Source: Fragilaria crotonensis (lineage: Eukaryota > Bacillariophyta > Fragilariophyceae > Fragilariales > Fragilariaceae). Taken from it: a stretch of DNA of 64,000 nucleotides. A program made the translations under genes and the position numbers. Shown here in pieces: positions 1 through 64,000 of the stretch; position 1 is the stretch's first letter, and each line of letters starts with the position of its first letter. Location: assembly GCA_022925895.1 (NCBI GenBank), contig JAKSYS010000052.1:1-64000 (forward strand). Reading direction: 5' to 3'. Below the pieces are notes generated by a model. It worked only from the letters and a program-made list of their open reading frames with translations. It was not told where the DNA came from and ran no database searches.

Positions 1-850
1 CTGATACCTGATCCGATTTCTGTGGAGCTTCAGCGTGTTTTCACTCATGATGAACAAGGAGATGAAATATCTTCAAAAGCTCCACGGAATATCAAGAATT
101 GGTGAAGGTATGGACTGTCAAGGTCAATGGGGTTGAGAAGCAAGTGATTCGACGCATAAATCTATTTTCGATGCGCACGCATTAAAAAATCGTGGTACTA
201 GTACGTAGAGCTCTACCTCGCGAATCCTGTTCGTGAATCCAGCCATAGAGAGAATTTCGGAGGTCAGTACATAAAGTACGTCGCGCCACAGTCCGAGTAT
301 GATACTGGTACGAGGACTGTATTGTACTCTGTTATAACTGCAATCGGGTATAAAATAACCGTAGACCGTAGACTACTTTCACTGTAATGGAGGCTGGAAG
401 CTGGAGTACGCCAAAATTGGTGGTTCTCAGTCCTAATTCTTATATGACATAATCCTAATATGCATACTCAAACCGGGAGAACTGTACTCGAATACCAGTA
501 GAGACCCTAGTACTCTAACAGTAGTGTAATACGAGTATGAGGTATGAGGTACTGTATGAGGTATGAGTGTGGCCCATGGGCCATGGGCCAGTATGAGTGT
601 GGCCCATGGCCCATGGCCCAGGGCCCAGGGAGCCAGGTGAACTTCGTGCGACAACAACAAGTATGTACTTGTACTGAAGTACTGGTACCGGTACAGCTTA
701 CTTCGGTTCAAAATGAGGCTATGCGGGCTTGCGAGCGTTCACCATGTTGGGTGAGGGGAAAAGCACCATTGGAAACAGGAGACTGATTTCAAGATGAGCG
801 GTGAGGGATGCGGACACATTTCGGCGGTCATTTCTTTGTATGTTAACCCA
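1..850. other. Intergenic, no gene seen
   Basis: I see no gene here. The stretch is rich in GTAC-centred words such as AGTACT and GGTACC, and the short open frames have no protein-like features. A nested palindrome cluster at 561-630 is listed separately. The stop codon of the Bre1-like gene on the minus strand lies at the right edge. Confidence 0.6.
561..630. repeat. GGCCCATGG palindrome cluster
   Basis: The phrase GTATGAGTGTGGCCCATGG occurs at 561 and again at 591, a 30-bp direct repeat. Each copy runs into overlapping palindromes (CCCATGGG, CCATGG, GGCCCATGGGCC, GGGCCC). The whole can fold into several alternative hairpins. It could be a replication-slippage product; no function is evident. 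Confidence 0.7.
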
Positions 851-3802
851 CTATAGCCAGATGTCCTCCACATCTTTTGTATCAAAACGCTGTCCACAGG
901 AAGGGCACTTGCGATTTCGATTCTTGATATTTTCATCCATGCAATGCTTGCAGAACATGTGCCTACATCGGAGGACAATGCAGCTCTTATCTCGATGGTT
1001 GCAGACCGGGCAAGCCAAACGGCTCTTGAGCACGGTGATTTGAGTCGAAAGCTGCTCCGGTGTGAATACTGAGTCATTCCCATCGCCACCGCTCTTATTA
1101 CGCAATCTGGCGATTGCCTTCGCCGCGTCGCCTGCTTCACGCTGAGCGATGGCAAGGTTCTCCAAATCTTGCGCTTATCCGCTTCCTGCTTTGTTATCTC
1201 AGCAACCAATTCATCACACCTCTCTTTTGCAGTGGCAGCATCTCGTTCAAGATCTGACATTTCAGCCTTCTTCTTTTCCAAAGAACCCACCGCAATCTCA
1301 TACTCAGCTTTGACCGTCTCACATTCCCTTTCCAGCAACGCAATCTTCTCCTCAAGTTCCCTTTGTATACTAAATGCCTCGTCAGTCACCCTTTCCTTCG
1401 CATTCGCAGCCAATCTAGCAGCGAGGTTCACTTGACCAGCACTTTTGATCTGCTGTTCAAAAAGCTCGTTTTCTTGTGTAAGCTTTTCAGTGACACTTTT
1501 CAAGTGAAGAATAGTCGATAATGATTTGGCGTTCATCTCGTCCTTCTCGGCACTCTGCTTTGCAAGTCGGGAGTTGGTTCTGATCCATGTTTCGCGTTCT
1601 TTCTCCGATTTCTAGGCGTCCAAAGGTAAGAAACGAAATAGAACAACATGAAAGGAAACCTCAACCAACTTACCTCTAGTCTTGCTTTCGCGTTCTCCTT
1701 ACTTTGGATAGCAGCAGCAAGGTCCTTCCGCATGCGCCGGTGCTCTTTCTGCAACCTATCGGCATTTTGTATCTCTGCTTTGACAGAACCTTTCTCGGTG
1801 TCGACAGGTTCCTTTGCCGATGGTGTGTCAGGTCTTGTCGCTGGCACTTTGCTACTAGAGATCAGCAATGCGTTCTTGGCTTTTAAATCGTCAACTCGAG
1901 CCTGCAGCGCTGTATTGAGTTGCGAAATTTCTTCCAAGGCTCTAACAACATCAGCACGTCGGACATTCTCCAGGGCCTGCTTCAGTTTATGTTCAAGCTC
2001 GGCTATCAACTCAGCCTGCACAACTATCTCTGATCTGACAACAACATCTTCGACAACACCATCTTCATTTTCATCCGTTTCCGTCAGTTCAGCCCATCGT
2101 TTCTTATGTTTCATGAGATGCTCCTCTAAACTTTTGGTCGCATATTCAGCATCGCCCTGGCAGCTGCCCACCTTCCTTCACTTGAGCAAGCTTTGCTTCC
2201 TTTCCCTTAATAGCCTCTCAGCAGTGGTCATTCTTGTCCACGCATCTGTACAACGTAGACCCTTTGATATCCTCGTCTGGTAGCTCTTTTTCATTCGAGG
2301 CCTTGTCCGTGTCGGATGGTAACGCTAGGACGTTGATTCGCTTTTGATTCTCTTCTCTTTGCGCCGTAAGCTTTGTTGTAAGACAGTTTGTAAGACGATT
2401 TATCAGAATGAACAAAAGGCAGGTGGTAAAATGCACGTACTTCGGCAATTTGTTTCTCGCGGCTTGATGAGATTTCCTCGAGATCCCTAATTTGTTTCCG
2501 CAGCTGAGCAATCTGTGAACTGTCAACTACGTCGTCATCCTCTTCCGCGTGGGACTCCGTAGCAGGTACAAGAACATTTTCTTCCATTGCCATTAAAGCA
2601 TCGGATCCATCCCTACCGTCGGTTTCAATGGCTTTTAGAACTTCCTCAAGTTTCATCCTGCCAGCGTTAAGTCGATAAAGACCCCGGCGTACACGGCGCT
2701 CCGATTCAACAGCGTCATCTCTGCATTTCGCTAGCTCAGTAATCTGAATCTGAAAGTTCTGAACCTGAGCCTTCAATGCTGAAAGTTTCGCTTCAAGCTT
2801 TGCGAGTTTAAGCAGAGGGTGCTTTCCTGAGTCGTCTTCGCTCGTGATTTTTCTCAGCAGCCCCCAGATCCATCGTTGAAGCGCCGTCGCCCTTTTTGAT
2901 ACCGAATCAGCGGTTTGATGAATGTCAATAAGCTGGATCTCATCATCTGATCCATCAACAGGAAGGGATTCCTTCCCTAGTCTCGCCAATGAATCAAGCA
3001 ATGCGCCAATTAATTCGACGCTTTCCCCCGTGCCCGTACTCCTGGGCGTATCGTCAGCCACAGTGGTGGTTCGCTCGAGTTCCTTCTCATCAAAAAGGGT
3101 TAGGTCGGCACCACAGGGGAATCGCACACTTGACTGAGGCAAAATCGTACTCACCTCTTCGCGCTCGTCTTGAGGTTGCTGTCCAAGTTGCAAAGCAACT
3201 TCCATAGCATTCCACGTTGCCTCGAGCGAATGAAGCAACTGGCATGCGTCGTGACATTGGTTCCTTCTAAAATCACGTTCCTTCTCAAGCAACTTAAGTT
3301 GATAACGCAGTTGCTGAAGCTCAGATGCCAAAGCTGCATTCTGATGCTTGAGAAAGAAGGCAGACTTGTCCGCGCCATCGTCGTCGTCGTCGCAGTCGAA
3401 ATCAGCGGTTGCCGGACTTGGCCTTTGCCGTTTCATTGAATGTTTGGTTTTCGAAGGGTAAGCGGCTCCCTGAGTACTATGACTGGGTACTGGTGAGGAT
3501 GGCAACAAACTTGAGCCTGAAATAACATGAGTTGAGTTTTTCTCCGCTGAGTGTTGTTCTGGAGGTGTAGAATCCGGTGCCGGTTCCGACGACGAGGTAA
3601 CCATCGGCTCAACAGGCCTAGGTGACGGCTGCGGTACTTCTGACGAGCTTGGTGCTTCATCGTGTTTAACTTCGAACTTCTGAATCTTTAAGGGAGGCTG
3701 GGTAGGCGAAGAAGATACAACATGTCCCGCCATGGGACCCCCACCAGGAGGTGCCAAACCATTGGGATCATGCTTTGCACGTGCGGCAAGCGCTCGCTTC
3801 AT
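851..3802 (-). CDS. BRE1: Bre1-like RING E3 ubiquitin ligase
   Basis: A family member would monoubiquitinate histone H2B in the nucleus with an E2 of the Rad6 type. The last ~50 residues form a C3HC4 RING with the Bre1 pattern: CPVC, then CRHMFC, KHC, and CPSCGQRF, ending in DIWL. The rest (~850 residues) is mostly charged coiled coil after a low-complexity N terminus rich in Pro and Ser. My model has four exons: 3802-2441, 2370-2242, 2156-1674 and 1611-851. The introns are 70, 85 and 62 nt, all GT-AG; the second (2157-2241) is the least certain because its donor is weak. Spliced length is one base short of a multiple of three. The coiled-coil frame and the RING frame meet near 1166-1172 (Q-E-A-D-K-R-K to D-L-E-N-L), where one missing base explains the shift. 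With that base the protein is about 911 aa. The RING assignment is firm; Bre1 rather than another coiled-coil RING protein is likely. Confidence 0.85.
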
Positions 3803-6800
3803 TGCGTCCCAATTTCCCCTCTTCCCTCACTCTCGCTAATAATGCGCTCCTCCAAGCAACTCAAGATGATCTATCACACCATTAATCAAGGGCTTAGCCT
3901 TTGAATGCTCCAACTTGGAAGAGACGTGGCACCATTAGCTAACGAAATGGCAACCAAGTCTGTGGCCTTCCCCTACTAGCGTACATGTCCATACTGATCC
4001 TACACAATGGAAATGGGATACCCGTACTGCAACCGGTTTACTAGAAGCAGGATGACGTATTGGACACGAAAAGTTTCCAAAAATCGTACCGTCTTTGTAG
4101 GAACAAATTTCAATATCTGAATAGGCCATTCGAAAGATCTTATTGAGTTCTGTCGAAATACATTTCAAGTTATATATTTTGAATCGACAGTTGTCTCAGA
4201 ATTTTGAGTCGTATTTTTTTGGGATTCTCGGCCCGAATTCATTAAGCTGACTTGGTTGGACACGTGGTGATTCGTCTAGTTAAATTATCGACGCCTGCCC
4301 GTGGTCACCCTATCTCCTAAGTTCATGATATTATTGCTGATTTGGAGACAAGAGATCATGGCCTTGAATATTGCCAGTGAACAAAACAAAATTAAGGTGC
4401 CCTTAATGGTGTAATTTGATGAAAACTAACCAAAGTATTCTCGTGTAGTATTGATGAAGTAGTCTAGCTAGTACTATACCAGCAATAGTACGTACTAGGC
4501 TAACGAGCTGCTGGATCATCTTAAAGCAATCAATTGATTTGTTATATCAATGACAAGGTCTGTCTTCTTCATTGTCAACATGCCTTTAATTCTGACACCA
4601 AAATACAATTTGAGAATGTCTTTGAGCATAGTCCTCCATCAAAGTTGTCCCCAGCAGCCGCAATCTTGAAGTGCCCCCATCAATTCCGTAAGGTAGGGCA
4701 TCATCTCACATTGTTGTACTTCTTCTGTTGATTCTGTTGCTTTTTGCTTTTCTACCTTCTTCAATGCTTTCTGATACCATCTGATCTGTTGATATTGTTC
4801 ATTTGTTTCGTTGCGTGTTCGATCGCAATAAGTGTAGACCTACCGTGGTACGTGGTACTAGTACGTAGCCTCTACCGGGTGCAGGTACTGAACTATGGCA
4901 GCAACACGGAATGCGTAGGTGCGCATTAGGAGCACACCTGAATGTCGATTTTGCATAAATGAATAGATCATGGCAAGGGATTCCAGAGCCGCCAATATTT
5001 TTGTTTTTGATTAAAAACTGAAAGAGTAAAAAAATAATCAAATCCTACGGCAGTTTCTACGCAACGTATACCACAGCCATTTGTCCAGAAGTGTCAGCTG
5101 TCCATCCAAGTCATCCTGCTTCTACTTCTGCTATCATAATAATCATAGGAGAGCTTGTGCTTGGTGGAGCGTGCAGCCAGAGAACCGACAACGGGCGGTG
5201 GCAAGACTGTCTTCCTTCTTTGCAGTAGCACAGTACTCGCAGATGCCACTACTGGTAGTCTACCGTACTATACATGTTCAATGCAAGATGTCAGATTAGA
5301 TCCATCCCAGGCCTACCATCATGTTACTTCTCTGAGTGCCAATTGATATTTCTGGTTTACCGCCATGCATGGATCACACGCCATGACTGCCACAACTTGG
5401 GTTCTTATCGACCATTCTTGTTGTTAGAATTGCAACTTTCTGGTTGCAGACCATGCATCCAAAAAGGTTCTTTTCTTCCTTGTCCTTCTTCCTTTTCCTC
5501 AATCACCTCCTCGTGTCATCCATCTCAGACCTACATTAGTGCCTGGGCTACTTCAACTCTTGTGATGATTGCTGCACCTTTTGGTCTCAGACCATACATC
5601 CTCCGAGATTCTTTTGGTGAAGATTGTCCCAAGAAGTCGCGCTTTTTATTCGTCTTGTTCATTCTTTTGATCACCTCCCCATGCCTGTTTTTGATCCATA
5701 CATCTGGGCTTGTTGTGCATCAATGAGGCATCCTTGTCAGCTCACTCAGGTCGATCATGGTTGTGTAGGAGTTAGACACCCAACCATGGGGTCACATGCA
5801 ACTTGTGGTAAGAAGCATTTCTCAGCATTGCAAGTTGTCTGTTCCAATTCCACTTTATGTTTTGGTATGATTGCCGCAGGAGGCCCTTTTTGTCTTTGTG
5901 CTTTGTACTGATTGGTGTCCTGTGAGATTGCATGGTGACCAAATGATGTTCATTGAAGACCCAGGAGGGCAGAAACATGTATTCATCATCACGCACACAA
6001 ATCCCTCCCAGTTCATCGTGTTTGCAGAACCCTTTATGGTGATGTTGCTTGTATGAGTCACCACAGTGTTTTGGCACTTGCCATCCTTTATGCCCCAGTG
6101 CAAGAATCCTCCTGGACAAAAATGAAGGCCATTCTGAGCAAGTGGGTTTGAGAGTTTCAGCAGGCAGTGGATGAAGGGGTGGCTTCCAGGATCATGGTGG
6201 AGTGATGTCAACATCGGTAACAAGGCTGCAGAGGATGAAGGGCGGGCTGTTGAAGGTAATTTTCCCCCTGGCCATCAATGGTGATCTCACTTGTTCTTCC
6301 ATCGCCGCTGACACTGGCTGCACCGTGTGAAGTGTGAACAAACGGGCAAGCTTTCAAAGAAGGCAAATTATGACCACTCAATCCTTCCTGGTTTACTGTT
6401 AAGTGCCTTTGAAGTATGCACGTTGCAGACTCCTCCTCCCCTACTACCAGCAAAACATCATGATGTCTCCCAGGAGCATCAACACAAAATCTTCTTCACA
6501 AGACAACGTGTCTGTCCTACAGAACACCAGTCAGGCAACCTCTGGAGCCATTAGCACCAGCAGAATCCTTGCCTAGTACAGTATTTAAAAGACTGGTCAC
6601 CAATCACAGTTGCACTTGAAGTCACTATGGCAGAGCAACATATATATCTGATTTGTCCACCATACGAAGACTATTAGCGTGTCAATAGAATCAACAACCA
6701 TCGCCTACATATCGCTATTTGTCATTCAGCGGAAGCAATCTAGGCAGGCTAGAAAATGCTGGTATTGCAACAAAATGTTATTAGACTTGATAGAATTCAT

Positions 6801-7251
6801 CACAAAGCGACTAAGTCATTCTATTTGTTGTATAACATGGAATGCAGGCGTCAGACTTTGGATGCTCATAATTGAGTTTCAAGGTCCTGAAAACTAAGCA
6901 TCTTTGATGAAGGCCCCTGCTCCTGACCAGGCCCAATATGACCCTCCTCCACAATGGCAATTGGGAAAGAGATGAATGCACAATAACAATGAGATGATGT
7001 TGTAGTTCGTTTGCTGTGGGATTGCAAAGATCATGATCCAAATGATTGATGCTGCTGTTGATCATTCTGTACGAGTAGAAGTGACTAGTAGAGCAATGAG
7101 CAATCAGTAGAGCAATTAGTAACGCAATTCTAGCTACCAGGTACCGGTGGGGAACAGGGTGGTGTTGTGATGATGTGCCATGTTCGGTCAGCAGAACAGA
7201 CGATCCCAGTTGACAACAGACAACCCAACCCCTATTGCAGCCGCATCTGGC
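3803..7251. other. Gene-poor stretch with unrecognised relics
   Basis: No gene can be supported. From 3.8 to 5.0 kb I see only AT-rich non-coding sequence. Between about 5.3 and 6.5 kb the minus strand has patches with protein-like composition in changing frames. One example is the imperfect repeat of a phrase reading roughly M-Y-G-L-R-P near 5590 and M-H-G-L-Q-P near 5450, about 138 bp apart. Stops interrupt every frame within 120 codons. It may be an old decayed gene or transposon; I do not recognise the family. Confidence 0.45.
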
Positions 7252-8766
7252 TTACTCGATGTCTTCCACTGTTTTGAACTGATCTTTTGCTGCACCGCAC
7301 TGCGGACATTTGAAACCCACGCCAAAGAACTTAGCCTCGCGGCCTTTTGCTACAGCGTGTACCCACAGTTTCCGCATTCAAATGCTCCTGACGTTGAATT
7401 CGCCTCGTCTGTTTCCCCCCGTTCCTTAGCCAACTCGTTGGCTTCAATATCTTTCTCGTCGATGACGAAGCCTTTCTCGTCAATTCGTTGGCCCTTTTTG
7501 TTGTATCTTTCGTTGCCTCCACCATAGATTTCTTCCTGGGCAGTCTTGAAACCGGCTTGTTTCTCCTCTTTGTAGATATCGATAGCGACGTCTTGCGTGA
7601 GTCCAAGAACCTGCCAGCCATCCGGAATCTTGTTCGATTTTCCAGACTTCTGGACTAGAGATCTGTAGGCAGCCTCGCCAATGGCGCTAGAAACAGACAC
7701 GGCAGCAACATGTTAGAACATATACGCATGACAAGGGCGTGCTCGACACCGGTAGGTGCTTTGTACTTACTATTGAGAGGTGTCAACGATAGCATCTGCA
7801 CCGGCCCCGGAACGATAGGTGGATTTGATGAGGTCCTTGATATCCTGGAGCTTAGCTAGGGCTTCTGGTGTTTCAAAAATGCGACTACCAATAAACAAAA
7901 GTTTGTTTGCGGACGAGATCTTTTCTGCTCCACCTTGTCTGGCAATAGCAACCATAGCGTCAGCGGCTTGGACTTCCGAGAGGCCGAAAAGCGAAAAAAC
8001 GTAGGAAATGGAGCTGACAAGCTGGATAAGAGACATCACGTCTGAAAGGGGGAAACATGAGGCGTTGCAAAGCTTACCTAATGGCTTGCGGGCTGACTGG
8101 CTTCCTCTTCGTGTAGTCTTCCAAGTAAACAGTCAGCATTCTCTTTTTCTTCGTTGGTCCGAGCCATGTGAGGCGTCCATCCCAATCAAGCTTACACAGG
8201 CTCATTTCTTCATTGTTTCCATCATGGTAAATCATCTCGTTTGCAAATGATTCCAACATTGTCTCAGCCTTGGCGGAGAGGTTCGTATTAACCTTGCCCA
8301 ATCCCCATTTGAGACCAGCGAACGCCAACAAGCTGGGGACGAACAAGGTCCAAACAACCTCTTGAAAATCTGCTTGTGAGAGCCATTTTGAGAACTTGTT
8401 CGTTCCTTGCGATTCTTGGAACGAGACAAGTTTGGTGTCACCCTCGAATTCTCCACTGGTTGATTGGGCAACCATATCCTCCTCATCGGCGTCGCTCATT
8501 GCGTATTCCTCGTCAACCTCTTCTTCAGTATTAATAGCAGCAGCAACAGAGCTGATCTGCAGAGAATTCTTCTCCGATCCTTGGCTGACGACCCGCCGAC
8601 TCCTCTGCCCCAAACTGATTAGGTTGCCACCATCTTCATTGAGGAGATACTCAAATTCATTACTTGCTTGCAAACGACTATAAAGCACAAAGCGGCTCCT
8701 GGGGACTGTAAAGGCCTGTGTTGACGCCACGGTCCACGCAAGAAGTGCAATGGCTTGTACTTTCAT
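7252..8766 (-). CDS. Plastid-targeted rubredoxin-domain protein
   Basis: The start at 8766 (rather than the Met at 8808) gives a clean signal peptide, M-K-V-Q-A-I-A-L-L-A-W, followed by TQAF, the cleavage motif for import into complex plastids. Three exons are supported: 8766-8078, 8013-7771 and 7686-7252, with GT-AG introns of 64 and 84 nt. A hydrophobic segment near residues 150-170 (WTLFVPSLLAFAGLKWGLG) may span a membrane. The C terminus carries a rubredoxin-like iron or zinc site, CGNCGYTL about 20 residues before CPQCGAAK. The two CxxC halves lie in different frames: one base is missing near 7353-7357, and the spliced length is also one short of a multiple of three. With it the protein is about 455 aa. 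Related rubredoxin-domain proteins of thylakoids help photosystem assembly or redox balance; that role here is inferred. Confidence 0.8.
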
Positions 8767-8808
8767 GGTGTTTCCGGTCTGCAATTGGCAAATGTGATTC
8801 TTGCTCAA

Positions 8809-9564
8809 GTTGAAAAGTTGTTACATGTATTAAGTCCGTAGATTACATAATGACATCATTTAGTTGCGTCGTTCCACCTGGCATCTCTCTCCAGAGTCCA
8901 GAGTCCAGACTTGTCGGGAGTCGGAGTCGGGAAGCTTGGTATGTACCCATACTCGGGTTTTAGTACTGGTACAAGTGTACGAGCAATTGTGCTCGAGTAC
9001 AAGCAAAATACTCCGAGTACTACGGTAGCCTCCACGCTAACAGCGCTGAGTACTGAGTACTGTCGTACATTTGAAATACTCCCGTACTCTACTACCGGTA
9101 GAAGACAGCGACACCAAGTACTCCAGTACAACAGTACCGTTGAACTTCTACAAGATATGGATTTTATCCTTTGCACTACAGTACCGGTCCAATTCTGCAG
9201 TACTCGGAGCTCGGAGGTGTACCTGACCAGGTACGTACTGTACTACTATAGCAGCAGTACTTCGAATTTGGTTGTCTACACGTCTATACCGTACTCGAGT
9301 ACTACAGTCTACAGTCTACTGTCTACTCGAGTACATTACATACTGTATGTCATACACTGGAGCATCGGAGTGGCGTATTCTCCAGTCCTGCGCCCCTCTG
9401 TATGGGTGTCTGAGTCACGAGTCACGAGGTACAAGTACCAGTACAAGAATGGGTATCGTACCTGGTACATACAGTACTTGTTCTAGTACTGTACTCTGTA
9501 CCTGGTACCGGTAATACGGTAATACACACATCACAGTCACAGATCACCTGGAAGGTCCGCCATA
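8809..9564. other. GTAC-rich intergenic block
   Basis: There is no credible gene. The plus-strand frame at 8911-9486 is open for 191 codons only because the block is made of repeated GTAC, AGTACT and CTGTAC words. Its translation is a low-complexity run of S, T, Y and V. This is the densest example of the GTAC bias seen across the window's non-coding DNA. Confidence 0.7.
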
Positions 9565-10822
9565 CCTAGTGTCTACCCACCCGGGCCATGGGGTTAATTA
9601 ACCCCGTCATTTGCCTTAATTAACCCCATCATTTTCGTACGTGTGCAAGACGCTTTTCTGTTCATTTTATACTGCGGTCCACTGAAAAAGATGTTCCAAT
9701 TGCATTCACGAAGTGAAACGAATTACTCAACTTATCAGTGTTCATTTGGTCCATTTTCAATTTCTTCATCTTCAGTGGAAGTCACTGATCTGAAGAAAAG
9801 CTCGACACTTGAGTTTTCATCCCCAAGCAGTCTCCGACAAAGGGATGCAATTTTGCGTGGAGTGTGGTACATGTTCTACGTATGGTCAAAACAGTTTTTA
9901 ATTTTTTTTAGTCCATTTTCATTCATTTATGCTCTGCCTAATTGAGATATCCAAGCAAACATCCTGAGTGACCGATGACCGACCGCTTATCGAAGTATGG
10001 CAACCTCACTCGTTAAGTATTTGTGTGGCGAAATCATCTTCTGACAGTTCATACAAAATCTGTCGAAGTAGTGAATTTTTTCGAAAAGCTTGGTATATAT
10101 TCTACACGATTTCTGTCTAGAAATTGTCCGCTGGGGCTCCTCTTTCATATCAATTTTCCACGGTGAATACTTAAAGCTGGTCAGATATGCGGCATGCTGC
10201 ATAACCATTCGAAGTATACTGAAGATGATGATAACATAAGTTGTTTCAATCTTAAGAAGCATACGATCTAAAAGAATGGGGACAGAAATCAATTCATCCA
10301 CCGTAGACTACAGTATATATTCTACACGATTCTTCTACGTAGTTTTCTTCTGATTTGATGTCTCTCTATAATTGAGTACTGTCGCTTGAATAAAGAAAAT
10401 TAGGACAAGTTTCACGTTTAGAAACAATACTCCAATCTATTTGAAACACAATGGTCACCTTACTTTTGTTTGAATTTGTCGAGAACATGATCAAAACGAA
10501 GGCCTTCACGGTGGGTCAGAATCGAGGGTTTCACGTAGAATCTGGTATTACTTCTACAGCTGGACAAAATCAGAAATGACGTGAAAAAATTCGAGGGTAC
10601 AGAAAAATGATGCCGAAAAGCTCTTGTTTCTCAATGACAAACATTATTCAGATACTGTGCCTTGAAACCATACACATTCATACAGTTCTTGAGCCACTGC
10701 CCAAATTTCTAGTCCAACGGACAACTTGCAAGTAATAGCGAGCAGTTTCTGTAATGAGCAAATACGGGGTTAATTAACCCCAAATGGGGTTAATTAACCC
10801 CGTCGGGTGGGTAGACACTAGG
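9565..10822. mobile_element. Non-autonomous TIR DNA transposon, 1.26 kb
   Basis: The two ends are inverted repeats starting CCTAGTGTCTACCCACCCG, 19 bp identical. Just inside, each end carries two copies or near-copies of the 16-bp palindrome GGGGTTAATTAACCCC (about 9589-9627 and 10767-10801). The interior (about 1.1 kb) has no coding sequence, so the element would need a transposase from elsewhere. I see no clear target-site duplication (CCATA before, GAATC after), so the superfamily is unassigned. Confidence 0.8.
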
Positions 10823-10948
10823 GAATCGTGAATAAGATGAAAACACGTGATACCCTGGAGGTGAAAATCGATTCCATTCTGAGTCGTGGTGACGCAACGT
10901 GAAGCATAGGCTGGCGCTATTATCATGTGAATGGCGCAAAGTGTAAAT

Positions 10949-11241
10949 TTACTGACGGTCAGTGAAAAATTTCTGACGGTCAGTAAAAATTTACTTACGG
11001 TCAGTAAAAATTTGCTGACGGTCAGTAAAAAATTGCTGACGGTCAGAAAGAAATTGCTGACGGTCAGAAGAAATTACTGACGTAAGAACATACCATGTGT
11101 CCACGAAAGCTTCTTAAACAAATCAGATTTACTGACGGTCAGCAATATTTTACTGACGGTCAGCAATTTTTTGCTGATGGTCAGTAAATATTTGCTGTCG
11201 GTCAGCAATTTTTTACTGACGGTCAGCAATTTTTTACTTAC
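10949..11241. repeat. Two-way array of CTGACGGTCAG units
   Basis: About 13 units with a period near 21 bp are centred on CTGACGGTCAG, itself an inverted repeat around a central G. Units from 10949 to 11086 are followed by TAAAAATTT-type linkers. After a unique 42-bp spacer (11087-11128), units from 11129 to 11241 have the mirror-image linkers. TTACG-type variants occur at 10995 and at the right end. The minus-strand frame over the right half reads as K-K-L-L-T-V-S heptads, a by-product of the 21-bp period. The array could be a cluster of protein-binding sites or the subterminal repeats of a transposon. Confidence 0.8.
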
Positions 11242-11700
11242 GAGGAGAAAACCTTGCCGGCTCGTTTGCATCGACCAATCGAGCTACAAATCTCGCAATG
11301 CATACAATTGGGAAAATCCCTGACGCATATCTGACGACGGTCACAAACTTAACGGCTGAAACGTGCTTGGGCCGGACCTTCCTGAAGATCTGCGATCTGC
11401 GATCTGCCATCGCAGATCGTCGGCACCGGACCATAATTTACCGTAAGTTGTGACAGGTACAGTACGACTACCTGGTATCTGGTATTCACACCAGGTAGCA
11501 CCTGGTACTAGACTAGTACCGGTACCGCACACCGCACGAAGCGCCAAGCCCCAAGCCACTCATCATATATCCATAATCCATATGGCTGGATGCATATTCT
11601 GGGTACACGAGGTAGCCCCACGTAGGTCGTAGTATTCAATGTTTTTGTTCAGACGTAGAAAGTATACTAAGTCTACGCAAACGCAAATGGATCGAGGTTT

Positions 11701-14163
11701 CTAATCTGGATTCATCACAAACTTGAAATCGAAGTCCATTACACATCGATGTGTTTTGAACTCCCGAAGCAGTTTCTCCAATGCAACAGGACCATACTTT
11801 GCACAGTCTTGCTGTATTTCAGCACTGACTTGCCCGCTATCAATGGCGTGGTAAGCAAGAAGATATTGACGAGCTCGTTTCGCAAATTTTCGAATGCGTT
11901 CAATTGAAAGGACTTTCTCCGACAAAGAATATCTAACGCCTGCCATGAAATTTTCCTTCCCTTTCTTTTCTTTTAAGGTGAGATTGCGGTATGCACCTTT
12001 GCTGCATGCCCACATGTACTCAACGCCTTCACCTGCTATTTCGGCATGACACTTGGGGTTAGCATGACTTCCACGCCAATTTTGCTCCGACATGCTCCAT
12101 CATGCTTTCTTCGTTCAAGAAATCAGAACACATCGCCATTAGATGGCGCAAACTCAAGCTCAAGTCCACGTTTCCGAGCTCATCCTTCCTGCCGGTAAGT
12201 GTATAGCTTGACAGCTTGTTCATATCAATATATCCTCGCTCCCACAACACCTGAAGCAAACCCTTTGCCTTTCCCACCCAACCTTCCTTTATTTTAGGAA
12301 CTTCGCGATTGATCGGGATATTTTTGTCGATACAAATAGCGATCAGTTCTTTTGTTCTTTCCTTTGGTGTTAATGCCTTGACGACGTAGTTCGAGGATTA
12401 ATTCGGATTTGTTTCTTGAGACATTTGACGGATCGCCATCGACTTGATCAAGGCGACTGAGAATGCGTTCGTTTGGTATCATCCAGAAAGGTCCAACATC
12501 AACTTCGGTAAATGTCAATCGCTGAGTTTGGCCGGGCTCCAGGATACGTGCATATGGACCGAGGAAGCCGGATTCCCTTTCAATGACAGTCGGGTGCATG
12601 ACTGGGCATTTTCCACCAAATGATCTATTCATTTTAGCTGCATTGAGACCATCGGGGCGCTGCTTTGCGTGTCCTGATGAATGATCGAATAGAAATACAA
12701 AATGGACCTGTGGATGCATAACCTTTAGACAATCAACGACATCTTCGAACTGTAGCACCATGTGATTATAATCCCAGTAGCCCTCTTTGTTTTCCCCGTA
12801 GTCGAAGTATGTTAGGAATGGCGACTTGCCAGCTAATAGAAGGGGCTTAAGGGAAGAGCCTAAGACTTCCATTGCTGCTTCTTCATCGGCATATCTCGTT
12901 CCTTGCCGTATCTCGTTCACCGAGTCTAGTGTGTTTTGATCTAATTCTTGGATCAAACCATATTCCTGCAGATAAATGATGATATCATCACCCCGCTCCT
13001 TCATCCTTGGGGAGGAGAGGACGCTCGCCTTTGGGACCTGTCCACATCTTTGAAAGAAACGAGAACTGCTTAAAGATGGCCTCGTCCTGCCCGACAAAGA
13101 TGACTATTGGCTTGCTTGTGTCCCGTCGTATGCTTAAGTGTGCTCCAAAGAACGCCGTCCCTACTATATCCGCCACTGCTTCACTCGAAATGGCGTCAAC
13201 GTGATATTCCACCATCTCAACATTACTGATAGGATCTACGTAATGATAGCCACAGTTTTTGCAACCGAATCTTGTGCCTCTAGAATTTTAGAAGCTACAA
13301 GACTAAGCTGAACCCACCGATGAGCTTGAACTTCATGAGCGATGTATCGCTTTGTGAAGACAGGCCGATAAGCAAGTGTTTCCGCCTTCTCGTGTCCATC
13401 AACAAAATAATGCTTGCTGCGGTTTTTGTATCTGAAACCCGTGGCATGCATCCATCGAACAACTGTGGCAATGGATATCTTAGATAAACGGTAACTTTGA
13501 AGGAAGCTCTTCGTCTCTTGCGATAGCTCCAGCACTGGCGGTGTAACAAGGTCATTTTCTTGCGAATTGTCAGAAGTCTCCTCGATGCCTCGCTCAACTC
13601 TTGCCATCATCGTTGGAATCAATGTTTCAAGCACGTACGTGTGCATTCTTTCCACCGACAGTTCTTTCAGAATGCTTACTCCATGTTTCCTGAAAGCATC
13701 CATTGCGTCTGGATTCTCGATAAAGAACGGTGGCAAGCAATTTTGGGTACAGGTGATTTGATAAAGGTGCCTTTCGGGCTGTAGGCCAGTCGTCTGTGCC
13801 ACCTTGCCAGTGGTCGCCAATGGGAGTAGCTTTCAACTCCGACATCATTCATCAATCCAATTGAGTACTCGATACATTGCTGCCATGTCCACCTCGATGT
13901 TTTGCTCGCCTCGTCGACAAATTTTCGCAAGGCACATGCAAGGTACATGCTCCGATGCCTGATCATAAAGATGTTGTTCTGAGCACAAATCCTCTTGATC
14001 GCCACCATCTACAAGTGTCCTCCAATCTAAGCAATACTGTTAACCATCTCCAATTTTTCAATTCGATCCATGACAGCTTTCCGAACATCGCAATCAGTGC
14101 CATAATACAACTTTGGTGCGAAGATGCTTTCTGGAATCGCCAATTCCCAATACGAGGCATAAT
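11701..14163 (-). pseudogene. Decayed Tc1/mariner-like DDE transposase
   Basis: Coding blocks run down the minus strand in changing frames: about 14163-13676, 13820-13236, 13215-12988, 13097-12294, 12277-12059 and 12093-11701. Block 2 has a helix-turn-helix-like stretch and then TGFRYKNRSKHYFVDGHEK. The catalytic core shows IVIFVGQDEAIFKQ (first Asp), FLFDHSSGHAKQ (second Asp) and GEGVEYMWACSKGAYR, whose Glu followed by W and K fits the third acidic residue. The closing helix is RIRKFAKRARQYLLAYH. This matches a Tc1/IS630-type DDE family found in diatoms and oomycetes, by recall only. At least four frame changes make it inactive unless some are consensus errors. I could not find matching terminal inverted repeats on both sides. 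Confidence 0.75.
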
Positions 14164-15191
14164 TTAGTGCCATTTCCTCACCACAGAGCGATCAACTGAT
14201 GAAGTTTTCAGGCCTACATTTTCTCTATCTGAGTTTCGTTTGCTTGGTCAGAAGCAAGCTTACGCTTCTTAGTATTCGGTCGCTTGCCATCAGCTCTAAT
14301 CAGTGTCGGTTGGACATCATTACCAAGTCAACATGTTGACAGTATTGGAGGCAGCTGGTTTATGCATTCATTGGGATTTCTTCTTGTAAGAGATGCAACA
14401 TTCTCTGGGGATGGGTCATTATCATCGTCAAAAACAGAAACCCAGAGCTCAGAATTTTGACGCATCTCCATCGTTCAAAACTGTCGGGAAAGAGCTTCGT
14501 TTGCTTGTTCCTCCACAGCCACAGCTCCGACCTTCAAGATAGTCTTGTCGATTATCTTGACGACGTGTTCAAGCGCTCCTTCTTCCGCCACATGAGTGTG
14601 ATGGTATGGAGGAGGTGCCCATCGTTAAAATCATCATGACGCCTAATTATACACGACTGCCTAGTCGTCAAAGCCGTTTTCCGCTTCTGTCACACCGCAA
14701 ACTCATGGAGCACATCTATATTGCCTTCATTTACGTGCTTTGCAGCTACAAGTTTCTGGGGTTGTAGAAACGTCGTGTACACCGAGATGTTGGCACCGTC
14801 GCCATTGCGAGGCCGTGTTTTCACTCTTAACGATGAAAATTTCGTGCTTCAACGCAACTTCAAAATTTCGTATCTCAACAACTACCGGTCCAATAAAGCG
14901 CATCTTGATATCGTGAATTCTACGAGATTCCTTCTGTATTTGTTCACGTGGACACATTCGCATACTTGCACTGGTTCAAAAGATATCCTATTTTTGAGTT
15001 GGAAACTGAATTCAGTTAATTTCAACTGAATTCAGTAGGGTGGTCCAATATCCGATAATCCATAGTCAAAAATGTCATAAACATCACAGCTAAATTAGTA
15101 GAAGGTCAATTGCAAGGCGTATGACAAGGAAACCTCCAACGCAAAAATGGAGAATCATCTGCTTGACAACGCCGTGTCGCCTTCGGTCAAA
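14164..15191. other. Intergenic, no gene seen
   Basis: No gene can be supported. Near 15007-15036 the sequence CTGAATTCAG occurs twice around a short AT-rich spacer, forming a small palindrome and direct repeat. The stretch just before 15192 should hold the promoter of the oxygenase-like gene, but I see no clear TATA box or other motif. Confidence 0.5.
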
Positions 15192-17240
15192 ATGATCCTG
15201 CTACTACTTCTGATCCTCTTTTGCATGTTGGTTGCCCCTGGAAGTGCGTTCGTAGGATCCCAACCTCGTCGGCGTCCCTTCCTCGCTTCATCGACACGCC
15301 TTTTTGATCGGAACAAGGAGATCAATTGGATGGACCGACGCGTTCCCTTGGACATTGAAAGCAGCAAAGAGGAAGCTATTCGAAGAGTTGGAGAGATCGA
15401 AGAATACGACATCGGTATCAGCGGTATCTCCTTTCAGACTGGACCCCTTTCGGCTCAACTTTTTGATGCGATGATGAGCCGACAAAACAAAGATCTCATG
15501 TCAGACGAAATTATGAGAGCATACAAAGTATACGCGATGGATTTCACGGCGAAAGAAGCCACAAGAACTGCTTTGAAACAAAATGGATTCGATTCTCATT
15601 TTGAGAACGAAGACATGGATGTGTGGGGCATCGTAGACTCCATTCAGCTACTTGACCCAACTGGTCAGAATGTAGGTCCACTTTTCGACAATTGGAATCA
15701 TGCCGTCGATCAGTGGAAACCTGGGCAAGGGTTCAACTTTGTGGCGAGAGAAGTTCGAGCAAAACTGAAGGAAGTAGCGTTGCAGGAAGTGCTAGACGCT
15801 CTCGATCCTGACGGCAGCCTTCGAGAGACAGCGTTGGGTGCAGGGTTGTCAATCCCTACGGAAGACTTGCGATCACTGACTGACCTAGCCAACGACGTCA
15901 AGCGCCGTTGTGAGGAGGCTCCAAGAGGATCGTCCACAACGGAGAAAGTCTACAAGGGGAGACCATCGCCGTGGATACTCAGCAATCTCTCGCAGTGAGT
16001 TGCTCGTGACAAGCGCGAACATGGATGGAAGCGAGAATCAGAAGAGTAGGTACATGATTGCATTACACATTTGTTAAGGTATCCTGTGCTCACAAACTTG
16101 ACCGACTCGCCAGCACTGATGCACGTCATGGACGCGTTGGTAGCACATGGTTGTTTGATCGTTGACCTAGCGGACAATGGGGCAAACACAGACCTGCCGT
16201 TGATCATGGCGAAAATGTGGGAGGCAAGTACAATGTTTTTTGCTACTCTAGATGCATCTCCAGAGAGAGAGATGCAGCTTCCGAAAATGGCATCCATTCC
16301 TGCCAGTCCATACGCCAAGATGGGCTACATAAACACCCAGGATGGGATGAAATTCATGGAGACAAGAGTTGATCGAGCCACTGGGGATGTGATGCCTGCT
16401 GCTATTTCCTCTATCGTGGGCGAAAACGGTATGGATTCCTTGACTCGGGCATTCCGAGTCATTACAAGTGTAGGAAAGGATGTTGTCAGAATCGCCACAG
16501 CAGCTAGCAGCGTGGAGAACAAAGGGTTTGACGCTTTAGTTGAAGAAACGCCAGCCATATCCGGTTCGAAGTTTTCTGACGATGCAAGCGTTGGTCGGGA
16601 TACGAGTGTTTCGACTATCAAGGCATCCGAGAGTGCGAAATTGATGGTAGACGAACTGCTTGATGACGGAACATTCTTGTACAGTAGTGAGCAGGAAGGT
16701 GCGGTAAGCATGAGCCCTCTCAGACTATGCTCTTACAGCAATGTTAAGGAGGACGCACCGACGGAGGTTTTCGGCGCACATACCGATAGCTCTTTCGTTA
16801 CCATGGTTCCTGTTGCCTCTGTTTCTGGTCTAGAGGTATACGACGAAGATGCAGAGCAATGGTACAGGCCAGAATTGAAAGCCCGGTCTATTTGGGAGGC
16901 AGAACGCGAAAGCAAGGGTGAAGATAAACTGGCATTTTACGAAACAATTCAGGTTGGTAACGATGTGCTTCAGATTCCATGGCACGCCAGATACATCATT
17001 GTTATGCCTGGTGAGTTCCTCCAGATTGTGTCAAGGAATGAAATTGCTGCAGCTGTACACCGCGTGGTTGCCAGTGGACCAGCGCGGGTGTCCGCACCTG
17101 TTCTGGTGAGAGGTCGTCCTGGTATAACCATGAATATCCCGAGGTATCTTGGTCGGATCAACGACGCGCTTCTAGCACAAGTAAACGGATTGAATATACA
17201 GCAGATTCATGATGCGATGCAACCAATTTCGTTTCAATAG
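15192..17240 (+). CDS. Plastid-targeted 2OG/Fe(II) oxygenase-like protein
   Basis: Two exons, 15192-15994 and 16079-17240, join in frame across an 84-nt GT-AG intron and give 654 aa. An upstream Met at 15147 is in frame, but the one at 15192 gives a better signal peptide (M-I-L-L-L-L-L-I-L-F) followed by GSAF, the plastid-import cleavage motif. The C-terminal 250 residues resemble the isopenicillin N synthase-like oxygenase fold. FGAHTDSSFVT near residue 500 supplies the H-x-D iron ligands, and AAAVHRVV near 595 supplies the distal His. These are followed by RGRPGITMNIPRY in the place of the 2-oxoglutarate-binding R-x-S motif. The ~400-residue N-terminal part I do not recognise. The substrate is unknown. 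It is tail to tail with the BTB-type gene, 37 bp apart. Confidence 0.8.
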
Positions 17241-17277
17241 TTCCCAACGCATGCAGTACCGGCGATACGGTCTCGTC

Positions 17278-19339
17278 CTAGCGCTTCTTCACTATAAACT
17301 TGTCACCTCTCGGTCCTTTCTTGTGTTTTCTGTTGTGGCGACTTGGCTTTGCCCAAGACGAATGTGAGCTCCGCTTCAACGCTTTCTTACTTGCTTGGGA
17401 GGCGCCATCCCATTTAACGAGCGAATAGTTGGGCAGATCGATATCATGGTCATGCATGTAAGGCGGATTATGCCGCTTGTCAAAATCAGCGCGGTGCTTT
17501 CTCCTTTCCATTTCGCGAAGGAGTATGTCATCTCTGTCCAATCTACAAGGAAAACGAAAAGCTTTGTAAGATGGCGGTCAAATAGATGAAGAAACTCCTG
17601 CAAGCCTGTCTTCCTTACGCTTCAAATCTCTCCTTAGCCCTGCGACTGATGCTTTCAAGCTGTAAGGCGGTATCCAACCTCGTCTGTTGCGCCACGACAG
17701 CTTCCATCGTCCGATGAGCAGACTCGACGAGGACAGCACTTCGTTCTGGCTCTCGAAGCGCTCGTTTGAACGACAGCGTTGCGGTGAGATGGTCTACATC
17801 GCGTCTTCTCAGCACCAACGCCATCGATGCCTTACGAAGGCGTTTCAATGGGTTAGCAGTCAATTCATTCTGCCTGGTACACATGCTGAGAGCTTCGACA
17901 ACATTTGCGCTCTCTACGAGGTTGCAAGCTGCGACTTCACACATGAGCGACATACGTGGAAGATTTGCTTCTTCGGCAAGCGCAATCCCTGCCAATGCGG
18001 TCGCCAACGAAATTGTTGGATTCTTTCTTTTGTTTTTGTCCGGCCACTGGCGAGAAAGGGGTCTCAGAGACGACGGCGTTGTGCCGCCGTCCTTATCCGG
18101 GGGTTTCCATGCAACCTCAAAAGCTTCTTGACCCAAGGGGATAACACTATTTGTGTAACAGTATTCCAGTAATAGCTTGACGGCTTCTGGCGGATGGTTC
18201 GGAATGGTGACCCACAAGAGATCTGAGCCGTACGAAGACGCGAGGAGCGGTGATCCTGATCTGCTTGTTGACGAGAAGTAATTAGCCTCTTCGTCGTCGT
18301 CGTTTTCAATTTCGGTTGCTCCCTCAATCCTGCTGTTATCGTGCGCTTCGGCTGGGTATGGGAGCGGTGCAATTCCATCATCGCCATCATCACTTTCCGC
18401 TCGCACATGCTGTTCCCTAAGGACATCAACGTCGGGTATTGAAACTATTGACCTGCGACCAAGGTCCTCTCTAGCTTTTTGAATCAACCTTTCCAACCAT
18501 TTGCACCGTTTGGAAAGGATGGCGGAGTGGCCTCTGAGCGTCGTCCTGAGAACTTCTTGGTTGAGCCCATTTTCATCAAGAAGCTTCCCTTGACAATCTA
18601 AAATAATATCGCATGATCCCGAGGTATCTTTCATAAGCCCTCTAAGACAGTCAAAGTAATTCTGGTCCAATTCTCGCTGCATCAAAATAGCATGAGTCTC
18701 CAAGGCCTTCTCGTCCTGAGTTGATTTTTGCACTCGGATGCGGTCGTTCTTCATAAGTGCAGATGCTTCTGGGGTATCGACATCACGCAAAATGGTACAG
18801 TGGACGAATTCTAGATCTCGCACTAGAAGCTGACGCCGATGATTGACTTGTGCGTGTTCATTCGCAAATTCCACATAACGATCAAAAACAGCACCTAATT
18901 TCGAAGCCTTTTCCAGGCCAATACAAACGACTATTCCAGGTGAGAGAACAGGATGGCCGTCGAATCCTTCAATAGTCTCTGCGCACTCCAGGAATAGCAT
19001 CTTCGACAGTCGAGAGAGTGAGATTTTGCAATTCTTTGTAACAAGCAAGTAGAAAATATACCAAAGGGTACGTACAAGGTCGCATTCTGTCGCCATGGTC
19101 TTATTGCTCTCTGGTGGAACAGCAGCTCCTCCATCTAGGCTTCCATCCGCATTACGAGGAATCTGCCTGTCTTCTTCGATATTGGCTGGTACTGGAGGTT
19201 GATCATGTTCATTTCTAGGCAGAGGAACAGGGTCCCATTCCATGTTCACAACGTTCTGGTTGCCGCCACCTTCCATAACACAAAATTCTGGTTGAACATT
19301 GTAGCGTGCTCGCAACAGATGTGAAATCGGAAATTTCAA
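17278..19339 (-). CDS. BTB/POZ-type domain protein
   Basis: Exons 19339-19076, 19000-17619 and 17542-17278 give 636 aa. The second intron (17543-17618, 76 nt) is well supported. The first (19001-19075, 75 nt) has good GT-AG borders but is stop-free and a multiple of three, so retaining it would add 25 residues. An alternative start is the Met at 19276. The middle resembles a BTB/POZ fold split by an acidic insert. It opens with CDIILDCQGKLLDENG and GHSAILSKRCKWLERLI. After about 100 residues comes HPPEAVKLLLEYCYTNSVIP, then ALAGIALAEEANLPRMSLMC. The C terminus is strongly basic (RHNRKHKKGPRGDKFIVKKR), possibly a nuclear or RNA-binding tail. BTB proteins often act as adaptors for cullin-3 ligases or as scaffolds; no specific role can be read here. 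Confidence 0.75.
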
Positions 19340-20088
19340 TTGTTACGGTGTACCAGGTACCGGTACGTAATAAATGTACTTACCAGCGTCATGTTAGGGT
19401 ACTGGTTAAATGGACAGTATGATGCGTCGGTTTGAGCTGCAGTGCGAGTACTAGTACCAGGTAGGTGAGTCTGGAAATCACTCCATACTTGTACCAGAGT
19501 CTGCGTGTCCGGACAAAAAAACGTGGCACCAAGTTTCGACGTTTTGCGGAACGCCCCTCTTTACCCTCGATTCGTGACGCAGCTTCGAATCTCGAGTTGT
19601 TGGGCCTCGTCTTTCGCAACTTTTCAATTCGAACCTAACGAAAGCCTCCATCCAAGTTTGGGATGCCAGGTTTCATGTCCTATAAATGTTCTTGAACTTT
19701 GACCACTCATTTTGATGGAAGTTATGAAACTTCAACTTGTGAAAAACAGACCTTCAATGCATGCCAGATCCTGCTCTGCACCACATGCACACTGTCGTAT
19801 CTTAACAGACCACAATTGAACTACAAGTGCACCAAAGTTAGCTGATGCATGTAGTTTAGTACTACTACCCTTCTGTGAGTTCTTGAAATGATAATGTTGA
19901 GGAGGAATACAACAAAATGACAGACAATGTTGGTGCCAACAGCAGGACAGACTTCTAGTGTACTTTGCACTAGGTTTATTTTCATTCTGGAAATCAGAAA
20001 AAGGCCACCAGGTGGTATTCCTCCTATGTCTTGGAATGTGCTTGTCTGAAACCAACAATGTGCCCTTATTCTTGTTTGAAACCAAACC
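19340..20088. other. Intergenic, no gene seen
   Basis: No gene can be supported. The minus-strand frames at 19732-20300 are open for up to 159 codons, but they are overlapping frames with high Cys and His content and no recognisable motif. They probably belong to the decayed unit that continues to the right. Confidence 0.45.
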
Positions 20089-21238
20089 ATGGTCTTGTTT
20101 GTCCCCAAGACAGAAATGTGCCCTGTGAACATTAACTTTGCAAAGGAAGGTGTTCCACAAGCAAGGATACTTTGTGTACATCCTCCTATGCCACAACCTC
20201 CCGACTGGCCCAAGTCACAAAAGATTGAATGGCTGGAGGCTAATCCAATGCATGATAGTATTAGCATTTCATTTCTGAGAGGTAAAGTCTTGTGGCTCAA
20301 AGAAATTCTTCAAATGTTGCTTGTTTGTGGTAGAGCAGCAGGAGTTATTGGGTACTCTTGGTGGAAACAATGGCAGTAGTGGAGGAAATTGGCATGGATG
20401 TGTTCTGTAGCTACCTAGTATGCCTCTTATTGTGCCCACACAAGATGACATTAAGTTTGCATTCCTGAGGCAAGCAGATGCTCAATTGCATCAGGAAGAA
20501 TTATGTTTTGGAGAATACTATGTAAAGTGATGCATCATTTGGTTCCATTTCTTGTTTGATCCTTCTTTCAATCCATCACCGACTCCTCTAGTATTCTGTT
20601 TGCTCTTACAGACAGCTAACTGTATATGAATTAATTACAAACGTATCAAAGTCTGAGCTCTTTAATCACATGGCTCTGCCTTCTTGCTGTCACTCTGATT
20701 CATAGCAGCCATTGACTGCTCACATGAACAAGTTGTGGGGCTACCAGCTAGTATGTCTTGTCAAAATGTTGCTGCAGCACAGTGCCTTGCTGTATCAATT
20801 CAAAATGATCTTCTGAAGATCATCATTCCAAAGTGGGAACAGAGTGGATAGGGAGAGGGAGATTGAGACATTGAACTGGAGGAAAGCAATGATGACAATG
20901 AACAACAAGAACGAGGGACTTGCTCATTGAGTTCATCCATCACGTCCGTTGCCAGCAACAATAGCAGGCAACAGAGCGGCACCAGTTCTGTTTCAAGCCC
21001 ATTTGCTATGGGCTCCTTGAGTCATTGGCCAGCTGGTGCAATGCAATCACGGAGTTCCTTCTTTCTTGGTGGTAGGCCATCGTATGTGTTCTTGTACTAC
21101 TTCTGGGAGGTTGTGGATAGTACCCATCAACTCCTGCAGTCTTCCTTGCAGCAACAACTCACCAGTAATGCTGGCGCAGCCAGCAATGCTTCAGCCGCGC
21201 CAAGTTCTTTGAACAGCACCGGCAGTACGACACCTTGA
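20089..21238 (+). pseudogene. Decayed gene of a repeat family
   Basis: Protein-like segments follow one another on the plus strand in changing frames. They include PPMPQPPDWPKSQKIEWLEAN at 20190-20250, IIIPKWEQSG near 20820 and FFLGGRPSYVFLYYFWEVVD near 21060-21120, then STHQLLQSSLQQ and a Ser/Ala-rich tail. The order W-rich segment, 'kWEqSGqG' and 'FLgGRPsYvLYFWdv' resembles a protein family repeated in diatom genomes, from memory only. Several stops and at least two frame changes interrupt it. Function unknown; a transposon-borne gene is possible. Confidence 0.5.
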
Positions 21239-21490
21239 GGCCGACATCATGCCAGCAGGCAAGACAATCAACAAGAACAAGCAAGGTAGATGGCTCCACT
21301 TGTCCTTGCCAGCATTGACAAGCTAGCTGCTTACACACACGTACTAGTATGGCTCACAAACAAGCAAGAGGTAGAGAGCAACAGAAACAATCATTGAGAT
21401 GCTACGAGGTTGTGTTGTTGACAAACTTCTAGAGTATGCAGTGCGAAGTGCAACCCACGACACCAGAGGCAATTTGATACACTGGTACAA

Positions 21491-22186
21491 GTACCACATA
21501 AAAATGGCTTTGACCCGATAAATTGGCTTTGAACCAATCTCTTGTGAAATTCAAGGAACTTTACACAAAAACAATCCATTTTCCATAATTTCACACCGTG
21601 ACCTATTGTAAAGCTCTTCTTAGTTAACCAATAGAGATATGTTCTGCTGATACTAGAAAAGCATTTTAAATGCTCAATTCTCTAAAAAACGCATACTGTA
21701 GATGAGACGTCAAAACATTGTTGCAAGACCATTTTTCACATGTCGAGGATGCCCTCCCAATTTCTACATGCTACAGTTCTGTATATTTTCATACGTTTGA
21801 GAGAATTCCACTTGGCGTTTGTTCTACACTGTGTGGTACAAACAGCTCGTACAAAACCCTGTACCAAAACGAATTTTGATTGACAATTCAGTCATCAACT
21901 CTTGTGAAAAATATTAAGAACGGTGTATAAAATATAATCTATATATATATATATATTTATATTTATACATGACTTTGAACCAGTAAATGAAAAACGAAGA
22001 CTTGTATATCATCGAAAGGCAATTCGGATCTTGCTCCAGTACTTTGATCATTCCTCATTGCTGTTGACAAGCAGATGAAGGATCAATGATATAAGAACTG
22101 GTCATTGAACATTTATGTTTCTACGGAGATATAGTAATTTAAAACTCTTGTGAAACTATTGGCTCCAAGCCATTTTTATGTGGTAC
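21491..22186. mobile_element. Small TIR element, 696 bp, TACCACATAAAAA ends
   Basis: The ends are inverted copies of GTACCACATAAAAATGGCTT. The similarity continues in weaker form through a CTCTTGTGAAA-like word further in on each side. The interior is AT-rich, contains a TA microsatellite near 21943-21970, and has no coding sequence. No clear target duplication is visible. It lies 30 bp from a second element with the same terminal word. Confidence 0.7.
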
Positions 22187-22216
22187 CAAAGCTTGATCAT
22201 GTGCATCACCAGATGT

Positions 22217-22815
22217 TACCACATAAAAAGTGCCTGGAGCCGTTACTTTCACCCCGTTGTGGACTAAAGATATCTTGCTCAAAAATGCTTTGATTTCAAT
22301 TCTGTTTTTTTACAAATGCTGTGTGATGTTCTTGGCTATCCAGAACATTAATCATTCTTTTTCCAGAGCAAGAATTGATGAAGTTGTCGCTGAACTTGTG
22401 ACGCTCATTTTAGCAGTTATCAGCTCCAGGCACTTCATTTAAATGTATCCATACCTTAAGACATTTTTTAGGCATCGGTTGAGATTTTTCACCCCATTCA
22501 ACTATGATTTTTTGTACTTGTTTTCTACTGCTACAGAGTTTTTCCCTATTGGTGGTACGCGATCAATGGGGTGAAAATCCGAGGGGGTGAAAAATTGCGA
22601 GCCCTCAACTTCCAGTGATGTTTACAACACCAGTTTCTAATCGGTTTGTTCACCACTCCAGAAGACTTCGTTGTATTGCATATCAGAGATCAAAACGGCC
22701 ATAGCAAGTGCCATTGATTTCTTGAAATTGAGTGACTTATTTGTAGGAGGAGTCGAAAAAACCCCGTTTAACGGCTCCAGCGGTCGAAACGGCTCCAGGC
22801 ACTTTTTATGTGGTA
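22217..22815. mobile_element. Small TIR element, 599 bp, TACCACATAAAAA ends
   Basis: Inverted ends begin TACCACATAAAAAGTGCCTG and continue with GAGCCGTT; the right arm adds an extra GGAGCCGTT copy. The interior holds several GGGGTGAAAA words and no gene. The shared first 13 bp with the neighbouring element point to one transposase family mobilising both. No clear target duplication is visible. Confidence 0.7.
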
Positions 22816-23127
22816 GTGTACAATGCTGTATGTCATGGTGCGACGTAGTACGCGGTACTGTTGTACTACCGGTAGCTACCGTCGCATGGCATGTAGAATT
22901 GCATACTGCATACTGCATTCCTCGGATTGGTTAGCGGCAGGGTTACTGGTTACTGTCTCACCGGCAGCAGGTACTGTATTTAAACAGTGTAGTATCACAG
23001 TATCACACATTGACAACAACAGTACGAGTATGCATACTGCATACCAGTAGGTGGTACCAGGCAAGCCTACCGCATCATCAGCCGCTGCCCGGTGCGGAAG
23101 TCTTGATTTTCATATGCTACATACCAT

Positions 23128-23138
23128 CCGACCATCCG
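23128..23138 (+). repeat. Left copy of 11-bp target-site duplication
   Basis: CCGACCATCCG lies directly before the left terminus of the 23139-24150 element and is repeated exactly after its right terminus (24151-24161). The ATCCG word also overlaps a local ACCATCCGACCATCCG repeat, so part of the match could be older. Confidence 0.8.
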
Positions 23139-24150
23139 GGAATGCTTAATGCACTAAAATTTAAGGCGCTAACTTATTGCTAAACGAATCAGAATCCGCT
23201 GAGACGTCATCACTCCACAATGACTCTTTGCACCCCCTATTTAAATAAAATTGTGTTCAATCGAGGTGTGAAGAATTCGATCATTCATAATCGCATATAT
23301 ACATAATGTTAGGCACATGTAAGATTGGCCCTCCTTGTCCCAATCGAATTTCAAGTCACATTCATTTAAGCAAATGCATGCGTATACGTAGTCAGTACGC
23401 ACACCAAGTACCAGGGATGTCATGTTTATACAAATCGACTTCTCTAGTACTACGAAGACAAATCTACGATCGTTTGATACTGCACGTCTACGGGAGTTTG
23501 TAGTCGACTGCACTACAGTACAGTACAAAATCAATACGAATGCTTCTACTTTAGTACGCGTAACGCGTACGGCTTCTACGACAGTACGCCTAATTCTACA
23601 ACGTGGTATTTCAGTACGATAAAACCTGTTTCAGTACGCCGGTGTTGTTGCACTCAGGTGAGACCATGGAGGAAATGCTGTGAAAATCAATCAAAACAGC
23701 TTCACTCTCATTGTCACTATAACAGATAGGCTACAATTACAACATGAATAGAACACACAGATTGGAGAGTTAAAGAAGGGTCAACTACAAGAGAATGGAC
23801 CCTCAACTGTTGACAGTTGAGGGTCCATTGTCACAAATTACAATTTGATTGTTTTATGCACATCCGGTTGCGTACCAGTACCTTCACACCCGTTTCTACG
23901 AGATTCTACGTACCTTGGGCTACGTATGTACGATTGTTCAGTAGAATTCAAATTCAAAGTTGGGCGCGGACGTTGAAAACATTGAGGGTGGCGGTGCCGG
24001 CGTGCAATTCGAATACACATTATCATGCATGAATAAGATTAGGATTTCTCAGATGACTATTTTGACCCCTTTCCCCGATGACGTCTCAGCGGATTCTGAT
24101 TGGGTTAGGGCTTTAGTTAGCGCCTTAATCGTTAGTGCATTAAGCATTCC
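23139..24150. mobile_element. Non-autonomous Mutator-like TIR element, 1012 bp
   Basis: The inverted ends are about 77 bp long, starting GGAATGCTTAATGCACTAA and ending near CAGCGGATTCTGA / TCAGAATCCGCTGAGACGTC, with scattered mismatches. The 11-bp flanking duplication and long TIRs suggest a Mutator-like (MULE) origin. There is no transposase inside. The middle holds a perfect 17-bp-stem hairpin with a 2-nt loop (23794-23829, arm AATGGACCCTCAACTGT). The right end lies 12 bp after its target copy and 23 bp before the hisA ATG, so the insertion now forms the immediate hisA upstream region. Confidence 0.85.
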
Positions 24151-24161
24151 CCGACCATCCG
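24151..24161 (+). repeat. Right copy of 11-bp target-site duplication
   Basis: An exact second copy of CCGACCATCCG, between the right terminus of the TIR element and the hisA start codon at 24174. It marks where the insertion landed in the former hisA leader or promoter. Confidence 0.8.
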
Positions 24162-24173
24162 CTCTCTCGGACG

Positions 24174-24953
24174 ATGAAGTTTCGACCATGCATTGACCTT
24201 CACAACGGTCGGGTGAAGCAAATTGTGGGATCGACTCTGACAGACAGCGCTGTGGAGTCACCGGCTGAAAATTTTGCTACTGATAGGCCAGCGGCGGATT
24301 ATGCCGAGATGTATCAACGAGATAAGCTAATAGGTGGCCACGTGATAAAGCTGGGGCCTGGTAACGACGAAGCTGCGAAGAGTGCCCTCAAAGCTTACCC
24401 CCAAGGGCTTCAAATTGGAGGTGGTATAAATGATGAAAACGCAATGGAATGGTTGGACGCCGGAGCTTCCCATGTTATTGTTACGTCGTACGTATTCAGC
24501 GATGGAAAGATCAACTATGAGAGGCTACGCAAACTTGTTGAAATTGTTGGGAAGGAAAGATTGGTGCTGGACCTTTCCTGCAGACGAAATCCAAGCGATC
24601 CCGATGGCCCTTATTACGTCGTCACTGATCGATGGCAAAAATACACAGACATGCCTGTCAATCGTAACACGCTGCAGGAGCTTGGTGCTTTCTGCGATGA
24701 GTTTCTTGTCCATGGCGTCGAGGTTGAAGGCAAGCAATGTGGGATTTTGGAAGACCTCGTCATCCTGCTCGGAGAGCACTCTCCAGTACCCGCCACGTAT
24801 GCTGGCGGGGTACGATCAATTGAAGACATGGAGCTGGTCTTGGCTCTCGGAAAGGGAAAAGTGGATTTAACTATCGGCAGTGCCCTCGACTGTTTTGGTG
24901 GATGTCTGAGCTATGATGACGTTGTTGCCTGGCACAACGAACAGAACGTTTAA
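24174..24953 (+). CDS. HIS6: ProFAR isomerase, eukaryotic HIS6/HisA type
   Basis: This enzyme carries out step 4 of histidine synthesis, the isomerisation of ProFAR to PRFAR (EC 5.3.1.16), on a (beta-alpha)8 barrel. The single-exon protein of 259 aa matches the length of yeast His6 (about 261). It opens with [17 protein letters not shown], holding the first catalytic Asp in CIDLH. Phosphate-binding loops are seen at LQIGGGIND and near [12 protein letters not shown], with the later VLDLSCRRN segment typical of the eukaryotic branch. The start is the usual first residue of this family, so no organelle-targeting extension is encoded in this frame. A targeted form would need an upstream exon, and the TIR insertion now occupies that space. 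It is tail to tail with PSTK, 16 bp between stop codons. Confidence 0.93.
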
Positions 24954-24969
24954 AATGTAGAATACTGGT

Positions 24970-25818
24970 CTACAACGATTCTAATAGAGCCGATCGCAAC
25001 TTTTCTACTTCCTCGTTGCTCCACCCCTCGCACACGGTGCCGCAAAAATCATCAAGAACAACAACTGATGGTTTATCATCTCCGGACCGAAGTTCCTGGA
25101 GAAGCTTCTTCCTTGCCGAGTTCGCCACCCCGGCGCTGTCCTTGTTCAATCTCGCGACGTGTCCCACCCACTTCCGGAAGATTTGATCATATTGGTATAT
25201 TCTTGACTTAGGATTTTCCATTCGTCGTTCTTGAAGAAGCTCCTGCGAAGCAATTTCTGCAGGAGGAGGGGGTGTTAACGGTGTACCATTTTCAAGCTCG
25301 CAGAGCCAGTCAAATATCACACGTAAATCATCTGAATCCCCATTAAACCTGATTGAGGTGGACTCCCATGCCGACTTGGATGTATCGGGAGCCTCAAGCT
25401 TCGCGTTCATCTTCGTAATTGTATCATCAGCAACACGATTCCGACCCAAACGTTTAGCATTCCGGTCCAAGCAGATTTCAACCGGAGTCTCGATGAAGGC
25501 AACACCGAAATAGATAACCATTCCATTGCCGACTTGGTTTCGACATATCTGATAGATGGTCTTTCGCATGGATCGCAGGTGGAAGTTGTCGTCCAACACA
25601 ATCAAACGTGGGGATTCCTTCAGATGTTTTACAAGATCCTCAACTGCTGCAGTACGACTTCTGCGCCAAGCAGCCAGATCATCTTCTTCGGATAGCGATG
25701 CCGCAACGGCATCGTATTCGATGTGAACAGAATTCTGTCTCGTCTCGCACAACCGACGAGCTACAGTGCTTTTGCCAGATCCTGGTAGTCCGACGAGGAC
25801 GACAACCGTTGTCACCAT
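24970..25818 (-). CDS. PSTK: L-seryl-tRNA(Sec) kinase
   Basis: PSTK phosphorylates Ser on tRNA(Sec) so that SepSecS can convert it to selenocysteine. The single-exon protein (282 aa) begins with a P-loop, VVLVGLPGSGKSTVARRL. The family signature IVLDDNFHLRSMRKTIYQIC follows near residue 75. Further on are a lid-like CLDRNAKRLGRNRV and then TITKMNAKLEAPD and AWESTSIRF, as in eukaryotic and archaeal PSTK. The KTI12 family shares the P-loop but lacks the DDNF-HLRSMR pattern. Presence of the gene implies that the organism makes selenoproteins, which is usual for diatoms. Confidence 0.88.
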   Translation of the reverse strand: MVTTVVVLVGLPGSGKSTVARRLCETRQNSVHIEYDAVAASLSEEDDLAAWRRSRTAAVEDLVKHLKESPRLIVLDDNFHLRSMRKTIYQICRNQVGNGMVIYFGVAFIETPVEICLDRNAKRLGRNRVADDTITKMNAKLEAPDTSKSAWESTSIRFNGDSDDLRVIFDWLCELENGTPLTPPPPAEIASQELLQERRMENPKSRIYQYDQIFRKWVGHVARLNKDSAGVANSARKKLLQELRSGDDKPSVVVLDDFCGTVCEGWSNEEVEKLRSALLESL

Positions 25819-25954
25819 GGATCCATATTACTCCACACTCCAAAAATGATCATCACATCTGCACACTTCATCACATCGTTTGCAACGTACTCGAGTATGG
25901 TGGAGTTTGTTTTTTGCTTGCACCCAACTCGCATCTCCACCTCACGCTGAAATA

Positions 25955-26085
25955 TCAGGTACTTGTACTGGAGTACAGTTGTACAGTACTGTTCATGAGC
26001 ATGACACGGTTATAGTCATATAGGTTACAGTCACTACTGCGCAGGATACAGTACTGTACAACTGTACTCCAGTACAAGTACCTGA
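25955..26085. repeat. 37-bp perfect inverted repeat, GTAC-rich
   Basis: Arms 25955-25991 and 26049-26085 are exact reverse complements (left arm starts TCAGGTACTTGTACTGGAGT) around a 57-bp loop. The right arm ends 4 bp before the left terminus of the Mutator-like element at 26090. It may be a small MITE or a hairpin made when the larger element inserted. Confidence 0.85.
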
Positions 26086-26089
26086 AATT

Positions 26090-26175
26090 AGATCCGAGTC
26101 GGCGGCACACAAATCGTTTCACGCCGTGACGTCACTTTGTCGTATCTCTAGATTCCTGTTGATACGTCGCGACCG
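26090..26175 (+). repeat. Left TIR of the 6.6-kb MULE
   Basis: This arm matches the reverse complement of 32618-32703 over about 86 bp. It contains the TGACGTCA-type word (GTGACGTCAC) where the right arm has GTGATGTCAC. Confidence 0.85.
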
Positions 26176-26362
26176 TTTGTCTGTGCGCCAGGATGCCGTT
26201 TCTGCCTGCCAGGAAATCGCCTTTGCGCGCCAGGATATTGTTCGTGTGCATCTGAATTTCATTCTTTCAATATCCTCCACCACCGTGTGGACTTGCTTAC
26301 TACTTGTACCTTATTTGTGTTATGCTCTCCCTCGAGCAGAGTATTGTAGCAATACCGCAACC

Positions 26363-29300
26363 ATGACTTCAACACAAGAGGTGTTGTTTTCTCCGCAGCC
26401 ATCATTGTTTGAACGGATTGACAATGAAATTGATGCCTACCATCAACGTGCGTGGCCAGCATTGCGGCCATTCAATGGTTTTTTAGATGCTCTCGGGTTG
26501 AGGAGGATGCACCAGCAGCAGGGCACAGTTGTTACCAACAACCAAGATGATGTTGATTTGTTTGAAGATGTGAGAAACTTGTTATATACAAACATCATTA
26601 TAAGATTTGATCCCGGTGTATATCCCATCAATGGTGGATGGGGCAAGAACTGTGGTGGTCAGAAGCTTATTGCTGCTCTTCGTGTAGCTTCGCAGAAGTC
26701 TGGCGGTTGTGACCTTACTAACTGTAATGGGGGCACAAAGACGGGAAGTAAGAAGTACATTTTTGTCCAAAGCATTGCCAGTATGACACTCAAGCAGTGC
26801 AAGGTTAAGTCAGGCAAACCTCAACCCACTGGGCCTTTGCGATCCATGACATATCTCTGTGACAGGACAAACACTCACGGTAGATTAGGAAAGCAAGTCA
26901 ATGAGGAGGCGTACAGTACTAACCAGCTGCCCCTCATCTGCTGAAGAGACTTGTAAGGCTCATTTCATTCCGGACTTTGACCAGGAAACTTATTTGTTCA
27001 GATGTGGTGTTGGACAAGGGATTCACACAAATCACACGCCATTGGTGCTGCAGAGATGACCATCCATGCAAAGTTTATTGATGATGAAATGCTAACTTAT
27101 CAAAAGGAACTGGCACTTGCCAACATCCTACCTGGCAAGACAGCATAAGCTGTTAATGCAAGGTTGAGTAGACGTCTGACTCGTCGACACGTCGCCTATT
27201 GCCAAGGGTTTGCAAAGTTGGCTTCCTCATTGGCTGATGCCACTGAGGTTGAAGGAGATGTCGTTGCCTTGTCAAGTGATCTTGACATTTTGATTGATGT
27301 ACTAAAGAGGAAGGGTGCAAGTTTTTCTGCCCTACACCATTGCAGCAAGGAAGGTAGTGCATATGAGCTCCCAAAGCCCAAGAAATCCAAGTCAAATGTC
27401 AGTAAGTTGTCTGAGGAAATGTTGTTTACTGAAACTGGTAGCGCATTCTCGGATGAGACTCCGTGTGAGATTGTTGGGGAGCCTGTAGTACTTGGAGAAG
27501 ATACTATGATGAAGTATGCTCGTGAGAGCCGAGTGTCTGTGAATGCTGATGACAACCAAGATGTCTTACTTGCCATTGTCTGGGTTATTCCCACAGGGAA
27601 GCAATTGTTCCGTGCATATTAAGAGGTCATGCTCATTGAGGATGGAACACACAAGACAAACAAAGAAAACAGGCCCCTCGCTCATAACAATGGGAATCAA
27701 GGACTGCTATGGAAAAATGCAAATCATTCTTCGTGCATTTGTCCCAAAGAAGAGAGCTTGGATGTTTTGTTGGCTATTTTAAGTTGCCACACCATCACTG
27801 ATTGGTACCTCTTTTTGTGAGTTGGTCCGGTTACAAATTACCGATGGCGACTCACAAGAGACTTCGCAACTGGACCTTGGCTGCGCTGAAGACTATTTTC
27901 AAGAATTCAAAGCGGCGACGCTGTGGTTGGCACATCATTGAAATTGGCTGGGAGAGGAATGCCTCTGGTTTGGGCCAAACAAAAAAGGCAAAGCACATCA
28001 AAGCTATTGTCAAACAGTGGATCTACAGTCTGATGAAGGATATTGATAAGGTTCATGAGTATCGTATGTGAGTCAATGTTTAGTGCAGATGTAGAACGTT
28101 GCTCGTAAATATGCACTTACCTCAACACGACTCTGCTTCATTTACTTCCTACTGAGCTCAAAGGCCCTTCTTGGTGTGTACGTTCAATCCAATTCTGTCA
28201 GGGTCATTGTAAGCCTGAGTGGAAGCAACATTATCTGAAAATTGCTTCGCACAAATGTCGTCCCGCACAAGAAAAACTTTGCTGGTCATCACTATCAGTT
28301 CACCTTTTCCTTCAATGAATACTCAAACACATGCCTTGAGGGCACAAACAATGGACTTCAGGACAACTCTGAATCGGTACTTCCCTCCATGGGACTTGCA
28401 AAATCAGGAAAATGTATGGTTTATCAAGATGAGTGTAAGGCATATCATCGGTAGAGATGTTCCTTGGCAGCCTCCGATGGTGTCCCACTGTACACCAATA
28501 CACAGACATGTTGTTACATACAAGCCGTGGCTGGCAGAAACAATGTTACAAGAACAAATTACTTTGGATGGGATTTACTCCTCAGTTCAAATATCCAAGA
28601 CACAGCGGAATGTTGGTTTCTCTTCCATGCAACACAAACCTGCCTCTTATGCTGATATGGCACCAAAGCCATCATTTGCCTGCATCCGTATTGTAATCCT
28701 GAATCAAGCCGGCCAACTGCACTGCTCCTGTGGCTTTACCGAGCGCAATGGGGTGCCTGACCGTCATGTTATTCACGTTGCCCTGCCTTAATTATGGGAA
28801 CTTTGAGGGTTTTACTCACCATCACGTTGCTGTCCGCTTCTAGCAAGCATTCAACAAGTTTGTTGCTGTTGGTGAGCCCTCAGAAATGGATCCACTCCAA
28901 TTAGTAGGCATATGCAACAAGCTGTGACAGGCACAATGCTCTCACTTCACTGGTGTATCCATCCCTGGAGGAGGCTTCAACACATTTCAACAGGTAACAG
29001 AATTCGTTGTAGGGAAAAACTCGACTGCGGCATTCCATTGTTGCATGGATGCTGCCGCATTTGCATATTTCCAAGATCATCTTGACCTGGAAGTGGTCAA
29101 TTACGGTACCATCACAGTGAATTTGGCACTTGCTGCCTTGGAAGGTAACTCATCTCATGGCATTGGCTTGACACAAGAAACCTACAACACAGACAACAAT
29201 GATGAATTTGAGGATGACTTGTTCCGGGAGCACAACATTGCATCCTTTTCCTCGCGGCAATCCACAGGGACACAAACAATGACAGCACACGAAATTCTTG

Positions 29301-29482
29301 CTCCCTGTCCAGGAATTGGTTTGCGTGTATAAACACAAGCCAGAGACGCTTGTTGAGGTTGTTGCCCTTTTAGACAAATTGATTCAGAAGGGCACGGCAG
29401 AAAATGCTGCCATGCAACCAAAACCTGTCGGTCACTTTGTTTCTGCCCTTACACAGAGCAGAAACTGCACCCCTAAAGATTA
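26363..29482 (+). pseudogene. MULE transposase relic (DDE plus SWIM finger)
   Basis: The blocks, in order, suit a Mutator transposase. An N-terminal part follows the ATG at 26363 (with VYPINGGWGKNCGG). A segment with FRCGVGQGIHTNHTP comes near 27000, and PTGKQLFRAY near 27600 opens the catalytic domain. EDGTHKTNKENRPL (near 27645) holds the first acidic site. IKDCYGKMQIILRAFVPK then leads to LQITDGDSQE near 27840 and RRRCGWHIIEIGWERN near 27920. A SWIM-like zinc motif, HCSCGFTERNGVPDRHVIHV, lies near 28710-28770; Asp stands where the third Cys is expected. The tail at 29045-29332 is acidic. At least five stops or frame changes separate the blocks, so this copy cannot make a full transposase. 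Confidence 0.8.
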
Positions 29483-29499
29483 AACATTGTCGCTCGTTG

Positions 29500-31325
29500 T
29501 CATTGTCAATGGATTTCCAATGTTGCTATTCTGATCTTTGCCATTACCTTCATCCTCTATGAAGTCATCCAACAATGTTAGGGTCTATGACTGCGCCAAC
29601 TTTGCTTTCATGCTGCTCATAAATCTCATGTTGCAACTTCGACATGCCATGCTTGACAACACGAGTTTTTGATGCAAAGTAAGTCCCATAAACGTTTCCC
29701 TCCCGAGAACCAATCATGGATGTGCAGTGCCGAACCAGACGACCATCCTATCCAATCAGCACACCGTGGCAAAGCTTGATAGCAATCCCGTGATACATCA
29801 CATCAGCCAGTTCCTGGAAACTTCCCAGACAGGTAGGACAAAGAAGTACCATTCTTTGGTGGTTCCAGGCTGGTCATCAGTCCATATGCTGAAACCGTGA
29901 CTCCCATCATTCACATCATAGTGAGTGGAATTTGTCAAGTTGATGATCAAATCCATTGTGTGCAAGACATGTCATACTCCCCCATTGCCATCCATCCCTT
30001 CAAATGCAGTCATCTGGGAATCGTGATTTTCTAAATCCTGAGCCACCCTCAATACTCCAGGGATTGTTACAGAAGCCAGTTTGGAAGCCGCCATTGACAA
30101 AAAAGGAATTGCATCGTAACGTGATGAAGTTTTGTACTGCACCTTGAGCCCAGCTTTGTTTATGTATGTACCAACTGCATGCATTCCACCAAGGTCACCC
30201 TTTCCAGCTCTGGCACATGCACAGCCCTTTTGTCTCACCATGGTGCAATGGTTGTGAATGTCATCCAACAACTCATTGCCACCCAATCCCAGCACCACTT
30301 GGGGTAGGTACCAAATCTGTACAATAGAAGATTGACGCAATGCCTGCCTTCTACCAGGAAATCTGATGCGCACATCAACATGCAAGTCCATCTTGGAGTG
30401 CTTGGAAGGGTCACTGACAAATGTTTTCTGTGGATCAATGATTTTGTGAAGAAATCCCTAGCTAACAATAGTGTCGACATCAATGTTTTGCTGCTGACTT
30501 GGATCTTGAGAAAGCATCCTTCTTGCTTGTACATGCTAACAAGTTACTCTCAATCATAATGCCCTGACAGGTCCTCTCCATCAATGAAGTCAGCCGGGAG
30601 TCCAGGACCCTCCTCATCAGTAAGCTGGTAAGTGTTATGCACCAATTTGCCAACAGACCTTAATAGCCCCCGGGTATGGCAACAGATTGCTCTCAGAACG
30701 CCTGACACTCCATTTCCAAACGCGACAGTCACCATCCATCATAAAACCAATTCTTGAGAGTACTCTGGGAGAAGCGCCGCAAACGCAACCAATCTATATC
30801 CATGGGAACATGTGAGTTCCGGTTTCCAGACAAGAATGCAGTCCTTTGCTCCCTGTGGCAATAGAAGACTCCAGCATCGGGAATGAGGACAATGCAAGCA
30901 CGATAGAAGTTGTCATCAGGTTGCAGGGCCTTGTCATCACCACCATGTTCAACATCATCCTGAGCCAAACCAGCACCTTGTACTTCAATCTTGCCATCTA
31001 CAATGGATGTTGAATCAATTGCATTTGCAGCAACGTACTTATACACTTTGACAGGAGCATCAACATGTTTGGCAACCTCCCCCCTCCTCACCTTATGAAG
31101 CCTGACTGTCCTTGCCAAAATGCAGTCAATTTCCACAATGTCAAGGTCACCAAATGTTTTACCTTCATGTGCATCATAAACATTGCTTGACTTGTTACAC
31201 CGCGTCAGTGTAACATGCTCCTTGCCAAAAGAAGATCGAAGGGAAAAGTCAACCCATTCAACAGGTGTCTTGCAAACTTTTTCATCATCATTGCAGCTGA
31301 CTGTTGCTTGTGGTGATACAGACAT
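29500..31325 (-). pseudogene. Second, convergent MULE coding region, unknown
   Basis: The longest frame starts with an ATG at 31325 and runs 198 codons to 30729 (begins MSVSPQATVSCNDDEKVC; later DNFYRACIVLIPDAGVFYC and FLSGNRNSHVPMDIDWLRLR). Further protein-like blocks follow at 30735-30550, 30391-29972 and about 29940-29820; the last reads DGSHGFSIWTDDQPGTTKEW. Frame changes interrupt it. I recognise no domain. Its position and direction are like mudrB of MuDR, but no sequence likeness is claimed. It may be cargo or an accessory transposition gene. Confidence 0.55.
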
Positions 31326-32617
31326 TGTTCCCTTCTCTCGCTTTCGTTATCGCTTTTGTTTCTTAAGTGGAGGTGGGCGACAACAATCAAATGCAGAGAG
31401 AAATGCACTGAGTGAATGTAAAGGAAGGCACTTTGCAATGACACTCGCAACTTGGGCATGACTGGGAAATAAAAGAGAGCAGTGATTGCGAAGGCTCCCA
31501 ACAACTAATCCTTTCTCTGTGGCCTCCTTTCGTGCAGCCTTATATGCCTTCCATGTTGTACCTCTCTTTTCAACATCCTCCACAGTTCTTTGTCCTGGAA
31601 TAGAGCCAGCAGCGGTGGATGCAGTCAAAGGAATTCCAACATTTCCCGTATCAACAACCTTGTGCTCCTCGGTATCTTTGTTCTTATTAATTAGCCTGAA
31701 TTTAAAAAATTCGGTTTCTTTTGTGAATTCCCCCTCTTAAATAATAAGTCCTGATTCCCTAGTGACTGGTTTAATGCAAATAGGCATACTTTAGTCTGAA
31801 TTGGCTATTTATTCAATTCAAAGTAGCACGATGAGTTGCAATTGCTGTTGAAAGTCAAAAATTCTGAATAGGAGTGAAGTTGCTAATATTTGAAGCCCAC
31901 GCTGCCAACAATCAGTCTTGAATTGTATTGCAGTTGCAAGTAGAAGTAGCCCAACGCCTTACGCCAATCTGCAAAGAGCATTTGAAGTATTGAGTAAGTG
32001 AAGATAGTTGTATAAAAAGGCGGATGAAGGCAGAGAGAAGCCAACACCAATAGAGGAAGCAACAATCGGCATCCATCACCGCCAGAGCACAAAGGTCTGA
32101 GCCGAGAGGAACATGCTGATAGTCAGTTTTGCGCAGTCCTCTGGGGAGGCGGCACATTATACTTGGGAGAAAATTCTTCGTTTCAACTGCAACCACGTTC
32201 GTAGTTAAAGAGTCTTGCACGCTCAATTTTCCTTGTCGGCCTGTCACAAGTGGAGAGTGGAAGCACCCAGAAATGTTGATAAATTGTTATCCCATTTTGC
32301 CGTCATGATCCAATCATCATGCGTTGAATTCTCACCATTTCCCATCATGATGTCTTCGTGCTCGTCATACTGCCATCCACATCATTGGTTTCCTCAATGC
32401 ACTTGATGAATGCTCTGGTTGTTGATTGAGCCGTATACAATGAGCGACGATCATGTGGCGATCGTAGCAAGGTACCTGTACGAATCACGTCGCAGTAGCT
32501 ACTGGTCCAAGTAGTACCTGAAACGATTACTCAGGATATTTACTTCGTATCAACTTGCCAGCATCAGATTCCACGAAGGCTTGCACCGAAAAAATGTAAT
32601 CCTTACTCTAAATTGCA

Positions 32618-32703
32618 CGATCACGACGTATCAACAGGAGTATAGAGATACGACAAAGTGACATCACGGCGTGACGCGATTTTTGTGCCGCCAACTCGGA
32701 TCT
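32618..32703 (-). repeat. Right TIR of the 6.6-kb MULE
   Basis: This is the inverted partner of 26090-26175, ending ACTCGGATCT at 32703. The flank just outside (GTTATTGAAC) does not repeat the left flank (CCTGAAATT). Confidence 0.85.
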
Positions 32704-35020
32704 GTTATTGAACTGAAGTGAATAAGGCCTGTCGAGGATAGTAGGCTACTGGGGATAAGTGCAGTACCGGTGAGACAGTAAATGCTGTCGTTGGCGAAAC
32801 TAGTAAGAGAGATTCGATGTTCAGACGGAATGTCAGATTCGAGTCAGACTTGAACTCAGAATTGATGGCACAACTGAACTTGTAAAAAGAATTTGAAATT
32901 AATCGCGCAATGGAATTCCAAACTGTCCAACAACCCAAGATTCCATTGGAGGCCGAAAACTATGGAAAGTCAATGGAGAACATTAAACATGTAGGAGAAT
33001 GGACAGAAGTCCACTAGAAAAGAACTGGGAAGTGCAGGACAGAGACACAAGGAAGGAAGAAGGCTGGAGAAGGTTCAGGAGAGACACAGAAGGGGAACCT
33101 GGAGAGGTGTTTAGTTAGAACCTAAACTCATAACTTTTACTTTGCTGATTTTGTCAAGGCCTGACAACCAAAGTTATCACCCCATAACCAGAGCAAGTAC
33201 TGTGGTACCGCGCTCACAAATATCTGGGATTCTCAACAAAGGCCCTCTCCCTTATCAAGGACTATTTTTTTGTGTCAAAACTGACCCCCTAGTTGGTTTT
33301 GACAAAAATCAAGTTTACCGCACTTGCCGATACAAAAACTAAACAGAGGTTTTCTGGGTACTTATTCAGTTAACTTTTAGTGGATGCAGTAATTCCACCG
33401 TCATCGCAGTTCTTCACCATGATGGTGCCAACATCCTCAACCAGAAATGCTAGGAAGATAGAGTCCCTTAAGTTTGTTGCCAGGTCCAAGCTAATGAAAG
33501 AGTTACAAAGAACAATGCTGTTCTTTGGCTGCTGCCTATGAATCTGTTGCATTTACTTCTGCTACTAGGAGCATGACACCAGAGAAAGATCAAAGCCAAA
33601 TGCTTTGTGAAAGCATTATCAGTGTAACCGGTGCAAGTGACATTATGACGCTCCCAGAGCAGATGGTTCCGGGATAAAACTGCAAAAACCAGTTTTCTAA
33701 CTTGTATGACAATGTCCCTGTTGCTGTAAATGATGACTGGAATGCCTCAACATTGTCTACTAGTTTTGGCTTGGTACAGTTGCCGGGTCATCTCGGAATG
33801 ACTATAGCAAGGTTCTCAAGGATTGTTATTTCCCACAAAAAAGCTCCGGTGGTAAACTCACAGTCCAGTATGCTAATAAGACCGATGGTAGTATAACCAT
33901 ATCCATGTTGGTTGCCAAGAATTTAGTAACCCTGTCCATGATGTTTCCGACAAAACCATAATGCAAAGAGCCAAGGAAGTGTTGAGGATTGGGAGGAAGG
34001 CACTTGCCTGCACTAAAGATGCTGATAGCAAATACGACAAGGATGGAAATGTCCTTCAGGGAGAACAATTGCGGATAACCACCATTACATTTGCAAATGT
34101 ATGTACATAAAACTTCAAGGCTCAACTGGTGGTGAAAATGAAGACAAGGATGACAAGGATGTTATGTCAACAACAGCCGATAAAGATGACCAGCAGCATG
34201 CTGATTCTTCTTCGCAATTGGATGTGGTGAATCTCGAAGAAATGCCAGAGGATTATTGTTTCTCTGGCATGATCTCTTTTTTTTCTATGGGGATTCATTA
34301 TCGAGGAGTGTCCCCAGCTATATGCTATCTACCAATCTACTACACAATTTCAGATTGGTGACAGAATAAATGAAGGAAAGGGAGCAAATAGTAGGCAACA
34401 AGCAAAGAAAGAGGCTACAAGGGCAGCCTCTACTAGCTAGTCGGCAAGCCATCAGTGATGGTGCATGACGCATGACCATTGTCACCTTGCCATTGCGGTG
34501 TACAATCTCTCACCAAACACATCAAGATTGCAAAGCTGCTGGCAGCTCATTCAATGGAAGACCAAAGAACTCTTTTTATTTAATTTTCTACAGCAATTCT
34601 TCACATTCAAACCCAGATTGACACCAACATGGCACTTTATAAGGTGAATATCTGCGTTTCCGGCAGGAATCACTGCTGGCATGGAATCATCAATGCTACT
34701 GCTGGTATGAGGAGGTTGTGCCCTTGTGGATGGGATTGTCAGGACATTTGAAGCAACTTCAAGCACCCTTTCCTTCCATGCTTGGTTCAAGGGGCAGGAT
34801 ATAAAATCTGCTTTCTTTCCTCAGTGCAGTAGCAAAACTGTTGATGGCTGTACCACACATGGAACACACCAGTCGTGTTTGATCCATCCTCAAATCAAAA
34901 CAAGACAGCTCCAAAAGACACGGACTTTGCAAAAGCTGCATTAAATTTTGGGTGTCAATGTTGAGAGAGATTTTGCAAAAGCTGCATTACATTTTTGGGT
35001 GTTAATGTTGAGAGAGAGAT
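32704..35020. other. Relic-rich stretch, no intact gene
   Basis: Between about 33.5 and 34.3 kb the plus strand has coding-like segments in shifting frames. One is YDNVPVAVNDDWNASTLSTS near 33705. Others read roughly Y-A-N-K-T-D-G-S-I-T-I-S near 33880 and D-G-N-V-L-Q-G-E-Q-L-R-I near 34050. On the minus strand at 34944-34551 there is a CSMCG zinc-site-like word. None has a recognisable family and none is intact. A decayed gene or transposon is likely. Confidence 0.4.
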
Positions 35021-35133
35021 ATCAATGTGTCCGTCTTTGTTAATGCTGAGAGAAACATCAATGTGTCCAGTCTTCGTGAAGTATCAACCCAAGTTTCTGC
35101 TGGGTCCGAACGTTGTGTCGCAACGAGGCTACA

Positions 35134-35678
35134 TGGCCACCGCCGTGATAATAGTGCAAATACCCGATGTGCATTATATCTACATCGTGCGCCAGGATTT
35201 TCCGAGGTGAGACCTGCAATACGCTTAAGGAAAAAGCACTTTCCCCAGTACCTTGTTTACCCTTCAAGGAAATGCTTCATCTTTATCCTTAGGATGCCAC
35301 TCAAGAAGGGACATTGTTACCTTACCTACCCTGCTGAGGTCTATTCTTGGATGGACCTGATGGTCTTGTCCTCATTGGACACTTGGTGGCATTGCTTGCT
35401 CACAATGGCCACCGCCGTGATAATGGTGCAAACACCCGATGTGCATTATAGCTACATCGTGCGCCAGGATTTTCCGAGGTGAAACCTGCAATACCTTAAG
35501 GAAAAAGCACTTTCCCCAGTATCTTGTTTTACCCTTCAAGGAAATGCTTCATCTTTATCCTTAGGATGCCACTCAAGAAGGGACATTGTTACCTTACCTA
35601 CCCTGCTGAGGTCTATTCTTGGATGGACCTGATGGTCTTGTCCTCATTGGACATTTGGTGGCATTGCTTGCTCACAAA
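35134..35678 (+). repeat. 272-bp tandem duplication, two copies
   Basis: The unit beginning ATGGCCACCGCCGTGATAAT at 35134 starts again at 35406 with only about ten differences. Both copies contain a frame reading M-P-L-K-K-G-H-C-Y-L-T-Y-P-A-E-V-Y-S-W-M-D-L, so the unit was probably coding when it was copied. Its high identity points to a recent event. Confidence 0.85.
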
Positions 35679-35745
35679 GGCTACGGAATGGGGCAGGCCT
35701 CAGGGAAACAAACTCGTGAACTTTAATGAGCTGTTGTGGTGTTAG

Positions 35746-37990
35746 TCTTTTTCAACATACATAGGCTAAAAATATGTATGTAGGAAATTATTCAAGGCCT
35801 ACGTGAGGTCGCCAGTACATTAAAGTGGCAGCTATTAACAGAATAATTACTCTACAGCCGTGTATCTAACCCCATTGTGTCTTCTACTAGGTATTCACGC
35901 AACAATTTTGTCCAGCCAACTCTCAACAAGTTTTTGGAAGCTATGTGGACAAGCTCCTTTTCATGAAAGGAAGTCATGGTGAAGGTCTCGGGAACTCAGT
36001 TTTGGGGACCCTCTTATTTGACCCCGGCCATTTTGAAAACTAGCTTACACCCTGTGTAGTGACCGAAGATGTCGGTTGTGCCCTTGTGGTGCTGAACATG
36101 GTGCTTGTCAGCAGTCAGCAGACACAATCTACCTTTAAGATGCTTGATGAAACAAGCTTGGACATATTGGTCCTGCTTTGCTTCTAAGATTTGACATCTT
36201 CGCTCGGGCAAGGTCAAGACATACCTCGGTGGTGTTTCTCCCCTTCACTCAGCTTTTCATTCAATCCTTTATTAACGACTTTGCAACACCAAAATCTTTC
36301 AGAAAGACGTCACAACAATAGCGCAGGCCTCTCCATTCCTGGATTTCTGATGCGAAACCCAATTCCTCTCGAGAAGTATTTGCCAACAACCAGAAGATTT
36401 TAGAGTTGGAGCATGAGCTACTATATATCCTGAGATGATGACAACGAATACTAGACTGAAAATAAAGACCTCCCGCGCAGAATGAATAAGAAAGTCAGAA
36501 ATACAACATCAAACATTACGACAGCACTATTGCTCTAATTACAGAAGGCGAACCAAAGATAATGCCAATTGCAGAGCGTCGTCTGATGAAGCATGCGGCG
36601 ATGAAAGAACACAGTTTCGAATGTTTCCTTTAGGAATGAGTTTTGATAGACAAACTCAAGTACGACGTAATGTCATCTTGTTTATTTGAGCTCGTTCAAC
36701 GAATGAATAAAATGGATCAATTCCAAGAAGAATGCAATAAATTCATTAAACACCTCACATAAACGAAACTCTAATTGAATTTAAAGAGATGTTTTCAAAT
36801 TTTCAAGAATTGAATCTCCCGCGTATTATTTCAAAAAATATGGAGTTGTGCATCCTTTGCTATTTGTTTTCCTATGATTGGCAAAATTATCAAATAATTC
36901 TAAGATAGCATGTCTTTCCAATCGACTCTTTCCTCAAAAGCGTCCCATTATATGTGTGAGGACCAATCATTCTAAGATTTCATCGAATGGCATAATTTTC
37001 CTTCTTGCTCGTCGAACTCACTGCTTGAGAAAAAAGCACCCGTCCAATTCGATCCATTCGTTAATGCAAAGTGCGACATCATAAAATGAAATCAATAGGC
37101 AAGTCATGTCGATATCGTGGAATGATCAGAACAATCGTCATCACATTTAGGCCTCAACAGCCCTCTGGTCTTTTCCTCACTATGACCTGAGGTGCAATTG
37201 GCAACCCAACTGAAAGTCTCCATAAGATAACGAGCCAAAATTCAAAGATAATATGATTGATCCGATCAAGGAAAATGACGACAAAAGGGAGATTTGGCTA
37301 ATAAGTTCTGATGAGGTGGATTCGATCGATATGTTGATAATGCGTAGGGATATAAAAGATCATTGAACGTATTTAAGATTGCTCAGAAAAACGTCATCAC
37401 TCAGATTCAAGAAATGAGCAGGTAATTCTTTCCCTTTAAAATCCGAAAATGAGCGTGATCTCAGGGAAATCAATGGATTCTGCAGAAAATTGAATCTGAT
37501 CAAGGTGCGCAGGATTAGTGTCGATAGTCTTTTTCAGTCGACGACCCATCTTAACCTTGTAAACACGTTTCACGCTTCAACATTCCTTTCAAAGCGAAAT
37601 TTTTGTTGCTTAGATATATTCCTTTCATTTAATCGAGAATTATGGGCAGACTCTCTCCTCAATTACTTTGAGGTTTCATCTTTTTCACTGAAACCGTATT
37701 TATTATGTATTCATCATCAATCTTGGTTGTTAAGAAAAAATGCCGTATTGCTTTATTTCTTTGTCAATACCTTCCCTGTTGATTTATTGGATGAACGCTT
37801 CTGTCTTTGCAAGGGCAGTGTGTTTTGCACGATTAACTCCTCAGGCACCATCGCGAGAGTTTGTTCACAAGCAGTTTTTCCGATGGAAAAAGCATCGCCA
37901 TGTGTGTGTAGGCCAGCTTCTCAACCAGTGACCTTCGTTCCTCCTTAGCTGGTAAAGTTTGTGGTTTTCGTTGGTCCTGCATGTCCAATC
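35746..37990. other. AT-rich stretch, no gene seen
   Basis: No gene can be supported. From about 36.4 to 37.5 kb composition is clearly more AT-rich than in the neighbouring genes. The plus frame at 37490-37948 (152 codons) has no motif and an improbable Phe/Leu/Cys/Ser-rich composition. The left part (35.7-36.4 kb) resembles transposon relic sequence but has no clear family. Confidence 0.5.
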
Positions 37991-37994
37991 ATCT

Positions 37995-38757
37995 ATGGCA
38001 GATTTCTTGCCTTCATCGTCACATGAGCTAAGCCTTTCCTGGGAGCGAGACTTCCTGGATGTGATTGTAGTATTCAAAATCCTATACCTCAAGCACCTAC
38101 GGGATGATTCTAGCTACTGCAGTACACTCTTGCAATTGTTTCCTTTCCTATCCTTGGCCAGCCGCACACGTTCGTTGGGAGCGTTGGGAGCTCAGTGAAA
38201 GGTTGTTACTGCAGTACACTCTTGCAATTGTTTCCTTTCCTATCCTTGGCCAGCCGCACACGTTCGTTGGGAGCGTTGGGAGCTCAGTGAAAGGCTGGTA
38301 CAAAATTGTGCTTGTAGGCCCTATTCCGGAGTCCTGAGTAAACCTTGCCTTAATCCACTTTCTGAGCTGAAGTGTGCCACCCCAACCACACCGCGATTGA
38401 CTTATACTCTTATACTCGATCGAGTAACCCATCAACTCTTGGCAGTTCACAAACGGACGGCGTACAAAGGAGCACAACAGTAGAAAAAAGTGCATCCTAA
38501 TACTGGAGTACTTTCTGAGCTTCTTACATGTGAAGAATGCGCACCCCAACGTCACCACGATTAATCGTATCTACAAGCAGTTATCGATTGCGATCGACGA
38601 CACAAGCATGTGTGCAGCGTGCATTTGAATGGAACAATTCAGGCGATCATAATCGTGTTGTCCCTCAACCATGCCCCAAATGGCGATTTGAAATTCTTCC
38701 TCAACTCTCGCTGCGTCAGCCGCATGCTTTGGGAGAAGGCCTCGAGATAACAAAGCT
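37995..38757. repeat. Segmental duplication, copy 1 (ATP12 3' end)
   Basis: This stretch is repeated in the same orientation at about 45785-46452. It covers a non-coding part (for example GTAGTATTCAAAATCCTAT) and the last 60 codons of the ATP12 gene. In the coding part I count about ten differences in 185 nt; the non-coding part is more diverged and has indels. The right border, GAGATAACAAA near 38755, is sharp. Confidence 0.88.
38115..38298 (+). repeat. 92-bp tandem duplication inside copy 1
   Basis: The unit starting TACTGCAGTACACTCTTGCA at 38115 recurs at 38207 nearly unchanged. Copy 2 of the segmental duplication (near 45914) has only one unit, so this tandem event came after the larger duplication, or was lost from the other copy. 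Confidence 0.88.
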
Positions 38758-39647
38758 GTTGCAGCCAAGAAGGATTTCGCTTCAGCAGCAACCACTGACA
38801 ACGCAGTCAAATGCCACGCGTCCAAGGAGCGTACAAACTGTTGGGCCCCGCTGACAACTTTAGCCGAATGAGGCAAGCCTATTGATTTTTGGCCGCGCAC
38901 TCTAGACATTATCAGGCCTTCATTCGCACCGATTGCAGCCGCGGCCCTATCACCAAACAAACTTTCGCAGTGACTATGAATGCCATCCCATAGTTCTTTT
39001 TGCTTTCTATGCAGAAGTCGATCCTCCAAAGGATCTGCCCAATAGCAAACTGTGTCGGTCGGCAGGTACATAAGCGAATTAGCCTGAGCAACTTCTGGAG
39101 CTGGAGTTGTCTGATCAAGCGCAGTGCAAACCAGTGTCATGAGGGGCATTTGAGCTGGCCGGAGGCTTGTCTCTTGTGCGTCCCACTCAGCGGCGATTGC
39201 CCATGCAAGCATTTCGGACGGAACTGCTAGGATCTGGCCTAGTGGCGTTTTAACAACTCTTCCATCTAACGTGACTCCATACCAATCAGCTGAATCCTTG
39301 AACTCTGTTGAGCCTGGTCGTCGAGGAAGCAAGCGCTCCTTTTTTATCAAGTCCGTTGGCAACATTGTTTGCACTCCACTAGCGCTTTGCGATCCATCCA
39401 CTCCAGCAGCTATGGGAGAGTCGACAGTGAGCATCGATGACGCGGCATCTTCCCAAGGAGCCCTTACAGGCTTGACTCCAACGAATTTGTAGAATCGCGT
39501 CCGACCAGCCAATCGAGTTCCTCGTGTTTTAAAGTCTGTCGTTTTTGCCGCATGCTGCAGTGAAGGATCTCGATGAAAGCTTCGACAGCCAAGAAAATTA
39601 CCAGATTTCATTGGCACCAAGAACGTGCGGCGGATGCTATGATTCAT
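38571..39647 (-). CDS. ATP12: ATP12-family F1-ATPase assembly chaperone
   Basis: ATP12 (ATPAF2) binds the F1 alpha subunit in the mitochondrial matrix and is needed to build F1. The 358-aa single-exon frame starts with a basic, Arg-rich presequence (MNHSIRRTFLVPMKSGNF). The family core follows: WYGVTLDGRVVKTPLGQ, then AVPSEMLAWAIAAEWDAQ and PLMTLVCTALDQT. Further on are YLPTDTVCYWAD and QKELWDGIHSHCESLFG. The C terminus is IAIWGMVEGQHDYDRLN. Length is normal for the family. Its last 60 codons and its downstream DNA are duplicated 7.7 kb away. Confidence 0.9.
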   Translation of the reverse strand: MNHSIRRTFLVPMKSGNFLGCRSFHRDPSLQHAAKTTDFKTRGTRLAGRTRFYKFVGVKPVRAPWEDAASSMLTVDSPIAAGVDGSQSASGVQTMLPTDLIKKERLLPRRPGSTEFKDSADWYGVTLDGRVVKTPLGQILAVPSEMLAWAIAAEWDAQETSLRPAQMPLMTLVCTALDQTTPAPEVAQANSLMYLPTDTVCYWADPLEDRLLHRKQKELWDGIHSHCESLFGDRAAAAIGANEGLIMSRVRGQKSIGLPHSAKVVSGAQQFVRSLDAWHLTALSVVAAEAKSFLAATALLSRGLLPKHAADAARVEEEFQIAIWGMVEGQHDYDRLNCSIQMHAAHMLVSSIAIDNCL

Positions 39648-40189
39648 GATGCTATGATGCAGTAAGCGCCGCCGACGCGTCGATACTCTCCGGAAATGAT
39701 GGTGAGGAACCGCCGTTCATGTGCTATGATTCCGAAAACAATCTGAAACAAAATCCCAAGATGTGCCCATAGCGCGCATCGTCTGCTCTCGTCCACCAGT
39801 GTCCAACTTTGAGGTCCATTGAACATGACACCGTCCCACCGTCAGTGGCGGCGAGTGAAGTGCCAGCCTCGATGCACACCTACTATCATACCACGTCGCT
39901 ACGTCACGACGGTCTCATACATGTTCCACGTATCATACAAGGACGACAATTTATTCGATCTTCGTTTATCATAGTGCGAATGCCGGTACGCTGTACCTGG
40001 TACCTTGAAAGTTTTGTGCAAGACATGGTTTTGTTGAACGTCGGCGCAGCACCGATAGAAGCACCTCAACAATCACGTGAGATTCCAGTGGTGAACCGGC
40101 GACGAGACCGGTCCACCAGAAGCTCCTCACACACAACATAGCTACTAGTTTTAAGCTTGTCCAAGTCGGGCACAACCCAGAACGAGCAT

Positions 40190-43100
40190 CAAGCCTGAGG
40201 TTCAGGGATGGCCCAGCCAATACCGCTCGCAGAGCCGCCACCGGTTGCCCCGGAGTTGCAATTACCCCCCGCAGCCCCCGGCCTACCAACGCCGACGATG
40301 GCCACATGCATCGTATCGGGAGCTGTTGAGTGATAAAGCCAACAGTCAAAGCCGCCGCGACCTTCTAGCCAGCTACACGTACTATGGTTACCGTTTTGAA
40401 AGGGGAGGCATATCAGCACCGGCAAGGCTCCGAATCAAACAGTTGTGTTAAGCGACCGGCAACCGATGACATTCCTGTGCCTAGTCCAAGGCGCAAATGG
40501 AAACCCCGAAGTATCCATATTGCATCGTCGCTTGACATCAGATGCATTACATGCTGGACATGCCCAGGGAAGAGGAGTCCGGCCGGGTATCATGACACTG
40601 TACTGGGGCTCTTATGGGACATCCTACCCCATCAGTACCCCACTGTTGAAGTCCCGGGAACTGTCTTCCACCTGATCGGGAATTCGGTTCACATACTCAC
40701 TATCGCGGTGATGGTAGCCAACCTGCCCGCATGGGAGGACCCCATCACACCACTAGGAGCAACCCTAGGTTGAGACCGATCCCAAGACCGAAGTTGAACA
40801 CCCTCGGAATGTACAGCTTCTTATCCCAGGGTACTATGCTACCCTACTCCTCATTTGATGTGGGGTCAGCCAGTGCGAAGACCGCATTCCAGGAAATTCA
40901 CGGCGCCATGCTCGCTCGTGTCGAACTGGACAGGTGCGGTGATGTGTTCACCTGGCTCAAGGCAACAGCCACATTACGGGGAAGGGGAGGACTCCAGAAT
41001 GTAGTGCCAGGGGTGTATCACCCACTCGCTCCAGTCCACCTCCCCGCCGATGTGTATCAATACATGATTGGCAAGGTTTGCTCGGAACTACCTGGCTGCA
41101 CTCGCTGCGGCAGCAGCAGACCCCACTGCCGCGGAAACTTGGGCGTGTTAGCAGGGGCCCTCCGCGCACTGGCGGGGAAGGCAGCAGCAGGAGGTTAAGC
41201 CGGCAAGCATACAGGCAAGGAGCCAAAAACGGTCGCAGAGGTTTACAAGGAGGAGACCTACAAAACTCTATTTGTTTCAACAACGTAAGTGATGTCACGG
41301 AGCTTGCACCTCTATTGGGGCGGCGGCTTGCAATTTGCCTCAAGGGAGAACAGCCCACCAAAATGACCCAAGAGTTCCAGCGAGTGTGCTTGGTACAAGG
41401 CCTCACGGTTGAGCTCTTTGTGCCCATCGTGACCAACTCCCTGAAACAAATGATCAACGGCATCGACGATCTTACGACTGGATGCCAGCCCCACTACTAC
41501 ATGGTGGTCTAGTTGGGAAGTGGTCATCATCAACAGGCACTGGACAATGCCAGGGGGAACAGAGCGCTAGTAGCTTGGCGGACTATTGAACTCTGCGTGA
41601 TAGAGATTAGTTGAAGTTCCCGCGGGACACAATGGATGTTTGCATCACCTTGAACTGCTATGCACCAGCAGTCCTTTGCCACACCCTTTTCCAAGGCACA
41701 GGCCCGGGTATCCCTCTCGTTGAAGTCCTCTGGCAAATGGTGGCCAACATGCAGAATGGAGCAGCACCATTCATCACCAATACCAGCAAACAGTGCATAC
41801 CCCCCCCGGCCATGACGTCGATCTACTTTGCAAGCATTCTCCGTGCTGTGCAAGTGCAGGTTCAGGAAAACCTGCATGCAGTAGCGGGCAGTAATGCTGG
41901 CATCAACCCTCCCAAATTCTGCGGCTCGGTCACTGACCTCAAGCGGGGAACATTTCCACAGTCTACTAATTGGGTGCCACTCCCGGAGGAGTATTTAGCT
42001 ACACCACATCCAGCACACACTGGCGGGAGTGGAGCCTCAGTCACAAGGGGGCATGGCTCGACACCAGCAGGCATGGGAAGCGGAGGGAGCACGCCCACCA
42101 CTATTTGCACTGCGGTGTCCTCGGCTGCTCACCGACCCTTCGCGGACACCAGTGCCACGAATCGCAACCCAAATCCGGATTCGGCATTCACCAGCAGTAT
42201 TGTCGTGCGGCCCGGAGGAACACGACCGATTCCGTGGGAGCATCGGCCACCACACAAGCAACGATGCGGGACACGAATTCTGCGTCGCGCGATGGTTTCG
42301 GTCAGGGTGCTACACGAACTGCGGGCGGAGCGCCATGCACGGCCCGTTCGCGTCCCCGACAGAGCGCAGTGTTTGCTAACGTTTTACCGCGAGCACCTGT
42401 CTGCACCACCAGCGGGGAGCCACGCCTGACTGCTCGGCCGCGCCAACGCGTGCAATTGCCGACTCACCCTGGCTTCTGCGGGCGCCACCATGGCACAGAG
42501 AGGGGCAGCAAGCATTGGATAGCACCCCTCCCAGGCCGAGGGAGGGACAGTGGAAACGGAAAGCAGACGACACCCGTCTTTCAGTAGCAGAGGAGACACT
42601 TGGTAAGTTGGCACTGGCAACTGCACACACTGTTCGGAACCGTGGATGGAGCTCGTTTGTTCGTCATACCAGTGGCGCGTCAAATCTGACTGACGGCGTC
42701 GTTCTACTACCCCACAAGGCGTCAAGAATCGTAGACCACCTGCGGAGGCGAGGGGCAAGTGTGCTCACACAGTCACACCCCTGGGGACCCGCAACTTGTG
42801 ATGCGGCCATTCTGCGATGGCCTCATAAATCAGCCTACAACAACACCGAGGGACTTGTATTCGAGGAGATCTTGGACTTCTGTTGGCAAGGATACTGGGC
42901 AGTGTTTCCATACCGCCAGAGCGAGAGACATTGGACGAGTCTACGCGTCTCACCGCTGGGGGGTAGTCCCGCAGCGGGACCGACGCCCCAGGCTGATTGT
43001 TGATTACAGCTTCTCTGGTGTTAATGCTGACACACTCCTGCAGTTTGGTTGAGCTCTACCATGAGTCATGCATACCATCATCCGCGTGGAGCCCAGATAC

Positions 43101-44350
43101 CGTCTGGTGTACCTAGCAAAGATAGATATTGCCGACGGATTTCATAGAGTTTGGTTACAACTTGTGGACATACCCAAACTCGGAGTTGCCCTGCCAACAA
43201 CGCCGGGCCACCCACCCCTGCTGGTTGCTTTCTCACTGGCGCTACCAATGGGGTGGGTTGAGTCCCCTTCCTACTTCACAGTGTTGACCGAAACTGCATG
43301 CGACTTGATTAACCACACATTGAAAGCACGTACCGAGCGTCCTCGCCTTCGGGCTCATCGGCTAAAGGGGAGTGGCCGCCAGTGACCCCCATCCGACGAT
43401 CCCGTGGCAGTTCAAGGTAAGGGTGGGGCCACCCGGTGCATTCCAACGGGCATGCAAGATTGCCCACCGGCCGGTGCAGCCACCTGGTGCATGCCAACAA
43501 GCATGCAAGGTCGCCCGGCGCCGCCCATCGCACAAGGCAACGTATACGTCGACAATTTTCTGCTGATGGCGCAGACCCGCAGCCAGTGCACACGAGTCCT
43601 GCTGCGCCATACACTCATAGCAATTGATGAAGTCTTTTGTCCATTGGAACCTCAGGACCCCACCAAAAAGAGCCCGCGTCTGCCAAGAAGATGATGAAAG
43701 TTGACGCCTGTTGGGCCACGCGCAATCGCATTCTGGCTGGGGTGGGACCTGGATACGCAAGCCTACATCCTCACTTTACCGCCACATCGCCTCATGCGAC
43801 TCTACAAACTGCTGGATCTCATGCGACCGCCGCGCAAACGAGTGGCAGTGCGTGTGTGGCATCGACTACTTGGTGAGCTGCGTTCCATAGCCTCCGCCCT
43901 ACCTGGAGCCCGCGGGCTTATCACCCTCCTCCAGGACTCGTCCCTCAGTAAAGCGGACCGAAACCGGGTGCGCCTCACGGGACGCGTCCGCGACACAGTT
44001 TCGGATTTCCTCGCCATTGTCGACTCCCTCAGCACACGACCGACTCGACTCCAGGAGCTCATCCCAGCTGATCACGCCCATTATATAGGTGCCTCGGACG
44101 CGTGCCAACGCGGCATGGGCGGCGTGTGCTGGTTTGGCAGGGGGTGCCTCGCTTGCCGATCCAAATATTTTTTCGAATTCCCGCCACATGTTCAGGCCAC
44201 CCTCATCACGGCCACGCACCCGAAAAGAAGCATCTCCATCTCGGACCTTGAACTTGCAGCCCTCAAAGCCCACAAGGACATCCTGGCACGCCACGCGGCA
44301 GTCGTCAAGCACATGTTATGGATTGCCACGGACAACCGGGGCTGCCATTC
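40190..44350 (+). mobile_element. Fossil RT/RNase H retroelement (LTR-kin, DIRS-like?)
   Basis: Parts in order: a GC-rich, Pro/Ala-rich gag-like region (about 40.2-42.6 kb), a reverse transcriptase region (about 42.6-43.4 kb) with a DIADGFHRVWLQL-type segment, and an RNase H-like region (about 43.7-44.35 kb). I saw no integrase, tyrosine recombinase or terminal repeats. The right end stops abruptly. It is broken, with at least five breaks, and looks old. Composition is clearly more GC-rich than the surroundings. The lack of an integrase and the RT/RNase H type suggest a DIRS- or Ty3-related group, but this is uncertain. Confidence 0.7.
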
Positions 44351-44359
44351 CGAAAGGTG

Positions 44360-45433
44360 ATTGAGTTTGAAAAAAGGTACTGCTGCCTTGCAATCATTTG
44401 CTCTTCCAGCTGACCTATGAAAGTTGTTTCAACAAATTGTTGAGCACATACTAATGGAGTTCATGTAAGCAAGTGGGCTTAAAGCTTGCAGGGAAAGCGA
44501 TTGCTGATATAATGACATCATTGATCAAGCAATACTGATTTTCACTTCTTGTTGTTGTTTTTGGTCATTTTATGCACTGTGATATACCAGAGTTAAAAGT
44601 GCATTTCCAATGACATGTTGGAGCATGTTCGGCCCTTAAGCAGCAAAATCCTTTTAGAAGCACCTCTAAAACATTCAACCTCAGTGCTACTGGAGACAAT
44701 GTTGGATCTCTCATGCTCTCCACACCTGAAGAGTGCAATGATGAAGAATTTGTGTGTAGAAGGTATTTGTATGAAATCAGCATAGAAGATGGGGCTCTTA
44801 AGCTCCTTCCCTCATACAGAAGGGCATACGCCTACATGGATGATATATTTTTGATGTCCTTGCTTCAATGCAGTTCATGTTCCCAATCCCCTTGCAATTC
44901 CAGGCATGGTGGTGGGAGCACTGACAGTTTGCGTACAGATATAGACATAATTTTATGAATTTCATTGCTGCTATGTTTGCTCAAAGGTTTCATCTTGTGA
45001 TGGTCTTAAACATACACCTACCGTAGAACTTCTTGAGGAAACACAGCAGCAGACCAAGAAACGTAGGAAATCTTGAATTACAATCTGAGGAGACCGAAAA
45101 GGCAGAATTGCCACGATGAGTCTAGTGACTAGGTCACAGGGTTAATAGGGTTAATGATGCACGTTTTCTGCTACGCCGACGTGCGGTACTATGCATTGTG
45201 CGTAGATAAGTGTTCCTTGATTGCAGCTCCAGCCGTAGGAACCGGTACCTGGTAGTACAGGCGTTACGAAAAGCTCTTAGTAGTAGGACTACTAGAGTAC
45301 AAGAACATGGGTGGTTCAGCAATCCATGCACGTTTTCGTTGTCAACAACACGCATCACGCCGCTCCGTTCCACCGCCTCCTGTGCTGTTTCTGCGGCATC
45401 CTCTCTCTTCTCATTTGAAAAAACTCTGGTGCA
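44360..45433. other. Intergenic with possible relic
   Basis: A plus-strand frame at 44713-44958 (begins MLSTPEECNDEEFVCRRYLY) looks more protein-like than most, with an acidic start and the word YMDDIFLMS. It has no recognisable domain and its neighbourhood is not coding. The last 300 bp before 45434 are GTAC-rich and should hold the promoter of the small gene. Confidence 0.4.
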
Positions 45434-45762
45434 ATGGGGTTCGTAGTTGGAATGATTGGCGCCGTATCTGGCTACGGGATCGCTGTGATGACCAACGCCG
45501 CGAGGAAAATCCCTCTGTCCCGTGGTAGGTTTCCGTGTCTTGCTTTCCGTTTCCTTTTGAAGCGTCCGGTCGTCTCCGGTTCACTCACTCTTGTTTCCTT
45601 TCATTTTCCTCAGAACCTTGGAATCATGCGATGTTCAGCATCTTCGGTTACTGGGCTGGTAACTATTACGTCAAGACTGAGAGGCGATTAGTCAAAGAAA
45701 TCAACGAGATTCGAGCCGATAAGGGATTGCCAACCTTGGTTGGTACTCATACTTATGAGTGA
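45434..45762 (+). CDS. Small conserved-looking protein, 79 aa
   Basis: Two exons, 45434-45524 and 45614-45762, join in frame across an 89-nt GT-AG intron with a good pyrimidine tract. The product starts MGFVVGMIGAVSGYGIAV, a likely membrane-spanning or membrane-inserted N terminus. It continues with KIPLSREPWNHAMFSIFGYW and VKTERRLVKEINEIRADKGL, and ends in GTHTYE. Size and layout (N-terminal helix, P-W-x-H, charged helix) recall small accessory subunits of mitochondrial respiratory complexes such as complex I. I cannot assign one. The intron and matching frames make a real gene likely. Confidence 0.7.
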
Positions 45763-45784
45763 ACCTCTGGATCCGATCGAGCAG

Positions 45785-46452
45785 ATTTCTTGCGTCCATC
45801 GTCAGATGTGCTGAGCCGTTCCGGGGAGCGAGACTTCCTCCGTGGGAGAGTACACGGATGTGATAGTAGTATTCAAAATCCTATGCCTCAAGCACCTTCG
45901 CGATGGTTCTGGCTACTGTAGTGCACTCTTGCCATTGTTTCGTTGATTTGTTCTTAGCTGGCGTCAGGTTTCGAACCTTACGTATTCTTGGCCAGCCGCA
46001 CACGTTCGTTGGAGAGCGTTGGTAGCCCAGCGTAAGACTTGTACCTACTTGTGCTACTAGTAGCCCCTTCTCCGGAGTACGTCTCTACCTTAATCCACTT
46101 TCTGAGCTGATGCGTGCTACCCCAGCGACACCGCGATTGACTTATACTCTTATACTCGATCGAGTGAAAAGGAGCACACAAGTAGAAAAAAATGCCTAAT
46201 ACTGGAATACTTTCTGAGCTCATTACGTGTGCACACTGCACACCCCAGCTTCACCACGATTAATCGCATCTATAAGCAGTTATCGATCGCGATCGACGAG
46301 ACAAGCATGTGTGCAGCGTGCATTTGAATGGAACAATTCAGGCTATCATAATCGTGTTGTCCCTCCACCATGCCCCAAATGGCGATTTGAAATTCTTCCT
46401 CAACTCTCGCTGCGTCAGCAGCCTGCTTTGGGAGAAGGCGTCGAGATAACAA
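45785..46452. repeat. Segmental duplication, copy 2
   Basis: This is the second copy of 37995-38757, in direct orientation, starting just 23 bp after the stop of the 79-aa gene. It includes the shared words GTAGTATTCAAAATCCTAT, GGCCAGCCGCACACGTTCGT and TATACTCTTATACTCGATCG. It has a single 92-bp unit and several deletions compared with copy 1. Confidence 0.88.
46267..46452 (-). pseudogene. ATP12 3' fragment, duplicated
   Basis: The minus strand encodes the last 60 residues of ATP12 in one open frame (contains FQIAIWGMVEGQHDYDSLN), with three or four replacements compared with the full gene. It is cut sharply at 46452, where similarity to ATP12 ends. With no upstream part it cannot make the chaperone. 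Its coding part is better conserved than the neighbouring duplicated non-coding DNA. Confidence 0.85.
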
Positions 46453-46455
46453 ACC

Positions 46456-47540
46456 TTTTCATTTGTATGGTCTCCCATCTGTAAGCGAAGAACAAGCTGA
46501 TGTGAAGAATCTCCTCTGGTAATCCATCCATGACACATTGGCCATCCTTTTGGCTTTCTGGCATCTATCATACCTCATCATCTTGCTTACTGTTGGCGCC
46601 AATGAAGCAAAGTAGGAATTGGCATATTAAATACTTTCTGCATGCATCCATGGTGACAAAGCAAAGTCTTTCTTTTGCTTTGCTAAATGCAAAAGTCCTT
46701 GTTCAGCCAGACATGATTTCTCCAGTCTCAGCTTCATCCATTAAGAATGCATCACGTTGAGCCTCCTCCTCTGCAGTCTTGACAAGCCTCAACCAAAGGA
46801 TGAAACAACTGAAACAAGAAACACACTGAATCTTGCATTGGTTGGTTCTCTGACTTTCCGTTGATTGAGACATACATAGTGGGGAGGTCATGCTTGATGT
46901 AGCGTAGTGTCCACCTTCACTATTGTACTAGCTACCAACATGATACTATCTATTCATCAACAAAAATTCTTGCTGCCAGAGAAATGGCTAATGGGCAATG
47001 TTCATTGGACATTGTCATCCAATTTTCAACAATACTGTTTTACAGTTGTAACAGCTGGACAGACCAAAGGCTGATGTAGTCCATCAACAGCACAAATTCC
47101 CTCTGACAGAAACTGATGATGTACAATACTCATAGAACTTCAATGAAATTGTCAACCAGTTTCCAACGATACTGTTCTGTTGTCATTTCAACTGGGCAGA
47201 CCGACCATGGACTTCACTAGATCCAATGCATTGCCAAAGGTCATTGAAGCACTTGCAACAAAGATGTGTCTGACCAAACATTCAGCGTTGCATGCTCTGT
47301 TTTGTCTTCGTACGGGACTCAGTACCTCGTATTTCGATGCACTGCAGGACAAGTACTGTAGTACGGTGACATGTATAAACGTTATGAATACTACCGTAGT
47401 GGGTTCCTCACAAATGATCGGAGTAGTATGATGTATGATACATACCACAGGATACAGGATAGAGGCCGCGCAGTACGGCAGTACCCCAAACCCCAAACTG
47501 GTCATACTACGTAGGAACAGACCTACTACAGTAGCATACA
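46456..47540. other. Intergenic, no gene seen
   Basis: No gene can be supported. The short frames on both strands carry no motif. From about 47.3 kb onward the sequence becomes GTAC-rich, which keeps a 154-codon minus-strand frame (47188-47652) open by composition. Confidence 0.5.
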
Positions 47541-47880
47541 TTTTTTGTTCTACAGTATGCAGTACTTGTACCCTTTTACCAAAGTATGCTACTACATGAG
47601 TACACAGCATAACCCCAGTGTTGTGCTCACATGCCCCAGTATTGCAGTTCATCGCATGGTACGTACAGTACCAGGTACAAGTAGCATTTGTGAAGCAACC
47701 TGTGCTTTACATCGAATTCAATGACTATTCCATCCAGTAACTTTGAATAGCTACAGTACATTAGTACATGTAATCCACGTAACAGTACAACAGTACCCCA
47801 GAGTGGTCATACTCCGTAACAGACACACACACACACACACACACGCACAAAGCAAATTTAAAAAGGAGTAGGATATATAT
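47540..47880 (-). repeat. Dispersed repeat, copy 1 (inverted pair)
   Basis: The reverse complement resembles 54185-54560. Both share CCATGCGATGAACTGCAATA, a GGAGTATGACCACTCTGGGG-type word, and a CA/GT microsatellite next to AAAAAGGAGTAGGATA. Length is about 340 bp. An (AC)n run lies at 47823-47844. The pair flanks the 48.1-54.2 kb interval in inverted orientation. Confidence 0.75.
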
Positions 47881-48093
47881 ATACAACGTATGTAGTCAGA
47901 CATCAGATGACATGGTGACAAGTGACAAGGTGTGACTAACACAGTCTCATTCTGCCAACTCGAAATTCTGAACTCGCAAGAATGTAAACTTCATTTCATA
48001 AATCGACTCAGGTTTGAAGTGTGGCATCAGCAATCTAGATCAGGGCGAGGTCACGTGGGCGATTAACGACCCGAGCGAGCTAATTGTATCAAG

Positions 48094-49176
48094 ATGAAAC
48101 TGGTTTCTTTCACCCTGATCTCCCTTTCACTGACGATCCTAGGAGGGGATGCGTTTTCGTCATTGTCACAACAACTCACAAGACTATCGATGGCTCGTGG
48201 GCCTGGGTTCCGAGCGACGCCGCTATACTCGTCAACATCGGATACAGACGTTGAGAAATTGCGCGAGAAGGCAGCTCGCCTGCGGGAAGAGATTGCCAAG
48301 CTGGAAGGCAAGACTGTAGAACAAGTGGCGAAGGAGGCAAAAGACAAGAAGGATGCAAAAATCGACGCAGACAAGAAACTAGAGGAAATCAAGAGCTCAA
48401 CCGCGCCATTCGACAAGGGTCGCATGATCGATATTCCCGAGGATATTGACAGCATGATTTTCCAAGCAGCCAGGGCTGTTGAAATGGCGTATCGCGACGG
48501 AATCAAACGACAGACGGTGAGGCTCGCCCTTGTCGCTGAAGGTGACTCCTTTCAGGAGTTGAATCAATGGCCCGGTGGAGCTCAGCAAATGTACAGAGAG
48601 GCGGCGAAGCCACTCACTACAGCTTTGCTCGCGGAAATCAATCCCACGTCGCAGCCAATGCTACCACCAAAAGTTACTGCCCAAGATATATGGGATTTTG
48701 ATGGGTCTGCCTTGCTAACAGCTGAAGGACGCGAGGGACCACAGACCGACGTGCAAGCGCTCGTCTTCCCTAACACCGATGTAAAATACATCAGGGATAT
48801 TGCAGCAATCGATGAAGGTATGGGTGATCGGCTGTTCTTGCTTGTAAATCCTTTCTGGAGAAACGTTGAGTCGTGGGGTTTCAACATTCTTGCCCCCGGA
48901 GCGAAGGCGAAAGCTCAGTCAACAATTTTCGATACAGGCTTTGACGAGACATACGTGTACCTTCGATTCAGTGTCAGGGGCGAAAATTGTGCAGCCATCA
49001 AGTGTTACCCGTATGACTGGCAAATATTCGCCTATCGCGAAGATGAAACGGGATGGGAAAGACCAATTCGGTTGGGTACGAGCAAGAGTGAACCGAAAAG
49101 TGACCAAATCACGCAACTCCTGAATGATAGACCGGAATTTAAGCTAACGAGGGCCATGCGACAGCTCACGAAGTAA
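48094..49176 (+). CDS. DUF1995-like plastid protein
   Basis: The single-exon protein of 360 aa starts with a signal peptide, MKLVSFTLISLSLTILGGDAF, whose GDAF end fits the plastid-import cleavage motif. A charged coiled coil (about residues 55-110, with KLREKAARLREEIAKLEG) precedes a globular region from about 115. That region has Q-A-A-R-A-V-E-M-A-Y-R-D-G near its start, VQALVFPNTDVKYIRD in the middle and DRLFLLVNPFWRN later. This layout resembles DUF1995 proteins of algae and plants, some of which affect photosystem assembly; the family call is from recall. It is tail to tail with malate dehydrogenase, 134 bp apart. Confidence 0.75.
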   Translation: MKLVSFTLISLSLTILGGDAFSSLSQQLTRLSMARGPGFRATPLYSSTSDTDVEKLREKAARLREEIAKLEGKTVEQVAKEAKDKKDAKIDADKKLEEIKSSTAPFDKGRMIDIPEDIDSMIFQAARAVEMAYRDGIKRQTVRLALVAEGDSFQELNQWPGGAQQMYREAAKPLTTALLAEINPTSQPMLPPKVTAQDIWDFDGSALLTAEGREGPQTDVQALVFPNTDVKYIRDIAAIDEGMGDRLFLLVNPFWRNVESWGFNILAPGAKAKAQSTIFDTGFDETYVYLRFSVRGENCAAIKCYPYDWQIFAYREDETGWERPIRLGTSKSEPKSDQITQLLNDRPEFKLTRAMRQLTK

Positions 49177-49310
49177 AGTAGAGTTCGAGGTTTCGTTAAG
49201 ACTTGGCCTAATTCGTTTTCGGGTAGTTTGCTAGTGTAGGAGAGAAGTGTTCATTACATGAAAGGTATGATGCTCTGCAGTATGGTTGGAGACACCTGGC
49301 ACTCTAGTAG

Positions 49311-50366
49311 TTAGTTTTTGACAAAATCGATGCCTTTCTGAATTTGACTCTTCAATTCTGGCATCATCTTTTCGAACCAAGCCTTTTCGTAGGCACTCAT
49401 TTCACCGAAGGGAAGGACTTCTTCAACACCGTTGGGGCCGAACTTGCAGGGAGAAGCGAAGAAACTAGCATCAGTCAAGGAGGAATCCACGAACGCACAT
49501 TGGATGATTTCTTCTCCCCTCATAGCCTTCAAAACGTTTTCAGTAAACAAGAATCCAGCGTATGCCATACTCAGGGTTGCACTTCCTGCCCCGGCCTTGG
49601 CCTTGACAACTTCATCACCACCAAACTGTGTGCGAACAGTCAATGCATCAATGTGTTCCTGTGAAAGATTGATACCGGACAGTTGAGAGAAGAGAGGAAG
49701 AATAGTTATCCCAGCATGTCCACCAATGACAGTAACATTCACATCCTTTGGATCCAATCCCTGGCTTGCAGCAATAAAAGTGTTGGCACGGACGACATCC
49801 AACGTAGTAACACCAGCGAGTTTCTTGGGATCGTAAACGCCTTTTGCCTTGAGGATTTCAGCAGCAATTGGAACAGTTGAATTGACCGGATTGCTGATGA
49901 TGGCGATAACTGCATTTGGAGCAAATTCCGCGCATCCTTCCACAAGAGTCTTGACGATACTGGCATTCGTGTTGAAGAGATCATCACGAGTCATGCCTGG
50001 CTTGCGAGGGACTCCGGCTGGGATAACGACGACGTCACATCCATCCAACGCTTCTGCGAGGCCAGCATTTGCCTTTGGAGGCCACGACCCAGAACTTGGC
50101 AGACAACCAATAACTTGCGTCTTGGTAGGAATGTGACTGAGGTCTGCCGCTACTCCTGGAGTTCCGACAATGTCGTAGGTAGAGAGAATGTCGACTTCAG
50201 GAGAGAGCTTGAGCAAAAGGGAGAGAGGCTGTCCGATGCCTCCATTTGCACCAAGAACGGCGACCTTCGCAGAAAGTGTAGCGGAGGCATGCAAGCTCCT
50301 CCTAATAGCGTCAGATGTCAATCGAGCAGCTGTACGTTTACAGAACATCATTCTTCCTAAGCACAA
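49311..50366 (-). CDS. MDH: NAD-malate dehydrogenase, mitochondrial type
   Basis: The enzyme interconverts malate and oxaloacetate with NAD. The single-exon frame gives 351 aa; the Met at 50351 or 50348 may be the true start. The first ~33 residues (with [16 protein letters not shown]) form a typical mitochondrial presequence. The mature part begins [20 protein letters not shown], the NAD-binding loop. Substrate-loop residues lie in [16 protein letters not shown]. The catalytic pair is the Asp of [11 protein letters not shown] and the His of [10 protein letters not shown]. The sequence is whole and uninterrupted. Diatoms often have both plastid and mitochondrial forms; the presequence here lacks a signal peptide, so mitochondria are favoured. 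Confidence 0.92.
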
Positions 50367-50880
50367 AGTCGACAGGCGACAGGCGACAGTCGACTTGAAT
50401 AGTTGAGCGGTTGGGCAGCTGAAGTGTTGAGTTGTGTTGTGAGGGAAATGCCGAATGCTTTCGTCTATACTACCACAGAACGTGTTGAATTTTCTGAACT
50501 ACCAGAATAACTGTCCAGAGTCCAGAGGTCAAAACAAGGACAAAAGGATTGGCGAAGATTACCGAAAGTGACAGCAGATGGTCGACGAACCCGTTTGTTG
50601 CTCTTGGGGTTCTCATTTTTCGATTTTTCGTCTGCCTCCTACGTCGGCTACATTGGGGTACCAGTACACTACAGTATTTCATTAGCCATGGTCCGGACGA
50701 TATATTACGGATACTACTTGATTCTATCATACTGCGGTACAATCAGGAAATTTCTGTGTCTACTACTGTACGGACGACAAATATTCCACGCCCATCACTT
50801 CAAATGTCCGGATCATTAGGTACATCAATCTCATGACGTGACAAATTTTGAGCTGCAACTAAAGAACTTGAGATTAGACT

Positions 50881-51075
50881 ATGCGACAACGGAATCGACG
50901 TTTTATGAAAATCCTACTTAAGGATATTCGACATTTGAAGTGTCGGCAGCCGTTGTCTCAAGAGCCAATGGCTCAAGAGCCATTGGCTCAAGAGCCGTTG
51001 TCTCAAGAGCCAACGGCTGAACAACAGCCCCCGGCGAAGTCAAACTCAAGAACACACGTTTTGTGTGTGTCATAG
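50881..51075 (+). CDS. 64-aa repeat-borne frame with QEPLA repeats
   Basis: The frame starts MRQRNRRFMKILLKDIRH and then has four to five copies of the pentapeptide L-S/A-Q-E-P, ending TAEQQPPAKS and SRTHVLCVS. The second copy of the repeat (52342-52536) keeps exactly the same length and frame. The pentapeptides follow from the 15-bp period of the DNA repeat, so translation is unproven. Whether it is a real small gene or chance is open. Confidence 0.3.
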   Translation: MRQRNRRFMKILLKDIRHLKCRQPLSQEPMAQEPLAQEPLSQEPTAEQQPPAKSNSRTHVLCVS

Positions 51076-51233
51076 AGCTCGTCCTCAAAAGTGCTCGCAC
51101 TTTATGTCATACCACTAGGAGACGTAACGCATACGCATACCATCGACCTTAGATGACCTGTCATTTTTTTCCGTTCCCCGTGTGGCGAGTTCTCATTTAA
51201 AGAAAACACGTTCCTCGACTAGTTGGACGAGGT

Positions 51234-51332
51234 AAATTGGCTCTTGAGCCAGTGGCTTAAGAGCCAATGGCTCAAGAGCCAGTGGCTCAAGAGCCAGTGG
51301 CTCAAGAGCCAATGGCTCAAGAGCCAACGTCT
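51234..51332. repeat. GGCTCAAGAGCC minisatellite, 15-bp period
   Basis: Six units of GGCTCAAGAGCCAAT/AGT follow one another, the first in the form GGCTCTTGAGCC. Each unit is almost a palindrome (GGCTC-AA-GAGCC), so the array can fold into chained hairpins. Shorter runs of the same unit lie at 50955-51020, 52414-52478 and 52888-52932. Confidence 0.85.
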
Positions 51333-51549
51333 TTTTTGAATATCCCTACATAGTACTAGTTCATCCAAGACATTGAATCGATGTCGTACTTGTCATAACA
51401 AACGATGTTAACAACAGTTCCAAAATAAAGCACGGTTTTAATTATAGTGTATCAACAGAAGATATTCTATCATTTTGGAAACGTGGAATTATTTAGATGT
51501 TGTCGAACAAATTTCTGGTAGATAATCTGCGTAAAAGGTACGAGACACA

Positions 51550-52172
51550 TAAAAGAGCCGAAATTCCGGAACCTCCAGGGATTGGAAAATAGTTATTGCT
51601 GGTACCGGCTACCAAATACCGATGGTATATACCCCCACCAAAACTGAGATTTTCCCACGGCCTGGTGTCCGATAACTGAATTCACATCGGTACTGGTTCT
51701 ACCTACCAGGGTGCTTTCGAGTATACCAACCAGTAACCCGTACCCCGTGGTTATTATTTACCAAGGAAGGGCGTTGGTATCTCGAAAGGCGGTATTCAAG
51801 ACATACCGACGTATATATGTACATTCAGCAATGCATTTTAAAACACGTATGACGTATGACGGTACATTCTTAATTTTAGCAGCAAATATCTAAGTAAAAG
51901 CCAGTTCCGTTAGACGTTACAGTACTGTAATGCACCCTACAGTACGTTGCAGTAGTACCGATACCTACCAGACTGGAATAAAAGATACCGGTCATTTACC
52001 CAAGCTCGAAATAAATGGGAAATATATTTTATACCTACTGTACCACTTGGACTTCATATTATTGCATAACTATCCGTTCGTTCAAATTTACGACGGGGTA
52101 TACCAAATATTTACCAGACGCTCTCAATACTGAAATCCGAGTCCTGGAGGTTCCGGAATTTCGGCTCTTTTA
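51550..52172. repeat. 30-bp perfect inverted repeat around 563 bp
   Basis: The end of part B (51550-51579, starts TAAAAGAGCCGAAATTCCGG) returns exactly in reverse complement at 52143-52172. The interval between is GTAC-rich with no gene. Either the tail of B was copied in inverted form, or this is a TIR element whose end is shared with B. Confidence 0.85.
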
Positions 52173-52224
52173 CCTATAAGTGTATACTGGCTACGCATAC
52201 TAATTCTAAAACTTCGTTCGTCAT

Positions 52225-53185
52225 GCCGGACAAATATTCCACTTTCCATCACCCCTTCAAATGTCCGGATCATTAGCTAGGTACATTAATCACATGACGT
52301 GACAAATTTTGAGCTTTAACTAAAGAACTTGAGATTAAACTATGCGACAACGGAATCGACGTTTTATGAAAATCCTACTTAAGGGTATTAGACATTTGAA
52401 GTGTCGGCAGCCGTTGTCTCAAGAGCCGCTGGCTCAAGAGCCGTTGGCTCAGGAGCCATTGGCTCAAGAGCCAACGGCTGAACAACAGCCCCCGTTGAAG
52501 TCAAACTCAAGAACACACGTTTTTTGTGTGTCATAGAGCTCGTCCTCAAAAGTGCTTGCACTTTATGTCATACCACTCCTTGTCATTCGCTAAATGTATT
52601 CTCTTCATACCTGAATATTGTTTCGGTGATGCTTACAGAAAATGTTCTATAGCAATGAATAAAAGTGCTGCCAACGAGCCGTTGAACCACACAGTGTAGA
52701 AACAATACCAATTTGCACCTGTGTGTTGGTCAACGGAACTTCTTGCTGGAAATACCTATGTATCAATGGAGACGTAACGCATACGCATACCATCGACCTT
52801 AGATGACCTGTCATTTTTTTTTGTTCCCCGTGTGGCGAGTTCTCATTTAAAGAAAACACGTTCCTCGACTAGTTCGACGAAGTAAATTGGCTCTTGAGCC
52901 AGTGGCTCAAGAGCCAGCGGCTCAAGAGCCAATGTCTTTTCTAAATATTCCTACATAGTACTAGTTCATCCAAGACATTGAATCGATGTTGTACTTGTCA
53001 TAACAAACGAGGATGTTAACAAAAGTTCCAAAATTAAGCACAGTTTTTATTATTGTGGGTCAACAGAAGACATTCTATCATTTTGGAAACGTGGAATTTT
53101 TTAGCTGTTCGTCGAACAAAATTCTGGTGGATAATCTGCGTGAAAGGTACGAGACACATAAAAGAGCCAAAATTCCGGAACCTCC
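52225..53185 (+). repeat. Composite repeat unit, copy 2 (A'-insert-B')
   Basis: A' (52225-52577) and B' (52769-53185) match the first copy but are parted by about 190 bp (52578-52768) that the first copy lacks. That piece is either an insertion here or a deletion there. Outside the borders the sequences differ, so the unit ends are well defined. Confidence 0.82.
52342..52536 (+). CDS. 64-aa repeat-borne frame, second copy
   Basis: Same length, start and stop as the frame at 50881-51075, with a handful of replacements (for example D to G near residue 15, M to L and S to A in the pentapeptides). Differences do not break the frame. As for the first copy, expression is unproven. Confidence 0.3.
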   Translation: MRQRNRRFMKILLKGIRHLKCRQPLSQEPLAQEPLAQEPLAQEPTAEQQPPLKSNSRTHVFCVS

Positions 53186-53221
53186 TGCAGTATTATTTTT
53201 CTAATCCCTGGTTTCGATTAT

Positions 53222-53371
53222 GATAGAATGCAAGGAAATGACATCAAGGATGACGTCATAGTACTGAACCTTTCACGTGCTACCTACGGTGATACAGTAC
53301 TACAGTACGACAGTAGCATAGGGAGAGCATGCTGATTGGTACGGCTTGACGTCATTTCCTTGCATTCTAAT
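53222..53371. mobile_element. Short inverted-repeat element (MITE-like), 150 bp
   Basis: TAGAATGCAAGGAAATGAC at 53224-53242 returns in reverse complement at 53351-53369; the match continues in weaker form inside (ATCAAGG / TTGACGTC). The spacer is GTAC-rich. It has no coding capacity and no clear target duplication. Confidence 0.65.
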
Positions 53372-53773
53372 CGGATCCGGTACCGTAGGGAAGGATATTC
53401 ACACTGGTACTCCGAGTATGTTATAGTATTACCAGCTATATGTACATCTTACCGGGTACCATTACCAGTACTGCATAGCGGTATGAGGGATGCATACGGG
53501 TAACAGTGTATGACAGTATGACATATGCCTCCAAAGTTGGACTGGCGGTTGCGGCCACCGGTCGTTTACCCGTTGTAATTATACCAACCGCTTATTAGGC
53601 TCGAGTAGCAACTCCTTGTACTCGTACAAGTACCATGGTAACAGGTGAGGGAGTACATGCACAGTCTTACAGAGCTAACCCTCGTGTATGCATATGTCTT
53701 CTAATAACACAGTTCTTTGTATGGGATTTTAGACAAAAGTTTTGCACCGTACTTGTGTTCCCGTGCAAAATTT

Positions 53774-53826
53774 GCTGCACCCAGACTGCACCCACGCTGC
53801 ACCCAACTGCACCCAACTGCACCAAA
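53774..53826 (+). repeat. CTGCACCCA short tandem repeat
   Basis: Five imperfect units of CTGCACCCAA/AC follow one another, with two more near 54130-54150. The translation in any frame is low complexity. It looks like a decayed minisatellite. Confidence 0.7.
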
Positions 53827-54184
53827 GTGCGCAGTAACACACATTCACGTGGAGTTTTCGATTGAAACTGTTAATTTACTCTTGAAAACTGAAAACTGCG
53901 TCCCTGTTTTGATTCTCATGTGATTTATAACGAGCATGTACGTGGATTCTGAACCAAGTATGCCCATACCACGAATCAACGAGCTGTTGTGTCCCATCCT
54001 GAATCAGTGAATAAGGAATTACGAGTAAAATAATAAACCCACTACTATTAAGAAATTGTCGAATAATGGTTTTCATTGAAATGATATATGAATTCTTTAA
54101 TTGGAGTTCTCATCCAAGTATGGCAACCTCGCTGCACCCACTGCACCCACAGACAATAGCTTCTTTTTGTAGGTAATAATATTA

Positions 54185-54560
54185 GTACTACGGTATTATC
54201 CTACTCCTTTTTAATTTGCTTTGTGCGTGCGTGCGTGTTTGTGTGTGTTACGGAGTATGACCACTCTGGGGTACTGTTGCACTGTTACATGTACTACAGG
54301 TCAACAGTACATAAATGGACGGTAATTTATGGTGAAACGACAGTGTGTTACGTTACTGAAGTACAATACTGTACGAATTCAACGTTACTGGATGGAATAC
54401 TCATTGAATTTGCTGTGAACAGGATGCTTGACAAATGCTACAGTGAAATAAACCATGCGATGAACTGCAATACTGGAGCATGACAACTCTGGTGGTACTG
54501 GCACTTAGTAGCTTACGTAGGTACAATGGTACAGCATACTGTAGAAGAACATATGACACT
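54185..54560 (+). repeat. Dispersed repeat, copy 2 (inverted pair)
   Basis: This is the inverted partner of 47540-47880. It has the same order of a GTGCGTGCGTG-type microsatellite, ACGGAGTATGACCACTCTGG and CCATGCGATGAACTGCAATA, but it is longer by about 30 bp. No gene is encoded. Confidence 0.75.
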
Positions 54561-54849
54561 TCTGCCTCGGGTATTGTACTGTACGTACAGGAATAGCGTA
54601 CATTCGCCGGTCATACTTTAGCCCTGACAGCCGAGAAAAAGTTACTCCACAAAGTTTCTACCCATCGAAAAATAGCATTACCGGAGGTAGGTTGCGCATT
54701 TTTTAAAAAAACCCATAGAAGCCCCGCCGGCTGGTCAATTCGTCTCCCATCAAGGGGAGTCGGGTTTCGCCCACTGATTACAGTGCTGACATGTATGGAA
54801 GTTTTGTATGACGCACTTGTGAGAACGGTATACAGAGTGGTACTCCAGT

Positions 54850-56086
54850 GCTAAATTTTGTTCTCAGAGTACATAATGTTCTCATTTGCTACCATTGATA
54901 ATAACAGCTTGCAAAGAACTTCTTTCCAGCCAATCAGCATATTTCTGCCATTGTCTATGATGCCCAGTAAACGTCCACCATCAACAAATCCACTTGCAAT
55001 TGCAGCAAGGAAAAGGCGTGCCAAACTTCGTCTCCTGTCGCAAGAAGGTGGTGACCCTGTGGCTGCCACTCAGATGGCTGCCATTGCCACCCAGCACCGA
55101 GCAGACACGACTTTTGTCAAGTGCTTCCTGTACTAAGCCATGCTGGAAGAGCTACCATTGTGCATTCAACTGTCCTACAATCTAAAGTCTGGCAGACTTC
55201 ATCTGTGAACGTAATGCAACTCTCTGAGAATATGCAATTGCGTATGGACTTAGAAAACACAAGTGACCCACAGCTGCAAGAAGTACTTTCCCATTTTGCA
55301 TCATTCCTCTTGAGGATTGGTGAGGATGTGGAGCCTTCCCCAATAAATCTACCATTGTATATTTCCCAGCCTCAAGAAGTGAAAGAACTGGTTGAGCATG
55401 TGTTTGATGATTTTTCTTCTAATGATCCACTCTATTGGTCTGAACGTGCTATCCTATGTCCCAAAAACAAAGATGTTCAACAAATAAATGATATGGTATC
55501 ATCAAGATTGCCTCATGATGAGCATGTGTTTCTCAGTATTGACAACATCATGTCTGAAGAAACTGATGATCCTGCATATACCCTCTATCCTCCTGAATTC
55601 CTGAACTCTTTGGAACCATCAGGCCTCCCACCACATCGCCTCACTCTAAAAAGAGGTATGCTGGTCATGTTGCTCCGAAACCTATCAAGTACACTCAGCA
55701 ATGGCACCCGACTCATTGTTCGCCGTATCTCACGGTCCACCCTTGAGTGTTCTGTTCCTACCTCTGGAGAAATTGTGGACATACCACAAATTGCTCTCCT
55801 TTCACCAGAAGATGAACTGCCTTTCGTCTTTAAACGACGACAGTTTCCAGTCCGACCAGCATATGCAATGACCATCAACAAGAGTCAAGGTCAAACATTG
55901 CGAAAAGTTGGTATCTTTGTGCCACAAGGCATATTTGCACATGGCCAACTTTATGTTGCTCTTTCACGAGTTTGTAACCCACATGATCTTTTTGTATTTA
56001 CTGGTGGTCATCCGCTGCAAAACATTGTTTATAAGGAGGTCCTCATTTCAACATTGTGCCCTCGGCATCAACAGCCACAAAATTAA
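54850..56086 (+). pseudogene. Helitron relic: PIF1-like helicase C-terminal part
   Basis: A frame of 321 codons at 55121-56086 carries the C-terminal half of a Helitron/PIF1 helicase. It reads L-S-E-N-M-Q-L-R-M, then ERAILCPKNKDVQQINDMV, then LTLKRGMLVMLLRNLS. It ends with AYAMTINKSQGQTLRKVGIF and FAHGQLYVALSRV, the last two helicase motifs. A short upstream frame (54960-55133, with AIAARKRRAKLRLLS) could be a piece of the Helitron N terminus. The rolling-circle nuclease and the Walker A half are missing, so this is an internally deleted Helitron. The helicase fragment itself is open and may be rather young. The 5'-TC and 3'-CTRR ends were not found. Confidence 0.78.
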
Positions 56087-57728
56087 ACAAGTTCACTGAC
56101 TTGATGTTAAATAAGCAAGTTTCTATGAAATCATCATGACATCTTCCCTTATCTACAGGTACTACTACATACTATATAGGTTAGGTATGATAATTACGAT
56201 GCATCTCAGTATTGCATTGGACGCCAATACTGGCTGTGCTGCAAACTGGATACTGTACGTGCTGTAATTCCGAACATTGGAAACATAGTACCCGTTACCT
56301 ATACTCCGATCAATTGTGAGGCACCCACTAGTACCTGTAACTGTTGGTCGGTGGATTTGATATCCTCGTAGCTCGTAGGAGTACTCCAGTAGAAAGTACA
56401 AACAGGAATCATATCATACGTTGTACAGTACATCATACTCAAGTAGTACCAGGTAGTACTTGTACTACCTACGAGGACTTGTGCTGCACTCTGGGGAGTA
56501 ATTCGTTCTGTAGCGTAATTCCATAATTCCTAAATAAAAACAGTATAAAACATAAAACTCACACTTTTGCTTTCCTACAAGTACTGGTACTGGTACAAAT
56601 ACCTGGTGGTAGTACAACGATACGGAGTTGCAGATTGTAATTGGAGTACTGCACTGGAGTGCTACTACAGGTTGTACGATACTACTAAAGAGTACTCCAG
56701 TACCTGGTACTGTACCTGGTAGTTCTTGGCCTCAAGGAGGGGTTCGGCAAATGACAATTTCACATTGGGCGGAGGACTCACTGCAGCACGGTGGCAGCCT
56801 GTTTGCGCTTTGTCGTATCACATTTCAGGACCCATTTCGGTTGTGTCCACGTCTGTCCTATTGAGCTCTCAGTGAAAATTGAAAATTCACCTTCTTGACA
56901 CTTTATGACAAACGCCCCACAAAACAACATCGCTCATTGCATATGCACGTATGCACACGCTCATCGGGTGCATTTTTATTTACGCATGCAATTGCAACAA
57001 TAGGCGATTTTGCAATTACTTGAGGGAATGTTTTCTGTGAAGTCATATGCCATAGTTGTTTGAAGTAGTGAGGTGTGAGAGTCCAAATCGTTCCATTCCC
57101 GTGCAAGGTGCTATGTATTGCTTTACGCTATTCGCAATACACAGTACTTTAGTACGTCATCGCTTGTACTGATCTACATACCAAATACTGGCGATATATC
57201 AAACATCATACCCTGTATCATAGATGCATACGCTACTAGTACACGGATCGAACGATCTCTTTCCTGCGTTGTGTGTTGAGAATGCATGCTCGGAGTAGTC
57301 TTCCTACTGAATCTTGTGTCACACTGCTACTACTAGCTCTACTCTAGAGTGCCTCAACTCAGTAACTCGGAGTATGTCATATGTACTAGATCTACTTGTA
57401 CTTTGTACTATCACAGAGTAGTACAATGCAATTGTGTACTGTAGTAAAAGTACAAGAGTACAAGTACACTGTCGTAAAACAGAACAGGAACTGACTCGAG
57501 TACTTGATACTTGGATACTGTCTTTCCACACGACCTTCATACTAGGTGTTGACGTCAGCGACTGGCTTCTGGAAGTGCAAAGTTCTCGTCACCATGTCTT
57601 TTCAGGGTCCAAAGAATCTTTTCAAAAAGTGAAATCCAGACCACCGACTCTACAAAAAAGCAAATCGGAGATTCAACTGAATTCTCCCCACGTTCATCTC
57701 AACCCTTAAACTCGGGAACGTTGTGACC
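56087..57728. other. GTAC-rich intergenic block
   Basis: No gene can be supported. GTAC words are dense at 56300-56720 and 57140-57520. The last 200 bp should contain the promoter and leader of the carbamoyl-phosphate synthase gene; I see no clear TATA box. Confidence 0.6.
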
Positions 57729-60700
57729 ATGACATTTCTCAGACCGCTGATCCGAAAGTCCGTCTCTCCGAGGCAGTTTGCCGTCGGGAGTCAACTCAAG
57801 TCAACATGGAAAAAATCCATGAGCACACAGAGTGGCGACGACGCAAAGCGATCGACGGTTCTCGCGAAACTGCATCTTGAAGATGGGACGACTTTAGTCG
57901 GTCGCAGTTTCGGAAGCCACGAGAATGTCGACGGAGAGGTAAGAAACTATCTGTGTGTCTAGCATGTTTGCTTCTCCTCCACACACAGACGCTCACCATC
58001 GCGCCTTTCCAACCATGACACCAGGTCGTCTTCACCACAGGAATGGTCGGATACCCTGAGAGTTTGACCGACCCTTCGTATCAGGGTCAGATCCTCACTC
58101 TGACTTCCCCCATGATTGGAAACTACGGTGTTCCTTCCAGGACTAAGATGGATGCGTATGGGCTTCCTGCGTACTTCGAGTCAAACAAGATCCACGCCAA
58201 GGCCCTCTTGTGTCAGCAATACTCACACCACTACTCACACTGGAACGCAGCGTCCAGTCTCGGAGACTGGCTCAAAGAAGAGGGTGTCCCTGGTATCTCG
58301 GATATCGATACCCGTATGCTTACCAAGAAGATCCGTGAGAACGGCGCCATGGTCGGAAAGATTGAGTTCGATCTCAACGCACCTCCTCCCGACTTCTCCA
58401 AGCTACAGAACCCAAATACCCGACACCTTGTCGACGAAGTCAGTGCGAAGGAGGTCAAGGTTTATGGAAAAGGAAACCCTGTCAAAGTCATCGCCGTCGA
58501 TTGCGGTATGAAGTACAACATCATCCGACAGCTGGTCAAGCGTGGTGCGGAGTTGACGGTTGTGCCTTGGAACTACCCTTTCGCTGCAGAAATGCACAAG
58601 TTTGACGGCCTTTTCCTTTCCAATGGACCTGGTGATCCAACGATGTGCGATTTTACCATCAAAGAACTTGAAAAGGTCGTCACCTGCCCCGAGAGTGAGA
58701 TCAAGCCTATCTTCGGAATCTGCTTGGGAAATCAGCTCATGGGCCTCGCCGCTGGCGGAAAAGCTCAGAAGCTTCCCTTCGGTAACCGCGGACAGAACGT
58801 TCCAGTTCTTAACCATCAGACTGGTGAATGCTACATTACCCCACAGAATCACGGATATCACATCAATTGTGATACTCTGAAGCCAGGCTGGAGGACACTT
58901 TTCACCAACGCCAACGATGGCAGTAACGAGGGTATCGCGCACGACACTCGTCCTTACTTCACTGCCCAGTTCCACCCTGAGGCAGCGTGTGGACCTAGCG
59001 ACACAGAATTCATGTTCGACACCTTCCTTAGTGCGTGCAAGACGAAGACAGAAAAGATTTCTTTCCCTGTGCGGGAGGCAGCCCCTCCAAGAACGTCCGT
59101 TAAGAAGGTCCTTCTTCTTGGAAGTGGTGGTACATCAATTGGACAGGCCGGAGAGTTCGACTACTCTGGAGGACAAGCCATTAAGGTGAGTTTTATTCTA
59201 TTCAACAAAGGTCATTCATAATGAACAAGTCTAACTCCACGAAAATGTACAGGCTTTGAAAGAAGAAGGAATGGAGGTTGTTCTTATGAACCCGAACATC
59301 GCATCTGTACAGACTAACATGGACGAGAAGTCGCCGGCCAGGGCTGACCATATTTTCTTCCTTCCTGTCACGCCTGAGTTTGTTGAAGAAATCATCAAAA
59401 AGGAGAAGCCAGATGGAATCATTGTCTCCATGGGTGGTCAGACTGCGCTGAACTGCGCTGTCGAGCTCTACCAGGCGGGCATCTTCGAAAAGTATGGCGT
59501 TGAAGTTTTGGGAACTCCAATTGACGTTGTCATTAACACCGAGGACAGGCAGCTTTTTTCTGACCGACTGAATGAGATAAATGAAAAAATCGCTGAATCG
59601 TTCGCCGTTTACAACATTGAGGATGCAGTTGAGGCTGCGAAAACGATTGGTTATCCCTTGATGATCAGATCTGCGTTCGCTCTCGGAGGCCTTGGAAGTG
59701 GCATTTGCGAGAATGAAGAGATGCTTAGAGATATGGGTAACAAGGCGTTGTCGCTCTCTGAACAGATTCTTGTTGAAAAGAGTATGACTGGCTGGAAAGA
59801 GGTGGAATACGAAGTTGTCAGAGACTCCAGCGACAACTGCGTGACTGTGTGCAACATGGAAAACTTCGACCCCCTAGGAATTCACACTGGCGACAGTATC
59901 GTTATCGCTCCTTCTCAGACGCTCTCGAACGAAGAATACCATATGCTTCGTGACACTGCTATCAAGGTTGTTCGTCATCTTGGCATTATTGGGGAGTGTA
60001 ACATCCAGTACGCCCTCCATCCTGAGTCGTTGGAGTACTGTATCATCGAAGTCAACGCTCGTCTTTCCCGTTCTTCGGCACTGGCTTCCAAGGCGACCGG
60101 CTATCCTCTTGCATTCGTCGCTGCAAAGCTTTGCCTTGGCATGCCCTTGACCGACGTCGTCAACTCCGTCACAAAGAAGACTCAGGCTTGCTTTGAGCCT
60201 AGCTTGGATTACGTTGTGACCAAGATGCCTCGATGGGATATGTCTAAGTTCGAGGGGGTTAGCACCAAGATCGGATCTGCCATGAAGAGTGTTGGTGAGG
60301 TCATGGGTATCGGCCGTACTCTCGAAGAAAGTATGCAGAAGGCCCTTCGCATGGTTGATCCATCTTACCCTGGTTTCCAGCCCAACATGCGTTTCGAGAC
60401 CATGGACGATCTCAAAACCGAGCTTCTTGTTCCCACGGATAAGCGTATCTTCGCTATTGCCCAAGCGCTCCACGAGAAGACTTTGACAGTTCCCGAGATC
60501 CACGACATCACCAAGATCGACCACTGGTTCCTACGCAGACTTGAGGACATCGTCAAGAATTGGGACGAGATGAAACAGATCTCGCTTGCGGAGATGACTG
60601 ATGATCTTATGATGGATGCCAAGAAACTTGGATATTCTGATGTTCAGATTGCAGGATGTCTTAAGGACAAACCATCAGAGGATGATGTTCGTGCGAAGCG

Positions 60701-62441
60701 CATCAATGCTGGCATAGTTCCTGTTACAAAGCAAATCGACACCCTTTCCGCTGAGTTCCCTGCTGAGACTAACTACCTCTACATGACCTATCACGGTACG
60801 GAGAATGATGTTGAACCCGCCGGTGGAGGAATCATGGTTCTCGGAAGTGGTGCATACAGAATTGGCTCGTCCATTGAATTCGACTGGTGTGGTGTCAGCG
60901 CCATTCGTGCTTTGCGCCAGATGGGCTTGAAGTCTACTATGGTGAACTACAATCCCGAAACTGTGTCAACGGACTACGACGAGTGTGACCGTTTGTACTT
61001 CGAAGAGCTCAGTCGAGAGCGTGTTCTTGACATCTACAATCGCGACGGTTCGGATGGTGTCATCGTGAGTGTCGGAGGACAGATTCCGAATGGCCTCGCA
61101 ATTCCTTTAGACAAGGCTGGTGTTAAGATTCTGGGTACACCTGCAGCCATGATTGATAATGCCGAGGATCGCATGAAGTTCTCTGATATGATCGATGAAA
61201 TTGGAGTTCAACAGCCACGTTGGAGAGAACTTACTAGTCCAGAGAGTGCTCTTGAGTTTGCCGCTGATGTCGGATATCCAGTTCTGGTCCGCCCTTCCTA
61301 CGTGCTCAGTGGTGCTGCCATGAATGTCGCCTGGTCGGATGAACAGCTCCGTGCTTGCTTGACCGAAGCCGCCACGGTTTCGAAGGACTATCCCGTAGTT
61401 GTTTCCGACTTCATTGAAGGCGCCTTCGAAATCGAAATGGACGGCGTTGGAAGAAACGGTGAACTCATCGCCGCCGCCATCCACGAGCACATTGAGTTCG
61501 CTGGGGTACACTCAGGTGATGCCACTCTGGTTCTCCCGCCACAAAATCTGTCTGCCTACACCAAAGAACGCGTCCGTGACGCCGCTCGCAAGATCGTGAA
61601 GCGCTTGAACATTACAGGTCCTGTCAACATCCAGTTCGTTGCAAAAGGAACGGATGTCATGTGTATCGAGTGCAACGTCCGTGCGTCCAGATCGTTCCCC
61701 TTCGTTTCGAAGACTATGGGCGTCGATTATATTGAGGCAGCCACTAAGGCAATCATGGGTTTCCCAACGGATGACATGAACCTTCCAACGCTTGAGACAA
61801 CAGACCGCCCTAAGGGATACGTCGGAGTGAAGGCGCCTATGTTCTCCTTCACGCGCCTCAGAGGTTCCGACCCCGTACTTGGCGTGGAAATGGCCTCCAC
61901 GGGTGAGGTTGCTTGTTTCGGTGCAACGAAGGAGGAAGCCTTCTTGAAGGCACTTCTCTCAACTGGGTTCAAGATGCCCAACAAGAATATCATGCTATCA
62001 GTGACTGAGGGATTGCAGGAGGATGTGACACACTGTGCCTATCAACTCCACGAGCTTGGATACCACCTTTACGCCACCAAACAGACGGCCGAAATCTTGA
62101 AGAAGAACCGCGTCCCTTGCACAATTGTTTCATATGCAACTGAGAAGGACAGCGAGCATCCGAACCCGTTGGACTTACTTCGCTCCAAGGAGATTGGACT
62201 TGTCATTAACATTCCAAGTTATCAGTCCAAGAGACTCGAGGATAACTTCCAAATGAGAAGAACTGCCGTTGATTTCGGTGTGCCTCTTCTGACGAACATG
62301 AATCTCGTCAAGGTCTTCACGGACGCTATCTACAAGCATAAGAGCGAGACGCTTCTTGGTCTTGAACCAGCTTCCTTGTTTGAACATTACAGCAAGGAAA
62401 CCGATGCTGATGCCTGGACTAATCCATCTGAATTCCATTAA
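57729..62441 (+). CDS. CPS: Carbamoyl-phosphate synthase, glutamine-dependent
   Basis: The enzyme makes carbamoyl phosphate from bicarbonate, ATP and glutamine or ammonia. Exons 57729-57938, 58025-59185 and 59253-62441 (introns 86 and 67 nt) give 1519 aa in one frame. The first ~35 residues (MTFLRPLIRKSVSPRQFAVG) look like a mitochondrial presequence. Next comes the small-subunit domain and a class-I amidotransferase: GICLGNQLMG holds the nucleophile Cys (about residue 303) and QFHPEA the His. Two ATP-grasp halves follow, each with an R-S-A/R-P-S substrate loop (MIRSAFALGGLGSG; LVRPSYVLSGAAMN). An MGS-like regulatory domain closes the protein. No aspartate transcarbamylase or dihydroorotase is fused. 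Diatoms have a mitochondrial urea-cycle CPS and a cytosolic pyrimidine CPS; the presequence favours the former, by inference. Confidence 0.93.
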
Positions 62442-62795
62442 GCTCTACGAGACGACGAGGCTGTCTTTTTCAGCTCCACTACTGACTCCGTATGCTCATT
62501 CGCTCACCCCACGACATCGGAAAAAATGAGTACTCGGTGCTTAGAATATGCAATACATTTGAAACACTACATATATATAATAGATAAACTAAATAACGAT
62601 CGGTTTACATCGCAATCAAGATCTGCTGTTAGCGCTCACTTTCTGCGCCAAGCTCGCCCGACGCTACGTAGGATGGGCGGCTCTTACACCGTACGACTGG
62701 AAGGAATCGAGACAACCCGAGCTGTGAACCTCGCTTTCAACTTTCAGCACATAGTCATCTTGACCAGATCGCACCACCTGAAAAAGGAAAATCCA
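62442..62795. other. Shared 3' flank of two convergent genes
   Basis: This 354-bp gap between tail-to-tail genes has no coding sequence. It is AT-rich near 62560-62600 and should hold both poly(A) regions. A 117-codon plus-strand frame overlapping it and the exchanger gene is a shadow. Confidence 0.6.
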
Positions 62796-64000
62796 TCAAT
62801 CCAGTCCGAAGGCCTCCAAAGTGGCAACGAACAAGATACTCAAGGGGAAAATGGACAGAATGATGAACCCGTGCGATAAGTACATAACTTTTCTTTGGAC
62901 CATCAATGCGATGATCAACTGAACAGAGACAATGGCAATCGTTTCGGCGGTGTACTGCCAAGCGAGCCCTCGAAAGAAGATGAGACCCATGAAGATCGAC
63001 AAGCAAAAAGTGTTGTTCATGGACGCAGCGCCCTCCAAGGCCGACAATGACACTGTAATGGTCTTTCTTGTCTTTTTCGCGGCATAGTATTGGGAGGCAA
63101 TCACTTCAGAAGCGTTACTGGCAAGTGGAGCGAGAATGAATGAAACATAAAATGGAGAAAGTCCAAGCCGATCTGCTATCTCCTGCATGACATCGACCAT
63201 AGGATCAGAGAACAAGATAACAAGGAGCGTTCCGACTGTCAGCATGCCCAATGCACGTTTCTTGATTGCTGTTTGCTGTTCTTCCGGTGATAAGTCTGTA
63301 AAATCTTCCGGAATGTCTTCGACTTCATCATCTTCGCCCTGCTCACCAAGAATGTTGGAGGCAATTTCTTCCTGTGCGCGATGGCCACCTTTCAGCTTGC
63401 GTATGCTCATCTTCGATAAAGTGTCATGCTCGTTGATGAAGACGTAACAAGCCCCGATGAACTCGTCGTACGAAATGAAGCCGTCGTTGTTGGTGTCAAA
63501 TCGGCCCATGAGTTCATTCATTTGCTCGTCAGCGATATCTTCGTGAAAATCTCGGAGGACTTGGGAACGGGAACGATGGTGTAAGCGACAATAAAGGACA
63601 AAAGTTGGTGACTACGCAAGAAAAAAGGAACTCACAAGTCTTAACTTCCTTGGCATCCAAGGTTCCGTTTTGATTCACGTCGTACTTGATGAAAGCTTCG
63701 CCCAAGACTTCTTTCAAGTAAGCCATAACCGATTCATCAGGAGCGCCGTTATCAGGAATAGATCCATACGCACCGCTTTGTGCCTTTTGTTCCAAGTTCT
63801 TCACATCAGCAGTGAGAGCTCCACTGAGAGAGACCCGGCCTTCCTGTAAAAGCTTCTTGACCACGGCAACACGTTTTCCCTTGTCTTCGCCGGCACGCGA
63901 GATTGAAACTTGCATGTACAAGTACGAAACAAAACCAATCAAGCAAATAACCAGACCAGCAAGTGCCCAAAATTTCTCTCCTTTAGCCAACACGTTGGAA
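62796..64000 (-). CDS. EF-hand Na+/Ca2+ exchanger-like protein, partial
   Basis: The 5' end lies outside the window. Exons 64000-63636 and 63559-62796 join across a 76-nt GT-AG intron that splits the EF-hand pair. The visible part starts with a membrane helix (FWALAGLVICLIGFVSYLYM) and a charged loop. EF-hand 1 (DVNQNGTLDAKE) and EF-hand 2 (DTNNDGFISYDE) follow, with canonical Ca2+ ligands. After an acidic linker come five or so hydrophobic helices. They include the alpha-repeat FYVSFILAPLASNASEVIAS, with ALEGAASMNNTFCLSIFMG after it, typical of the CaCA cation/Ca2+ exchanger superfamily. The layout matches plant NCL-type exchangers: half of the helices, cytosolic EF hands, second half. Transported ion and membrane cannot be told from the sequence. 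Confidence 0.85.

Follow-up and report, generated by a model that had tools for sequence, protein, structure and literature searches.

In the window, by which the whole analysed stretch of 64,000 nucleotides is meant, the start codon of the hisA gene is closely preceded by a short transposable element with inverted ends. The features of this locus are listed below in the order of their coordinates.

22219..22813, no strand: inverted-repeat element of 595 bp with TA on both sides, present in many close copies and serving as a control family
22816..23128, plus strand: former direct upstream DNA of hisA, ~310 bp, without listed repeats
23129..23137, no strand: 9-bp target site duplication (TSD) CGACCATCC, left copy
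23138..24151, plus strand: non-autonomous MULE, 1,014 bp, with the termini GGGAATGC...GCATTCCC
23138..23211, plus strand: 5′ terminal inverted repeat (TIR), ~74 bp
23791..23832, no strand: internal palindrome of 20+20 nt, which recurs in many copies from the search of the own genome
23937..24151, minus strand: 3′ terminal ~200-215 bp of the element, 83-87% identical to the transposase-side leader on contigs C63, C776, and C873
24029..24196, plus strand: upstream-ATG frame with ATGs at 24029 and 24053, overlapping the hisA start out of frame
24077..24151, minus strand: 3′ TIR on the hisA side, ~75 bp
24152..24160, no strand: 9-bp TSD CGACCATCC, right copy
24174..24953, plus strand: hisA, 259 aa, an intact single exon present at one place in the assembly

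The preliminary description had recognised a 1012-bp element with inverted ends of ~77 bp, an 11-bp target duplication, and a distance of 12 bp between the duplication and the hisA ATG. The inverted ends, the exact repeat, and the closeness to hisA were all confirmed, while the measures had to be corrected. It was found that CCGACCATCCG is indeed present exactly at both 23128-23138 and 24151-24161 (11 bp). Copies elsewhere in the genome fix the element ends as GGG...CCC, and hence the duplication proper is 9 bp; of the two surplus letters, one belongs to the element's own end and the other to the flank, and they match by chance. The hisA ATG at 24174 is thus 13 bp away from the 9-bp duplication and 22 bp away from the element. 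At a given position, 9 bp would match by chance with a probability of about 4e-6. The matching arms lie at 23135-23174 and 24115-24154 (90%) and at 23180-23211 and 24077-24108 (94%). Taken as a whole, the TIR arms are ~75 bp in length with 86% identity, which corresponds to the long TIRs of Mutator-like elements.

The complete element was used to search its own genome at the DNA level, which also serves as the test for captured host gene fragments as in Pack-MULEs. The places inspected, a part of those listed, were copies of this short element (MITEs), parts of long elements, and sister elements. At least 26 copies including the window copy were found at 23 sites, two of them truncated at one end; this number is a lower bound, as 40 of the 89 candidates were scored in an assembly of 62.1 Mb and 881 contigs. 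Same-site copies were left out of the sites: L010 has both flanks in common with L009, while L024 and L036 correspond to L019 and L020, respectively, with one available flank each. The target duplication is an exact 9 bp in 15 of the 22 copies with both flanks, which lies within the 8-11 bp of Mutator-like elements. At the single site of L009 and L010, the duplication is 8 bp exact and 8/9, respectively. Copy L018 has a 7/9 duplication, and the flanks of L015 and L016 show by eye a merely imperfect, shifted likeness without a clear TSD. No duplication was found between the flanks of the truncated copies L025 and L029.

The copies fall into two subfamilies. The first consists of the window copy and a pair on C689 and C387, whose identity to it is 98.1-98.4%. 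Subfamily B comprises the remaining 23 copies, with a pairwise identity of 99.9% on average and 99.5% at minimum; such near-identity of the sequences is a sign of recent spread. The copies at C689:25644-26653 and C387:29358-30365 are one insertion, seen on two contigs; the flanks have 97% identity, and the pair represents either two haplotypes or a duplicated region. Empty sites were found for two of the 15 sites whose flanks were joined, and all 40 candidates scored belonged to these two sites. The C405 copy, which interrupts an LTR-like repeat whose matches recur ~6.9 kb apart, has a 180-bp empty site at 100% in C242 and C98. The C82 copy has an empty site at 97% in six contigs. In both cases, the empty site has a single target, as in Mutator-like elements. 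No empty site for the hisA insertion was found in the own genome, where the hisA region is present at one place only. The sister elements L038-L042, L044, and L045 are 1.03-1.07 kb in length, and their interior is 73-81% identical to the hisA-side element. They have other ends (ATCCGATTA...), and no 9-bp duplication was found for them. Compared with the hisA-side family, the ends may have been exchanged.

Which transposase could have moved these copies? A search for the terminal pattern revealed pairs of similar ends lying ~7 to 15 kb apart. ORF and protein searches revealed that eight long elements with these ends hold ORFs or fragments of one transposase, and the match on C63 is a 1,114-residue frame without stops. 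The Pfam matches to MULE (E 3.8e-4 to 4.2e-3) and SWIM (0.0095-0.027) are partial and all below the curated cut-offs. In the C63, C776, and longer C873 ORFs, the stretches IALDGMK, VFGDGL, and SSIAEAN contain D-D-E-like residues recognised by eye, which would correspond to the D-D-E triad. The label of MULE transposase is based on these sub-threshold Pfam matches together with the duplications, the ends, and the D-D-E-like pattern. A direct search for the MULE domain gave 91 matches, none of which falls within the eight long elements; their transposase presumably has too weak a score for this search. An exact 9-bp duplication was detected by a script in four of the eight long elements; one was also found at C873 and, by reading the boundary, at C592. 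C63 has an 8-bp duplication by eye, and C286 has none. Towards its 5′ end, the short element resembles the long ones on C63, C776, and C873 only in the ~74-bp TIR.

The Mutator-type origin proposed earlier is therefore well supported: a probable Mutator-like transposase is encoded by longer relatives that end in the same way, empty sites are known for two of the copies, and the 9-bp duplications and the ~75-bp ends agree with it. By itself, the hisA-side element is an ordinary MULE derivative. Downstream in the window, a frame-broken relic at 27149-28788 overlaps weakly with the MULE region (E 0.61) and has a CxC...CxH-like end, and no Pfam match was obtained for the two ORFs scanned there. 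The genome has 19 silicon-transporter matches, 18 of them above the cut-off, and C97:29749-33762 carries three silicon-transporter domains in a single open frame of 1,456 residues; a diatom is thus the most likely host.

Did the insertion cut off an upstream targeting exon of hisA, as the preliminary description had considered? A genome search with PF00977 gave four places, namely the window hisA, a better-scoring place on C548, which I take to be of the hisF type, and two places on C881 with short, partial matches. The window HisA aligns from residue 2 with the solved HisA proteins 9fcf and 2agk, presumably from a plant and from yeast, respectively. The aligned first codon is an ATG in 78 of 80 bacterial loci (the best 80 of 572 bacterial and archaeal relatives), although MKFRPCID was one of the six seeds of this search and may favour loci starting there. 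A further possible in-frame upstream start is present in 30 of these 80 loci. When the flanks of the element are joined, the upstream frame is open again without an in-frame ATG. Thus, the cut-off exon found no support: hisA is complete from its ATG, the open upstream frame has no in-frame ATG, and nothing points positively to the loss of a targeting exon. A targeting exon might conceivably lie further upstream and be spliced on. As to HisA targeting in diatoms, the consulted part of PMC3901274 contains no statement on the location of HisA. The window HisA is 52-64% identical to the HisA of Desulfobacterota, Bacillota, and other bacteria (L059-L138, the best 80 kept), and this likeness in sequence may indicate gene transfer. 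No hisA relatives were found in viral contigs.

Since the element ends 22 bp before the ATG, the hisA transcripts must start in, cross, or splice across the element, unless the leader is 22 nt or shorter. Upstream ATGs lie at 24029 and 24053, and an ATG-free leader must begin after 24078 or be spliced. A simple scan found no TATA-like hexamer at 23938-24173. Over the last ~140 bp, the window copy carries a single substitution relative to L009, and no upstream ATG has been lost; thus, there is no sign of tuning of the 3′ end. As to the earlier suggestion that the element now supplies the promoter or leader, it is plausible that the element could act as a donor of either to hisA. Further upstream, the 595-bp TA element has relatives at more than 30 places in the genome, and nine compared copies are 96-99.8% identical. 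A second repeat at ~21900-22186 adjoins it, and hence a pile of mobile elements lies upstream of hisA.

Is the direction of the insertion common in this family? The orientation of ORFs was used in place of gene annotation, and introns were ignored. I counted the nearest ORF at each of 31 sites, comprising the 23 MITE sites, with up to 2 kb of flank on each side (the 5′ flank was unusable at three due to a contig end), and the eight long elements. With a cut-off of 200 aa within 500 bp, which was picked after the table had been seen, the nearest ORF is co-directional with the element at all 18 sites having one (31 examined; p = 8e-6). At 14 of these 18 sites, the ORF start faces the 3′ end of the element. 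With other cut-offs, the ratio is 20 of 22 sites within 1,000 bp and 19 of 21 at 150 aa within 500 bp. The p values range from 3e-5 to 1e-3 for the remaining 11 settings with a minimum of 200 aa or more and from 8e-5 to 5e-3 for the 150 and 175 aa settings. At 130 aa, the ratio is lower, between 16 of 21 sites and, at the loosest setting, 20 of 30, with p values of 0.023-0.099. Kept outside the 31 sites were L055, which was dropped as apparently the same locus as L054 because of matching ORF distances and lengths (without an alignment), a fragment on C516 with a co-directional 477-aa ORF at 567 bp, and 12 elements on C782, C724, C744, C723, C545, C659, C870, C108, C560, C88, C372, and C385.

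At the 23 MITE sites, every ORF that reaches 200 aa and lies within 500 bp is co-directional (15:0, p 6e-5); 11 of them present their 5′ end to the 3′ end of the element, and four present their 3′ end to its 5′ end. The ratio is 19:4 within 1,000 bp and 18:3 at 150 aa within 500 bp. The eight long elements, which were looked at after the bias had been noticed, have a ratio of 6:0 for ORFs of at least 200 aa, three of these ORFs being at C873, while counter-directional ORFs of 150-199 aa occur at C776, C286, and C193. As small controls, counted by the same script, the TA-flanked 595-bp element has a co-directional ORF at three of five sites (nine examined), and the sister family without 9-bp duplications at two of four sites (seven examined). 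Two divergent subfamilies of four and three loci, whose polarity is uncertain, have a ratio of 3:3 for ORFs of at least 200 aa within 500 bp; the first includes one pair with the same duplication.

For a Pfam scan, 38 flanking ORFs were picked by length and nearness, two of them being one gene on two contigs. There are 19 ORFs that reach 200 aa or more and lie no further than 500 bp from an element, and all of them are co-directional. A match above the cut-off was obtained for 12 of these, namely hisA, S41, CRAL_TRIO, ADI, TLD, FkbM, Ank (twice), WD40, UCH, a GRDP-like ORF, and a gag-type zinc knuckle ORF. Beyond 500 bp, C48 at 520 bp, SelO at 668 bp, and PreP at 882 bp are co-directional, while DUF6824 at 515 bp from L028, a ThiF-like ORF (below the cut-off) at 583 bp from L027, and the KTI12-like ORF behind hisA at 821 bp are counter-directional. 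The leader is most likely to be affected by the element in hisA (22 bp) and in the CRAL_TRIO gene at 41 bp from L015. The flanks of the 23 MITE sites have a single match in common, of 158 bp at 76%. The target consensus NGTTCAACN (19 sites) is weak and nearly palindromic, with only the middle base leaning (C 9, G 4), and thus it is not an obvious origin of the polarity. These results suggest that the family members mostly turn the same end to the start of the neighbouring gene, by landing or by surviving in one direction.

The following course of events may be proposed. A non-autonomous MULE/MITE would have been mobilised by the transposase of the long elements of the same family and inserted 13 bp before the hisA start codon with the duplication of 9 bp. 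The host promoter may dictate the polarity with which the transposase complex integrates, or insertions of the other polarity may be lost. The transcription of hisA would now start in or near the 3′ end of the element, because the element ends just 22 bp short of the ATG and a longer unspliced leader would be disturbed by the ATGs at 24078 and before. I regard this account as a whole, that is, a MULE insertion, a directional bias of the family, and hisA transcription from in or near the 3′ end of the element, as quite probable. Two causes of the polarity fit, namely directional integration and survival only where the 3′ end can act as a promoter. On the side of directional integration, this may be a MULE family with a fixed polarity to host promoters, in which the transposase-leader end is placed head-to-head with the gene as a divergent pair, the short derivatives keep the polarity, and the leader end serves as the hisA promoter; I hold this only tentatively. 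Insertion may instead have been random in orientation, with copies pointing their 5′ end to a gene cutting it from its promoter and being lost, while a 3′ end that transcribes outward lets the gene be kept. Such selective loss would explain the side bias before start codons: at the MITE sites, 11 ORFs with a minimum of 200 aa and a distance of up to 500 bp have their start at the 3′ end of the element, and none has it at the 5′ end. The homology of the 3′ end to the transposase leader, and the presence of a single intact hisA despite an element 22 bp from its ATG, also agree with it. However, subfamily B, 99.9% identical on average, has had little time for purging, and one co-directional copy lies in the LTR-like repeat upstream of the gag-type zinc knuckle ORF, where selection for host expression is unlikely; this one case favours directional integration. 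Survival is a possible cause that falls short of being the probable one.

A further reading is that an ordinary MULE came to lie near a gene start without any directional rule, the bias being a chance product of ORF calling in a small sample; this seems unlikely. MULE insertions near start sites are known (PMC7337890, as far as its consulted part goes), and the bias is weaker at low ORF thresholds and mixed in the divergent subfamilies. The p value of 8e-6 at 200 aa within 500 bp, with 5e-3 or less at all settings from 150 aa up, nevertheless speaks against an accident, as do the recurrence of the bias in the long elements, examined after it was first noticed, and flanks that have just the one 158-bp, 76% match in common. 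The transcription of hisA might also start in the old promoter (22816-23128), with the element being a leader intron that is spliced out or a silent spacer. The ~310 bp without listed repeats is still in place upstream, and a pyrimidine-rich stretch with an AG ending at 24089 is seen by eye before the last 62 bp of the element, but an intron of roughly 900 bp or more would be needed. I consider a start in the old promoter distinctly unlikely.

A fixed polarity upstream of genes is known from Dictyostelium, where orientation-specific retroelements lie upstream of tRNA genes. The hisA-side family resembles these in polarity, while it is a DNA transposon at Pol II genes and those are retroelements at Pol III genes. 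The consulted part of PMC6446971 gives long TIRs and TSDs of 8-11 bp for MULEs; in its Table 1, the MULE-Diatoms group has TIRs of 123-124 bp with the entry 'No TSD and not indicated'. As compared by description only, this group shares with the hisA-side family a SWIM-type transposase (putative here), inverted ends, and a stramenopile host (presumably a diatom here), while the hisA-side family differs in its ~75-bp TIRs and clear 9-bp TSDs. The insertions of Mu and Pack-MULEs cluster near transcription starts and the 5′ ends of genes, as stated in the consulted part of PMC7337890. The maize Mu and Pack-MULEs are thus similar to the hisA-side family in their insertion near the 5′ ends of genes, while no fixed polarity toward the gene is described in that part. 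Nor was a description of a fixed polarity for MULEs found in the consulted parts of the open-licence literature. The polarity would not be ordinary if it is upheld with annotated genes. A fixed orientation, if true, would mean that promoter direction is read, either by the integration machinery or by selection. The near-identical copies provide a natural experiment on promoter replacement, in which genes at 22 and 41 bp can be set against those at 200-500 bp, and hisA, only 22 bp away from the element, is the sharpest test case for the cause of the polarity.
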